Positions 1 to 55,718 of a stretch of 55,718 nucleotides of DNA are shown one piece after another. Made by a program: the position numbers and the translations under genes. Within the stretch, counting starts at the first letter, position 1. Every line of letters starts with the position of its first letter. The DNA is from Deltaproteobacteria bacterium (GTDB lineage: Bacteria > Myxococcota_A > UBA796 > GCA-2862545): NCBI GenBank assembly GCA_007693595.1, contig REDI01000009.1, positions 1-55,718 on the forward strand, written 5' to 3'. The notes below the pieces were generated by a model. The model worked only from the letters and a program-made list of their open reading frames with translations, had not been told where the DNA came from and made no database searches.

Positions 1-55
1 GTCCGAAGTTGAGGCGACTACGGTCCCCAAGGTCCGAAGTTGAGGCGACTACGGT
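1..55. repeat. 24-bp direct repeat, two copies
   Basis: Two identical 24-base copies lie at 1-24 and 32-55, separated by seven bases (period 31). The left copy starts at the window edge, so further copies may lie outside. No open frame with believable composition crosses them. Two copies are too few to call an array. Confidence 0.8.
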
Positions 56-72
56 ACGTCGAGCCCGCAACT

Positions 73-122
73 CCACCCCCTTCGAGTTCGCCACCCCCTT
101 CGACTTCCCCCCCCCCCTTCGA
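73..122. repeat. C-rich imperfect tandem repeat
   Basis: Three degenerate copies of an 18-19 base unit, a C run followed by TTCGA, lie between the 24-bp repeats and the first gene. The third copy carries a long C tract. It is low-complexity leader DNA with no coding signal and is probably slippage-prone. Confidence 0.6.
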
Positions 123-205
123 CCCCCACCTCCCCGGTGACCCACACTACATCTCTTCCTCCGAGATCCGCCCTAGCGCGCGCTACACTCACGCTGGAGG
201 TGCCC

Positions 206-2002
206 GTGGCCCGACCGCTGCTGTGCTTGTCCCTCGCCCTGGCTTCGACCGCTCACGCGGGCACCTTCGTGGGCACGGTCGGGGGCGAAGGGCTGGACTG
301 GGCCTCGGACCTGGCGGTCGCGCCGGATGGGGATCTGATCCTGGTCGGGGCGGTCCACGCCGATACTCCGCTTCCCGCGGCGGACCTCAACCTGTTGATC
401 GCCGACGAGCCAGGGGATCATCGGGGCTTCGTCGTCAGGCTCTCGCCGGACGGGAGGCGGATCCGGTGGCTCTCGCTGTTTCCCGCCGAGACCTTCGTGC
501 CGTCGGTGGTCGCCGTCGACGAGGAGGTGATCGTGTTGGGCGGAGACCCGCTGTCGCGCATGGCGAGCCTCCTCCCTCCCCTCCACAGCGACTATGGTCG
601 CGCGGCGGTGGTCGTGCTCGACGCCCAGGGGCAGACGGTGCTCGGCGCGCGGGGGGGACCTCCGAACGTGCCGCGTGGGCTGCGCACACGCGATGAGGAG
701 CACATCGGCTATCAGGCCGGGCTCACCGGCATCGCCCTGCACGACGGCGCGGTCTACGTCACCGGCAGCACCTCGGGCACGGGCCAGGCCGGCTACCTCA
801 TGCGCTACGACACCCAGACGCTCGAGGTCGTGGAGTTCGTCGATCGCCCGGATCCGGGGCGGCTCTGGACGATCGACCTCCATCGATCCGCCCCGGACCT
901 CTGGGAGGGCCTGTTCTGGAGGTACGACCACACCGATCCCGACGCCGAGTTCCACCAAGGCGACTGCCGCGTGGACCTCAAGGGCAACCGCCGGGGCGGG
1001 CAGGTCGTGGTCAGCGACTTCGACGGAGGCACGATCTTCGGGAGCTTCGACCTCCAGTATGACTTCAACTGCACGGATCGTTGGTTCCCCGCCTTCGACG
1101 CGGTCATCGCCGCGTGGGATCTCGACGGCAACCTCAAGTGGGTCACCAATGGCCTCGAGCGTCTGATCAGCGAGCCCGATCAGGGGCCGCGCGCGATGGT
1201 CTTCGATCCGGTACGTCAGCGGCTGATCGTCGCGCTCTGGCAGCACGGATCGAACGTCTCCCGGCTGCCGGGCACGCTCGTCGGCGACACCGGCAACATC
1301 TCGATCGGCTGGGTCGGCAGCCTCGATCCGCGCACGGGCGAGGTCGAGAGGGCGTGGTACCAGCACGCCGTCCGTCAAGGCAGCAACGGGGAGTGGAACG
1401 ACGACGGCACCGTCGCCCGCTGGCCGCAGAACTCTGGCAACACGATCCACGATCTCGCGCTCGACGCGCAGGGGCGGGTGCTGGTGCTCGCGACCGGCGG
1501 CAACCGCATGTTCACCACCTCCGACGCCCTCATGGACTGGCCCGAGGACCTCTGGGGCGGGCACACCACGCTCACCGTGCTCTCCCCCGAGCTCGACGAG
1601 GTCGTCTACGCCACGACCCTGCGCGCGCCCCGGCTCGACAGCCCCGGCAGCGCCCCCGCAGCGCTCGCGCTCAACCGACACGGCGTGTTCCTCTTTGGAC
1701 GCGCCGCCGCCGCGGACTTCCTGAGCGTCGGCGCCGATCTCGCTCCTTGGACGGGCGGGGTCGGCGGGCGGGGGGCGCTCTATCTCGCGCGGATCAGCCC
1801 CGAGGACCTCCCCTTCGAGCCAGAGTCTGTCGAGGAGCCCCAGCCGGGCGACGATCCTGATCCGGGGGGCGACCCCGAGGTGGGCGAACCTCTCGAAGAC
1901 GCCCTCGAGGCCTCGGAGGGAGGCTGCGGGTGCGTGAGCGCCGGGAGCAGCGCGCTGTGGGTGTCTCTGCTCCTGGTCGGCCTGGTCCGACGTCGGCGCT
2001 AG
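206..2002 (+). CDS. Exported beta-propeller-like protein with MYXO-CTERM-like tail
   Basis: This is a 598-residue exported protein of unknown function. I start it at the GTG at 206 because GGAGG lies five bases upstream; the longer in-frame ATG at 137 would place charged residues before the signal peptide. Residues 1-18 form a signal peptide ending AHA. The body repeats short units of the type LAVAPDGDLILVG and MRYDTQTLEVVEF, typical of SBBP-like beta-propeller proteins. The C-terminus has an acidic Pro/Gly linker, a CGC motif (Cys574 and Cys576), a hydrophobic helix and a final RRRR. That layout matches MYXO-CTERM sorting signals, so surface anchoring is likely (inference). Two 24-bp repeat pairs flank the gene. 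Confidence 0.85.
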   Translation: MARPLLCLSLALASTAHAGTFVGTVGGEGLDWASDLAVAPDGDLILVGAVHADTPLPAADLNLLIADEPGDHRGFVVRLSPDGRRIRWLSLFPAETFVPSVVAVDEEVIVLGGDPLSRMASLLPPLHSDYGRAAVVVLDAQGQTVLGARGGPPNVPRGLRTRDEEHIGYQAGLTGIALHDGAVYVTGSTSGTGQAGYLMRYDTQTLEVVEFVDRPDPGRLWTIDLHRSAPDLWEGLFWRYDHTDPDAEFHQGDCRVDLKGNRRGGQVVVSDFDGGTIFGSFDLQYDFNCTDRWFPAFDAVIAAWDLDGNLKWVTNGLERLISEPDQGPRAMVFDPVRQRLIVALWQHGSNVSRLPGTLVGDTGNISIGWVGSLDPRTGEVERAWYQHAVRQGSNGEWNDDGTVARWPQNSGNTIHDLALDAQGRVLVLATGGNRMFTTSDALMDWPEDLWGGHTTLTVLSPELDEVVYATTLRAPRLDSPGSAPAALALNRHGVFLFGRAAAADFLSVGADLAPWTGGVGGRGALYLARISPEDLPFEPESVEEPQPGDDPDPGGDPEVGEPLEDALEASEGGCGCVSAGSSALWVSLLLVGLVRRRR

Positions 2003-2119
2003 GCGAGGGCCTTCGTCGAAGGAGCGCAGGACAGGGCTGCCCGCCCACGCGCCTTCGAGCGTTTCCGCGAGGCCGAGAGGCTGGGGACACCACGCCGTGC
2101 AGCTTGGCAGGCCGCCTAG

Positions 2120-2172
2120 GTCCTCCGCAGCCGACTCCGGGTAACCGGGTCCTCCGCAGCCGACTCCGGGTA
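2120..2172. repeat. 24-bp direct repeat, two copies
   Basis: Identical 24-base copies lie at 2120-2143 and 2149-2172 with a five-base spacer (period 29). They sit in the 273-base gap between the exported propeller protein and the type III polyketide synthase. Their sequence differs from the 24-bp pair at 1-55. They could be a regulatory site or simple duplication. Confidence 0.8.
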
Positions 2173-2275
2173 GCCTAGCCCTCCTTCCACGCGCATCGGG
2201 GCAGGCGCTCCGCTCTACCCGCTGGGATGCCTTCTCCCCGGCCGTTACACCCACGGTATCCACCGAGAGGCTCCC

Positions 2276-3331
2276 TTGCAGATCGCCGCTGTCGGCACCG
2301 CTCTTCCCCCCCACCGCTACAGCCAGCGTGAGCTCGTCGATGCGCTGACCCGACTGTGGATGCGCAGCCACCACAACCCTCGGCGCGTCGAGCAGCTCCA
2401 CCAGGCGGTGCAGGTCCAAGGGCGCCACCTCGCGCTGCCCCTCGAGGGCTACGAGGCGCTGCGTGGCTTCGGCGACAGCAACGCGGCCTGGCTCCGGGTC
2501 GGCCTCGACGTCGGGGAGCAGGCGGTCCGAAGCGCCCTGGCGCAGGCGGGGCTGGAGCCCGCTGAGGTCGACGCGATCTTCTTCACCACCGTCACCGGGG
2601 TCGCCGCCCCCAGCCTCGACGCCCGCCTGGTCAACCGACTCGGCTTCCGCCCCGACATCAAACGCACGCCCATGTTCGGCCTGGGTTGCGTCGCCGGCAC
2701 GGCAGGGATCGCCCGCATGGCCGACTACCTGCGCGCCTTCCCCGACCAGGTGGCGGTGCTGCTCTCGGTCGAGCTGTGCTCCCTCACGCTGCAGCGAGGC
2801 GATCTCTCGATCCCTAACCTGATCGCGACCGGCCTCTTCGGCGACGGGGCGGCTGCGGTGGTGGGGATCGGCAACGCCCGATCCATCGAAGGGCTAGGCC
2901 CCCACGTCCTCGCCAGCAAGAGTCGCTTCTACCCCGATACCGAGCAGGTGATGGGCTGGGACATCGACGACGGCGGCTTTCGCATCGTGCTCGCCGCGAC
3001 GGTGCCCGACATGGTGGAGCGCTACCTCGGCGACGATGTCAGCGCCTTCCTCACGAGCCAAGGGCTCGACCGCGAAGCCATCACCTCATGGGTCTGCCAC
3101 CCCGGAGGTCCCAAGGTCCTCCGGGCCTTCGAGCGGGCGCTCCGGCTCACCGAAGACGATCTCGCCATCACCTGGCGGTCCCTGTCCGAGGTCGGCAACC
3201 TGTCCAGCAGCTCCGTGCTCTTCGTGCTGCGCGACACCCTCGCGCAGCGCCGGCCGGCCGCCGGCTCCCTCGGGATGATGCTCGCGATGGGTCCTGGCTT
3301 CTGCGCCGAGCTCGCCCTCCTCGAGTGGTAG
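2276..3331 (+). CDS. Type III polyketide synthase (chalcone/stilbene synthase family)
   Basis: The 351-residue protein should condense an acyl starter with malonyl-CoA units to give pyrone, resorcinol or phloroglucinol-type products. The full catalytic triad of the family is visible: Cys138 in GLGCVAGTAG, His275 in CHPGGPK and Asn308 in GNLSSSSVLF. The FGDGAAAVV thiolase-fold motif is also present. Length is normal. Translation starts at TTG 2276 with GAGAGG five bases upstream. The genes that follow encode an acyl carrier protein and a fatty acyl-AMP ligase, which suggests a long-chain fatty acyl starter delivered on the carrier protein (inference). The exact product cannot be read from sequence. 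Confidence 0.93.
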   Translation: MQIAAVGTALPPHRYSQRELVDALTRLWMRSHHNPRRVEQLHQAVQVQGRHLALPLEGYEALRGFGDSNAAWLRVGLDVGEQAVRSALAQAGLEPAEVDAIFFTTVTGVAAPSLDARLVNRLGFRPDIKRTPMFGLGCVAGTAGIARMADYLRAFPDQVAVLLSVELCSLTLQRGDLSIPNLIATGLFGDGAAAVVGIGNARSIEGLGPHVLASKSRFYPDTEQVMGWDIDDGGFRIVLAATVPDMVERYLGDDVSAFLTSQGLDREAITSWVCHPGGPKVLRAFERALRLTEDDLAITWRSLSEVGNLSSSSVLFVLRDTLAQRRPAAGSLGMMLAMGPGFCAELALLEW

Positions 3332-3643
3332 GCCTTCCCCGCGCTGACGGCGCCCACGCAGACTAGGTCCAGAGCTCCGACTCGCACGATGGGTCCGACC
3401 ACGGCGCGTCAGGGGGAGGTCCTTCGCGTGGGCTCGCCCGACCAGGGCCGGGCATGGTGAGGCCTCCAGCGTCCGTCGTAGACGACCTCGACGAAGCACC
3501 GAGCGTGTAGGCGAGCTCGCGATGGCTCTCCTTGTGGAGGGTGACGCGCTGCGCTACTCCTCTGCAACCCGAGCCCCGTCTCTTTGGGGCTGAGCCCCTG
3601 CTCTACCGCGCGCGCCTCGCCAGAACACCTAGCTGGAGTCCCG
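3332..3643. other. 312-base intergenic region with alternative hairpins
   Basis: This gap separates the type III PKS from the acyl carrier protein gene. No convincing gene is present on either strand. Near its end a GGGGCT segment (3586-3591) can pair with AGCCCC on its left (3572-3577). It can alternatively pair with AGCCCC immediately to its right (3593-3598), although that hairpin has a very short loop. No T tract follows, so an intrinsic terminator is not supported. Confidence 0.45.
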
Positions 3644-3895
3644 ATGAAGGCCCGAGCGATCAAGGACCGCATCCTACAGCTCGCTCGTGACGAGCTCGGG
3701 ATCGCCCCCGACGACCTCGAGGCCCTCGCGAGCCAGGACCTCGCCCACCAGCTCGACAGCGTGCAGCGGCTCACCCTGGTCGTCGCCATCGAGGATACGT
3801 TCGAGGTCTGCCTGGACCCCGACGATGAGCGAGTGCTCGCCACCCTCGACGACGTGGTCGCCCTGATCGTCGCCAAGGCCGCGGAGCCTGCGTGA
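3644..3895 (+). CDS. Acyl carrier protein
   Basis: This is an 83-residue acidic carrier protein. Ser39 in the LDSVQRL motif is the expected 4'-phosphopantetheine site (DSV instead of the commoner DSL). It is followed by the helix-II recognition segment VVAIEDTF. The start is ATG 3644 with CTGGAG five bases upstream; a longer reading from 3584 adds residues unlike carrier proteins. Its stop overlaps the GTG of the downstream fatty acyl-AMP ligase by three bases, so the two are translationally coupled. The likely role is to receive an acyl chain from that ligase and pass it to the type III PKS upstream (inference). Confidence 0.93.
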   Translation: MKARAIKDRILQLARDELGIAPDDLEALASQDLAHQLDSVQRLTLVVAIEDTFEVCLDPDDERVLATLDDVVALIVAKAAEPA

Positions 3896-5655
3896 GCACC
3901 GCTCAACTCGAGCGCCCCCCGCTGCGCCGATCGGAGGGTCCCACGACCCTGGGCGCTTGGCTCCACCACGCCGCGGACCACGCTCCGCCAGGCCATGGCC
4001 TCCGCTTTCTCGATCGACGTGAGCGTCCCACCCTCCTGGACTGGGCCGAGGTGCACCGTCGCGCGCGCGCCGCCGCCGGTACGCTGCAACGCAAGGGGGT
4101 TCAGGCCGGCGATCGGGTCGCGATCATCCTCCCGACCGCCCCCTCCTTCACCGATGCCTTCTTCGGCTGCCAGCTCCTCGGAGCCGTCCCCGTCGCCCTC
4201 TACCCTCCCGTGCGCCTGGGGCGGCTAGAGGCCTACCACGCCCAGACGGCTGGGATGCTTCGGTGCGCCAAGGCCAGGCTGCTGATCACCGAGCCGCGCA
4301 TCCACCGCTTGCTCGGGCAGACCCTCGCCCGCTTCTCCCCCTCGCTCGGTACGCTGGACGCCACCACGCTATCCCAGGGTCCGACAGCTTCAATCACCAC
4401 TTCCCATCCGCATGACCTGGCGATGATCCAGTTCAGTTCGGGGACGACTCGGGATCCCAAGCCCGTGGGGCTCACCCACGCCCAGGTGCTCGCCCAGACC
4501 TTCGCCTTGATCGATGAGGTCCTGTCCACCGGACCCGCCTCGAGCCGGGCGGGCGTGAGCTGGCTGCCGCTCTATCACGACATGGGTCTCATCGGCTGCA
4601 TCTTCCCAGCGCTGTGTCTGGGTGCCTCCCTGACTCTGCTCCCCCCCGAGCTCTTCCTCGCCCGACCCGCTGCCTGGCTTCGAGCGATCAGCGACTATCA
4701 AGGAACGGTCTCGCCGGCCCCAGACTTCGCGTATCGCCTCTGCGTTCAACGCATCTCCGAGGCGGAGCTCGACGGCCTCGATCTCTCCTCGTGGAGCCTC
4801 GCCCTGAACGGCGCCGAGCCGGTTCGGCCCTCGACGCTACGCGCCTTCTCCGAACGCTTCGGCCGGTGTGGCCTGCGCGCGACGGCCCTCACCCCGGTCT
4901 ACGGTCTCTCCGAGGCCGCGCTGGCGGTCACCTTCTCCGAAGCCGCGGCGCCCCCCCGCATCCTGACCTGCGATCCCGACGCCCTGGCCGAGGGTCGCGT
5001 GGTGCCTGGCCCCGAGGGCGTCGAGATCGTCTCGGTCGGCCGACCCGTGCCTGGGTTCAGCCTCGAGGTGCGGGATCCCCACGGCGAGGTATTGCCCCCA
5101 CGCCGAGTGGGGAAGCTGTGGGCCAGGGGGCCGTCCATCATGGAGGGCTACCTCGACCGCGACGATCAGCCCCTCGAAGACGGCTGGCTCGACACCGGCG
5201 ATCTGGGGTTCGTACATGATGGGGAGCTCTACATCGCAGGACGCGCCAAGGACGTGCTCATCCTGCGGGGCCGAAACCACGCCCCCCACCTCGTCGAGAA
5301 CGCCGTCGACGAGGTCGAGGGCGTTCGGCAGGGCTGTGCCGTCGCGGTCTCGGACGTCCTCGAAGACGGCGAGGTCCTGCTGGTCTTCGTCGAGGTCCGC
5401 GCCCCCCACCCAGATCAGGCCCAGGCCTGCGCCGAGGCGATCCGAGCGGCGACCGGACTGCGGCCGGACGCGATCCTGCTGCTGGAGCCGGGAACGCTCC
5501 CTCGCACCTCGAGTGGAAAGCTACGCCGCGCCGAGACCCTACGGCGCTATCGCCGCGATGAGCTGGCGCCCCCCCAGGCGATCACCCCTTGGGGTCTGGC
5601 CAAGGCCTTCGCCAGGAGCGGGCTGGGCCGGCTCGGGTGGATCGTGGAGGGCTGA
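3892..5655 (+). CDS. Fatty acyl-AMP ligase (FAAL-type adenylate-forming enzyme)
   Basis: The 587-residue enzyme activates a carboxylic acid as its adenylate. Residues 181-186 (FSSGTT) form the phosphate-binding A3 motif. YGLSEA, TGDLGF and RAKDVLILRGRN follow in order, with the catalytic Lys near the end in TSSGKLRR. The GRNHAPHLVE stretch resembles the GRNHYPQDIE motif of FAALs, which load carrier proteins rather than CoA. The start is GTG 3892, overlapping the stop of the acyl carrier protein gene; that neighbour is the obvious acceptor. FAAL versus FACL assignment depends on an insertion that I judge only by motif likeness. Confidence 0.9.
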   Translation: MSTAQLERPPLRRSEGPTTLGAWLHHAADHAPPGHGLRFLDRRERPTLLDWAEVHRRARAAAGTLQRKGVQAGDRVAIILPTAPSFTDAFFGCQLLGAVPVALYPPVRLGRLEAYHAQTAGMLRCAKARLLITEPRIHRLLGQTLARFSPSLGTLDATTLSQGPTASITTSHPHDLAMIQFSSGTTRDPKPVGLTHAQVLAQTFALIDEVLSTGPASSRAGVSWLPLYHDMGLIGCIFPALCLGASLTLLPPELFLARPAAWLRAISDYQGTVSPAPDFAYRLCVQRISEAELDGLDLSSWSLALNGAEPVRPSTLRAFSERFGRCGLRATALTPVYGLSEAALAVTFSEAAAPPRILTCDPDALAEGRVVPGPEGVEIVSVGRPVPGFSLEVRDPHGEVLPPRRVGKLWARGPSIMEGYLDRDDQPLEDGWLDTGDLGFVHDGELYIAGRAKDVLILRGRNHAPHLVENAVDEVEGVRQGCAVAVSDVLEDGEVLLVFVEVRAPHPDQAQACAEAIRAATGLRPDAILLLEPGTLPRTSSGKLRRAETLRRYRRDELAPPQAITPWGLAKAFARSGLGRLGWIVEG

Positions 5656-5719
5656 GGGCGTATGTCCTCGGCGTGGGGTAGAGGTGTCATACCGGCTTTC
5701 CCCTTCGATCGGAGCGCTC

Positions 5720-7390
5720 ATGCCGCGACCCCTGCTCGTGATCCACACCGCCGGAAGCCAGGTTCAGATGGGCCGACAGCACGCCGAGATTCTACGGGAG
5801 TACGGCGGCTACCGGGCGGCGACCGACTATTACCCCCGACTGGCCTGGCGCATGCTGGCAGCGGGCACCCACACCCGAGCGGAGCGGGCGGCGATCAAGG
5901 CCCTACGACCGGCCTTCGACGCGGCGGTACACCGGCTCTTCCGCGACCGTCCCCAGGACCTTCAGGACCGCTCGACCGCCTTCTATCAGGCCTTGACCGG
6001 GGATCCGAACCTCGCGCGCTACGTCTCGGTGATGGACGTCTTCCAGAACGCCGTGGGTCTGCTGGGCCGGATGGGGCTTATCCCCCACCTCGCCAAGATG
6101 GCGCGCGCGCCGGGCTGCTCTACGCTGATGGCCTGGCACGACGGCACCCGCGACGGGCGGCTGCTGCACGCCCGGAACTTTGACTTTCCCGGTGTCGGCG
6201 TGTGGGATGAGGCCCCGGCCGTGGTCTTCTGTCGCCCGCGCGAAGGGCTTCGGTACGGCTTTCTGACGATGCGCGGCGCGGATGTGCCCGGAGTCTCGGC
6301 CTTCAACGAGGCGGGGATCTGCGTCACGGCCCATACGCGGCTCCACCGCGCCGTCTCGACCAAGGGGGCCTCGATCGTCGACATCGGCCACGAGGTCGCG
6401 CGGAGGGCCTCGACCTTGGAACAGGCCATCGCGATCGCGGGGGAGCGCCCCTGCGCCTCGACCTGGGGCCTGGCGATCTCGTCGGCGCGCGAGCACACCG
6501 CGGCGGTGGTCGAGCTGACCGCGCACGGGGCTCGCGCGATCCCCGCCAAGGCCGGTGAGCCCTATCACTGCACCGCGAACCTCTACGCCCACCCCGACCA
6601 CCAAGCCGGCGAGATCGCCCCGAACGCCGCGTGGGTCCACGACTGCGCTGGCCGGGCAAAGAGCTTGCGCCGCCACGGCGCCCGCCGTGGGCACGACGTG
6701 GCCTCGATGTGGTCGATGCTGGGGGACCATGCCGACCCGGACCACCCCGAGCACCTGCGGGCGGGTGGCGCCTGCCTCGCGGCCCCCTACACCGTGCAGA
6801 GCCTCGTCGCCGACCTCTCGATGGGCCAGCTTCATACGAGCGTCGGCTCCTCCCCGACCGGGCACGGGGCCTACGCCACCCTCGACCTCGACTTCGGCGC
6901 GCCCGTCGGCGGGCGGACTCTCGAGGCGAGCACCCCGCCCACGAACCCCTCCCGCTACGCCTCTTCCGAGGCCCACTGCGCCTATGTCGAGGCCGTTCGA
7001 CTCGAGCAGCGGGCCGCCCCTCGCCCCGAGCTGCGCGCCGCCCTCGAGCGCGCGGCCTCCCTCGACCCCGATGAGTCGAGCTACCTCTTCCTCGCTGGCG
7101 TCGCTCGCCTCTCCGACGGAGAGGTGCAGGGCGCCCGCGAGGCCCTGAGCGCCGCGCTCGAACACGAGCCCAACCGCTTTCGCAGGGGGCAGATCCACCT
7201 CTGGGCCGCCCGAGCTAACGACCTGGCAGGCGCGCGCGCCGAAGCCGTCCACCACCGCGCCCGACTCCTGGACCTCGATCATCCGCACCTCGGACCGCTC
7301 AAGCGACGAGCCCGTCAAGAGCGTCCCTTGTCCCTTCGCCACGCCGCTCGGATCGCCATCCACCCGGCCCTGGTCGAGGCGACCCTCTAA
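5720..7390 (+). CDS. C45-type Ntn hydrolase/acyltransferase with C-terminal helical repeats
   Basis: This 556-residue protein belongs to the autoproteolytic C45 family related to isopenicillin N acyltransferase. Such enzymes cleave themselves before a Cys, which becomes the nucleophile and hydrolyses or transfers acyl-amide bonds. The signature is GCSTLMAWHDGTRDG followed by HARNFDF, giving Cys133 as the predicted N-terminal nucleophile. An extra segment of about 140 residues at the C-terminus looks like helical TPR-type repeats (EALSAALEHEPNRF). The start is ATG 5720 with GGAG upstream; the frame is open far upstream but overlaps the ligase gene. In this locus it could acylate or deacylate the fatty product (inference). 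Confidence 0.85.
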   Translation: MPRPLLVIHTAGSQVQMGRQHAEILREYGGYRAATDYYPRLAWRMLAAGTHTRAERAAIKALRPAFDAAVHRLFRDRPQDLQDRSTAFYQALTGDPNLARYVSVMDVFQNAVGLLGRMGLIPHLAKMARAPGCSTLMAWHDGTRDGRLLHARNFDFPGVGVWDEAPAVVFCRPREGLRYGFLTMRGADVPGVSAFNEAGICVTAHTRLHRAVSTKGASIVDIGHEVARRASTLEQAIAIAGERPCASTWGLAISSAREHTAAVVELTAHGARAIPAKAGEPYHCTANLYAHPDHQAGEIAPNAAWVHDCAGRAKSLRRHGARRGHDVASMWSMLGDHADPDHPEHLRAGGACLAAPYTVQSLVADLSMGQLHTSVGSSPTGHGAYATLDLDFGAPVGGRTLEASTPPTNPSRYASSEAHCAYVEAVRLEQRAAPRPELRAALERAASLDPDESSYLFLAGVARLSDGEVQGAREALSAALEHEPNRFRRGQIHLWAARANDLAGARAEAVHHRARLLDLDHPHLGPLKRRARQERPLSLRHAARIAIHPALVEATL

Positions 7391-7471
7391 GCCCGCCCCC
7401 GTGTGGGTTGCGAGCCTTGTCCATCTTCTCGCCCGACGGTCATCCCCCCGAATCAACCGAGAGTGCGCCCC

Positions 7472-7693
7472 ATGGACCTCCTCCGTGCCCTTTTCATCCT
7501 CCACGACGCCGTCGCGGTGCTCGACCTGACTGCCCGAGGCCTGAGCAGGGGGCGCGGTCGCATCCCACAGACGATCCTGGCGATCGTCAACCTGGGGAGC
7601 GTCCCCATCCGTACCGCCTTCGCCCTCTGGATCTGCTGGAAGCACGAACAAACCCAAGCCCAATTCAAAGGTCCTGCCCATGCCCTCCATTGA
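7472..7693 (+). CDS. Small membrane protein, unknown function
   Basis: The 73-residue protein has no family I recognise. It contains hydrophobic stretches at about 2-18 (LLRALFILHDAVAVLDL) and 34-53 (TILAIVNLGSVPIRTAFALW), with an Arg-rich loop between. I start it at ATG 7472, which has GAGAG about eight bases upstream. Its last 14 bases overlap the start of the alpha/beta hydrolase gene in another frame, so the two are probably co-translated. It lies inside the candidate PKS locus and may be a partner of the hydrolase (inference). Confidence 0.6.
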   Translation: MDLLRALFILHDAVAVLDLTARGLSRGRGRIPQTILAIVNLGSVPIRTAFALWICWKHEQTQAQFKGPAHALH

Positions 7694-8903
7694 ACGCCGT
7701 CAGATCCTCTGGATCCTCGCGGGGGTGACCGCGCTCGGGCTGCCCGTGGCCCTGCTGTGCTTCGGGTCCCTGCCCGCCCTCTTCCCGACCTCCCTGCGCG
7801 CGCTCGACGCCGACTGGGAGCCCTACGCCGATCGCAGCCAGCGTCGCCTCCCGGACACAGCCTGCGGGCTGACCGAGCTCCGAGCGACCCACGGGGCGCC
7901 CTGTGAGCCTGCCCGACCGAGCGTCGTCGAACGGGCCGAGGTCACCTTTCCGACTCCTCCCACCTTCCCACCGAGCGAGCTCAAGGGCACGCTCCACCTA
8001 CCCCAGGGTCTCCCCGGCCCCCGCCCCGCCGTCGTGCTGCTCCACGGGAGCGGCCCCCAAGACCGCCACGGCCGCGCACCGGGCGAGCTGGTCCGCGCCT
8101 ACGACCAGCCCCTCGCGGTCCTCGACGCGCTCGCAGCGGATCTGGCTCGCAGGGGCCTCGTGGTGCTTCAATACGACAAGCGAAGCTGCGTGACGTGCTA
8201 TCCTCAGCTTCGCAAGGTCAACTTCAGCCAGTTCTCCTTCGAATACTTCCTCGAGGACGCCCACGCCGCCGTAGACTACCTCGCGGGCCGACCCGAGGTC
8301 GATGGCCGGGCGATCGTGGTGGTCGGGCATAGCCAGGGCGCGACGTTCGGCCTCCACGTCGCCGAAGCCGACGATCGAGTCCTCGCCGCCGCCATGCTCG
8401 CCGGCTTCAGCGGTACCTTTCGCGACACGGTCATCGGGCAGCTCGAGGGCCTCGCCGCGCAGCGCATGCGTCAAGGCGACCTTATCCAAGGCGCCGCCAT
8501 CAAGGCGCAGGCCGCGACCATGGCGCTGTGTATGGATCGCATCAACACCGTGCACGATCCCGATGACCGCTGCATGGGTGGGGGCGTCACCCTGGCCGCC
8601 CTCTACGAGTACGAAGTGCTCAATCGACGAACGCTACACCTTGTCGGCTCGCTCGACAAGCCCCTGTTCTTCCTCTCGGGCACCCTGGATCTCAACGTGC
8701 CGCCGGCCGAGCTGGCGCGCTTTCGGCAGGCCGCCCAAGGCCGCGACGCCGAGTTTCACCTGATTTCGGGGATCGGTCATGGCTTGACGGACCTGCACCA
8801 CCCCCCGTCGCCTCCAGAGATCGACCCCCGTGTTCTCGACGCGCTGGGGGCCTTTTTGGGCAGCGTGTCGGCGCCTGAGCCACCCGAGCTTCCGGTCGAG
8901 TGA
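7680..8903 (+). CDS. Membrane-anchored alpha/beta hydrolase
   Basis: The 407-residue protein has an N-terminal hydrophobic anchor (about 9-30) and then an alpha/beta-hydrolase domain. The oxyanion segment is LLHGSGPQ near residue 122. The nucleophile elbow is GHSQG with Ser218. The acid is probably Asp in GTLDLNV, and the His lies in GIGHGL. A catalytic triad is therefore complete. The start overlaps the preceding small membrane protein gene. It closes the + strand run that starts with the type III PKS, so an ester or amide on the product or its precursor is a possible substrate (inference). Confidence 0.88.
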   Translation: MPSIERRQILWILAGVTALGLPVALLCFGSLPALFPTSLRALDADWEPYADRSQRRLPDTACGLTELRATHGAPCEPARPSVVERAEVTFPTPPTFPPSELKGTLHLPQGLPGPRPAVVLLHGSGPQDRHGRAPGELVRAYDQPLAVLDALAADLARRGLVVLQYDKRSCVTCYPQLRKVNFSQFSFEYFLEDAHAAVDYLAGRPEVDGRAIVVVGHSQGATFGLHVAEADDRVLAAAMLAGFSGTFRDTVIGQLEGLAAQRMRQGDLIQGAAIKAQAATMALCMDRINTVHDPDDRCMGGGVTLAALYEYEVLNRRTLHLVGSLDKPLFFLSGTLDLNVPPAELARFRQAAQGRDAEFHLISGIGHGLTDLHHPPSPPEIDPRVLDALGAFLGSVSAPEPPELPVE

Positions 8904-9011
8904 CGCTCCTTCAGATCCCGTATTCGGAGTGCCCGAGCGTCAGGGCCTGACCCTCTCCTCCATGAATGTCGCCCCCCGGGCAGGCGTCCACCCCCCTCGA
9001 CCGGAGTCCCT

Positions 9012-10331
9012 ATGCTGCTTCCCTTGCTGCTCCTCGGCTTGAGCGCCACCGCGCACGCGGGGTGGACCGAGCTCGACGACGACGGGGACTGCCACATCCG
9101 GCTTCCCGACAACCATCGTTTCGAGAAGGTCCACCGCCCCTTCCGGCGCGGCGAGCCCCCCGATCAGGCCGAGGCCTCCGCACGTCAGGTCGCCCTGGCC
9201 CGCATGGTGGAGCGGGTCTGCACCGACCGCACCGCCGAGGAGTGCGCCGGCCTGCGGAGCGCGATCGGCATCGACGCGGTGGTGAACCTGCGCGCCCGTC
9301 AGGTCTGCGCCGTGGCGCTGGTTCGGACCGACCTGACCCCCGCTCGGCCCGAGACTTCACCCAAACCCACGGAAGTCCCCGCGCCGCTGCCTCGACCCGC
9401 CTCGACGGTGAAGACGCCTCCCCCCTCCACAGGGCCCCCCTCAGGACTCACCGCGAGCGTGTCGGAGCAGGCGGCACGATCCCGCCCCAACGAACAGATG
9501 AGCCAGCTCCATGACCGGCTCTCTGAGGCTCCGGGTGACCGCTGCGCCCTGCGAAGCGGCTACCCCACCCGCCCCATCGCTCCCGGCGCGACGCGGGTCG
9601 GCTGCACGCCGGGCGTCACCGACGACTGCTCCTTGGAGCAGCGCTCCGGCAGCCGCGAGCTCGAGATCACCACCCCCCTGCTCGTGGGTGAGATCGAGGT
9701 CACCCGCGGCCTGTGGGCACGCATCATGCGCCAGACGCCTCCGGGAACCGATCGCTGCGGCGAGACCTGCCCCGTCTCCAACGTCACCTGGGTCGAGGCT
9801 GTTCGCTTCGCCAACGCGCTGTCGGAGCACGATGACCTGCGTCCCTGCTACCGGATCCGCAAAGGCACCGTGCGGTGGCGAGGCGGCGCCACCTGCGAGG
9901 GCTACCGTCTTCCCACCCCGGGCGAGTGGGAACATGCGGCCCGAGCGGGGGTCGACACGCGCTTCGCCGGCAGCCAGGAGGTCGGTCAGGTGGCGTGGTG
10001 GGTGGGCAATAGTCACGATCAGCCCCACCCCGTCGCCCTGCTCGAACCCAACGCCTTCGGCCTGTACGACATGAGCGGCAACGTGCAGGAGTGGGTCTGG
10101 GGCAACCGCCGCTTCATGACGACCCGCGATGCCGAGGGGGTTCGTCCGCGCCGGGTCCGCATCAACGACGGACCCACCGGCGAGTCTTTCGTCGAGGATC
10201 ACGAGATCCGCGGCGGAAGCTTCAGAAGCCCCAGACCGCACGTCAACCACATTCACTACGCCCAGCCCACGACCCGAATGCGGGCCAACGGCCTACGGCT
10301 GGTGCGATACGGGGAGCGTTGCGAGGAGTGA
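9012..10331 (+). CDS. Exported FGE-sulfatase-fold protein
   Basis: The 439-residue protein starts with a signal peptide (residues 1-16, ending AHA). An N-terminal domain with paired Cys residues comes next, then a Pro/Ser/Thr linker, and an FGE-sulfatase (SUMF1-like) domain from about residue 190. Family landmarks are EIEVTRGLWARIM, VSNVTWVEAVRFAN, YRLPTPGEWEHAAR, FGLYDMSGNVQEWVWG and IRGGSF. The Cys pair used by true formylglycine-generating enzymes is not present at the C-terminal end. A structural or binding role is therefore likelier than sulfatase activation. CGGAG precedes the ATG at 9012. Confidence 0.88.
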   Translation: MLLPLLLLGLSATAHAGWTELDDDGDCHIRLPDNHRFEKVHRPFRRGEPPDQAEASARQVALARMVERVCTDRTAEECAGLRSAIGIDAVVNLRARQVCAVALVRTDLTPARPETSPKPTEVPAPLPRPASTVKTPPPSTGPPSGLTASVSEQAARSRPNEQMSQLHDRLSEAPGDRCALRSGYPTRPIAPGATRVGCTPGVTDDCSLEQRSGSRELEITTPLLVGEIEVTRGLWARIMRQTPPGTDRCGETCPVSNVTWVEAVRFANALSEHDDLRPCYRIRKGTVRWRGGATCEGYRLPTPGEWEHAARAGVDTRFAGSQEVGQVAWWVGNSHDQPHPVALLEPNAFGLYDMSGNVQEWVWGNRRFMTTRDAEGVRPRRVRINDGPTGESFVEDHEIRGGSFRSPRPHVNHIHYAQPTTRMRANGLRLVRYGERCEE

Positions 10332-10457
10332 CCGCCCAGACCGCCCAGACCCCCGGATGGCGGATGGGAGGAGACTCGAGAAGCGCTCCCGACGCCGGAC
10401 AAGCCTCAACGGGGCCTGCCCGACGACGGTGCGCAGGTGCGGGTTCAGCGCTCCTGA

Positions 10458-11663
10458 TCAGCGAGCCGCCGGGCACCAGCTCGCGGGGCAGACGATCTCG
10501 TCGACCAAGCACGGGTCGATGGGGGCGTCTAGGGTTCCCGTACCGTTGGCGCCGTCGGGGTCCATCGGGGCGGTGGTCGCCAGAGGCGCCCAGGACTCTC
10601 CCGCTCCATCGACGAGCTCGATTCCCTCGACTTCGGAGGCCTTGAAGCTCAAGCAGCAGGCGTCCTCGGTCTCGGTGCACTCGGTCGCGCTCGAGGCGGC
10701 GTCGCAAGGCTCGCAGTCGATGCCCTGATCCGACGTGAGATCGCAGATTGCCCCAGGGTCACAGGGATCCTGACCATCGCCGCCACAAGAGAACATGCGC
10801 GGCACCAGCGGGCGGGTGTCGAAGCGCGCCGAGAGGGAGGCACGCGTCACATAGTCGCCATTGGGGCCGAAAACACCTGACAGAACGACGTCTTCGCCGG
10901 GCACGGTGAGGGAGCCCACCGTGAGGTCCATCGAGGTCGGCCCGGCCTCGAAGTAAGGGTTGTCGCTGAAGTCTGTGGCGACCGGGAACTCGACCGAGGC
11001 CGCGCAGGTCTGGTTCAGCCCATCGAAGCTCTCGTCGATGGTGCCGAACGAGTCGTCGCGGCCTTCGTACTCGAGGGCCCTCGTGGCGACGAAGCCGATG
11101 GTCTGGTCCGCGGCATCGACATGGTCGACCCCAATGATCACGACCTCTTCGAAGAGCTGGTTGAAGACGTTGGTGAGCTCTTCGGGCTCGTACTCTCCGC
11201 CGTTGAGGTCGAGCAGGTAGCCACGACTCACCAAGACGTCCGACTGGAGGTCGATGGGGTCGCCGACCTCGCCCGTGGTGAAGGTAAACGGCGTGTGCTC
11301 ACAAGAATAGTCGACGTGCACCGTGTACTCCGTGTCGGCTGCGAGGCCGGGACGGGGCGAGAAGACCAACGTGTCGCCGTCCCAGGTGGTCTCGCCGCTC
11401 GCCTGATCCTCGCCCGCGGTCACCAAGACCGTGGCGAGCTCTTCCATCTGGGCGAACTCGATGCGGATGTCATCGCGAAAGTAGACGTCTGTCGCACCCT
11501 CTTCGGGCGTGGTGCTCACGATGTCGTTCGTGCAGAGCTCGTCCGAGCTCTGGGAAGACTCCGAACTCTCGGAACTCTCGGAACTCTCGGGTTCAGAGCC
11601 CGATCCATTACATGCGGTAAGAGCCAGAGCCAGCAGGAGGCCCCCCAGTTTATACTTGACCAT
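10458..11663 (-). CDS. Lipoprotein with Ser/Glu linker and Ig-like (Big_5-type) domain
   Basis: This is a 401-residue lipoprotein. I start it at ATG 11663, preceded by GGAGG four bases away; the longer frame adds a non-signal leader. The lipobox LALTAC places the lipidated Cys at 18. A low-complexity SSESSESSESSQSS linker follows, encoded in part by three exact 9-base copies at 11563-11589. Next is a domain of the form STTPEEGATDVYFRDDIRIEF...TWDGDTLVFSPRPGLAADTEYTV, typical of bacterial Big_5 Ig-like modules. The C-terminal third is Cys-rich. The function is unknown; it is probably surface-exposed or periplasmic. It converges with the FGE-fold gene. Confidence 0.82.
   Translation of the reverse strand: MVKYKLGGLLLALALTACNGSGSEPESSESSESSESSQSSDELCTNDIVSTTPEEGATDVYFRDDIRIEFAQMEELATVLVTAGEDQASGETTWDGDTLVFSPRPGLAADTEYTVHVDYSCEHTPFTFTTGEVGDPIDLQSDVLVSRGYLLDLNGGEYEPEELTNVFNQLFEEVVIIGVDHVDAADQTIGFVATRALEYEGRDDSFGTIDESFDGLNQTCAASVEFPVATDFSDNPYFEAGPTSMDLTVGSLTVPGEDVVLSGVFGPNGDYVTRASLSARFDTRPLVPRMFSCGGDGQDPCDPGAICDLTSDQGIDCEPCDAASSATECTETEDACCLSFKASEVEGIELVDGAGESWAPLATTAPMDPDGANGTGTLDAPIDPCLVDEIVCPASWCPAAR
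11563..11589. repeat. Three tandem 9-bp copies in a lipoprotein linker
   Basis: GAACTCTCG occurs three times head to tail with no mismatch. On the minus strand it encodes repeats of Ser-Ser-Glu in the linker after the lipobox. Unit number could vary in frame by slippage. Confidence 0.85.
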
Positions 11664-11922
11664 GCATCCTCCAAGATGTTTGAGCGCCTCGCGGAAGTGG
11701 CGCGGCCGAAGCCTACCCGACTGCACCTCATGATACAAGCCCCCTTCTGAACACGACCGCCCCGAACCGATCCTGTGCCCGCTCTCATCGAGCATGTGTA
11801 GGTATCACAACCGAGGCCGGGACCCACGAGACGTCGAGTCGCACCGCGCACCGAACCCGACCCGCTCGGTCGGCGACGCGAAGACGTCGGCTCGTCGCCA
11901 CCCGCGACGGGCCAGGGCCCCC

Positions 11923-13233
11923 TCAGGTCCTCCGGAGCCGCTCGCGCAGCGCCTCGGCAGACCAGAGGCTCTGGTCGTGGGCGCGCACCGCGAGCACCTG
12001 GGCCGGGTCCCTCCCCCCCAGCAGGGTAGGCGCCGACGCTGCGGGAGCCTCCTCGAGCACGATCTCGAACCGCCCCCCGTCGAAGGGCTCCCCTGGTGCG
12101 CGCTCAACCCGGACGACCCGCTCTTGCTTGCCGTGGGCCTCGAGGGCCAAGGCGCGGGAGATGCAGTACGGATTGTTGCCCGGCCGACCCAGCAGCATGG
12201 TGGTCATCCACGAGCACCCGCCCAGACAACGGGCAGCGTGAGGGCAGGTTCGACACAAGCCCCAGAGGTCTTCGACCGTGCGCTCCCGGAGGCTTCGTAG
12301 CTCCGGGGCGTTCTCGACCACATCGGCCAGGCGATCGCGCCCGAGCACCCCGCCGGTGAAGCTGCGGGTCGGCAGCGAGGGGCAGCCCTTGATCTTCCCG
12401 TCCGCCTCGAGGCCGAGGGTGTAGCGACCCGCAGAGCAGGCTGACCACGAGGCGCCCTGCTCGCCTCCATAACGAAGCTCCTCTTCGAAGGGACTGAAGT
12501 AGCCGATGTTGTTGCCTAAGAAGAGCGCGATACCGGCGGGCTGGAGCCGCTCTCGCTTGATCCAGACCAACAGCGGAAAGAGCTCCAACAGGTCGTAGGG
12601 CTGGAGTAGAAGCTCGGGGCGATCCGCCGCGCGGCCCATCGGCACGGTGAGCTGGATCTGCCAGCCCGCCCCTCCGACCTCGACGAGCGCGTCCGCGATG
12701 CCGGGTAGCTCCGGCAGCGAGAGCCGGTTGATCTGGGAGTTGAAGCCGAGCTGGATCGGGGTGGCGGCGACCCGCTCGGCCGCATCCATCGCCGCTCGCC
12801 AGGAGCCCTGGACCCCCCGCAGGGCGTCGTGGGTCTGCTCCAGGCCGTCGATCGAGATCGAGATCGCCCCGATCCCTGCCTCGACGGCCCGACGCACCCG
12901 ATCCGCGTCGAGGTTGCGCGCGCCGGTCGTGATCGAGCAGCTCATGCCCCGCCGGGTGATCTCGGCGGCGATCACATCCCAGTCCTCTCGCAGGTAGGCC
13001 TCGCCCCCGATGAGCGTGACCTCGCGTACGCCGATCTCGTGCAGCTCACGGACCACGTCCAGGCAGCTCGCCGTCGAGAGCTCCTGGGGCCGCGCGCGGC
13101 CCGCCCGAGATCCACAGTGCCGGCAACCGAGGTCACAGGCGAGGGTGAGCTCCCAGACACAGTAGATCGGGTGGGGCCGCTCGACGTCGGAGGGGCGCGG
13201 GATGCGAGAGAGATCGGGATCGGGCGGTGCCAT
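11923..13233 (-). CDS. Radical SAM/SPASM enzyme
   Basis: The 436-residue protein has the radical SAM cluster motif CDLGCRHC (Cys33, Cys37, Cys40) and the SAM-binding GGEA segment at 76-79. Its C-terminal SPASM-type Cys set includes GCPSLPT, LCRTCPHAARC and LGGC, and should hold auxiliary FeS clusters. Relatives modify ribosomal peptides or dehydrogenate sulfatase Ser/Cys. No short precursor peptide with a plausible leader was found within a few hundred bases, so the substrate is open. The start at 13233 lies 89 bases from a divergent flavoprotein gene, and the shared gap holds two near-identical 13-base sites. Confidence 0.9.
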   Translation of the reverse strand: MAPPDPDLSRIPRPSDVERPHPIYCVWELTLACDLGCRHCGSRAGRARPQELSTASCLDVVRELHEIGVREVTLIGGEAYLREDWDVIAAEITRRGMSCSITTGARNLDADRVRRAVEAGIGAISISIDGLEQTHDALRGVQGSWRAAMDAAERVAATPIQLGFNSQINRLSLPELPGIADALVEVGGAGWQIQLTVPMGRAADRPELLLQPYDLLELFPLLVWIKRERLQPAGIALFLGNNIGYFSPFEEELRYGGEQGASWSACSAGRYTLGLEADGKIKGCPSLPTRSFTGGVLGRDRLADVVENAPELRSLRERTVEDLWGLCRTCPHAARCLGGCSWMTTMLLGRPGNNPYCISRALALEAHGKQERVVRVERAPGEPFDGGRFEIVLEEAPAASAPTLLGGRDPAQVLAVRAHDQSLWSAEALRERLRRT

Positions 13234-13271
13234 CGATGAACTCTAGCGCAGGCGGACAGCAGGCCCAACCC

Positions 13272-13301
13272 GCAATCCATATGCACTTGCAATCTAGATG
13301 C
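13272..13301. promoter_or_regulatory. Tandem 13-bp near-repeat between divergent genes
   Basis: GCAATCCATATGC (13272-13284) and GCAATCTAGATGC (13289-13301) differ at three positions. They lie 17 bases apart, and each is itself an imperfect palindrome (GCAAT...ATGC). They occupy the only spacer between the radical SAM gene and the flavoprotein gene, where an operator would be expected. This AT-richer stretch also stands out from the surrounding GC-rich DNA. The regulator is unknown. Confidence 0.45.
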
Positions 13302-13322
13302 GTTTTGGGATAGAGCCCTCCC

Positions 13323-14501
13323 ATGCTCGATGCGCTGATCATCGGGGGCGGGCCTCACGGCACCCACCTCGCCATCGCCCTCCTCGCCAGACACGGCCTC
13401 CGGCGCGGCCACTTGGCGGTGCTCGACCCTCACGACGCGCCGCTGGGTCAGTGGTGGCACTGCGCCGAGAACACTGGCATGACCCACCTGCGGTCGCCGG
13501 TGGTCCACCACCTCGGCCTCGGCCCCTGGGCGCTGCGCGAGCACGCCCGAGCGCATGGCTTCGACGACAAGGCGCACTTTCTCGCCCCCTACGACCGCCC
13601 GAGCGTCGAACTCTTCCGTCATCACTGCGCCTGGCTCGAGGACCATCATCGACTCGCCCAGGTCCGTATCCAGGGGCTCGCCCAGCGCATCCAGCTCGAC
13701 GAGGACTGCGTTCGCGTCGAGACCACCAGCGGCCAGCTCTGCGCCCGCGAGGTCGTACTCGCCCTCGGCGCCTCGGCCTCGCTCTACCGTCCACCCTGGG
13801 CGGGCGAGCTGCTCCGCGGAGGCGCCACCATCCACCACCTCTTCGAGCCCGGCTTTCAAGCCTCTCAAGTCTCCGCAACGGAGCGGGTCGCGGTGGTCGG
13901 AGGGGGTATAAGCGCCGCTCAAGTCGCCCTGAAGCTCGCCGTGAGGGGCTGCGTCGTGCACTTGGTCCGTCGCCATGGGCCGAGGGTGCATACCTTCGAC
14001 AGCGACCCCGGCTGGGTCGGGCCCAAGCACATGCGGGGCTTCCTGGCCGATCCCGATCCCGACCTCCGCCGCCGGAAGATCACCGCCGCCAGGCACCGCG
14101 GCTCCATGCCCGAAGAGCTCGCCGAGGCCTTGGACCACGCCGCGAGGGCCGGAGCGATCCACCTCGTCGAGGGTGAGGTGACGCGCGCTCACCTCCTGAA
14201 TGGCTTGGGATCGCCTCCCCCGATCGGGCTCCAGGTGGGCCAGGACTTCCTGGCGGTGGATCGGGTCCTGCTCGCGACGGGTTTCCTGAGGGACCGGCCA
14301 GGGGGAGCGCTCGTGGATCGCCTCGTCGAGGAGTACGAGCTCCCCTGCGCCACGTGTGGCTACCCGATCCTGAGCCCAAACCTACGATGGCACGCGAGGC
14401 TGCTCGCAACTGGGGCCCTGGCGGAGCTGCAGCTCGGTCCTGTCGCGCGGAACCTCGTGGGGGCTCGACGGGCGGCGGAGCGGTCCGCTACCGGCTGGTA
14501 G
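13323..14501 (+). CDS. FAD/NAD(P)-binding monooxygenase-like protein
   Basis: The 392-residue protein has an N-terminal FAD Rossmann motif, IIGGGPHGTHLA (residues 6-17). A second dinucleotide motif, VVGGGISAAQVAL, lies near 191-203, and an ATGF segment near the C-terminal third. This layout matches flavin-dependent monooxygenases of the ornithine/lysine N-hydroxylase or Baeyer-Villiger type, and FAD/NAD(P)-binding proteins of unknown substrate. It is transcribed away from the radical SAM gene with a shared 89-base spacer, so the two may be co-regulated. Substrate is not predictable. Confidence 0.83.
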   Translation: MLDALIIGGGPHGTHLAIALLARHGLRRGHLAVLDPHDAPLGQWWHCAENTGMTHLRSPVVHHLGLGPWALREHARAHGFDDKAHFLAPYDRPSVELFRHHCAWLEDHHRLAQVRIQGLAQRIQLDEDCVRVETTSGQLCAREVVLALGASASLYRPPWAGELLRGGATIHHLFEPGFQASQVSATERVAVVGGGISAAQVALKLAVRGCVVHLVRRHGPRVHTFDSDPGWVGPKHMRGFLADPDPDLRRRKITAARHRGSMPEELAEALDHAARAGAIHLVEGEVTRAHLLNGLGSPPPIGLQVGQDFLAVDRVLLATGFLRDRPGGALVDRLVEEYELPCATCGYPILSPNLRWHARLLATGALAELQLGPVARNLVGARRAAERSATGW

Positions 14502-14563
14502 AGCCGACTACGTCTCTGCTGATGCGAGCTTGAGCCCTGGACGGAGGCGCCTACCCTTCCCCT

Positions 14564-15118
14564 ATGCTCGCCCTCCTCTCCCTGCTCGCCCTCGCCTCTC
14601 CGCCCGAGGCCACCATGCTCCTCGACGACTTCTCCCGTGCCGACGAGCGCTCCGCGCTCGGAACCCGCTGGAGCGCCATGAGCGACCGGGTGATGGGCGG
14701 CGTCTCCGACGTGCGCGCCGCGCGGGTCCGATCCCCGCACGGGGACCACCTCCACCTCGCAGGCGAGGTCCGCGACGTCCCCGGCTACGGTTCCCCAGGC
14801 TTCGTGCAGGTCGGTCTCGAGCTCGGAGGCTTGGACGCCTCGGACTACACCGGCCTGCGCCTGGTGGTCCGCGGAGACGGCCAGCGCTACGGCGCCCACC
14901 TGCGCACCCCGGATACCCGCCGGCCCTGGCAGTCCTGGCGCGGCTCGTTCACGGCTTCCACCGAGTGGACCGAGGTGCGGATCCCCTTCACCGACTTCGA
15001 GCCCTACCGGATCGCGCGCGAGCTCGACCTCACCCGCTTGACGCGGCTCTCGCTGATCGCCGTCGATCGAACCGGCGCCGCCGATCTACGCATCGCCGAG
15101 GTCGGACTCTACCGCTGA
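14564..15118 (+). CDS. Exported CIA30-domain protein
   Basis: The 184-residue protein carries a CIA30 (complex I intermediate-associated protein 30) beta-sandwich domain. The hallmark DRVMGGVSDV lies near residues 43-52, and GLRLVVRGDGQRYGAHLRT and the terminal LSLIAVDRTGAADLRIAEVGLYR follow. The first 13 residues (MLALLSLLALASP) look like a short signal peptide, unusual for this family, so a periplasmic location is possible. Role unknown; family members in bacteria are often adjacent to oxidoreductases, and here a flavoprotein lies just upstream. Confidence 0.85.
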   Translation: MLALLSLLALASPPEATMLLDDFSRADERSALGTRWSAMSDRVMGGVSDVRAARVRSPHGDHLHLAGEVRDVPGYGSPGFVQVGLELGGLDASDYTGLRLVVRGDGQRYGAHLRTPDTRRPWQSWRGSFTASTEWTEVRIPFTDFEPYRIARELDLTRLTRLSLIAVDRTGAADLRIAEVGLYR

Positions 15119-15302
15119 GCGCGCTCGGGCCTCATCGATCCAACGTGCATGGCGCGCACGACACGCGGGGCAACCGCCCCTTCGAGCCGAGGGACCGAGG
15201 CCCCCTTCCGCCCAGATGTCATGAATGGTCACAGGGGTCGTTCGATCACGACACAGGACCCCGATGGTGACAGGCTGAGCGTGTTCACCGGAGGCTCAGT
15301 CC

Positions 15303-17891
15303 ATGACACGCTCATCGCTCTCGCTCCTGCCCCTCGCCCTGGTGGTCATCGCCTGCAACAACGACGTCGACGGGATCGGCACCGACTCGGGCGAGGGGGG
15401 CCCCGCGGCCCCCCAGATCGTACTATCCCCTGAAGATCCAAGAACGACCGACAACCTCTCGGTCGAGATCGTCGATCCCATCGCCGGCCTACGCTACGAG
15501 TATTCCTGGTCTCGCGACGACGAGCTCCAAGAGGATCTCACCTCCGACCTTGTCAACCGCAGCAACACCCGCAAGGGAGAGGTCTGGCAGGTTTCGATCA
15601 CGCCCTTCGAGGGGAACCTCTCCGGCACCCCCGCCACCGCACAGGTCGAGATCCTCAACACTCCCCCCGAGATCACCGCAGCCACCTGGGCCCACGACCC
15701 ACCGGATCGAAGCACGGGTCTGTCCGTGGATCTCACCGCCACCGACGACGACGACGACGACGTCACCTTCCGCTACGCCTGGACGGTGGACGGCTCCGAC
15801 GCCGCGGTCACCAGCGCCGAGGTCTCGGGCGAGGAGCTCAGCCGCGGGCAGATCTGGAGCGTCACCATCACCCCGAACGATGGCGAAGAGGACGGCGAGA
15901 GCGTCACCCTGTCCACGACCATCGGGAACTCTCCCCCCCTCGCTGGCGAGGTCGTGCTCGCGCCGAGCGACGCGGTGACCGATAGCACCCTCACCGCGAC
16001 CGCGACCGGCTTCAGCGACCCCGACGGCGACGAGATCACCCTGACCTACCGCTTCCTGGTCGACGAGGCGGTCGTGCAGCAGGGGTCCGACAACACGCTC
16101 GGTCCCGCCTTCTTCGTCAAGCACGACGTCGTGACCGCCGAGGTCTTCGCCTCCGACGATCAATCCGACGGGCCGACCGCGACCAGCAACGAGGTGGTGA
16201 TCCGCAACACGGCCCCCGTGGCCGAGAGCGTTCGGATCGGGCCCGAGACTCCCGGAACCCTCGACAACATCGAAGCCGTGCCCTCCGCCACCGACCTCGA
16301 TGACGATCCCCTCACCTTCACCTATACCTGGACCCTCAACGATGCCGTGGTCTCGGATGTCACGGGTCCCCTGTTCCCCCACGGCCGCACCGAGCGCGAC
16401 GACCGCGTCAAGGTCGAGATCTTCGCCACCGACGACGACCACGCCGACAGCAACGTCTTGGAGTCCATCGAGGTCACCGTCGTCAACACCCCGCCCTCCA
16501 CCCCCGGCATCACCGTCGCGCCTCCCCGACCCGACCCCGGCGATCCGATCGCCTGCTCGGTCACGACTCCTAGCACCGATCCCGATCCGACCGACACCAT
16601 CACCTACCACTTCAGCTGGACGGTCAACGGCGAGCCCTACGTCGGCTCCACGATGGACACCGGCACCTCGAGCTCGCTCCCAGGCGCCGTGGTCGAAGCG
16701 GATCAGAACTGGCGCTGCGAAGTCTACGCCTCCGATGGCTTCGACGACAGCGGAACCGCCTCTGGGGTCGCCTCGACCGTGCCCTTCCAGTGCGCCGACG
16801 ACTTCACCCCGTGGAGCGGCGGCAGCGGTGAGTCGGGCAACCCCTACGCCGTCGACACCCGCGACGCCCTCGACGCCATTCGAACCGCGCCCCACTGCAC
16901 CTTCAGACTGACGAACGACATCGACATCTCAGGCTTGGACTGGGACCCCATCCCCGAGTTCTCGGGAGTTCTGAACGGCGATGGCTACGCCATCGAGTCC
17001 CTGCGCATCGATCGCCCCGACCTCGAACAGCTCGCCTTCATTCACACCCTCACAGGTAGGGTCCAAGACATCTCCTTCACCGACGCCTATGTCTCGTGTG
17101 AACGAGGCTGCGCCGTGGTCGCCCGCACGGTTCAACCCAGCGACTCCACCGACGAGATCGGCATGATCCTGAACACCCACGTCCACGGCGAGGTCTTAGG
17201 AGCGAGGAACATCGTCGGGATCGCCGTTCAGCTCGCGAGCGGAAGCGTGGTCTCGAACACCCACTTCACCGGCCGGGTCGTCTACGCGCCGCGCGCCTCG
17301 TGGACCCCCGCCTTCGCCGGAGGCCTCTTCAACACCCTCGAAGGGGTAGCGAGCCAGGTCACCTTCGACGGCGTGATCGACATCAGCTCCAGCACCCACA
17401 TGAAGACCGGCGGCATCGCGGCGGTCATGCGCAATGGAGGGGTGCTCGATCGGTCCAGCTCCCACGGGAGCGTCGAGGGGGTCGGCACGCGCATCGGTGG
17501 CCTGGTGGGCGAGATCCCCAGCACCTCGACCAGCCCTCCCCTGATCCTTGACTCCTACACCGACATGAGCCTCGAAGGCACCACCTGGATCGCGGGCCTC
17601 ATCGGGGATCGACAGAGCAGCTTCGTCATCTCGACCAGCTACTCCGCCGCCGAGATCCTTAGCGGCTCGAACACGCGGGGCGTGCTGGGCTTCGGCAGCG
17701 CGGGCGGCACCCGGAGCGATGTCTACTGGGACATGGATCGGGCCGGCACGACGAACGCGGGCACCACGGGGGCCGGAGTGCACGGCCGAACGACCGACCA
17801 GATGCTCGACGCGTCGACCTACGACGGTTTTGATCAACCCCCCTGGGAGATCGTCGATGGGGACTACCCCTGGCTCCCGCTCGACGACTAG
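15303..17891 (+). CDS. Large lipoprotein with tandem Ig/PKD-like repeats
   Basis: The 862-residue lipoprotein has a lipobox ending VIAC (Cys18). About five Ig/cadherin-like repeats of roughly 90-100 residues follow, recognisable by recurring NTPPEI, NSPPLAG, NTAPVAES and NTPPSTPG junctions and TDLDDDPLTFTYTWTLN-type Asp-rich turns that may bind calcium. From about residue 500 the protein changes to a repeat-rich beta region with GLUG-like turns (DITFTDAYVSC-like units, GGLFNTLEG, GGIAAVMRNGG, GGLVGEI). It probably acts as a surface adhesin or matrix protein (inference). It stands alone between the CIA30 gene and the HTTM-like cassette. Confidence 0.85.
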   Translation: MTRSSLSLLPLALVVIACNNDVDGIGTDSGEGGPAAPQIVLSPEDPRTTDNLSVEIVDPIAGLRYEYSWSRDDELQEDLTSDLVNRSNTRKGEVWQVSITPFEGNLSGTPATAQVEILNTPPEITAATWAHDPPDRSTGLSVDLTATDDDDDDVTFRYAWTVDGSDAAVTSAEVSGEELSRGQIWSVTITPNDGEEDGESVTLSTTIGNSPPLAGEVVLAPSDAVTDSTLTATATGFSDPDGDEITLTYRFLVDEAVVQQGSDNTLGPAFFVKHDVVTAEVFASDDQSDGPTATSNEVVIRNTAPVAESVRIGPETPGTLDNIEAVPSATDLDDDPLTFTYTWTLNDAVVSDVTGPLFPHGRTERDDRVKVEIFATDDDHADSNVLESIEVTVVNTPPSTPGITVAPPRPDPGDPIACSVTTPSTDPDPTDTITYHFSWTVNGEPYVGSTMDTGTSSSLPGAVVEADQNWRCEVYASDGFDDSGTASGVASTVPFQCADDFTPWSGGSGESGNPYAVDTRDALDAIRTAPHCTFRLTNDIDISGLDWDPIPEFSGVLNGDGYAIESLRIDRPDLEQLAFIHTLTGRVQDISFTDAYVSCERGCAVVARTVQPSDSTDEIGMILNTHVHGEVLGARNIVGIAVQLASGSVVSNTHFTGRVVYAPRASWTPAFAGGLFNTLEGVASQVTFDGVIDISSSTHMKTGGIAAVMRNGGVLDRSSSHGSVEGVGTRIGGLVGEIPSTSTSPPLILDSYTDMSLEGTTWIAGLIGDRQSSFVISTSYSAAEILSGSNTRGVLGFGSAGGTRSDVYWDMDRAGTTNAGTTGAGVHGRTTDQMLDASTYDGFDQPPWEIVDGDYPWLPLDD

Positions 17892-17922
17892 CGGGCCCCT
17901 CGCCCTGAGGACACCACGCCCA

Positions 17923-17941
17923 GCGCGCGTTATCCGCGCGC
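17923..17941. other. GC-only hairpin after the Ig-repeat lipoprotein
   Basis: GCGCGCG (17923-17929) pairs perfectly with CGCGCGC (17935-17941) around a five-base TTATC loop, 31 bases after the lipoprotein stop and directly before the next GTG. No T tract follows, so termination is uncertain. It could instead lie in the leader of the next gene. Confidence 0.4.
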
Positions 17942-17942
17942 G

Positions 17943-18425
17943 GTGCGACCTCTCCCTCCCAACGCCCTAGTGCTCCCCACCCCGCCCTGGATGCGGGTGC
18001 TCGGGCTGCTGCTCCTCATCGGCCTGTCGATCTACTTCATCGCTGCCTTCAAGTACAAAGCGCACCAGACCATGCCCGGCTGGCTGGTGATCGGAGCTTG
18101 GTCGATGTTCACGGCGAAGGACGCGCGCCATGTCGAGGTCGAGGCCAAGGCACTCGCGGGCGGAGAGTGGCACAGCCTGGATCTTCCCAAGATCTTTCCC
18201 TACCGCTGGGAGAGCGGGCACCGCTACCACCGCCGCCACGTCCGCCGAAGCAAGAAGAACCTCGGCATCCTGGCCCAGGCTGCGTGCACCCGGAGCGGGC
18301 TGGACCCCGAGCGGATCCGCTTCACCGAGCTCCAGTGGACCCGAACGCTGGGGAGCTTCGTTCAGCCCCAAGACGATCTCGAGCGGATCCCCCTGGGCAC
18401 CTTCCGTTGCGAGCGGCCGCGATGA
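17943..18425 (+). CDS. Membrane-anchored partner of HTTM-like protein
   Basis: This is a 160-residue protein of no family I recognise. One transmembrane helix lies near residues 18-36 (VLGLLLLIGLSIYFIAAF), followed by a soluble basic domain. The start is uncertain: GTG 17943, GTG 17970 and ATG 17991 are all in frame and none has a clear ribosome-binding site. The ATG at 17991 would leave a compact anchor. Its stop overlaps the ATG of the HTTM-like gene (ATGA), a strong sign of co-translation. A joint membrane function is inferred. Confidence 0.7.
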   Translation: MRPLPPNALVLPTPPWMRVLGLLLLIGLSIYFIAAFKYKAHQTMPGWLVIGAWSMFTAKDARHVEVEAKALAGGEWHSLDLPKIFPYRWESGHRYHRRHVRRSKKNLGILAQAACTRSGLDPERIRFTELQWTRTLGSFVQPQDDLERIPLGTFRCERPR

Positions 18426-19306
18426 GCCCGCCCCGCGACAGCCTGGAGGCCTGGTTCGAGCCCACCTGGGCCGGTGGCTGGACCCTGTGCCGGCTGCTCT
18501 GGGTCCTCGCGGCTGGCATGGCCCATCTCCCACGCCACAAGGGGATCGGTGACGTCTACGGGAGCGCCGACGCGATCCTCATCAGCCACACCTTCCGCCT
18601 GAACGAGTGGATGCTCGTCACCCCGACCCACGCCTGGGCCGCGTGGCTTCTCGGCAGTGCTGGCCTGTTCGCGGTCGCCTACGGCGGACGCCTCTTGCCC
18701 CTCGGACTGTTCGCCTGGGCTGGCGGGAGCTGGTTCCTCATCGCCAGCGAGGCCTACAACGCCAAGGCCTATGATCGCTTGCTCACCTGGATCGCCTTGG
18801 CGATCCTCTTCTCGCCCGCGTGGCGCCGTCAGCTCGGCCGGACCTGGGCCAGCCCGTTGGGCCGCTACCTCATGATCGTCGTCTTCATCGCCATCTATGG
18901 CTCGACCGGCATGTTCAAGCTGCTCTTCGAGCCCTCATGGACCGGCGATGGCAGCGCGCTCGCCTACAACTTCGTCTCTCTGCAGTTCGGCATGCGGCCT
19001 GTGGCGGTGGTCTTGTCGGGGCTGCCCTGGATCGCAGGCCCGATGTCTTGGTTTACCCTTATCTTCGAGCTACTCTTCCCCTTCTTGATCTGGCTGCGCC
19101 GCACCAACCCCTGGATCTTGCTCGCCGGGATCCTCTTTCACCTGGGCTTGCTGGTGCTGATGGACGTCGGCCCCTTCGGCTTCGTGGCCCTCAGCGCCTA
19201 CCCGGTGCTGCTCCACCCCGAGACGGCCCGCGAGCTCTGGGGCACGATCGAAGACTCCCTGCGCAGCCGAGCGCCAGCGCTCTCGCGGTGGTTCCTGGGT
19301 TCCTAA
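18422..19306 (+). CDS. HTTM/gamma-carboxylase-like integral membrane protein
   Basis: The 294-residue protein has about six hydrophobic helices. The segment YGSTGMFKLLFEPSWTGDGSALAY resembles the conserved Y-x-x-SG-x-x-KL...W-x-x-G-x-A signature of HTTM (horizontally transferred transmembrane) and vitamin-K-carboxylase-like proteins. The start is ATG 18422, overlapping the stop of the upstream membrane-anchored protein. It ends nine bases from the convergent glgA stop. In bacteria this family often occurs as a two-gene cassette with a small soluble-domain partner, as here. The substrate is unknown. Confidence 0.75.
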   Translation: MSPPRDSLEAWFEPTWAGGWTLCRLLWVLAAGMAHLPRHKGIGDVYGSADAILISHTFRLNEWMLVTPTHAWAAWLLGSAGLFAVAYGGRLLPLGLFAWAGGSWFLIASEAYNAKAYDRLLTWIALAILFSPAWRRQLGRTWASPLGRYLMIVVFIAIYGSTGMFKLLFEPSWTGDGSALAYNFVSLQFGMRPVAVVLSGLPWIAGPMSWFTLIFELLFPFLIWLRRTNPWILLAGILFHLGLLVLMDVGPFGFVALSAYPVLLHPETARELWGTIEDSLRSRAPALSRWFLGS

Positions 19307-19314
19307 GCGCACGC

Positions 19315-20787
19315 TCACAGGCCCGCGAGCGGCTCCCCAGCCAGAGAGGCGCGACGCGCGATGGCGCGCTGGTAGACCCCCTCGTACTCTTCGGCGGCCC
19401 GCTCCCACCCGAAGCGCTGGCGCATCCCCCGCTGCTGCAGCGCCCGGAACGCCTCGGGCCGAGAGAAGTAGAGCCCTAAGGCCGACTCGATAGCGCGCTG
19501 AAAGGAGCGGAGATCGTGGTGGAGGAAGACGTAGCCCGTTCCCCGTTCCCGCTCGGGATCGACGGGGACGACGGTGTCGACCAAGCCCCCCGTCGCGTGC
19601 ACGATCGGAACGGTGCCATACCGAAGGCTGTAGAGCTGGTTCAGCCCACAGGGCTCGAAGCGCGAAGGCATCAGGAAGAGGTCTGATCCCGCCTCGATCA
19701 GGTGGGCGCGATCTTCGTCGTAGCCGACCCACGAGCCCACCCGCCCCGGATAGCGGCCCGGCGCAGACATCATCCAGCCCTCGTGGTGTGGATCGCCGCT
19801 CCCGAGCAGCACGACCTGCGCCCCCCGCTGCACCATCCAAGGCAGAAGCGCCTCGATGAAGTCCACCCCCTTTTGGTAGACCAGCCGTCCGATAAAGGCG
19901 ACCACCGGGGCGTCTGGATCCTCGGCGAGCCCGAAGCGCCGCTGGAGCACCCGCTTGCACTCCGCCTTACCCGACAAGTCTTCGGCCGAGAAGGTGGCGG
20001 GCAAGCGTGGATCGGTCTGCGGTTCCCAGTCGTTGCCCACCCCGTTCACGATGCCGTGCAGATCCGACCAGCGCGCGCCGAGCAAGGGCTCGAGGCCATG
20101 CCCGAGGTGGGTCGTGATCTCGCGGGCATACGTGGGCGAGACGGTGATGAGCTGATCCGCCGTCGCCACCCCCGCCTTGAGCGGTGAGAGCCGCCCCCGA
20201 TGCTCGACGGTGGAGCGCCATCTTCCCGGAAGGTCGAGGGCGTCGAAGTGGGCTAGCTCGTGCGAGCCGTGGTGTGCGACGTTGTGCAGGGCGAGGACGC
20301 TCGGGGCGCGTAGGAATCGGCCCGCCGGGCGGAAGACTGCGTCGAGGAAGAGCGGCGCGAGGGCGGTGTGCCAGTCGTTGGCATGAAAGACCAGCTCGTC
20401 GCCCAGGCGACCTCCCGGAAGTGGGAGATCCGGGACCTGGAGCGCCGCACGGCAGAGCAGGCTGAAGCGGAAGAGGTTGTCTCCGAAAGAACCCTTGGCG
20501 TCGCCGTAGATGCCCGAGCGGCGAAAGCTTGGGTGATCGACGAAGAGGTGCTGGACGCCGTCGCGCTCGAGGTAGGTCCACGAGACCTGATGATGGGCCC
20601 CATAGAGCCAGGCCCCGCCGCGCCAGGGGGTCTCGCGCACCTCGTCGTAGGCCGCGTAGCGCGGCGCGACGGTGACGACTCGGTGCCCCCGCGCCGCCAG
20701 GGCCGCAGGCAGGGCCCCGCAGACGTCTCCGAGGCCACCAGCCTTGGACCAAGGTACAATCTCAGAGGAAAGCTGAAGGATCTGCAC
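19315..20787 (-). CDS. glgA: Glycogen synthase (ADP-glucose)
   Basis: The 490-residue GT5 enzyme transfers glucose from ADP-glucose to alpha-1,4-glucan. The nucleotide-sugar motif KAGGLGDV starts at Lys15. The C-terminal GT-B half shows VAFIGRLVYQKGVDF, the donor-site SRFEPCGLNQLYSLRYGTVPIVHATGGLVDTV, and a normal end. The start is GTG 20787 with GGGAGG seven bases upstream. No glgB, glgC or glgP lies nearby, so it is an isolated copy. It converges with the HTTM-like gene. Confidence 0.96.
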   Translation of the reverse strand: MQILQLSSEIVPWSKAGGLGDVCGALPAALAARGHRVVTVAPRYAAYDEVRETPWRGGAWLYGAHHQVSWTYLERDGVQHLFVDHPSFRRSGIYGDAKGSFGDNLFRFSLLCRAALQVPDLPLPGGRLGDELVFHANDWHTALAPLFLDAVFRPAGRFLRAPSVLALHNVAHHGSHELAHFDALDLPGRWRSTVEHRGRLSPLKAGVATADQLITVSPTYAREITTHLGHGLEPLLGARWSDLHGIVNGVGNDWEPQTDPRLPATFSAEDLSGKAECKRVLQRRFGLAEDPDAPVVAFIGRLVYQKGVDFIEALLPWMVQRGAQVVLLGSGDPHHEGWMMSAPGRYPGRVGSWVGYDEDRAHLIEAGSDLFLMPSRFEPCGLNQLYSLRYGTVPIVHATGGLVDTVVPVDPERERGTGYVFLHHDLRSFQRAIESALGLYFSRPEAFRALQQRGMRQRFGWERAAEEYEGVYQRAIARRASLAGEPLAGL

Positions 20788-20906
20788 GGCACCTCCCGAG
20801 GGCTCCCCACGGTAGCGCAGCGGGGCGCGCGCGTCAGCCCTAGGAGCCCTTGCGATCGCGCCAGAGGCGGATAAACCCTTTTTGTCACCATGGTGGAAGG
20901 GTCCTC

Positions 20907-21650
20907 GTGTTCCGAACGCTCTCGCTGCTGCTCCTCACCGCCTGCGCCACCACGATTTATCCTGGCGAGGTCGGCGTGCAGAGCACCTTCGGAAAGCTCG
21001 CCACCGAGCCTTCCTACCCTGGGATTACGAGCCACGGCCCCTTCGGCGTGCGCTTCTACCGCGTCCCGACCCGCAGCCGCGCCGTCGACCTCACCCACCA
21101 GGTGACCTCCCATCGCGGCACCCTCATCGAGGTCACAGCCTCGGTCGTCTACTCGGTCGATCCGACCTACGCTCCGAGCCTCATCGAGCGGATCGGGCCC
21201 GGCTACGAGCGCGAGCTGCTCGACCCGACCTTCCGGTGGTCCACCCAGCGCATCTACGCGCTCGGGCGCGCGACCAGCCGCACCAACATCGGGGAGCGCA
21301 TCCGCGACCAGATGGTCGAGAAGCTCACCCCCTACGGCATCCAGATCGAAGAGGTCGTCCTTCAGCGCAGCGCCCTACGCTCAGACCTTGTCTATCGCGC
21401 CTTTCAGGAGCGCATGCGCGCTGAGCAGCAGAGCGAGCAGATGGTCTACACCCTGCGGCAGCAGACCTCCGAAGCCGAGCGTCTGGTCATCGAGGCCGAA
21501 GGGCAGCGCGACGCCTATGACATCCTCAGCGAAGGGCTCACCCACTCGATCCTGAACGACGAAGCGATCACAACCTTCCAGCGCCTCGCTTCGTCTCCCA
21601 ACGCCAAGGTGATCGTCGGGGGCGGTCCCCCGATCCTACGCATCGAGTGA
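20907..21650 (+). CDS. SPFH/prohibitin-domain lipoprotein
   Basis: The 247-residue protein has a lipobox LLLTAC (Cys13) and then an SPFH (band 7) domain: GEVGVQSTFGK, FRVPTRSRAVDLTHQV-type strands, and VYSVDPTYAPSLIERIG. A charged helix rich in Gln/Glu/Ala (EERMRAEQQSEQMVYTL-like) follows. I start it at GTG 20907 because GGAAGG lies six bases upstream; the longer frame from 20850 lacks this. Its stop overlaps the start of the HyuA/HyuB gene (GTGA). SPFH proteins scaffold membrane microdomains and protease complexes. Lipid anchoring instead of a transmembrane helix suggests a periplasmic-side scaffold. Confidence 0.85.
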   Translation: MFRTLSLLLLTACATTIYPGEVGVQSTFGKLATEPSYPGITSHGPFGVRFYRVPTRSRAVDLTHQVTSHRGTLIEVTASVVYSVDPTYAPSLIERIGPGYERELLDPTFRWSTQRIYALGRATSRTNIGERIRDQMVEKLTPYGIQIEEVVLQRSALRSDLVYRAFQERMRAEQQSEQMVYTLRQQTSEAERLVIEAEGQRDAYDILSEGLTHSILNDEAITTFQRLASSPNAKVIVGGGPPILRIE

Positions 21651-24600
21651 GCCCCGACCGCACCCGAACCTTCATCGACCGAGGCGGCACCTTCACCGAT
21701 GTCGTCACCCTCTCGCCCGACGGCGAGCTGACCGTCCGCAAGGTGCCCTCCGACCGCGCGGTGCTCGGAGCGCTGGCCGAAGGTGACCTGACCTTCGGCA
21801 CGACCGTCGCGACCAACGCCCTGCTCGAGCGTGCCGGGGTACCCACGGTGCTCTTCATCACCCAGGGCTTCGAGGATCTGCCCGCGATCGGCGACATGAG
21901 CCGCCCCGATCTCTTCGACCCCACGGTGGTCGCCCCCGCTCCGCTGTGCGGGACGGTCATCGGGGTGCCCGGACGACTGAGCGCCGAAGGGCGCGAGATC
22001 GAGCCCCTCGGTCTTCCCTCCGATCTCGATCTGAGCGCCTTTCAAGCTGCGGCGATCGCGCTGCTCCACGGGCCCGCGCAGCCCGCACACGAGCTGGCCC
22101 TGGCCGCCTGGCTGCGCGAGCGCGCGCCCCACCTGCACCTCTCCCTCGGCCACCAGATCGATCCCGAGGTCGGCTACCTCGCCCGGATCCACACCACCCT
22201 GGTCGACGCCTCCATCACGCCGGTTCTGCGACGCGCTCTGGAGCGCGACCAGATCCCCGACGACGCCCTCGCCATGCGGTCCGACGGGAGCCTGTGCCGC
22301 GCCCCCGAGCTCCGCGCCCCCGAGGCGGTCCTCTCTGGCCCCGCCGGGGGCGTGCTGGCGGTGGCGGCGATCGCCGCCCAGGCTGGCTTCCATCGGGCGG
22401 TCGGCCTGGACATGGGCGGCACGAGCACCGATGTCTGCCGCGTCGACCACGGCGAGCTCCCCCGGCGCGAGGGTGCCCTCGAGGTCGCGGGGGTCAGGCT
22501 GCGTCGACCCATCCTCGAGGTGCACACCATCGCGGCGGGCGGGGGCAGCGTGCTCTCGATGCAAGACGGCACTCTCCACGTCGGCCCCCAGAGCGCTGGC
22601 GCCGATCCCGGACCCCAGTGCTACGGCCGCGGAGGGCCTCCCACCGTCACCGACGCGGCCCTGACGGCGGGCCTCATCGATCCCCTCGCCTTCGATCCCC
22701 CCTTGCAGCCCGAGAAGGTGGCGCTTCCCGCCCCCGCCCAGGACTTCCTCGACCTCGCCCGAGAGCGCATGGCGTCGGCGGTGCGCCAGATCGCCGAGGC
22801 GCGGGGCGTCGATCTGAGCGATCACGCGCTGGTCGCCTACGGCGGGGCCGCGGGTCAGCACGCCGCCGAAGTCGCGGCTCGACTAGGGATCCGAACCGTA
22901 CTCATTCACCCCTGCGCCTCCGTGCTCTCCGCCTTTGGCCAATGCCTCGCCCGCCCCGAAGAAGAAGCCCTCGAGGCCTGCTGGAGCCCCCTCCAAGCGC
23001 TCTGGCCCTCGCTCTTCGACCGGCTGCGGGCGCTCGAGCGGGAGCTTCCCGACCTGGGGGAGACGACCTGGCTCCTCGAGCTGCGGAGCGAGGGCACCGA
23101 TCACGCCCTCCTGCTCTCGATCGACGAGCGCGACGATCTCGGCTCCATCGCCGAGGCCTTCCGCGCGGTGCACCACCAGCGCTACGGCTTTGTCCCCAGC
23201 GATCCAACCCTCGAGGTCGTCAACCTCCGGGTGCGGACCTTCGCTCCTCCCAGGGCGCCCCCTCCGGTCCACGGCGACCCCTGGTCGATCGGCGAGGAGC
23301 CGCGTCCGGGACCCCTCCTGATCCTCAGCGACACCACCGCGGTCGCTGTGCCACCCGGATGGCTCGCGCGGCGCGACCGGGGCCTGCTGCGGCTCGACCA
23401 CGTCGATCGCGCCGAGCCTGCCCCACCGACCGCGCGAACATCAGCGGGTCTCTCGCTGTGGGGGCATCGGTTCATGGCCGTCGCCGAGAGCGCGGGCGAG
23501 GTCCTCCGACGGCTTGCCCGATCCGTCAATATCCGGGAGCGCCTCGACTTCTCGTGCGCGATCTTCGACCCCGAGGGGCGGCTGGTGGCGAACGCGCCCC
23601 ATATCCCGGTCCACCTGGGGGCCATGGGCGAGACCGTGCGCGATCTCCTCGCCTCCGACGAGCCGATCGTCCCAGGGCAGGCCTGGCTGACCAACGATCC
23701 CTTCGCCGGGGGCTCCCACCTGCCCGATCTCACGGTGATCACGGCGGTGGAGCACGAAGACACGGTCTTCTTCGTCGCGAACCGGGCGCATCATGCCGAT
23801 GTTGGCGGCCTCACCCCCGGCTCCATGCCCCCTCGATCCAAGTCCCTCGCCGAGGAGGGCTTCGTCGTGCGCCGCCTGGCCCTCCTTCAAGGGAGCTCCC
23901 TCCGGCCGGACCTCGCCGAGCTCCTCGCCGAGAGCCGCGCCCTGCCGACGGTACTCGCCGATCTTCAGGCACAGATCGCGGCCAACCACCAGGCGGCGAC
24001 GCTGCTGCGCACCTTGGGGCCCGCGTCGCTGATCCGCACCTGGATGAGACACCTCCAGGCCCTCTCGGCCCAAGCCGTCACCGATCTGCTCCCCAGTCTG
24101 CGAGCCGGCGAGGCCCAGGACCGCCTCGACGATCTCGACCTGAGACTCCGGCTCACTCCCTCTTCGGGCAGCCTGCACGTCGACTTCTCCGGTACGACTG
24201 GCCCCCACCCAGGCAACCTCAACGCCCCGCCCGCCGTGGTCCGCGCGGCGGTCCTCTACGCCCTACGAGTCTTGATCGGCCGCCCGATCCCCCTGAACGA
24301 GGGCACGCTCGAGCCTCTCGACCTGAGCCTTCCTCACCCGAGCCTGCTCAGCCCCCCGAGCGGCGTGGCGGTGGCGGGAGGCAACGTCGAGACGAGCCAG
24401 CGCATCGTCGATCTCGTGCTTCGCGCCACCGGGCGAGCCGCAGCGGGCGCGGGCTCCATGAGCAACCTGACGCTCGGCGGCGAAGGGTGGAGCTTCTACG
24501 AGACCCTCGGAGGCGGCGCGGGGGGCCGACCCGACGGCCCGGGCGCGAGCGCTCGGCAAGATCACATGACCAATACCCGCGCGACCGATGTCGAGGTCCT

Positions 24601-24970
24601 CGAACATCGCCTCCCGCTCCGAGTCCACCGCTTCAGCCTCCGGCGAGGCTCTGGGGGGGCGGGCCTACACCCTGGTGGTGAAGGCCTGATCCGCGAGATC
24701 GAGGTGCTGGCCCCTGCCCACGCCAGCCTGCTCGCCTGCTGGCGCCCCCTCGGTGCTCAGGGCCTCCAAGGGGGCGCGCCGGGAGGGGCCGGCCAGGCAG
24801 CCCTCGAAGTGGACGGACAGTGGCAGCCCTGGGATGGCGCCTCGACCACGCTCCCCCGAGGGGCTCGCGTCTGCGTCCAGACCCCAGGCGGGGGCGGCTG
24901 GGGCGTGTCGACCCAGACAGATCGCTCGCGAGCCCGAGGCGAGGCGAAGCCGAGCGAAGGAGAGACATAG
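21647..24970 (+). CDS. Fused HyuA/HyuB hydantoinase / 5-oxoprolinase-type enzyme
   Basis: The 1107-residue protein fuses both subunits of the ATP-dependent hydantoinase/oxoprolinase family, which opens cyclic amides such as 5-oxoproline. The HyuA half has the phosphate-binding [10 protein letters not shown] near residue 12, [27 protein letters not shown] and [11 protein letters not shown]. The HyuB half starts near 610 with [29 protein letters not shown] and ends with a GGGGWG turn. It is somewhat shorter than typical fused oxoprolinases (about 1200-1290). The start GTG 21647 overlaps the stop of the SPFH lipoprotein gene, so the two are coupled. Exact substrate is uncertain. Confidence 0.92.
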
Positions 24971-24992
24971 AGAGCGCTGGACTCGGGCCGAG

Positions 24993-26834
24993 TCAGTCGG
25001 CTGTGCCACGGTTCGAGTCGGTGCAGGGTGCCTCGCCGCAGCCGTGGATGACCTCGCCCTGGGTGTCGGGGTGCAGGAAGTGCACCGTCTGGGCTCGGAC
25101 GCCGGGCCAGCGACGGGGTCCGCCGTGCGCGCCGGTCTCGAAGGCGGGTCGGTTCACGTCGGGGGCACCCTCGAGCTCTGGATCAAACTGCGTGTAGGCC
25201 GGCCCGACCCGCGCGGGTGCCGCCACCTGCTCCAGGCCCCAAGGTGGCTCGACCATGGGCCCCACCGCCGCCATGCCCGCCGACCGCGCCAGGGCGCGGG
25301 TCGTGAGGTTGGGGACCTGCTCGTCGAGGAGGGCTTCTTGGAGGAGCACGTTCACCCCATCGAGCGCGTGAGCGCCCGCGTAGGGGTCGACCAGATCCCA
25401 GTGGAGCTGGGTCCAGGCGATCATGAGCGCCATCTCCGAAGGATCGGGCATCTTGTTGCGCACGATGCCGTCGAAGGCCACGAAGTTCGACGAGCGCTCC
25501 AGCATCGTGCTCCACATGCTCCCGCCGACATGCAGGACCGCCGAGGCCACCGGAAGCCCAAGAGAGATCGCGACAGAACCTTGGATCCCGCCGAGGGAGA
25601 TGCCGTAGTAGGCGGGGTCCTCGTCGCGCGCGAGGCTGCCCCCCGACTCCGCCTGAAAGACCGGCTCATCGAGGAGCTCCCCGCTGGCGACCAACTCTGC
25701 CAGCCCTCGGAGCCCCACCTGAGCCTGGACGAGCTGCTCGGTGAGCAGGGGCATACGGGTCATGTCGTTGGCGACCGAGAGCGCAAGCCCCAGATCGGGC
25801 CGAGACAAGCCGGTAAACCGCGTAGCGACCATGATGACCCCCCCCTCTTCGGCCACGCGGTGAACCGCGCTCCGGGAGGAGCCACCGAGGTAGAACTCGG
25901 AGGCGCCGAAGATCCCATGGCCAAAGATCACCACCGGCACCGTACCGGGCGGCGCGCCACGGACCGACTCGGGCACGTGGACCCAGAGGTCGAAGGACAC
26001 CTCGCCCTCGGACGTGACGGACCCGTCGGGCTCCAGCCGCAGATAGCCCTCCTCGTCGAGGACCGAGGGCACGGTGAAGCGGCCGATGGCGGTTCGCCAG
26101 CCGTCGCCGTCGGCTTGGTCGTCGACCCGCAGCTCATCCCAGGTGATCTGCGAGGTAAAGCCTTGCAGACTGGCGACCGCAGAGCGGGTGGGGCGGAGCG
26201 CGTCTTCGATAGGAAAGTCCCAGGCCAAGGCGATCTCGCCTTCGGGGAGGCCGGCCTGCTCGATGGACGCCACCAGCTCTCGGAAGTGATCGCGCAGGTG
26301 GGCGATGCTCTGGGGAGGACGACGGGAGAGGAGCGCATCGAAGCGCTCGGGCCTCGGGGTCGCCTCGGTGGTGAGCACCACCGCGACCCGGTGCTCCGGG
26401 GGAAGCGCCTGCAGGGGGCGGATCAGGAGCGACGCCTCGGCGGGCGGCGCGTTCGCATCGAGCTCGGCCATGACTGGCAGCCAGGTGCCTTCGGTGAGAT
26501 CGAGGAGACGCACGGGCCCCTGGCCCGGCGTCGGGGACCGCCAAGAGGGCAAGTCCTGGGCATCGAGCCCTTCGAGATGGACGATGGATACCTGCGCAGG
26601 AGAGAAGCCCCGCCGCCAGGCGGTGCGTCCCACATCGACCTCCATCCCGTCATACCTTGGAAGACCCTTCAGATCGACGAAGCCCTCGTCGTCGAGCTGA
26701 AAGACCGAGGGGAAGGGAGCCGCCGGACCCGTGCCCAGCAGACCTTCCCCTTGGTCGGGGACGGGGCCACACGCGGTAGAGAGGAGCGCGGACGCCGATA
26801 GGGCGATCCACGCAGCCGATCGGGCGATCCACAC
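24993..26834 (-). CDS. Lipoprotein of alpha/beta-hydrolase type
   Basis: The 613-residue protein begins at GTG 26834, which gives a signal peptide ending LLSTAC (lipidated Cys22). The frame is open further upstream through a shadow of the next gene, but no better start is visible. The central part has VVIFGHGIFG (oxyanion type) and YYGISLGGIQGSVA, a Gly-x-Ser-x-Gly elbow, so it resembles large secreted hydrolases seen in myxobacterial-type genomes. The C-terminus has HGGPRRW and HFLHPDTQGEVIHGCGEAPC, supplying His and a Cys pair. The signal peptide is encoded by a 21-base tandem duplication. Substrate unknown. Confidence 0.75.
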   Translation of the reverse strand: MWIARSAAWIALSASALLSTACGPVPDQGEGLLGTGPAAPFPSVFQLDDEGFVDLKGLPRYDGMEVDVGRTAWRRGFSPAQVSIVHLEGLDAQDLPSWRSPTPGQGPVRLLDLTEGTWLPVMAELDANAPPAEASLLIRPLQALPPEHRVAVVLTTEATPRPERFDALLSRRPPQSIAHLRDHFRELVASIEQAGLPEGEIALAWDFPIEDALRPTRSAVASLQGFTSQITWDELRVDDQADGDGWRTAIGRFTVPSVLDEEGYLRLEPDGSVTSEGEVSFDLWVHVPESVRGAPPGTVPVVIFGHGIFGASEFYLGGSSRSAVHRVAEEGGVIMVATRFTGLSRPDLGLALSVANDMTRMPLLTEQLVQAQVGLRGLAELVASGELLDEPVFQAESGGSLARDEDPAYYGISLGGIQGSVAISLGLPVASAVLHVGGSMWSTMLERSSNFVAFDGIVRNKMPDPSEMALMIAWTQLHWDLVDPYAGAHALDGVNVLLQEALLDEQVPNLTTRALARSAGMAAVGPMVEPPWGLEQVAAPARVGPAYTQFDPELEGAPDVNRPAFETGAHGGPRRWPGVRAQTVHFLHPDTQGEVIHGCGEAPCTDSNRGTAD

Positions 26835-26842
26835 AGCCGATC
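26801..26842. repeat. 21-bp tandem duplication inside a signal peptide
   Basis: Two 21-base copies (26801-26821 and 26822-26842) differ at one base. On the minus strand they encode the repeated element WIARSA at the start of the hydrolase-type lipoprotein. The duplication covers the proposed GTG start codon region, so it may have created or moved the start. Confidence 0.75.
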
Positions 26843-26871
26843 GGGTCGTCCGAACCCATTGGGAGGGGGGC

Positions 26872-27228
26872 CTAGAAGTCCTCGTCGTCATCGTCGTCGA
26901 AGGCGATGATGGTCTGCCCGGCGCGCGGCTTCTTGGGCTTGGGCGGGGGCTCTGGCACCTCTTCGGCGCCGAGGCCCGGGGGAGGAGGAGCCACCACGGT
27001 CGGGGCATCGTCGTCGGCGTAGTCATCGGGAGGCGTAGGCGCCATAGTCGGAGCTGGCGGGGGCTTCTGGGGGAGCTCTTTGTCGGACTGGGCGCTTGGG
27101 CTCGCTGCGACATCGCCGCCGTCTTTGCCACGGCGCAGCACCATGATGATGCCGCCGATGATAGCGATGAAGAAGATGAAGCAACAGGTAAGGCTACAGC
27201 AGGCGCCGATGATCGGAAAGAAATCCAT
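26872..27228 (-). CDS. Single-TM protein with Pro-rich acidic tail
   Basis: The 118-residue protein starts at ATG 27228 (GGAG upstream). It has a hydrophobic helix near residues 5-32 (IIGACCSLTCCFIFFIAIIGGIIMVL), then Arg/Lys, then a disordered Pro/Ala-rich cytoplasmic tail. The tail contains the Thr sites DDDAPTVV and GQTIIAF, each next to acidic residues, and ends in an Asp/Glu run. No family recognised. The two Thr motifs in acidic context look like phosphothreonine sites read by FHA domains (speculative). It lies 37 bases upstream of the hydrolase-type lipoprotein gene on the same strand. Confidence 0.7.
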   Translation of the reverse strand: MDFFPIIGACCSLTCCFIFFIAIIGGIIMVLRRGKDGGDVAASPSAQSDKELPQKPPPAPTMAPTPPDDYADDDAPTVVAPPPPGLGAEEVPEPPPKPKKPRAGQTIIAFDDDDDEDF

Positions 27229-27423
27229 GACTGCGAGCTCCCAGAGAGGTTGGACCGGGCCGATTGTCGACCAGGCGAGCGGCAGGGTCAAGCGCTGAAC
27301 CGAACGAACCCACGCCGCCACGCGGCGCACCTGTAGCGCCTTCGCCGCAATACGCAAGATCAGAGCCACGAGGACTTCGCTCGGGGAGGCGGACCCGGCG
27401 ACCACCGATCGCGCCGACGCGCA

Positions 27424-27735
27424 CTACTTCGCTTCGGGCCTGGCCGTATCGTTGAAGTGATAGAGCGTCGTACCCGCCGCAGCCCAGCCGAGCTCCTCGG
27501 CGACCACCCGCTCGACCACGACCCGATCCTGCTCGATGGCGTGGATCTCGCGCAGGAGTCGCTGGTTGCGAAGCTCGATTCTCTGAAGTCGCTCGTTCGC
27601 CTCGCGGAGCTCGCTCCGAAGCTCGTGTTGGCGCAGAACCCCCTTCTCACCAAACACCACCGCAAGCGAAACTGCGCCGATGAGCACCAGCGGCACGATG
27701 ACGAAGGCCAGGCGATGAACGAGGGGGGGACGCAT
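27424..27735 (-). CDS. FtsB/DivIC-like septum formation protein
   Basis: The 103-residue protein has a short N-terminus, one transmembrane helix (RLAFVIVPLVLIGAVSLAVVF), FGEKG and then a coiled coil of about 45 residues rich in Leu/Glu/Arg. A small C-terminal domain ends in ERVVAEELGWAAAGTTLYHF. This is the arrangement of FtsB/DivIC, which join FtsL and FtsQ in the divisome and span into the periplasm. The start is uncertain: ATG 27735, ATG 27768 and TTG 27792 are in frame and none has a clear ribosome-binding site. It lies downstream of the TolQ/TolR-type pair on the same strand. Confidence 0.8.
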   Translation of the reverse strand: MRPPLVHRLAFVIVPLVLIGAVSLAVVFGEKGVLRQHELRSELREANERLQRIELRNQRLLREIHAIEQDRVVVERVVAEELGWAAAGTTLYHFNDTARPEAK

Positions 27736-27800
27736 GAGCACGACTCGGCTCGGAGGGAGCCGAAGCATAACCAAGGTGAGGCCCTGATACAATAGGACCC

Positions 27801-28232
27801 CTACCGAGCTTGGTCAGCGCTCTGGGGTTCGACCCGAGGATCGGTCGCGATGGCGAGCCTCCCCAGGCCATAGGCGCGGGCCATATCGAGGATCGCGACC
27901 ACCTTGCCGTGGGCCACGCCCCGATCGGCCTTGAGCACCACCAAGGTCTCGGGTCGCGTCGCGCCAGCCTGGGACAGGCGCGCGCGCAGCTCCTCCTCGT
28001 CGACCGGCTGCTGGTCGAGGTAGACCTGCCCCCCGACAGTGACCCACAGGGTGATGTCTTCGCTGTCCGCCACCACGACATCGGGCCCCGACTGTGGAAG
28101 ATCGACCTGGATCGCGGGCGCATTCTTGAAGGTGGTCGAAACCATGAAGAACAACACGAGCTGAAAGACCACGTCGATCATCGGGGTGAGATCGATGAGT
28201 GGATCGGCGCGGCGCCCGGTCGCGATCTTCAT
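27801..28232 (-). CDS. ExbD/TolR-type biopolymer transport protein
   Basis: The 143-residue protein has the family layout: short cytoplasmic N-terminus, DLTPMIDVVFQLVLFFMV transmembrane helix with the conserved Asp used in proton flow, and a periplasmic domain ending in ADRGVAHGKVVAILDMARAYGLGRLAIAT. The ATG at 28232 overlaps the stop of the TolQ/ExbB-type gene (ATGA), so both are made together. ExbD/TolR uses the proton motive force to drive outer-membrane transport or constriction. The FtsB-like gene next door favours a Tol-like cell-envelope role over TonB transport (weak inference). Confidence 0.93.
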   Translation of the reverse strand: MKIATGRRADPLIDLTPMIDVVFQLVLFFMVSTTFKNAPAIQVDLPQSGPDVVVADSEDITLWVTVGGQVYLDQQPVDEEELRARLSQAGATRPETLVVLKADRGVAHGKVVAILDMARAYGLGRLAIATDPRVEPQSADQAR

Positions 28233-28864
28233 GAGGAGCCGCCTACGGTCGATCGGATCAACGACAACGCCCGCGCGGTCTCTTCTTCGAGGAGGAGCAG
28301 CAGCGCATCGACCCTGGCGAGCAGGAAGCGGTTGGCGATGAGCGCGGGGATCCCGACCGAGAGCCCCGCGAAGGTCGTGACGAGGGCCTGCGAGATGCCG
28401 CCCGCGAGCTTGGCCACGTCCCCCATGCCCTGCTCCTGAATGACGGCGAAGGTCACGATCATGCCACCCACCGTGCCGAGCAGCCCGAGGAGCGGCGCGA
28501 TGGAGGCCACCGTGCCCACAATCGGGACGAAGCGCTCCATGGTGGCGGCCTCTTGACGGCCGAGCTGCTCGATACGCTCCCGCTGCTCCGCCGCCGGACG
28601 AAGCCGGAGCGCGATCGCCGCGAGGACCAGCCTGGAGAGGGCGGAGTCGTAGCGACGACACACAGCGCTCGCGCCGTCGAGATCCCCTTGTTCGAGCAAG
28701 GGCTCGACCTCGCGCACCAGAGCCGAGGGGGCGACTCGACCTCGACGCAGCGAGACCAAGCGCTCCATGAAAGCACCGAGCGCGACGATCGAGCAGAGCG
28801 CCAGTGGGATCATGACCGGCCCCCCCGCCACGATCGTGTCCAGGATCTCGCGCAACCAGTCCAC
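28229..28864 (-). CDS. TolQ/ExbB/MotA-type proton channel
   Basis: The 211-residue protein has three transmembrane segments: near 14-32, then the pair in PIVGTVASIAPLLGLLGTVGGMIVTF and GISQALVTTFAGLSVGIPALIANRFL. These last two carry the conserved Thr and Pro/Gly pattern of the MotA/TolQ/ExbB family. I start it at GTG 28864, which has GGAGG four bases upstream, rather than GTG 28882. Its end overlaps the ExbD/TolR-type gene by four bases. Confidence 0.93.
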   Translation of the reverse strand: MDWLREILDTIVAGGPVMIPLALCSIVALGAFMERLVSLRRGRVAPSALVREVEPLLEQGDLDGASAVCRRYDSALSRLVLAAIALRLRPAAEQRERIEQLGRQEAATMERFVPIVGTVASIAPLLGLLGTVGGMIVTFAVIQEQGMGDVAKLAGGISQALVTTFAGLSVGIPALIANRFLLARVDALLLLLEEETARALSLIRSTVGGSS

Positions 28865-28985
28865 TTCCCCTCCTACGGGCACCCTCTGCGATGTGGGCCC
28901 TGTATCGTCGCGAAGGGGGTCCCGCAGCCATCCCGAGGGACCTTCCTTGACTGGACGCCTCAGACGCGATCGGTGAAGGTAGCGT

Positions 28986-30092
28986 ATGCGACTGTCTCGA
29001 CGGAATGTCCTGCTCGGTCTGGCCCTCGTGATCGCCAGCGCCGGGGTCCTCGGGGGGCTCAGCCTACTCCACCCTCGGGTGCGCTACGTGGTGACGGCGG
29101 CGGCCTACCAGCTCGAGCTGCTCTGGGGGCGGGTGGACTTGGAGCATGCCCTCGCCACCGGCGACTTCACGCCCGCCCAGCGCGCGCGCCTGGAACAAGT
29201 GCCCCGCATCCGGGACTTCGCCGTGCGCCAGGGGCTCGCCGAGACCGGCCACTACAGCACGATCTCGCCGGGCTGGAACCACACCGTCTACAACGTCTCG
29301 GCCTGCGAGCCCCTGCGCTTCAGACCCAGAACCTGGTGGTTTCCCATCGTGGGCCGCGTCCCCTACCTCGGCTACTTCGACCAGGACCAAGCCCAACACA
29401 AGGCCGACGCGCTCCGCGCCGAGGGCCTGGACGTCTACGTGCGCACCGCCGGCGCGTGGTCCACGCTGGGCTGGTTCAACGATCCCCTGCTGCCGGCCAT
29501 GGCGGACTGGACCGAGGCCCGACTCGCCAACGTGCTCCTCCACGAGCTCACCCACGCCACCGTCTGGATCCCAGGCTCAGTGGCCTTCAACGAGTCCCTC
29601 GCCAACTTCGTCGGCGACACGGCGAGCCTGGCCTATCTCCGCGAAACCTACGGGAGCGATAGCCCCGAAGTCACGCAAGAACTAAAGCTTCGCGCCGATC
29701 GTGATCGCTTCGGCCAGATGATGCGGGAGCTGTACAAAGATTTGGACGATCTCTATCGGGAGGACCTGCCAGACCCCATGAAAGAGAAACGCAAGAAAGC
29801 GATCCTCGACACGATACCCGACCGAACCCGAGCAGCGGGCTTCCATAACCAAGAACGGTGGGTGAAGTGGGTACAGCGGGACCCGTGGAACAACGCACGG
29901 CTTGTCCAGTTCCGTGTATACAACCGCTCGCCAGAGTGGTTCGAGGCCGTGCTCCACCAAGAAGACGAAGACCTGCCACGGTTCTTCCAGCGGATCGAGG
30001 CGATCGCTCGCGGCGCCGCCGATCCCTATCGCGCGTTGGCTGAGGCGGCGGGAGTCGATCCTGACGAGAGAGAGGGCTCCTCCGAGCCCTGA
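28986..30092 (+). CDS. Membrane-anchored aminopeptidase-like metallopeptidase (PF10023 type)
   Basis: The 368-residue protein has one N-terminal membrane helix (about 7-27) and the zinc-metallopeptidase motif HELTH at 186-190, with a likely third ligand Glu203 in FNESLANFVG. The segments SPGWNHTVYNVSACEPL and GYFDQDQAQHKADALRAEGLDVYVRTAGAWSTLGWFNDPLL are typical of the putative aminopeptidase family PF10023. AAGGTAG precedes the ATG at 28986. It probably faces the periplasm. The C-terminal 100 residues are charged and helical. It lies upstream of a sigma factor gene on the same strand. Confidence 0.87.
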   Translation: MRLSRRNVLLGLALVIASAGVLGGLSLLHPRVRYVVTAAAYQLELLWGRVDLEHALATGDFTPAQRARLEQVPRIRDFAVRQGLAETGHYSTISPGWNHTVYNVSACEPLRFRPRTWWFPIVGRVPYLGYFDQDQAQHKADALRAEGLDVYVRTAGAWSTLGWFNDPLLPAMADWTEARLANVLLHELTHATVWIPGSVAFNESLANFVGDTASLAYLRETYGSDSPEVTQELKLRADRDRFGQMMRELYKDLDDLYREDLPDPMKEKRKKAILDTIPDRTRAAGFHNQERWVKWVQRDPWNNARLVQFRVYNRSPEWFEAVLHQEDEDLPRFFQRIEAIARGAADPYRALAEAAGVDPDEREGSSEP

Positions 30093-30138
30093 GCGACCAC
30101 GACTTCGCTGTCGCGATCTCGTGGCCCTGGGTGCGTGG

Positions 30139-30176
30139 CGCGTCAAGAATATTTGACGCCGTACAAGATTTGACGC
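30139..30176. promoter_or_regulatory. Palindrome and third half-site upstream of sigma factor gene
   Basis: GGCGTCAA (30139-30146) and TTGACGCC (30153-30160) form a perfect inverted repeat around six AT-rich bases. A third copy of TTTGACGC (30169-30176) follows one helical turn and a half downstream. The TTGACG cores also resemble -35 boxes, and TAAACT at 30190-30195 resembles a -10 box, but the 14-base spacing from the last TTGACG is short. This is a plausible operator-promoter for the sigma gene. Confidence 0.5.
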
Positions 30177-30334
30177 TCCCCGGATGGTGTAAACTCTTGA
30201 TGGGCAGGTAGCGGATGCCGACCAAGGCACGCATCAGCCTCCTCTCCCCCTCCTCAGCGCGGAGCAGCACCATGGCACAAGTATTGCAACTTCCTCACTA
30301 CGTCAGCAGCATCCTGACGAACGAGGAGACACCC

Positions 30335-31234
30335 ATGGCAGCATCTGCATCGCGAGCGCGCACCAAAGCGTCCAAGTCTTCGTCGACCGCGTCCGACTCT
30401 GCGTCGGTCCTCGACAAGTACCTGAAGGGCATGGGGGCGATCCCGCTGCTCTCTGGCGATGACGAAGTCGAGGTCGCCCGCCGGATCTCCGAGATGGGAG
30501 CCGACTGCGAGCTCGCTCGCGCGGCGCTCATTCAGGCCAACCTGCGGCTGGTGGTCTCGATCGCCAAGCAATACGCCTACCGCGGCCTGCCTATGGCCGA
30601 CCTCATCCAAGAGGGCAACCTCGGCCTCATCAAGGCGGTCGAGAAGTTCGACTACACCCGCGGCTTCAAGTTCTCGACCTACGCCTCGTGGTGGATCCGC
30701 CAGGCGATCATCCGAGCCATCGAGTCGCAGATCCGCACCATCCGCATCCCCATCTACAAGCTCGAGATCGTCAACCGGGTGAACCAAACGCGCAAGTCAC
30801 TCAGCCAGAAGCTTGGTCGCAAGCCGACCGTGGCCGAGATCGCTCAGCACCTCGAGATGGACGACGACGAGGTCGAAGATCTGCTCCAGCTCGTCAAGGA
30901 GCCCATGAGCCTCGACACCCCCGTCGGGGAGGACTCCGACAGCACGTTGGGCGACTTCATCGAGAACCCTACCTGCGAAGCGCCCGACTCCTCGGCCGAC
31001 ATCGCCGCCCTCCGCGAGGAGATCTCGGCGGTGCTCGCCACCCTCACCCCTCGCGAAGAGAAGGTCGTGCGCATGCGCTTCGGGATCGGCGAGCCGACCA
31101 ACTACTCTCTCGAAGAGATCGGCTCGCGCTTCTCGCTCACCCGTGAGCGCATTCGCCAGATCGAGATCAAGGCGCTCCGAAAGCTCCGCCACGCCAAGCG
31201 ACGCGGCACCCTCGAGCCCTTCATGCACGAGTAG
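30335..31234 (+). CDS. Group-2 RNA polymerase sigma-70 factor
   Basis: The 299-residue sigma factor has regions 1.2 to 4.2: [21 protein letters not shown], the region-2 core [36 protein letters not shown], region 3 ([15 protein letters not shown]) and region 4 ([17 protein letters not shown]...[28 protein letters not shown]). It lacks region 1.1 of the housekeeping factor, so it is an alternative group-2 type like the SigB-D proteins of myxobacteria. I start it at ATG 30335 because GAGGAG lies six bases upstream; ATGs at 30215 and 30272 are in frame but poorly supported. Its stop is two bases from the convergent gcvP stop. Confidence 0.93.
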
Positions 31235-31236
31235 GA

Positions 31237-34068
31237 TCAGGCCTCGGTCGGCCAGGCGTCGCAGGTACAGAACAGGTTCTTGTCGCCGAAGACGTTGTCG
31301 ACGCGACGCACCGCGGGCCAGTGCTTGTGGAGGCGCTGGTGCTCGGTGGGCATGGCGGCCTCCTCTCGGCTGAAGGGATGGTCCCACGTAGCCCCCAGCA
31401 CGCTCGACGCGGTGAAGGGCGCGAGGCGTAACGGGCTGCGCTCGATAGGCAACTCGCCGGCTTCAACCTGTTGGATCTCGCGTCGGATCCGTCGCATCGC
31501 GTCGATGAATCGGTCGAGCTCTGCCTTGGGCTCGCTCTCGGTGGGCTCGACCATGAGCGTACCCGCCACCGGCCAAGACATGGTGGGCGAGTGAAAGCCG
31601 TAGTCGATGAGGCGCTTGGCCAGATCGTCGACCGTCACCCCCGCCGCCTTGAAGGGGCGGGTGTCGAGGATGCACTCGTGGGCGACGAGTCCCGCAGGGT
31701 TCGAATACAGCACGTCGAAGTCCCCGGCGAGGGAGCGGGCCAGGTAGTTGGCCGAGAGGATGGCGACCTCGCTCGCGCGCCGGAGCCCCTGCGGCCCCAT
31801 CATGGCGATGTAGGCCCACGAGATCGGCAGGATGCTAGGACTCCCCCACGGCGCAGCCGAGACCGGCCCCTGCTCGTCGAGCCCCTCGAGGGGAACGACG
31901 GGGTGTCCGGGCAAGAAGGGAGCCAGGTGGGACGCCACACCGATGGGCCCCATGCCAGGACCGCCGCCGCCATGGGGGATGCAGAAGGTCTTGTGGAGGT
32001 TGAGGTGGCAGACGTCGGCGCCGATGTCGCCCGGACGACACAACCCGACCATCGCGTTCATGTTGGCCCCGTCCATGTAGACCTGACCGCCGCGCTCGTG
32101 CACGATGGCGCAGACCTCGCGGATACCCTCTTCGAAGACCCCGTGGGTCGAAGGATAGGTGACCATGAGTGCTGCGAGGGTGTCTCGGAACCTCTCGGCC
32201 TTCGCCTGGAGGTCGGCGACGTCGATGTTGCCATCGTCATCGCACGCGACAGGCACGACGACCATGCCCGCCATGACGGCGGAGGCCGGGTTGGTCCCGT
32301 GTGCCGAGGTGGGGATCAGGCAGTGGACGCGATGCGGCTCGTGCCGGGAGAGGTGAAAGTCGCGGATCGCGAGCAACCCGGCATACTCACCCTGAGAGCC
32401 AGCGTTCGGCTGAAGGCTAACCGCCGCGAAGCCGGTGATCTCGGCCAGCCAGCGCTCCAGATCGTCGAAAAGCCGTCGATACCCGGTGGCTTGGGCGAGG
32501 GGCACGAAGGGGTGGAGCCGGGAGAAGCCGGGATAGGAGATCGGCATCATCTCCGCGACCGCGTTGAGCTTCATGGTGCAGGAGCCCAGCGGGATCATGG
32601 CGGTGTTGAGCGCTAGATCCCTGCACTGAAGCCGGAAGAGATAGCGCATGAAGGCGGTCTCGCTGCGGTGCTGGTGAAAGACCGGATCGACCAACATCGG
32701 CGTCGTTCGCTGGACCGCAGTGGGGATCGCGAGGGGTAGCTCGGGGCTGGACTGGGCCCCGAGGCAGGCGAGGAGATCCTCGACGTCGGCGGAGGTCACC
32801 GTCTCGTCGAGGGCGACCACGACCCCGCCCTGGCCGAAGCTCCGAAGGTTGATGCGCTTGCGCCTCGCCCGCTCCAGGATCCCGGGTCGGGCCTCCCCCG
32901 CCTCGATGAAGAGGGTGTCGAAGAAGGCACCAGGCACCGAGAAGCCCGCCGCTCGCGCGCCGCTGGCGACCCTACGTGCGTGGTGGTGCACCCGCTCGGC
33001 AATGGCGCGGAGCCCTTCGGGCCCATGCCAGACCGCGAACATGCCTGCGCAGACCGCCAGCAGGACTTGGGCGGTGCAGATGTTGCTCGTGGCCCGATCG
33101 CGGCGAATGTGCTGCTCACGGGTCTGCAAGGCCATGCGAAGGGCCGGGTTGCCGTCCGCGTCGCGGCTCACCCCGATCAAGCGCCCGGGCATGGTGCGCT
33201 TGAAGGCCTCGCGGGTCGCGAGGAAGGCGGCGTGAGGGCCGCCATACCCCAGGGGAACGCCGAAGCGTTGGCTATTGCCCACCACGATGTCCGCCCCCAC
33301 CTCGCCAGGCCCTCGCATGAGGCAACAGGCGAGCAGATCGGTCGCCACCACCACCAGGGCATCGGCGGCGTGTGCCCGCTCGACGAAGGCGGGCAGGTCC
33401 CCGATCACCCCGGTCGTGTCCGGGACCTGAACCAGCGCCCCACAGACCGAGCGCGAGAAGTCGAAGGTGGTAGGATCTCCGACGATGACCTCGATGCCCA
33501 GGGGCCGGGCTCGAGTCCGCACGACGGCGAGGGTCTGAGGATGGACCCGGTGGTCGACGAAGAAGGCATCGACTTTGCCCTTCTTGAGGCGATGGCACAT
33601 GGAGAGCGCCTCGGCGGCGGCAGTCGCCTCGTCGAGCAAGGAAGCCCCTGCGACCTCCATACCCGTCAGCTCGCAGACCATCGTCTGAAAGACGAGGAGC
33701 GCCTCGAGGCGACCTTGGCTGATCTCGGCCTGATAGGGAGTGTAGGCCGTGTACCATCCAGGGTTCTCAAGGATGTGCCGCTGGATGGCCGGGGGCGTGA
33801 GGGTGTCGTGGTAGCCATAGCCAAGATAGCTCCGCCACAGCTCATTCTGCGAGGCATAGGTGGCGAGCTGGGCGAGCGCCTGGTGCTCCGTGCGCGCTGG
33901 GGGTAGATCCAGCTCCCCGTTCAATCGGATCGAAGCAGGGACTGCAGCATCGATCAGGGCATCGAGCGTCGGCTCGCCGATGCGCTCGAGCATCGAGGCG
34001 ATGTCTTGGGCACTCGGCCCTAGATGACGAGGAAGGAAGGCGCCAGCCGGCGGGAGGGAGGGAGACAT
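31237..34068 (-). CDS. gcvP: Glycine dehydrogenase (P-protein), single chain
   Basis: The 943-residue P-protein decarboxylates glycine with PLP and passes the aminomethyl group to lipoyl-GcvH. Both halves are fused. Lys693 in [17 protein letters not shown] is the Schiff-base lysine. The start is ATG 34068 with GAGG five bases upstream; the longer frame to 34131 adds a leader unlike the family. It is the last gene of the fmdB-like, folD, gcvT, gcvH, gcvP run and ends next to the sigma factor gene. Confidence 0.97.
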
Positions 34069-34143
34069 GCGCACCTCGAACAGGCGGGGGAGGCGGGGCC
34101 CTAACGCGCTCCAACCACCCGTCGCCTGCACCGGCGTGGTGCA

Positions 34144-34527
34144 TCAGGCCGAGGCGACCCGCTGGCGATAGGAGCCCGCATCGAGCAAGGTCGAGAGCTT
34201 GCCAGGGTCAGAGATCTTCATGCGAAGGAGCCACCCGCTGCCGTAGGGATCTTCGTTCACGGTGTCCTCCGCGCCGTCGAGGGCCTCGTTGACCTCGACG
34301 ACCTCGCCATCGACCGGGGCGTAGACCTCGGCCACCGCCTTGACCGACTCGACCTCGCAGGCCACGTCGCCGGCCGAGAGCTGAGCTCCGACCTCAGGCA
34401 GCTCGATGTGGACGAGCTCCCCGAGCTGGTCCTGGGCGAAGTCAGAGATCCCGAGGGTGAGCAGATCACCGTCGACGCGGACCCACTCGTCGTGGTCGGT
34501 ATACTTCAGATCGTCGGGGAAGTTCAT
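34144..34527 (-). CDS. gcvH: Glycine cleavage H-protein
   Basis: The 127-residue carrier protein of the glycine cleavage system has its lipoylation site at Lys63 in ESVKAVAE, in a normal YTDHDEWVRVDGD...GSGWLLRMK framework. It lies 12 bases after gcvT and shuttles the aminomethyl group between GcvP and GcvT, then is reoxidised by a dihydrolipoamide dehydrogenase that is not in the window. Confidence 0.97.
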   Translation of the reverse strand: MNFPDDLKYTDHDEWVRVDGDLLTLGISDFAQDQLGELVHIELPEVGAQLSAGDVACEVESVKAVAEVYAPVDGEVVEVNEALDGAEDTVNEDPYGSGWLLRMKISDPGKLSTLLDAGSYRQRVASA

Positions 34528-34539
34528 GGGTACTCCAGA

Positions 34540-35640
34540 TCAGGTCGTGCGCTTGTAGAAGGGACGCCGAACCACCTCGGCGGGCGAGAGGCTGCCGCGA
34601 ACATCGACCTGAAGCTCGCGGCCTACACGGGCGAGATCGCTGCGGACGTAGCCCAAGGCGATGCCGTAACCCAAGGTGGGCGATCGGGTGCCGCTGGTGA
34701 TCCGACCCGCGTACTCGCCCTCCGAGACGAGGGGCATTCCCTGCCGAGGGATACGCTTGTCGCGCATCACGAGGGCGCACAGGCGCTCGGAGGCGGTGCC
34801 CTTTCGCTCGATGAGCGCGCTTCGGCCCACGAAGTCGCTGCCCTTCTCAAGAGCGACGACCCCGCCAAGGCCAGCCTGCCAGGGGGTCGTGTCTTCGGTG
34901 AGCTCGTGCCCGTAGAGGTGCATTCCAGCTTCGAGGCGTAGGGTGTCGCGCGCGCCGAGGCCACAGGGCTTGATGCCTTCGGGGGCCCCGGCCTCCAACA
35001 GCGCGGTCCACAGGGGGCGGGCCGAACGGGCGGGGGCGAAGATCTCGAAGCCATCCTCGCCGGTATAGCCGGTGCGCGCGATGAGGCAGCCCTCGACCCC
35101 CGCCACGGTGCTGCGATCGAAGAACATGGTGTAACGAGGCAGATCGTCGAGATGCTCCTGGGTCACGCGCTGGAGCACCCGCTGGGCGAGGGGCCCCTGT
35201 AAGGCGAGCTGGGCCCATCGATCCCCCTCGTCCACCAGATCGGCACCATGCGGATTGTTCGCCTGCAGGAAGGCGAAGTCCTTGTCGCGGTTCGCCGCGT
35301 TCACGCAGATGAGGAACTCCTCTTCGTCGAGGCGATAGACCACCAGATCATCGACGACCCCGCCTTGGGAGGTACACATACAGGTATAGATCGCCTGCCC
35401 ATCGTCGAGCCGTGAGGCGTCGTTGGTGATGGCGTGCTGCACCGCCTGCAGGGCCTTGGGCCCCCGCACGAAGACCTCGCCCATATGGCTCACATCGAAG
35501 AGGCCTACGCGCTGACGGACGCACTCGTGCTCTTGTCGCAGGCCTTCATACTGGACTGCCAGCTCGAAGCCGGCGAAGGGCACCATGCGGCCCCCAGCGT
35601 CGACGTGATCCTCGAAAAAGACGGTGCGGCGAAGGCTCAT
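34540..35640 (-). CDS. gcvT: Aminomethyltransferase (T-protein)
   Basis: The 366-residue T-protein transfers the methylene group from H-protein to tetrahydrofolate, releasing ammonia. Family segments MVPFAGFELAVQYEG, FDVSHMGEVFVRGP, QGGVVDDLVVYR, GYTGEDGFEIF and GLGARDTLRLEAGMHLYGHEL are all present. The usual catalytic Asp is in the LGARDTLR stretch. Start and end are normal for the family. It follows folD by 78 bases; no glycine riboswitch-like fold is evident in that gap. Confidence 0.97.
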   Translation of the reverse strand: MSLRRTVFFEDHVDAGGRMVPFAGFELAVQYEGLRQEHECVRQRVGLFDVSHMGEVFVRGPKALQAVQHAITNDASRLDDGQAIYTCMCTSQGGVVDDLVVYRLDEEEFLICVNAANRDKDFAFLQANNPHGADLVDEGDRWAQLALQGPLAQRVLQRVTQEHLDDLPRYTMFFDRSTVAGVEGCLIARTGYTGEDGFEIFAPARSARPLWTALLEAGAPEGIKPCGLGARDTLRLEAGMHLYGHELTEDTTPWQAGLGGVVALEKGSDFVGRSALIERKGTASERLCALVMRDKRIPRQGMPLVSEGEYAGRITSGTRSPTLGYGIALGYVRSDLARVGRELQVDVRGSLSPAEVVRRPFYKRTT

Positions 35641-35718
35641 GCCTACCTCGGGGCGCTCGGGCGAAGCCTTCGTGTGACATCCGAGCCCTGCCCCGTCAAG
35701 GGCGATGCGCGAGATGAC

Positions 35719-36567
35719 TCAGGAGATGCCCTGCGCCCTACAAGACGCCCGCCACGTGTTCTCCATGAGCATGGCGATGGTCATGGGACCGACCCCGCCG
35801 GGGACTGGGGTGATCGCGCCGGCGTGACCCACCACCTCGTCGAAGGCCACGTCCCCGACAAGGCGCCCGTCTGAGCCGCGGTTCATACCGACGTCGATCA
35901 CCGTCGCGCCAGGCTTGATCCAATCTGCGCGGACCATCTGCGCGACCCCGACCGCCGCCACCACCACGTCGGCGCGGCGGCAATGAGCCGCGACGTTCGC
36001 AGTTCGGCTGTGGCAAAGGGTCACGGTGCAGCCCGCCTGCTCCAGCAGCATGGCCATCGGCCGGCCGACGATGTTGCTCCGGCCGATCACGACCGCCTCC
36101 CGACCCGAGAGAGGAACCGCCGCGTGCTCAAGCAGTCGCATGATCCCAAGCGGCGTACAGGCCACCAGGTTCGCCCGACCTTGAGAGAGGAGCCCCGTGT
36201 TCGGCGGGGTGAAGCCATCGACGTCGTGGGTCACAGGCACAGCGTCCATGATCTCGGAGGCGTCGAGGTGAGCGGGCAGAGGGAGCTGCACCAGCAAGCC
36301 GTCGATGTTCGGATCGGCGACCACCTGATGGATCCGGGCCAGCAGGTCCTCACGCGAGGTCTCGGCGGGCAGATCGTGCTGCTGGTGGAGAAAGCCCAGG
36401 CGCTCCGCCACCTGACCTTTGCGGCGAACGTAGACCTGAGAGGCGGGATCAGCACCGACCAGGATCACCGCCAAGCCCGGGGGACGGGGCAGCTCGGGGA
36501 CGCGGGCGGCGAGCGCCGTGTTGAGCTGCCGAGCGAGCGCTCGACCGTCGAGGATCTGGGCGGACAT
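35719..36567 (-). CDS. folD: Methylene-tetrahydrofolate dehydrogenase/cyclohydrolase
   Basis: The 282-residue bifunctional enzyme interconverts 5,10-methylene- and 10-formyl-tetrahydrofolate. The substrate Lys lies in YVRRKGQVAERLGF, with VQLPLPAHLD, the NADP loop GRSNIVGRPMAMLL and the end PVPGGVGPMTIAMLMENT. In this operon it takes up the methylene-THF made by the glycine cleavage system. Its start lies three bases after the fmdB-like gene. Confidence 0.97.
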   Translation of the reverse strand: MSAQILDGRALARQLNTALAARVPELPRPPGLAVILVGADPASQVYVRRKGQVAERLGFLHQQHDLPAETSREDLLARIHQVVADPNIDGLLVQLPLPAHLDASEIMDAVPVTHDVDGFTPPNTGLLSQGRANLVACTPLGIMRLLEHAAVPLSGREAVVIGRSNIVGRPMAMLLEQAGCTVTLCHSRTANVAAHCRRADVVVAAVGVAQMVRADWIKPGATVIDVGMNRGSDGRLVGDVAFDEVVGHAGAITPVPGGVGPMTIAMLMENTWRASCRAQGIS

Positions 36568-36570
36568 GAT

Positions 36571-36867
36571 CTACTCCGAGCTGGCCTTGGGGGTCGCGGT
36601 GGCGGTGGCGGTCGACGACGTCGTCGAAGGGCTCGGGGAGCTCTCGCTGCCCCCATCGGAGGAAGTCTTGGGGCTCGACGGGGACTTTTTTAGACCATAA
36701 TGGTCCTTGTACCAGCCCGAACCCTTGAGCACGAAGGCGCTCGCGCTCACCTTCTTCACGACCTCTTCGTGCCCGCACTCAGGGCAAGGAGGAGGAGCAG
36801 CGGACATCTTCATCATCTTCTCGAACTCGTTCCCGCACTCGGGACACCGATACTCATAGATTGGCAT
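36571..36867 (-). CDS. FmdB-family zinc-ribbon protein
   Basis: The 98-residue protein begins MPIYEYRCPECGNEFE and has a second CxxC pair in PPCPECGH, giving a four-Cys zinc ribbon of the FmdB regulatory family. The last 40 residues are a Ser/Thr/Pro-rich disordered tail. GGAGG lies six bases before the ATG at 36867. The start codon overlaps, in opposite orientation, the ATG of the divergent hydrolase-fold gene. It is the first gene of the one-carbon operon. FmdB proteins are candidate regulators, but target here is unknown. Confidence 0.93.
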   Translation of the reverse strand: MPIYEYRCPECGNEFEKMMKMSAAPPPCPECGHEEVVKKVSASAFVLKGSGWYKDHYGLKKSPSSPKTSSDGGSESSPSPSTTSSTATATATPKASSE

Positions 36868-37759
36868 GAGCACCTCCAGCGCGTCCCGATATAGGGACCC
36901 GAGGCGAGCGGAGCAACCCCCCCAGCCCTTCGGAGCCACGATCCTCGAGCTAGCCCACCAACTCCTTCTTCTTCCAGCGATCCTCGTACTCTCGGTGCTG
37001 GGCGCGACGGCGGCGGCTTGGGTCGCGCTGCTCGCGGAGCGAGGGGAGCCCGCCCGCCTGGGTCGGCGGGAGCTTGGCACGCTCTCGCGCGAGACCTCAG
37101 CGCGCCTGCTGCTCGGGCTGCCAGGACTCTTCTCGTGGGGCGACGGGAAGCCCAGGGAGCGCCCCTGCGCCCCCGACGCCCCCTCCCGGCCCGCCGTCCT
37201 CTTGGTCCCTGGACCTCCGCAGCGCAGGATCGCGCTCCTGCCCCTGGCCACGTCGCTGCGCTCCCGCGGCTACGCCTGGGCCTGGGCAGTCGGCCCGGGC
37301 AAGGGAACCCTCGCGGAGCGCGCCCAGCGCCTCGCAGAGCACGTCGACGTGCTGCGGCAGACGAGCGGTCACGATCGCGTCGTCCTGGTCGGTCACGGCC
37401 TGGGTGGTCTGACCTGCGCCTGGTATCTCGCCCACCTTGGGGGAGCGGAGCGCGTCGAGCGGTTGATCACCCTCGGCACGCCGTGGCGCGGCACCCGGAT
37501 GGCGGTCTTCACCTCGGGACCCCTGGGCCGCGAGACCCTGCCCGAGGCGCCCGTCCTCGATGGACTATCCCCCTGTGCCGTCCCTACCGTGTGCATCGCT
37601 GGCGCTCTCGACCCGATGGTCCTGCCCCGCAGCTCGGCCCGCGCTAGAGGTTCGATAGGCGTCGAGATCGAGGGGGCCGGCCACCTGGACCTGCTGATCT
37701 CGGCCCGCGCTTGGCGAGCCGTTCGGTCCGCCATCGAGTCCACTGAGGAGCAGGTTTGA
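36866..37759 (+). CDS. Alpha/beta-hydrolase-fold protein lacking the nucleophile
   Basis: The 297-residue protein has an N-terminal membrane helix (about 33-58) and an alpha/beta-hydrolase fold. The nucleophile elbow reads VGHGLGGL, so the Ser of GHSxGG is Gly178 (codon GGC at 37397-37399). The acid (AGALDP) and His (GAGHLDL) positions look intact. The oxyanion segment is also atypical (LLVPGPP). It is probably non-catalytic, for example a binding or docking protein. The start ATG 36866 overlaps the divergent fmdB-like start, and no other good start is visible. Its stop overlaps the TTG of the first ArsA-like gene. Confidence 0.72.
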   Translation: MSTSSASRYRDPRRAEQPPQPFGATILELAHQLLLLPAILVLSVLGATAAAWVALLAERGEPARLGRRELGTLSRETSARLLLGLPGLFSWGDGKPRERPCAPDAPSRPAVLLVPGPPQRRIALLPLATSLRSRGYAWAWAVGPGKGTLAERAQRLAEHVDVLRQTSGHDRVVLVGHGLGGLTCAWYLAHLGGAERVERLITLGTPWRGTRMAVFTSGPLGRETLPEAPVLDGLSPCAVPTVCIAGALDPMVLPRSSARARGSIGVEIEGAGHLDLLISARAWRAVRSAIESTEEQV

Positions 37760-38694
37760 GCCTATTCAACCGCAAGGTGCTACTGGTTGCAGGCAAGGGC
37801 GGAGTCGGCCGCACCACCGTCGCCATCACCCTCGGGCTAGCCGCCGGCGAGCTCGGGCTACGGGCCGCGGTGGTGGAGCTGTACGGCAGCGGCTCGGTCC
37901 CCCCCCGGTTCGGGCTCGCCGACCGCAGCTTCACACCGCGCGCGATCGCGCCCAACGTCGACACGTTCTCGCTCACGCCCTACGAGTGCCTCGACGACTT
38001 CGGGCGCAAGAAGCTCAGGGTGAACGCTCTCGTTCGCATGCTCTTTCACAACCGGGTCTTCCGCGCCTTCATCGACGCAGTCCCCGGCATGCACGACCTC
38101 TTTCAGCTCGGAAAGATCAACCACCTCATCACCACTCCGAGCGCCGACGACCCACCCTACGATCTGTTGATCCTCGACGCCCCCGCCACGGGGCATGGGC
38201 TGACCCTCCTCGCTGCGGCCGACTCCATGCGAGAGATGGTCGGCGGCGGCCTCGTCGCCGATGAGGCCGAGCTGATCCAGGCGCTCCTGCACGATCCAGA
38301 GCGCACCGGGATCGTGCTGGTCACCCTCCCCGATGAGCTCCCGGTCAACGAGAGCCTGGAGCTCCTCGAGCAGCTCGGGGTGAACGAGCGGCTTCTGGCG
38401 GCTGGCATCGTCAACCAGGTCCGCGATCTACGACTTCCAGAGCAAGGCTGGACCGAGATGGCTCCGGTCCTCGAGGCCCGCGAGGGGGCGAGCCTGGTTC
38501 AGCTCGGTCGCGCCGCCATCCTGACCAAGGAGCGGCAGATCCGCGCGATCGACCGCTTCCGTGAAGCCCTCGCGACCCGCGACGTACCCACCTTCACGCT
38601 GCCGCGTATCGAGCCCCACGAGCTGCGCACTTCCGACCAACCGACCCTGGCTGAGGCGCTCCGGGCGCAGCTCCGTGCCCCGGAGGCCTCATGA
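37756..38694 (+). CDS. ArsA/Get3-like ATPase, first of a pair
   Basis: This is a 312-residue ATPase of the SIMIBI ArsA/Get3 class, which acts as a dimer in targeting tail-anchored proteins or driving arsenite pumps. The deviant Walker A reads GKGGVGRTT: the signature Lys14 is present but the P-loop Lys is Arg19. Switch motif LLILDAPATGHGL is present. TTG 37756 is the start, with GAGGAG five bases upstream and overlapping the previous stop. It ends in an ATGA overlap with the second ArsA-like gene. No arsenic genes are nearby, so a targeting role is favoured (inference). Confidence 0.88.
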   Translation: MSLFNRKVLLVAGKGGVGRTTVAITLGLAAGELGLRAAVVELYGSGSVPPRFGLADRSFTPRAIAPNVDTFSLTPYECLDDFGRKKLRVNALVRMLFHNRVFRAFIDAVPGMHDLFQLGKINHLITTPSADDPPYDLLILDAPATGHGLTLLAAADSMREMVGGGLVADEAELIQALLHDPERTGIVLVTLPDELPVNESLELLEQLGVNERLLAAGIVNQVRDLRLPEQGWTEMAPVLEAREGASLVQLGRAAILTKERQIRAIDRFREALATRDVPTFTLPRIEPHELRTSDQPTLAEALRAQLRAPEAS

Positions 38695-39791
38695 CCTCCC
38701 CTCGCCTGCTGTTGTGCTGCGGAACGGGTGGCGTCGGAAAGACCACCACCGCCGCCGCTCTTGGTCTGGCCTACGCCATCGCAGGATACCGGACCGTCGT
38801 GCTCACCATCGATCCTGCGAGGCGGCTGGCCGACGCCCTCGGCCTGAGCCACCTCGACAACGATCCCCAGCCCGTCGATCTCTCCAGCCTCTCCGTCGCC
38901 GAGGGGGGATCCCTCCACGCCTTGATGCTCGACCGAAAAGCAACCTTCGACAACGCCGTTCGCGATCTTTCGACCAGCCCTGAGGCCGCCGAGAAGCTGC
39001 TCGCGAACCGCTACTACCAGGCGGCCTCGACCCGGCTCACCGGAGCCCACGAGTATATGGCCACCGAGAAGCTCCACCAGCTCCTCACCGCCGATCGCTA
39101 CGACGTCATCATCGTCGACACGCCGCCCAGCCGGCACGCGATCGACTTCTTCCTCGCCCCGCGAAAGGTGCAGGAGCTATTCGACGGGCCGGTCGTTCGG
39201 CGCCTGGTCAACCCCGGCCGCGGACTCACCGGAGGCGGCACGCGGCGTCTCTTCGCCTGGGTCCTGTCCCTGGTGGGTCAAGACGTCGTCGATGACATCG
39301 CCGAGTTCTTCCGCCTGATGGGCGGGGTCTCCGAAGGCTTCGCTCGCCATGGAGCCCAGGTCGAGACCGCCCTTCACTCCAAGCAGACCGACCTGCTCCT
39401 CGTCACGACCGCCTCCACGGCCTCAAGAGCGGGCGCGGTCTCCTTCATCCGTGAGGCCGCCGCCGAGGGACTGACCTTGCACGGCTTCGTGATCAACCGC
39501 TTCATCGAGCCGGTCGACGTCCCGCTCCACGCTCTCCACCCGGCCCCCAACGACGTGAGCGAGCCCCTGTGGCATCGCTGGTCGGTGGCGCTCCGACACG
39601 AGGCCGTGCGCCGCAACGCCATCGCCGAGCGCCACCACGCCGCCGCCCTCGACCTCTCACAGACGGCCGGACAGGTCCCGGTGTGGGCGCTGCCCTTGCT
39701 CACCGAGGGCCTCGGCTCGGTCACGGGGCTCCGGCAGCTCGCTGAGCGGCTCCCGCCCTTGACTCCCCCCCTCCTTGGTCCCCAATCCTGA
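38691..39791 (+). CDS. ArsA/Get3-like ATPase, second of a pair
   Basis: The 366-residue partner has the Walker A stretch CGTGGVGKTTT. The P-loop Lys17 is present, but the signature Lys is replaced by Thr12. Also visible are DPARRLADALGL and VDTPPSRHAIDFF, typical of ArsA switch regions. The start ATG 38691 overlaps the stop of the first ArsA-like gene, so equal synthesis is expected. The pair resembles the mycobacterial Rv3679/Rv3680 heterodimer (from memory), where partner-completed ATP sites are known. Confidence 0.9.
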   Translation: MTSPRLLLCCGTGGVGKTTTAAALGLAYAIAGYRTVVLTIDPARRLADALGLSHLDNDPQPVDLSSLSVAEGGSLHALMLDRKATFDNAVRDLSTSPEAAEKLLANRYYQAASTRLTGAHEYMATEKLHQLLTADRYDVIIVDTPPSRHAIDFFLAPRKVQELFDGPVVRRLVNPGRGLTGGGTRRLFAWVLSLVGQDVVDDIAEFFRLMGGVSEGFARHGAQVETALHSKQTDLLLVTTASTASRAGAVSFIREAAAEGLTLHGFVINRFIEPVDVPLHALHPAPNDVSEPLWHRWSVALRHEAVRRNAIAERHHAAALDLSQTAGQVPVWALPLLTEGLGSVTGLRQLAERLPPLTPPLLGPQS

Positions 39792-39857
39792 TCGCGCCCT
39801 TCCGTGGCGTTGGGCCCGTGGACCGCGCCGGGCTCGCTCGCTCCCCTCACCCGGCGC

Positions 39858-40910
39858 TCAGAGCGTGGCGAGCACCCGGTTGTCGACCGAGCCCTCAGCG
39901 TACCTGGCGAACCGGACCTTCTGCTCGATCGCCTCGACGATGCGCTGGGCGAAGTTCACCTTCTCGAAGCGGCTGGCATCATCGAGGCCGCCTGGTGCGA
40001 AGACGTTGACCTCGACGAGCTTGTTGCCGATGACATCGAGGCCGGCCAAGAAGATCCCGTCGGAGACGAGCCGCGGCCGAACCTGCTCGACCAGGTCGTG
40101 CATCGCTTCATCGAACGGCAAGGCCGCCTCGGGACGCCCGCCCACCGCGACGTTGCTCCGCAGATCGTCGCCCGAGCGCCTCCGACGGACCGCCGCCACG
40201 CGACCCTTGACTACCAGAGGCCTGCCATTGAGCAGCAGGATCCGCGTGTCCCCTTGCTCCGCTTCGGGAAGATACTCCTGGCAGATCGCGTAGTCCCGCT
40301 CGGTCACGACCTCGATGATCTGGTTGAGGTTGCCGTGATCCTCGGGCAGCACCCGAAAGACGCTGGCTCCGCCGGTTCCGAGCATGGGCTTCAGGATGAT
40401 CGGACCCGCCACGTCGCGGGCAAAGGCGCGGATCTCGCTGGCGGACCGGGTGATGACCGTCTTCGGACGGACCGCCTCGGGGAACTGCTGCAGGTAGAGC
40501 TTGGTCGAGGCGCGGGCTAGGCCCTCGGGATCGTTGAGGACCAAGACTCCCCGCGCAGCGAGTGATCTCGCGAAGTGCAGCCCGGCCTGCTGCGCCCAAG
40601 GGCGATCTTTGTCGCGCGCCGGATTGACCCGCAGCAAGAGGGCATCGAGCTCCTCAAGGTCAAGCCGCTCGCTCACCCCCGCGGTTCCGCGCACCGCTTC
40701 GAGGTAGCGCTCCATGGAGCGAAACGCGCCGGCATCCTGGGCGAGGGTGGAGGCCGTCGCCAGCACATGCCCCCGCGCGTCGAGCTCGATGTCACCGATG
40801 CCGATCAGCCAGACCTGATGGCCCCGATCCGAGAGCGTGGCGGCGAGCCGGGTGGTGGACTGCGCGGCACGAACCTGATCCACGTGGTTGACCACGACGG
40901 CGATCTTCAT
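39858..40910 (-). CDS. Glutathione-synthetase-like ATP-grasp protein
   Basis: The 350-residue protein resembles prokaryotic glutathione synthetase: LDALLLRVNP, VLNDPEGLARASTKLYLQQFP, ITRSASEIRAFARD, ILKPMLGTGGASVFRV (nucleotide Lys and Gly loop), CQEYLPEAEQGDTRILLLNG and the metal-binding VEVNVFAPGG. The start is ATG 40910 with GGGAG six bases upstream. No gshA partner lies nearby, so the true peptide or amino-acid substrate is open. It converges with the second ArsA-like gene. Confidence 0.85.
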   Translation of the reverse strand: MKIAVVVNHVDQVRAAQSTTRLAATLSDRGHQVWLIGIGDIELDARGHVLATASTLAQDAGAFRSMERYLEAVRGTAGVSERLDLEELDALLLRVNPARDKDRPWAQQAGLHFARSLAARGVLVLNDPEGLARASTKLYLQQFPEAVRPKTVITRSASEIRAFARDVAGPIILKPMLGTGGASVFRVLPEDHGNLNQIIEVVTERDYAICQEYLPEAEQGDTRILLLNGRPLVVKGRVAAVRRRRSGDDLRSNVAVGGRPEAALPFDEAMHDLVEQVRPRLVSDGIFLAGLDVIGNKLVEVNVFAPGGLDDASRFEKVNFAQRIVEAIEQKVRFARYAEGSVDNRVLATL

Positions 40911-40995
40911 CGTCACTCCCTCGGACCGGCGCGGACTCACGGCCCGCGGGAGCATACCGCGTTCAAGCCCTTCGCGTGAGGCAGCCGAGCGAGGC

Positions 40996-41922
40996 TCAGC
41001 GGAAGTAGAGCTCGCTCACGCAGAGGTCGTTGTACTCCTTACCCTTGTAGACCTCGGTGAAGGTGAGCCTGACTGATGAGGTCTTCTTTTCGGGGAAGGG
41101 GATCTCTTGCAGGGTCGCGCCGTTCTTGATGTCGATGTCGTGGGTGGAGCCATCCGAGAAGGTGAGCCGACCCTTGGTGGCCCGGTTGCTGTTCATCCAG
41201 GCCTTGAGGTTGCCCCCGACACCGTTGATCATGCTCAGCGACTTGACCGGCACCGTCGATCCGAAGCTGACCTCGACCCACTCGCCGGTGCCATCGCCCT
41301 CGTCGGAGCCCTCGCACCACATGCTGTCGAGGACGCCATCGGTCATGTTCTCGGGCTTGTAGTTCCCATCGCCGTCGTCAGCGAGCTTAGAGCTGAAGGC
41401 GAAGCCGGTCGGCTCGTGATGATCCGCAGGCGCCGCCGAGAGGAGCTGCACCTCGGAGATCGCGGTGTCGAACCATGTGTTCCCGCTATAGACCTCCTTG
41501 ATCTTAATCCGGATGGACGTGGTCTTGCGCGGCTTGCTGAACATCAGGTTCTGGGCTTCCATCTTGTCTTGGAGGGTGAGGGTCTCGGTGGAGCCGTCAT
41601 CGAACTTGACCTCGAGGGTCTTGGGACGGTTTGCGCGAGTCCAAAAGTCGTAGCTCGACCAGAGCCCACCCCAGATCCGCACGCCCGTGAGCTCGGTCTC
41701 GCCCGCGGCGTGGAGTTTGAGCCAGGAACCGAGCCCACTCCCCTCTTCGCCCTCGATCCATGCCGTCGCGAGCTTGCCGTCGGTCGCCATCTTCGCGTCG
41801 TACCGGATCCCTTGCTCGGGGGGATAGACCGAGGAAGCCTCGACCCGCTCGACGTCGACCCGCGAAGCCAGAGCAACGGTCGAGAGGACGGCGAGGATAG
41901 CCAACAATGCGGTACGCTTCAT
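40996..41922 (-). CDS. Exported protein with two discoidin-like domains
   Basis: The 308-residue protein has a signal peptide (about 1-20, ending ALA) and two tandem domains of about 130 residues. Each is of discoidin/NADase-type glycan-binding fold, with the pattern DGKLATAWIEGEEGSGLGSWLKL and DGVLDSMWCEGSDEGDGTGEWVEV. The two repeats share the acidic GEG...GxW turn followed by KTLEVKFDDGST and KGRLTFSDGST strands. A carbohydrate-binding exported role is likely. I start it at ATG 41922, where the signal peptide begins; a longer GTG reading from 41946 is possible. Confidence 0.8.
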   Translation of the reverse strand: MKRTALLAILAVLSTVALASRVDVERVEASSVYPPEQGIRYDAKMATDGKLATAWIEGEEGSGLGSWLKLHAAGETELTGVRIWGGLWSSYDFWTRANRPKTLEVKFDDGSTETLTLQDKMEAQNLMFSKPRKTTSIRIKIKEVYSGNTWFDTAISEVQLLSAAPADHHEPTGFAFSSKLADDGDGNYKPENMTDGVLDSMWCEGSDEGDGTGEWVEVSFGSTVPVKSLSMINGVGGNLKAWMNSNRATKGRLTFSDGSTHDIDIKNGATLQEIPFPEKKTSSVRLTFTEVYKGKEYNDLCVSELYFR

Positions 41923-42099
41923 GAGAGGAAACCCCTTGCAGGTCACGGGCTTGAGTTGTCGGACCCTATGTAGGAGGGTACGGCTGCGCCTGTCAACGGG
42001 CTCGCGTCAGGCTTGACCTAGACGACACCCATCCTGGCCCTCCCCTTCCCTGTCCGGCAAGAGCCGGACCTCCAGCGAGGGGACGAGCCCCACAGAAGG

Positions 42100-43989
42100 C
42101 TAGAACGCCCCCGTCGCGGCGATGCGCGCCCCGTTGAACCCCGGAAGCTGGCGGCACTGTCCGCCCGCACAGCGAATGCCAGACTTGTAAGCCCCATAAA
42201 ATACGCGGATAGTCCAAGCAGGGGTGGGCTTGAACTGGACCTCGAGGGCGCCAAACCAGTCTCGTCCAAGGTTCCCGATGTCGTTCACCAGCGGATTGGT
42301 GGTGTAGTCGGTGAACCACGTCACGGCGAGCTGCGAGCCCTTCATGAAGGAGAGCGAAGACTCCAGCTCGATATAGTCGGTCTGCTGAAGCTCCGGCGAC
42401 TCCCCGGGTCCGATGTTCACGCCCCACTTGAAGTGCTCGAAGTTGACCTGCGGTGCGAAGTAGTAGTCACCGAACAAGGGCATCTTGGCCTGGACGTCGG
42501 CGTGGATCTGTCGATCGAAGCCCCACTGGGTGCCGTCGCGCAGGTCCGTGCGCCAGCCCGCGTTCGCCATCACGCTGGAATCCCCTGCGATGAGCTCGAC
42601 CCCGGTGAGCGGGTGGATGATCGTCTCGGGTACGCGGTTGAAGTGGAGCACCCCAAGATCCTCGTCGCGCGCGACCATGAGCGAGAGGTAGGGCATGAAG
42701 GCGTCGCTGGCCTGCACGTCGACCCGGACCAAGCCGGCCCAGACATCGTTACTATTCAGGGTCGCCGCCGAGTCTTCGGTGATGGCCATCTCGTATTCGA
42801 GAGTGGGCAGGATGGCCACCTGATACAGCTCGCTCGTGAGGGGTCCATTGATGCGTTGCGTGTCCTTGTAGCGCTTTCCCTCCACAAGAACCGACGCCGC
42901 CCCTGCATAGATGGTCGACGAGAGATACCCTGCAAAGCCGAAGCAGTTGGGATCCCCACCGCAGGGCTCCCCTCCCCCCCAGGCCTCCGCCGTGGGAAAT
43001 CCATAGAAGTCCACCTCGCCCGCCCATTCGATCGGTCCGGTGTCCATCTCGACCGTCGCGCCGCCCACGAGCACATCGGGCGTGGTTCCGAGCTCGCGAA
43101 ATCCGGCTTCCCAGCCGCCTTGGTTCACATAGTCCAGAGCCACCCCGTGAAGGGCGACGTTCGCTGGACCGACGCCGTAGCGCTCGATGGAGAGGCCCGC
43201 GATCGCATGGCGTCGGTCGGGACCGATCAGGATGTTGGGGTTGTCTTGGAAGACCTGCTGACGGTTGAGTTGGCCGAAGAGCCCGGTCACCGACCAGTCA
43301 CCGGGACGGTAGACAGCCTTCATACCCTGAATCGACGTGTCGATGTCAATGTCGGTGTTCCGGTTGAGGTTCAGCGCGCCGCCGCGTCCAAAGGCGGCGT
43401 AGAAGTCCCCGAGCGTGACCTCGAGGTCGTCGCCCTTATAGCTGACCGCCACCTTCTCGAGGTTGATGTAGGAAAATCCAGGCGTAATCGACCGCATGTC
43501 CGGCTGGAGCAGCTCCCGCTCGTGGTAGATCTGCCCGTCGAGCTTGTAGCGGTTGAAGAAGAGAGCCACCTGATCGAGCTGGGCCCACCCCGTCCAGCGA
43601 GAGCCACCCGTGAAGAAGGCCGAGAACCGATTGACCTGCTCGACATAGTTGAAGACCGCCCGTTCGGGGAAGTCCGGCAGGCGCTCGGGCCGCCGCCACC
43701 ACCGGACCTCGAGGTCCTCGTTGAAGGTCACGCCGATCTTGCGCTCCTTCTTCTTGACCGGCGGCACCACCGGGAGCTCAACGGGCTCGGACTCCGAGGG
43801 CTCCGCCGCCCCCACCCCGACGCCTTCATTCGGGTTGGCCTCGGGCTCAGCGTCGGACCCAGACTCAACCTCGGGCTCGGTGGTGACGTCGTCAGAGGGA
43901 GGCGGATCGGGCACGCCAGGCTCCGCCGCCTGGGCCAGAACGGCCCCGAAGGCTACAAGAAGACTCGCGATCGGACGAAACCACTGCAT
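42100..43989 (-). CDS. Outer-membrane beta-barrel-like protein (DUF6029 type)
   Basis: The 629-residue protein has a signal peptide (about 1-22, ending AQA), an acidic Glu/Pro/Ser-rich linker and then a long region of alternating strands. Features resembling DUF6029 include RFSAFFTGGSRWTGWAQLDQ, VAVSYKGDDLEVTLGDFYAAFGRGGAL and QGMKAVYRPGDWSVTGLFG. It ends with NGARIAATGAF, an outer-membrane-like aromatic C-terminus. ATG 43989 starts it. A TlpA-type thioredoxin gene lies just upstream on the same strand, an association I recall for this family. Confidence 0.78.
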   Translation of the reverse strand: MQWFRPIASLLVAFGAVLAQAAEPGVPDPPPSDDVTTEPEVESGSDAEPEANPNEGVGVGAAEPSESEPVELPVVPPVKKKERKIGVTFNEDLEVRWWRRPERLPDFPERAVFNYVEQVNRFSAFFTGGSRWTGWAQLDQVALFFNRYKLDGQIYHERELLQPDMRSITPGFSYINLEKVAVSYKGDDLEVTLGDFYAAFGRGGALNLNRNTDIDIDTSIQGMKAVYRPGDWSVTGLFGQLNRQQVFQDNPNILIGPDRRHAIAGLSIERYGVGPANVALHGVALDYVNQGGWEAGFRELGTTPDVLVGGATVEMDTGPIEWAGEVDFYGFPTAEAWGGGEPCGGDPNCFGFAGYLSSTIYAGAASVLVEGKRYKDTQRINGPLTSELYQVAILPTLEYEMAITEDSAATLNSNDVWAGLVRVDVQASDAFMPYLSLMVARDEDLGVLHFNRVPETIIHPLTGVELIAGDSSVMANAGWRTDLRDGTQWGFDRQIHADVQAKMPLFGDYYFAPQVNFEHFKWGVNIGPGESPELQQTDYIELESSLSFMKGSQLAVTWFTDYTTNPLVNDIGNLGRDWFGALEVQFKPTPAWTIRVFYGAYKSGIRCAGGQCRQLPGFNGARIAATGAF

Positions 43990-44122
43990 CGGGATCCGGG
44001 GGCGACGACGCCAAGCGCCCGGCACCCTACACGGTCCAGGGCCCGACGACCACCGCCTCACACGGCCTTTGCGCCCGAGCGCCCATCCTTGGGCGAGGGC
44101 CTGCCGTGACCTCTGGCTTCGC

Positions 44123-44713
44123 TCAGCCGGCTGAATCCTTGGTGGAGGCCGACTCGAGGACAGGGGGCTCGGAGGGCTCGCCCTTGGACCGGCCCTTGGA
44201 CTTGACCGGCTTGGAGGATGGATCGAGCTCGGCCTTAATGTCGGCGAGGAGCCGCTCTTCATCGCCCGGATTGTAGCCTGAGTAGATCTTGGCGATCCTG
44301 TGGTCGCGGCCGATGAGCACCCCATAAGGAAGGGTCTTGTTAGGGTTGTACGTGCCGGTCACGGAGGCGTCGGTGTCGAGGAGCACCGTGAAGTCGAAGC
44401 GCTTCTGCTTGACGTAGCGCTTGGCCTGGGAGGCGGTCCGCGCATCGTCCGATGAGATGGAGAGGACCTCGAAGCCCTCGTCGCGAAGCTCGCGCTGAAA
44501 GCGATCGAGGTGCTTCATCTCGACCTTGCACGGCCCACACCAGGTGGCCCAGAACGAGAGGAGGACCACCTTGCCTTGGTAGTCCGCGAGCTGGACGCGC
44601 TTTCCGTTGACGTCGCGGAGCGTAAAGTCTGTCACCGGCTCGCCCGCCGCGGCAGGGAGGCCCAGGAGCACCACGGCACCGAGCAGAAGAGAGCGTAGGG
44701 TTCTCGCGATCAT
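44123..44713 (-). CDS. TlpA-type periplasmic thioredoxin
   Basis: The 196-residue protein has a signal peptide (residues 1-23), a TlpA/ResA-like thioredoxin domain with WCGPCK (Cys59, Cys62), and LISSDDARTASQAKRYVKQ-like helix features. The cis-Pro lies in LPYGVLIGRD. A Lys/Ser/Pro-rich tail of about 30 residues follows. GGAG lies five bases before ATG 44713. It probably reduces or isomerises disulfides for exported proteins such as the neighbouring DUF6029-like barrel (inference). Confidence 0.92.
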   Translation of the reverse strand: MIARTLRSLLLGAVVLLGLPAAAGEPVTDFTLRDVNGKRVQLADYQGKVVLLSFWATWCGPCKVEMKHLDRFQRELRDEGFEVLSISSDDARTASQAKRYVKQKRFDFTVLLDTDASVTGTYNPNKTLPYGVLIGRDHRIAKIYSGYNPGDEERLLADIKAELDPSSKPVKSKGRSKGEPSEPPVLESASTKDSAG

Positions 44714-44735
44714 CAGGACTCCACAGCAGGCTCAC

Positions 44736-44811
44736 AGGGGACACTCCCCTAGCTCGTTTTATTCCACGATCGCCAGGGTTCGATACATCTCTCGACACCC
44801 GGCAGGGTGTC
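44736..44811. promoter_or_regulatory. Two dyads in divergent spacer
   Basis: The 235-base gap between tlpA-like and the sigma-54 activator holds AGGGGA/TCCCCT around CAC (44736-44750) and GACACCC/GGGTGTC around GGCA (44794-44811). Both are perfect. The first lies in the leader of the thioredoxin gene. They may be operators or leader hairpins; no clear sigma-54 promoter was seen. Confidence 0.45.
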
Positions 44812-44948
44812 CCTAGGCTTCGAGCGGGCCTCGGTTCTTGGAGTGGGGAGGTCGGCTCCTGCGGTCGTCCGCGGCTCCGAACCGGGTGGTATGCTGACGG
44901 GGTCAAGGGTAGGACCTTGGGAACCCTCTCGCGCGCGGAGCCTCCTTC

Positions 44949-46313
44949 ATGAGCCGTCGGATCTTGATCGTCGACGACGAGCCCAGCATTCGAAAGGTGC
45001 TGGCGGCCCACCTCAAGCGGGCGGGCTACGAGACCGCGGCGGCCGCCGATGGGAGCGAAGCCATCGTCGCCCTGCAAGACGACGTCTTCCACGTCGTGAT
45101 CTCCGACCTCAAGATGCCCCAGGTCGATGGCATGGCGCTCCTTCAGTGGGTGACCGAGCACCAACCTGGCCTGCCCGTCATCCTGATCACCGCACACGGC
45201 ACGGTCGACAGCGCGGTCGAGGCCATCAAGCTCGGAGCCTTCGACTACGTCAGCAAGCCCTTCGACCAAGACGAGATCGCCGCGGTCGTCACGAAGGCCC
45301 TCGCCACCGAACAGCGCAACGCCCGGCGCCACATCCAGCGAAGCCCCGCAGGACGGTTCGGCATCGTGGGCGAACACCCCCGTATGCAGCAGCTCTTCGG
45401 CCTCATTGAGAAGGTCGCGCCCTCGCCGACCACCGTGCTCATCACCGGCGAATCCGGGACCGGCAAGGAGCTCGTCGCCCGAGCGCTCCACGAGGCCTCC
45501 CCGCGATCGAACGGGCCCTTCATCCAGATTAACTGCGGCGCGATCCCCGAGAGCCTCTTCGAGGCCGAGCTCTTCGGCTACGAGAAGGGCGCCTTCACCG
45601 GCGCCGCCACCTCCAAGCCGGGCCGCTTCGAGATCGCGAACGGCGGAACGCTATTTCTCGACGAGGTCGGCGAGCTCCCCAAGGACATGCAGGTCAAGAT
45701 CCTCCGCGCCCTCCAGCAGCGCATCATCGATCGCGTCGGGGGCCTGCACCCCATCGAGATCGACGTCCGAGTGATCGCGGCGACGAACCGTGACCTCGCC
45801 GCGGCGGTGAAAGAGGGCAACTTCCGCGAAGACCTCTACTACCGCCTGAACGTCGTGCCCCTGCACCTACCTCCCCTCCGCGATCGCACCTCCGACATCC
45901 CCCTGCTGGTAGGGTACTTTCTCGAACACTTCAACGAGCGCCTCGGCCAATCGGTCGAGGCCGTCGAGCCCGAGGCCCTCGACGTCCTGGCCAGGCACAC
46001 CTGGCCGGGCAACATCCGTGAGCTCGAGAACCTCATGGAGCGCACGATCCTCTTGGCGGATGGGCCCACCATCCGTGCCGAGAACCTGGCGGGCTTGGGC
46101 GCCGGCGCGACGACTCCCGGCACAAGCGCCGACCTCGACGAGATGGGGCTCAAGGAGTTCGTGCGGGTGCACACGGCCAAGCTGGAGCGCACCCGGATCC
46201 AGCGGGTCCTGCAGATGGAGGACGGCAACGTAACCCGCGCCGCCAAGCGGCTAGGAATCTCTCGGAAGTCCCTTCAGACCAAGATGAAAGACTATGGCCT
46301 GCGCGACAGCTAA
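44949..46313 (+). CDS. NtrC-type sigma-54-dependent response regulator
   Basis: The 454-residue protein has a receiver domain with the phosphoacceptor Asp53 in ISDLKMP. The sigma-54 AAA+ domain has Walker A GESGTGKE (167-174) and the sigma-contact loop GAFTGA (214-219). The C-terminal Fis-type HTH ends VTRAAKRLGISRKSLQTKMKDYGLRDS. It should drive transcription from sigma-54 promoters when phosphorylated. No histidine kinase is adjacent, so it is an orphan. ATG 44949 follows GGAG by eight bases. Confidence 0.96.
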   Translation: MSRRILIVDDEPSIRKVLAAHLKRAGYETAAAADGSEAIVALQDDVFHVVISDLKMPQVDGMALLQWVTEHQPGLPVILITAHGTVDSAVEAIKLGAFDYVSKPFDQDEIAAVVTKALATEQRNARRHIQRSPAGRFGIVGEHPRMQQLFGLIEKVAPSPTTVLITGESGTGKELVARALHEASPRSNGPFIQINCGAIPESLFEAELFGYEKGAFTGAATSKPGRFEIANGGTLFLDEVGELPKDMQVKILRALQQRIIDRVGGLHPIEIDVRVIAATNRDLAAAVKEGNFREDLYYRLNVVPLHLPPLRDRTSDIPLLVGYFLEHFNERLGQSVEAVEPEALDVLARHTWPGNIRELENLMERTILLADGPTIRAENLAGLGAGATTPGTSADLDEMGLKEFVRVHTAKLERTRIQRVLQMEDGNVTRAAKRLGISRKSLQTKMKDYGLRDS

Positions 46314-46391
46314 GCCCGGATCCCTCGGAGCTCCTCCGCAGTCTCCCCGATTTCTCCTCTCCGACGCAGCGCCGGCTGCTACCCTCGCCTC

Positions 46392-47435
46392 ATGCTGACG
46401 CTCCTGCTAGGTCTTGCGACCGCCTCCAACGAGACGGAACTCCCCCCGGCCTTTCGGGGCGACGTCTCGGTCGCCTACGAGGCCCGTCCCAGCTCTATCG
46501 GCCTCGCCGAAGACACCGACGACGGGTCGGTACGGGTGGGGCGACGTCATGATTTAGAGCATGGGCTCAACGTGCGCGCCATCTTCGCCCCCGCCGATGG
46601 GTTCGCGGTCTTCGGAGGCTTCGAACATCTCCCGTTGCGCCAGATCCGCTTCGCCGAGGGGCGTCGCATGCTGCAAGACCCCGCCACCGGCCGCCCCAGC
46701 TCCGCCATGGGCCCCAGCCTGCACGAACCGCCGCAGCTTCAGGGCCGGGGGCTTCTCGGCTGGTGGGTCGGCGTCGCCTTCGCGCCCCTCGCCGAGCGAG
46801 AGCACCCCGAGGAGCGTCCCGCGCCGGTCAGCTACCGGATCGATCTCGCGCTGCGCTCGGCACCCGATCGCACCTTCTGGGAGGTCAACGACGCGGGGAT
46901 CAGGGGCCCCGGCGAGGGCGGGCCGACGCTGCACGCCTCCGCCGCCTTCAGCAAAGAGACCCGCGTCGGCATCCCCTACGCCCGCGCGACCTTCGAGTGG
47001 ACCACCCCCCGTAGGGTGACCACGCTAGATGGCTTCGGAGATCCGGTCGATCTTCGGGTGGCCCCCGGACAGCGGGTCGACGTCCGCGGAGGGGTCGAGC
47101 TCCCCCTCACCCGCGAGAGTCGCGCGACGACCCAGGTTCGTCTCGATCTGAGCACCGGGGTCGGCTACCGATCCGAAGCCCAGCTTCCCTCAGGGGTCCT
47201 GCTGCCTGATGTATTGGTGGCGAGCCAACAAGATCCGGTCACCCGAGCCGCGCACCTCGGGTGGCACGGCGGCTTGGCCTTCGACGTCGAGATCGCCGAG
47301 CCCGCAGCCCTGCGCTTGTGGACTCGCGCCTTCTGGGCGCTGCCCTACCAGCTTGAACACCCCTACGCCGTCCGCACCACCGCCGACAGCGTTCAGTCCG
47401 CGCTGGGCGCCGAGATCACGGCGCGCTTCCGCTGA
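46392..47435 (+). CDS. Exported protein, probably beta-barrel
   Basis: The 347-residue protein has a short signal peptide (MLTLLLGLATAS) and then alternating hydrophobic/polar strands (LNVRAIFAPADGFAVFGGFEHLP, VRGGVELPLTRESRATTQVRLDLSTGVGYR). It ends in ALGAEITARFR, a pattern consistent with an outer-membrane barrel. No known family recognised. It converges with rsmI with 13 bases between. Confidence 0.75.
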   Translation: MLTLLLGLATASNETELPPAFRGDVSVAYEARPSSIGLAEDTDDGSVRVGRRHDLEHGLNVRAIFAPADGFAVFGGFEHLPLRQIRFAEGRRMLQDPATGRPSSAMGPSLHEPPQLQGRGLLGWWVGVAFAPLAEREHPEERPAPVSYRIDLALRSAPDRTFWEVNDAGIRGPGEGGPTLHASAAFSKETRVGIPYARATFEWTTPRRVTTLDGFGDPVDLRVAPGQRVDVRGGVELPLTRESRATTQVRLDLSTGVGYRSEAQLPSGVLLPDVLVASQQDPVTRAAHLGWHGGLAFDVEIAEPAALRLWTRAFWALPYQLEHPYAVRTTADSVQSALGAEITARFR

Positions 47436-47448
47436 GTGCGCGCGGGCC

Positions 47449-48249
47449 TCAGCGCTCCTGCTGGCGCTCCAGATCGAGCAAGGCCTGATAGGCGTGGCGC
47501 TTCGAGGTGCCCCATCGAGCCGCCAAGGCTTCGGCGATGTCCTTCAGCCCGTCGCCTCCGACGGGCGCCTGGGAAGGCTTGACCGGAACCCCAGGCCCCA
47601 CGACCAGCACGCACTCGCCCCGGATCCGCGGCCCCCCCGCGAGGGTCTGGACCAGCTCGCCGAGGGGCTGCCGGATCCCTTGCTCGAACTTCTTGGAGAT
47701 CTCCCGACAGAGGCACGCCTCCCGCGAGGGGTCGACCGCCGCCAGCGCGCGTACCAGCTCCTCAACACGGCTCGGGGCCTCGTAGAACACGAGGGTCTCT
47801 GGGCGCGACAAGACCTCCACAGCATAGTTGGATCGGCCTTTTCTTGGCGGAAACCCAAGAAAGATGGACGGGGCGGCGGGCAGTCCACTCGCGGCCAGCG
47901 CGGCAGCGAGCGCGCTCGGCCCCGGCACGGAGCGGATCTCGATCCCGCGCGTGTGAGCGAGGCTCACGAGGAGTGCTCCAGGATCGGAGATCCCCGGCGT
48001 GCCCGCGTCGGAGACGAGCGCCACCCTCTGATCGACGGCCCGTTCGAGGACCACCTCGGCGCGACTCGCCTCGTTGTGGGCATGGAGCGCGATCAACTCG
48101 GGCGCTGGAATATCGAGCGCCGAGAGAAGCTGGCGCGTGCGACGGGTGTCCTCTGCGGCGATCAGCGAAGCGCTCTGGAGGACCTCACGCGCCCTGGGCG
48201 AGAGATCGCCTAGCGTGCCGATCGGGGTCGCGACGAGCCAGAGCGCCAT
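47449..48249 (-). CDS. rsmI: 16S rRNA 2'-O-methyltransferase (C1402)
   Basis: The 266-residue SAM enzyme methylates the ribose of C1402 in 16S rRNA. Signatures are LVATPIGTLGDLSPRA, AEDTRRTRQLL and SDAGTPGISDPG. The last gene of the translation cluster on the minus strand, it starts three bases after yraN. Confidence 0.97.
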   Translation of the reverse strand: MALWLVATPIGTLGDLSPRAREVLQSASLIAAEDTRRTRQLLSALDIPAPELIALHAHNEASRAEVVLERAVDQRVALVSDAGTPGISDPGALLVSLAHTRGIEIRSVPGPSALAAALAASGLPAAPSIFLGFPPRKGRSNYAVEVLSRPETLVFYEAPSRVEELVRALAAVDPSREACLCREISKKFEQGIRQPLGELVQTLAGGPRIRGECVLVVGPGVPVKPSQAPVGGDGLKDIAEALAARWGTSKRHAYQALLDLERQQER

Positions 48250-48252
48250 CGG

Positions 48253-48672
48253 TCACGCCCCGTCGAAGGCGTCGTCGATCCAGAGAGCGGTCCACGGACG
48301 CGCCGCGAGATCGACCAGCACCACCAGGAAGGCGACCTCGTCGAAGGCGTAGGGGCACTCCCCCAGGTACGCTTCGGCCGCTCGCCGAAGCCTCCGCTGC
48401 TTGTCCGGGCCGACCGCGTCGTGCAAAGGGAGCTCCGCCTCCCCCGAGCGCGCCCGCACCTCGACGATACGAAGCGCGCCGTCGCGACGGACGATCAGAT
48501 CCAGCTCCCCGCCGCCGCCGTGCCAGTTCTGTGCCAGCACTTCCCAGCCCTGACCCCTGAGGGTCTCGGCCACCCAACGCTCCGCCTGGACCCCAGATCC
48601 AACCGCACGGCGACGCGCCTCGGTCGTAGAAGCCGAGGACCGCTCCCGCGTGCTGGGGGCTTCACGGGGCAT
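48253..48672 (-). CDS. yraN: YraN/UPF0102 nuclease-fold protein
   Basis: The 139-residue protein has the restriction-endonuclease-like core GELDLIVRRDGALRIVEVRARSG. The usual EVK Lys is Arg here (EVR), which may weaken catalysis. The N-terminal 25 residues are rich in Ser/Arg and poorly conserved in appearance. It lies between rplS and rsmI, a normal place for this family. Confidence 0.9.
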   Translation of the reverse strand: MPREAPSTRERSSASTTEARRRAVGSGVQAERWVAETLRGQGWEVLAQNWHGGGGELDLIVRRDGALRIVEVRARSGEAELPLHDAVGPDKQRRLRRAAEAYLGECPYAFDEVAFLVVLVDLAARPWTALWIDDAFDGA

Positions 48673-48713
48673 TCGCGAACCCCTGGGATCTAGGGAAGCG
48701 TGGTGGTAGAGAC

Positions 48714-49151
48714 CTAGGCGTCGCGAGCCGCTTGGCGACGCTTCTTACCGCGGCGCTTCCGCTTGGAGGTCTCTTCGGCGAGAGCGACGATGGGCACGAA
48801 GTCACGGATCGGCTTGAGACGTGCAGCCTTGCCGGTACGACCACGAAGGAAGTGAAGCTTAGCCCGGCGCACCTTGTGACGCGCCGTGATCTCGATTCGC
48901 TCGACATTCGGGCAGGTCGCGGGGAAGATCCGCTCGACGCCGACGCCGGACGCCATCTTGCGCACGGTGAAGGTGGTGCGGGGACCGCCGCGCTTGATGC
49001 GGATACAGGTCCCCTCGAAGATCTGAATACGGCTCTTGGAGCCTTCAACGATGCGGACGTGAACGCGCACGGTGTCGCCGGGGCGGACGTCGACGGTCTC
49101 GCGCTTGCGGGCGGTGAGGATTTCCCGTTCGACTTGCTGGAGAAGGTTCAT
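48714..49151 (-). CDS. rplS: Ribosomal protein L19
   Basis: The 145-residue large-subunit protein begins [11 protein letters not shown] and has [27 protein letters not shown] and the end [18 protein letters not shown] basic Lys/Arg-rich tail extends beyond the usual end of about 115 residues. ATG 49151 has GAGG about seven bases upstream. Confidence 0.97.
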
Positions 49152-49261
49152 GGCGGACCTCAAGAAGGGGCTGGAAGATGGCGATGCGGCGCCAGGATGA
49201 CAGGAAACGCCCAGAGGGCTAGCCCGAGCGCCAGCTCCGGCGCACCGCGAACCGGCGCCCC

Positions 49262-50047
49262 TTAGCCCCCCTCCTTGCGGTCGTCAACGTCGCCAGCCCC
49301 GTGCGTCGATGGGCGGCCATCAACGCCGGCCGGATCGTAGCCTCGGGTCAGGCCCGAGCTCGCCCGCCAGGCGCGGTACAGATCGGGGCGAAGCCGATGG
49401 GTGCGCTCTATGGCGTCTTGGTGGCGGAAGGCGGCGATCTTGGCATGGTCGCCCGAGAGCAAGACCTCGGGCACGGTCGCGCCCTCGAAGTCTCGGGGCC
49501 TGGTGAAGTGCCGATGCTCCAGCAAGCCCCGCGAGAAAGACTCGTCTCGAGCCGAGTCTTCGTTGCCGAGGACCCCGGGGATCAGCCGGGCCGTGGCGTC
49601 GACCACCGCGCACGCCGCGAGCTCCCCCCCCGTGAGGACGAAGTCTCCCAGGGAGATCTCTTCGTCGACCCATGCATCGATCCGCGCGTCGATACCTTCG
49701 TAGTGTCCACAGAGCAGCACCAGGTCCGGTTCTTGAGCCAGGCGCTCGGCGGTCGCTTGATTCATGGGGGCCCCGGCAGGGCTGAGGTGGATGACTCGGC
49801 TCGTAGGCCGCCGCACCGCTCGGATCGCTCGCGCTACCACGTCCACCTTGAGGACCATGCCCGCCCCTCCCCCATAGGGCGCATCGTCGACCTGCCGATG
49901 CCGACCTTCCGCCCAGTCGCGGATGTCACGCACCTCGATCTGGACGAGCCCCCGCTGCTGCGCACGCCCGAGGATCGACATGGAGAGCGGCCCCTGCACC
50001 ATGGAGGGGTGCAGCGTCAGGACACAGAAGCGGTGGGGTGGGCTCAC
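49262..50047 (-). CDS. trmD: tRNA (guanine37-N1)-methyltransferase
   Basis: The 261-residue SPOUT enzyme methylates G37 of tRNA. The knot motifs [41 protein letters not shown] and [13 protein letters not shown] are present. GTG 50047 starts three bases after rimM. A Gly/Asp-rich tail closes the protein. Confidence 0.97.
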
Positions 50048-50050
50048 GTC

Positions 50051-50617
50051 TCAGAGCTCGTGCAGGGCCGAAGGGTCGAGCACCAGACGGCCCCCCTCGA
50101 GGTCGACCTGGAGGATGGCTTCGCTGGCGAAAGCCACGAAGAGCACGTCGCGATCGATCGAGAGCTCGAGCAGGTCCCCTCCAGCGGTGTGCGCCACGTC
50201 GACCACTCGGCCGCGCGCGACCCCGTCGACCTCGACGGTCAGACCTTGAAGATCCGCCACGTAGAACTCCCCTTCCCCCGCCGGCGGGAGGGCGTGACGC
50301 GCGATGGCGATCCGCGTCTTCATGAGCTCGGCCGCCTGCTCCCGCTGCGACACCCCTCGGATCCGCCCGAGGATACGCTTTCCGGCACCTGGCCGGCAGC
50401 TCAGGGACGCCGACCGACGACCCCCGTCGGGCGCGATAAGCACCACGTCGACCGGACCTTCGAGCAGCACGCTGTCGCGGTGGCTGTGGAGGTGAACCCG
50501 CAGCTCACCCTTAACGCCGAAGATCCCCACGACCTCACCCAGCTCGACCTCGTCATCGAGCAGGCCGCGGCCGGGGAGAGGCTGGAGGCTACTCTTCGCC
50601 GTCTTCGAGGGCGCCAT
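50051..50617 (-). CDS. rimM: 16S rRNA processing protein RimM
   Basis: The 188-residue 30S assembly factor has the N-terminal motif VELGEVVGIFGVKGELRVHLHS and a C-terminal PRC-barrel (EGEFYVADLQGLTVEVDGV). ATG 50617 overlaps the end of khpA by 29 bases and has GAGGAG close before it. If this start is right, 20 residues precede the conserved domain. Confidence 0.92.
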   Translation of the reverse strand: MAPSKTAKSSLQPLPGRGLLDDEVELGEVVGIFGVKGELRVHLHSHRDSVLLEGPVDVVLIAPDGGRRSASLSCRPGAGKRILGRIRGVSQREQAAELMKTRIAIARHALPPAGEGEFYVADLQGLTVEVDGVARGRVVDVAHTAGGDLLELSIDRDVLFVAFASEAILQVDLEGGRLVLDPSALHEL

Positions 50618-50843
50618 GCTCCTCGACCAGGTCGAGGGTGGCCTTGCGCTTACCCGCAGCCGCCGAGAGGACGGTGCGCAGCGCGCGGAGGGTGCGGCCA
50701 TCGTCGCTCGTGAGCTTGTCGTGGTCGTCGGCGTGAACGACGAGCTCGAGCATGACGACCGACTCCCCTTCGACGGTCTGCACCGAGACATCGTCGGGGT
50801 TGGCGACGATGGGGCGGACCAAGTGGTGAACCAGATCTTGCAT
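50589..50843 (-). CDS. khpA: KH-domain RNA-binding protein KhpA
   Basis: The 84-residue protein has the compact KH fold of the KhpA family: [46 protein letters not shown]. The expected GxxG loop appears changed (KLTSDDGRT). Its ATG shares one base with the rpsP stop, and its 3' end overlaps rimM, so the three genes are coupled. Confidence 0.92.
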   Translation of the reverse strand: MQDLVHHLVRPIVANPDDVSVQTVEGESVVMLELVVHADDHDKLTSDDGRTLRALRTVLSAAAGKRKATLDLVEEHGALEDGEE

Positions 50844-51100
50844 CAGGCCTGCTCCGCCGCGACGCGCTCGCGCGCCTTGGTGATCAAGCGAGAGACGGTG
50901 TCACTCGGACGCGCGCCCTGACCGACCCAGTGATCGATACGATCGAGCTCGAGCTTGAGATCGAAGGGGTCTTTCATGGGGTCGTAGTAGCCGACCTGCT
51001 CGATGAAGCGACCGTCGCGGGGGGAGCGGGAGTCGGCGACGACGACGCGGTAGAAGGGGCGCTTCTTGGCGCCGAGCCGGGTAAGGCGAATGCGAACCAT
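50843..51100 (-). CDS. rpsP: Ribosomal protein S16
   Basis: The 85-residue small-subunit protein starts [23 protein letters not shown] and has [15 protein letters not shown] and [17 protein letters not shown], as in the family. It is the first gene of the translation cluster. The in-frame extension to 51235 lacks family likeness, so ATG 51100 is preferred. Confidence 0.97.
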
Positions 51101-51268
51101 GTTGGGATCCGAGACTGGAGGTTGATGGCGAGGCGCGCATAACCAGCGCCCCGTGGGCTGTCCACGGGTCGAGGGTGGTCGAGACGCACGCCGCTGGACG
51201 CGGCCCGGATTAGCCACTTCGCGCGCTGCGGGCAAGGCCCTGAGGCACAGGCCCGATGATTCAAGGGT

Positions 51269-52819
51269 TCAGAGAGGAATATTCCCGTGCTTTCGCGGAG
51301 GGTTCTGATCGCGCTTGCCCTCGAGGCTGTCGAAGGCATCGACCAGGACCCTGCGGGTGTGTTCCGGGCGGATCACAGCGTCGATGTATCCTTTCGAGGC
51401 TGCGTCGTAGGGGTTGGCGAAGCGCTCCCGGTACTGTTCGACCTTGCCCTTGCGCGCCTGCTCGGGGTCGGGGCTGGTCGCCAGCTCCCGCCGATAGAGG
51501 ATGTTGACCGCACCCTCCGCCCCCATCACCGCGATCTCTGCGGTCGGGAAGGCAAAGTTGAGGTCCGCCCGAATATGCTTACTGTTCATCACGTCGTAAG
51601 CGCCACCGTAGGCCTTTCGAGTGATGAGGGTGACCTTGGGCACGGTCGCCTCGGCGAAGGCGTAGAGCAGCTTAGCGCCATGCTTGATGATGCCACCATA
51701 CTCTTGCGCCGTGCCTGGCAGGAAGCCCGGCACGTCCACCAGCGTGAGCAGGGGAATGTTGAAGGCATCGCAGAACCGCACGAAGCGAGCGGCCTTGATC
51801 GAGCTGTTTACATCGAGGCAGCCCGCGAGCATGTTCGGCTGGTTGGCCACGACCCCCACGCTCCGGCCGCCGAGCCGCAGAAAGCCGACGACGATGTTCT
51901 GCGCATAGCCGGAGGCCACCTCGAGGAAGCGTTGTTCATCCGCGATCGCAGCGATGAGCTCCTTGATGTCGTAGGGGCGGTTGGGGTTGGTGGGCACGAG
52001 CTCGACCAGCTCAGGGGTCGCGCGATCGTGCGGATCATCGGTCGGGCGCGGAGGCGCCTCTTCGAGGTTGTTCTGAGGGATGTAGGACAAGAGCTCGCGG
52101 AGCAGCGCGAACATGGCCTTCTCGTCGGGCACCTGAAAGTGAGCGACCCCGCTCACGCTGTTGTGAGTGTCCGCGCCACCGAGATCCTCTTTGGAGACGA
52201 TCTCGTGCGTGACGGTCTTGATCACGTCTGGACCCGTCACGAACATATACGAGGTGCCCTCGACCATCGCGATAAAGTCCGTGATGGCCGGCGAGTAGAC
52301 CGCCCCGCCCGCGCAAGGGCCGAGGATCGCGCTGATCTGCGGAACCACCCCGCTCGCCAGCGTATTTCTTAGAAAGATATCTGCATATCCACCCAGGCTC
52401 GCCACCCCTTCTTGAATGCGCGCGCCGCCCGAGTCGTTGAGACCGAAGACCGGCGCGCCGTTGCGCATGGCCAGATCCATGATCTTGCAGACCTTGCGGG
52501 CATGGGCCGCAGAGAGGCTGCCCCCGAAGACGGTAAAATCCTGGGCGAAGACGTAGACGAGTCGTCCGTCGATGCGCCCGTGCCCCGTAACCACGCCATC
52601 ACCGAGGATCTTCTGCTGCTCCATGCCGAAGTCGACGCAGTCGTGGGTCACGAAGCGGCCGATCTCGACAAACGTGCCGGGATCGAGGAGCGCGTCGACG
52701 CGCTCACGAGCGGTGAGCTTGCCTTGGGCGTGTTGCTTGTCGATCCGGGCCTGCCCCCCACCGAGCTCGGCCTGTCGGTTCATCTCGCTCAAGCGTGCGT
52801 CGAGCTCTTCCCGTTCCAT
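51269..52819 (-). CDS. Acyl-CoA carboxylase carboxyltransferase (PccB type)
   Basis: The 516-residue beta subunit transfers carboxyl from biotin to propionyl- or acetyl-CoA. Motifs [81 protein letters not shown] and [16 protein letters not shown] are all there. GGAGGAG lies four bases before ATG 52819. No biotin carboxylase or biotin carrier gene is adjacent. A product of methylmalonyl-CoA or malonyl-CoA could feed polyketide extension, but the link to the PKS locus is only speculative. Confidence 0.95.
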
Positions 52820-52961
52820 GGACTCCTCCCGTCGAGGCCCGGCGCTAACCCATCGGCCACCCCTTCGGGCTGCCGTAAGGGATCTTTCCGTCGAGCCCCT
52901 CTTAGAGGTTGAGGGTCACCCTGAGATAGACTACCCTGCGCCGTCATCTGGAGGCTGTGCC

Positions 52962-55718
52962 ATGCTGTCCGTCCGCTCTGTCTTGATCTCGTCTATCACT
53001 GGGCTCGCGCTCACTTCTGCCTGCGGGGGCGGAGGCGGAGGCGGAGGCGGCGGGAACGGACTCGACTCCGACACCGGCACCGACACCTACTACGAGCCGG
53101 GCTGCATCGAAGTCTCGGGGCAGGACTTCGCCTACGCCCACTTCCACGACGCCGTGGCCAACGCCAACGACGGCGACACGATCACCCTGTGTGACGACCT
53201 GAGCCAGGCCCTCATCCTCACGAGCAACGTCATCATCGACGGGGCAGGCTTCTCCCTCCTCCCTCCGGTCAACAACTCTGCCGTCACCGTCGGCCAAGGT
53301 GGCGACGTCACCCTCTTCGACGTGACCGTCGACACGACCCGCTCTGCCTTCGTCGTCGAAAACGGCGGGTCCCTCACCGTGCGCGACGCCAACCTCATCG
53401 CCGTTCCAAACTACGGCGTCGACGTCCAGAGCGGCGCCAACGCGGTCCTCGAGCGGGTCACCATGGCCGCTCCAGGCTGGGGGGGCGCTCAGGTCTCGGG
53501 CGGCACCCTCGTCATGCGCGAGAGCACCATCACCAACCCCGGCGCCTACGGCGTCTACGTCGAGCGAGACGGCGAAGCCACCCTCGAAGACAACATCATC
53601 ACAGGTGCGCAACGCCGCGATCTCGACAGCGTCAACTTCTTCAGCCTCGATGGTGTGGGCGTGTGGCTCGAGAGCGGAGCGAGCGCGACCCTGTCGGGCA
53701 ACACGATCACCGATCCCGAGACCGTGGGGATCAGCGCCGACGACGCCGGCACCCTCACCCTCGAGCGCGACGTGATCGAGGGCGGCATCGCCGGCATGAC
53801 CATCCGAAACACCGAGGTCTTCACCGACGAAGCGCAGATCCTCAACTACTTCGCCTACGGTCTACTCTGCGTGAACTGCATCGACGCAGAGCTCCACAGC
53901 ACGAGCGTCATCACCGATCCCGAGACCTCCCGCCCCACGACCTTCAATGAGCAAGGGGAGCAGACCGATGGCTCCATGGGCATCTTCGGGATCGAATCCA
54001 GCCTGATCATCACCGGAACCGAGACCGAGCCCTCGGTGATCCGAGGGAACAACTTCTCGGGTGCGCTCCTCAGCCCCTCGGGAGGGGGGGGGACCCGCGC
54101 CACCCTCGACATCAGCGACGCCGTCGTCGAGAACAACGCAGCCTTCGGCCTCGCGCTCTACTCGGGCGAGCTCACGATGGACCGCGTCCAGGTCCTCGAC
54201 ACCCGCAACGACGACGAGGCCTGCGTCACCCCGACCGGCCTGGCTTGCAACATGGCGATTGGCTTGATCGGCAGCAACGGCGACATCACCGACAGCGTCG
54301 TGAGTGGCAGCGAAGAGTGGGGGCTGACATCCGTAAACGGCGTACTCAACGTCCAGGGCTCAACCTTCCACAACAATGAGATCATCGGAATCTTCAGTCA
54401 GGGCTCCTCGGTCAACGTCGACTCGACCCGGTTCGGCGCGGGCACCGCCGTGAGCCTCTACCTGGGCGGGGGCACGGCCGCGCTGCTACGGAACTCCATG
54501 TTCCAAAATACGGACTACATCTTCCCCGCATCCTTGACCGATGGAACGCCGGTCGATGTCCACTACGCCTCGGTCGACGCCTTCGCCTTCGACTCCTCGC
54601 TCGAGGTGTCGGACACCACCTTCGAGAACGGCAATACCGGCATCGAGGCGATGGGCACCTCGACCATCACCGTTCGCGACTCCTCCTTCAGCGACTACCC
54701 GCTGAGCGCATTCCTCGCGAACGGTGGCTCCATCGACGCCCGCGATGTCACCCTCTCGGGCTTGGGTCGATGGGCAGCCCTGTGCGATGCGGGCGACCTT
54801 CGCCTCGACAACGTGACCTTCACCGAGAGCACCACCAGCCCCTTCCGGCAGGTCTACTTCTTCGATGGCGAAGAACCTCTCGTCATCGAGCGCGACGAGC
54901 ACGGCCCCGTGATCGACGCCCGGGACTGCCGACTCCGCCTCGATGATGTCACGATCGACGACGCGATCAACACGGCCGTAGACGCCCGAGACAGCGAGGT
55001 CTTCCTGAACAACGTCACGCTCCGCGACGTCACGAAGTCACGCACCACACCGACCTCCGACAGCGGCGCGATCCACATTCAGTACACCACCGTCGATGCC
55101 GAAGCCGTCCTGAACAACGTCGAGGTCCAGGGCGTCAACGTGGGCAGCGCGATCCGCGCCAAGTCCACCACGGCGCTCGGTGGGCGGTTCACGCTGACGA
55201 ACCTCCTTCTGGGCGGACCCACGACCGAGGACCAGATCCGACGACACGGCGTACACGCCAGCAACATCAACGATCTCACCATCAACGGCCTCGACATCGA
55301 GAACGTCGTGTTGAGCGGCTTGAACCTGACCACTACCCGAGCGGTCATCACGGGCGAATCCCTTCGTCGCTCGGGAACCATTCGCGATACCGGCGTCCAC
55401 GGCGTCTTCGCCAGCTACACCAGCGCCTCCCCCGACGTGCAGGTCAGCCTCATGGACCTCAGCATCTTCGACACCGGCAACCACGGGATCCGAGTCAACG
55501 GTGGCCTGCACAGCTTGGTGAACGTGTCGGTCACCGGCGCGGACGGCTACGGCGCCTTCTGCCACCTCGACGCCGACTTCGAGACCTGCGACGCGACCCT
55601 GAGCGGAACCGAAGGGCCCAGCAGCGGCTGTGGGTGCCTCAGCCCTGACCCGGGCGACGGCGACGGCGATGGGGACGGCGACGGGGACGGCGACGGCGAC
55701 GGAGACGGCGACGGCGAC
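52962..55718 (+). CDS. Giant parallel beta-helix lipoprotein (3' end beyond window)
   Basis: The open frame runs from ATG 52962 through the window end (at least 919 residues), with GGAGG seven bases upstream. The lipobox LALTSAC sets the lipidated Cys21, followed by a poly-Gly linker. The rest is a ladder of about 22-25-residue turns such as GVDVQSGANAVLERVTM and GTLVMRESTITNPGAYGVYV, the mark of right-handed parallel beta-helix (PbH1) proteins. Near the end SSGCGCLSPDPG precedes an Asp-Gly repeat that continues past the edge. A surface adhesin or polysaccharide-related role is likely. No internal stop occurs. Confidence 0.9.
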   Translation, partial: MLSVRSVLISSITGLALTSACGGGGGGGGGGNGLDSDTGTDTYYEPGCIEVSGQDFAYAHFHDAVANANDGDTITLCDDLSQALILTSNVIIDGAGFSLLPPVNNSAVTVGQGGDVTLFDVTVDTTRSAFVVENGGSLTVRDANLIAVPNYGVDVQSGANAVLERVTMAAPGWGGAQVSGGTLVMRESTITNPGAYGVYVERDGEATLEDNIITGAQRRDLDSVNFFSLDGVGVWLESGASATLSGNTITDPETVGISADDAGTLTLERDVIEGGIAGMTIRNTEVFTDEAQILNYFAYGLLCVNCIDAELHSTSVITDPETSRPTTFNEQGEQTDGSMGIFGIESSLIITGTETEPSVIRGNNFSGALLSPSGGGGTRATLDISDAVVENNAAFGLALYSGELTMDRVQVLDTRNDDEACVTPTGLACNMAIGLIGSNGDITDSVVSGSEEWGLTSVNGVLNVQGSTFHNNEIIGIFSQGSSVNVDSTRFGAGTAVSLYLGGGTAALLRNSMFQNTDYIFPASLTDGTPVDVHYASVDAFAFDSSLEVSDTTFENGNTGIEAMGTSTITVRDSSFSDYPLSAFLANGGSIDARDVTLSGLGRWAALCDAGDLRLDNVTFTESTTSPFRQVYFFDGEEPLVIERDEHGPVIDARDCRLRLDDVTIDDAINTAVDARDSEVFLNNVTLRDVTKSRTTPTSDSGAIHIQYTTVDAEAVLNNVEVQGVNVGSAIRAKSTTALGGRFTLTNLLLGGPTTEDQIRRHGVHASNINDLTINGLDIENVVLSGLNLTTTRAVITGESLRRSGTIRDTGVHGVFASYTSASPDVQVSLMDLSIFDTGNHGIRVNGGLHSLVNVSVTGADGYGAFCHLDADFETCDATLSGTEGPSSGCGCLSPDPGDGDGDGDGDGDGDGDGDGDGD
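55651..55718. repeat. GACGGC-type hexamer run encoding Asp-Gly repeat
   Basis: A run of GAC/GAT-GGC/GGG/GGA codon pairs encodes at least 11 Asp-Gly dipeptides after the SGCGC motif and continues off the window. It is prone to copy-number change in frame. Asp-Gly runs can bind calcium or act as flexible spacers. Confidence 0.85.

Follow-up and report, generated by a model that had tools for sequence, protein, structure and literature searches.

The window, by which we mean the whole analysed stretch of 55,718 nucleotides, belongs to a draft genome of 4.92 Mb (97 contigs, 98% complete; G000) and carries a run of genes on the plus strand that starts with a type III polyketide synthase (PKS). The six open reading frames named in a first-pass annotation were re-checked and all of them are present. 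The PKS gene (2276-3331, plus strand) has a TTG start and encodes an FtpA/PKS11-like protein of 351 amino acids. It matches the Pfam families Chal_sti_synt_N and Chal_sti_synt_C (1.5e-16 and 6e-19), and its closest solved structure is PKS11 of Mycobacterium tuberculosis (PDB 4jao, 389 bits over 349 residues). The triad Cys138/His275/Asn308 is invariant in an alignment of 20 sequences, and the protein thus combines the chalcone-synthase fold with the Cys-His-Asn triad that define a type III PKS. NCBIfam suggested an identity as DpgA, which we rejected because the score of 194.9 bits lies below the cut-off of 425. A MYXO-CTERM motif (16.2 bits, cut-off 15.85) closes the open reading frame that precedes the PKS gene, and we take the source to be an uncultured, myxobacterium-like organism. 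Downstream of the PKS, nearly all relatives have a gene for an ICMT methyltransferase of about 175 amino acids. In the window this place is taken by a spacer of 312 bp (3332-3643) that holds no corresponding open reading frame, and no ICMT remnant was detectable there in a search with filters off. The spacer is followed by the gene for an acyl carrier protein (ACP; 3644-3895, plus strand) of 83 amino acids with a PP-binding match of 24.3 bits (cut-off 20.8). Its phosphopantetheine serine, Ser39, sits in an LDSV motif and the ACPs of relatives match with LDS. The ATG at 3644 is the better start, since the start in the list of open reading frames (3584) lies 60 nt too far upstream.

The third gene of the run (3892-5655, plus strand) encodes a ligase of 587 amino acids; it starts with GTG and shares 4 nt with the end of the ACP gene. 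Among the NCBIfam models, the fatty acyl-AMP ligase PRK09192 scores 430 bits and the FACL-type PRK06187 182 bits; the protein also matches PRK07768, which is labelled as acyl-CoA ligase, with 393 bits. Comparison with the PDB gives the E. coli fatty acyl-AMP ligase (FAAL) as best match with 316 bits, while the best CoA ligase reaches 97 bits. Its YGLSE and VGRPVP motifs lie 40 residues apart, as they do in the relatives; this was compared with the usual spacing in CoA ligases. The ligase therefore resembles fatty acyl-AMP ligases more closely than acyl-CoA ligases and has a FAAL-type insertion, the latter judged by motif spacing alone. The triad, the carrier protein with its phosphopantetheine serine and the coupled ligase had all been read from the DNA by the first-pass annotation, and they stand with the ACP start moved to 3644. 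A scan of the locus for promoters and terminators gave no useful signal.

Three more genes follow on the same strand, which we judge to be neighbours and not members of the cluster. The first encodes a C45/AAT-type Ntn-hydrolase with a TPR tail (5720-7390), for which the ATG at 5720 is the better start and gives a protein of 556 amino acids. The protein scores above the cut-off of the NCBIfam model C45_proenzyme (87.6 versus 85 bits) and has the internal nucleophile of this class in Cys133, a residue invariant in four homologues. A structural model of moderate confidence (pLDDT 66.5) matches isopenicillin N acyltransferase in a fold search (E 1e-5) and has a C-terminal TPR domain. The other two are a small membrane protein for which no family was found (7472-7693, plus strand) and a membrane-anchored alpha/beta hydrolase (7680-8903, plus strand). 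Directly after the hydrolase gene, the frame at 9012-10331 encodes a C-terminal formylglycine-generating-enzyme/sulfatase-modifying factor domain, and on the minus strand at 11923-13233 lies a radical SAM/SPASM protein that comes near the nif11-class maturase family, with 444 bits against a cut-off of 725.

Gene order was compared in a sample of 63 genomes of the same order, about half of which have a close PKS (56-70% identity). In most of the loci obtained, ACP and FAAL come after the PKS on one strand, and most also carry two further genes, one for an ICMT-family methyltransferase (about 175 amino acids) that separates PKS from ACP and one for a FAD oxidoreductase behind the FAAL. The conserved unit in the order is PKS-ICMT-ACP-FAAL-FAD monooxygenase, and the same arrangement recurs in Myxococcus, Corallococcus, Archangium, Pyxidicoccus and Acidobacteriota. 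Named genomes, when scanned, yielded 80 loci, and partners were counted in the 62 that extend 4 kb or more downstream. ICMT, FAAL and FAD oxidoreductase were found in 19, 20 and 19 of the 22 Myxococcota loci, in 5, 5 and 6 of the 8 Acidobacteriota loci and in 24, 0 and 24 of the 24 Actinomycetota loci; partners were called by homology scores against proteins of the window or of genome G059, so that the counts could be too low for divergent proteins. The Actinomycetota version without FAAL is the polyketide quinone pathway (PMC9927152). In the window PKS, ACP and FAAL are adjacent in the conserved order, the space between PKS and ACP lacks the ICMT gene, and the C45 gene stands where the FAD monooxygenase is expected after the FAAL. 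The first-pass annotation missed methyltransferase and monooxygenase because both are absent at this locus. PKS, ACP and FAAL without these two genes are also found in Hyalangium (L150) and in another Myxococcaceae genome (L170). Given families, residues and gene order, the region 2276-5655 is very probably an ftp-type starter module. There is good support for the earlier proposal that ACP and FAAL here supply a type III PKS with fatty acyl-ACP starters and that the product is a long-chain lipid of the resorcinol or pyrone kind.

It is a peculiarity of the source genome that both usual finishing genes are missing at the locus and that distant versions exist elsewhere. It contains just one homologue of the ICMT (39%, G000:C89:237992-238492) and a single good homologue of the FAD monooxygenase (39%, G000:C84:195952-197058). 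In trees, both fall in clades of same-family genomes that bear a different type III PKS, PKS2, and not with the clustered ftp versions; the oxidoreductase clade also takes in one gene from the same order beyond the family. The source ICMT adjoins another, very large megasynthase (AT-KS-ACP-KR-DH-PPTase; G000:C89:239383-243135 and G000:C95:1-6251), which is apparently split by a contig break. This megasynthase is widespread in the family, with open frames of up to about 3,500 amino acids in relatives. Because of its position the ICMT could serve the megasynthase, an idea weakened by genome G018, which has the megasynthase and neither ICMT nor type III PKS. Within the window, a FAD/NAD(P)-binding oxidoreductase (13323-14501) was considered as substitute monooxygenase and rejected for its scattered distribution. 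It is present in 11 of the 63 order genomes, with homologues of 43-50% in 9 and a further one of 38%, and only in G062:C51 does it lie near a PKS, about 2 kb from a divergent one.

The same-family genomes that share the source-type ICMT and oxidoreductase carry PKS2 (34-44% identity) directly downstream of a type I fatty acid synthase (FAS)-like megasynthase (KS-AT-ACP-KR-DH), and the two genes overlap in several genomes. The pairing follows the logic seen in Azotobacter, where ArsA feeds ArsB. Within family f1 the ftp-type PKS (PKS1) is present in nine genomes and PKS2 in eight, one of which (G013) was counted from a fragment only, and no genome has both (p 4e-5). ICMT was found in 17/17 genomes with a type III PKS versus 1/4 without (p 0.003), and the FAD oxidoreductase in 16/17 versus 0/4 (p 0.0008); these Fisher tests ignore shared ancestry, as do those on PKS1 and PKS2, and the genomes are metagenome-assembled and 77-99% complete. 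FAAL orthologues (51-59%) occur within the family only in genomes carrying the ftp-type PKS. The helicase-DHH-LOG block (n18-n10-n9-n7) that flanks FAS-PKS2 in relatives is intact in the source genome (G000:C22, L197, 264000-283500), where FAS and PKS2 are absent from the syntenic site, and the next gene beyond the block is a homologue of the gene upstream of FAS in G021. In genome G024, too, the block lacks PKS2, and the genes are similarly mixed: ftp-type PKS, ICMT, ACP and FAAL are accompanied by a type-2 oxidoreductase on a different contig. Since the PKS2-bearing relatives keep the same ICMT and oxidoreductase homologues and the syntenic FAS-PKS2 site is empty, it is moderately likely that a synthase supplied by FAAL and ACP took the place of a FAS-fed synthase, whose finishing enzymes now work in trans. 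If this replacement holds, the mutual exclusion of PKS1 and PKS2 would point to a common set of finishing enzymes that the two synthases supply. The more extended proposal, in which the replacement left one phenolic-lipid pathway distributed over three loci and two exchangeable routes to its fatty acyl starter, is tentative, and we put it slightly below an even chance. Should the replacement be real, nature would have exchanged the way in which starters reach a phenolic lipid or quinone pathway. A third type III PKS clade (L109:5264-7041 and equivalents) is present in most genomes of the order outside the source family; the L109 member passes the NCBIfam cut-off for DpgA (552.7 versus 425 bits) and has a DpgB-like enoyl-CoA hydratase after it. 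This DpgAB-like locus is absent from the source genome.

The module might instead release an untailored product, an alkylpyrone, resorcinol or resorcylic acid, while the distant ICMT and monooxygenase have other jobs. The empty ICMT place and the missing monooxygenase gene are in line with this idea, L150 and L170 make it possible because they carry the three genes without the other two, and conservation of a type III PKS cluster for alkylpyrones has been reported for Myxococcota (PMC12766979). It is at odds with the trees, in which the source ICMT and monooxygenase fall among the enzymes of PKS2-bearing family members, and with the way in which the presence of both enzymes tracks that of a type III PKS; we regard it as possible and distinctly the less probable outcome. 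For most type III PKSs the usual starter is an acyl-CoA. The ligase could accordingly be an acyl-CoA synthetase that supplies an acyl-CoA-dependent PKS, with the ACP incidental, as the 24 FAAL-free Actinomycetota loci with the same PKS family might suggest. This is very unlikely in view of the far higher scores against FAAL models and structures than against the listed CoA ligases, the 40-residue motif spacing common to relatives and the strict linkage of ligase and ACP. The first-pass proposal of a single new six-gene pathway, with the C45 enzyme adding an acyl group in amide linkage or taking it off, can draw on the common strand, intergenic distances of 64 and 81 bp, the overlap of the last two genes and the intact C45 fold and nucleophile, but it is least probable of all and co-conservation fails, as C45, membrane protein and hydrolase were found near the PKS in none of 33 same-order loci, C45 and hydrolase in none of the 62 named loci, and the C45 homologues (37-42%) of G014, G023 and G050 lie on contigs without PKS, G014 lacking this PKS altogether.

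An ftp-type module with tailoring in trans is, as a whole, the likely explanation. The parts are assigned by homology; for ACP loading and chain transfer we reason from the characterised ftp system of M. xanthus. The FAAL would adenylate a long-chain fatty acid and load it onto the phosphopantetheine of the ACP, and the acyl-ACP would prime Cys138 of the PKS, which would add malonyl, possibly methylmalonyl, units and cyclise the chain. Cyclisation would most likely be an aldol closure, so that a long-chain alkylresorcinol or resorcylic acid is the most likely product, with an alkylpyrone as possible side or main product. In Azotobacter ArsB a Trp favours resorcinol formation; its counterpart in MMAR_2474 is W230, and PKS11 and FtpA are named in the same paper as sharing it (PMC5916927, PMC6274091). 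Trp228 of the window PKS aligns with this residue of PKS11. PKS11 has the Trp, yet is deposited as alpha-pyrone synthase, and Trp228 thus leaves both rings possible. The product is probably methylated and oxidised to a quinone. That the ICMT on C89 and the FAD monooxygenase on C84 carry out these steps in trans, giving a methoxylated alkylquinone, has about an even chance; both enzymes would be leftovers of the other type III PKS system, the one fed by a type I FAS. Another FAAL-primed polyketide locus, as judged from its genes, is present in the source genome (L201, G000:C31:44000-58000), with a second FAAL (38% to that of the window), a small ACP-like frame and a ketosynthase protein of 2,122 amino acids.

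Among known systems, M. tuberculosis PKS11 (PDB 4jao) shares with the window PKS the triad and the Trp (Trp230); we know of no ACP or FAAL associated with it. The cylindrocyclophane pathway (cylA/cylB/cylI; PMC11837247, PMC8086630) likewise unites FAAL, free ACP and type III PKS, but has type I PKS elongation and a halogenase between ACP and type III PKS. Azotobacter arsABCD (PMC6274091) also primes a type III PKS with acyl-ACP, there from a type I FAS, a logic shared by the same-family PKS2 loci, whereas the window has a free-standing ACP and FAAL and no type I FAS. The pkqABC/srsABC clusters of Mycobacterium and Streptomyces, which make methylated alkylquinones (PMC9927152), have a homologous PKS (57-59% to Streptomyces loci), but lack ACP and FAAL and keep methyltransferase and oxidoreductase inside the operon. 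The closest relative is ftp of M. xanthus, for which, in the citing passages, a FAAL and alkylresorcylic acid (Hayashi et al., 2011, doi 10.1002/cbic.201100344, as cited in PMC8460268), in vitro data with C18:0 (as cited in PMC11837247) and oxidation of FtpA products to alkylquinones (as cited in PMC10896814) are described. A stilbene synthase, methyltransferase, AMP-dependent synthetase and monooxygenase in the same order have also been reported as a gene set (PMC5006271). As in the window, the M. xanthus type III PKS is fed by ACP and FAAL with the same gene order, and identities to the Myxococcus loci L145 and L164 are 58% for PKS and 54-55% for FAAL; the window differs in lacking the methyltransferase and monooxygenase genes and in having the 312-bp spacer instead. 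Thus, a gene set first taken for undescribed has at its core, judged by homology and order, the alkylresorcylic acid module of M. xanthus and is not new, and the ftp system extends to a largely uncultured myxobacterial order.
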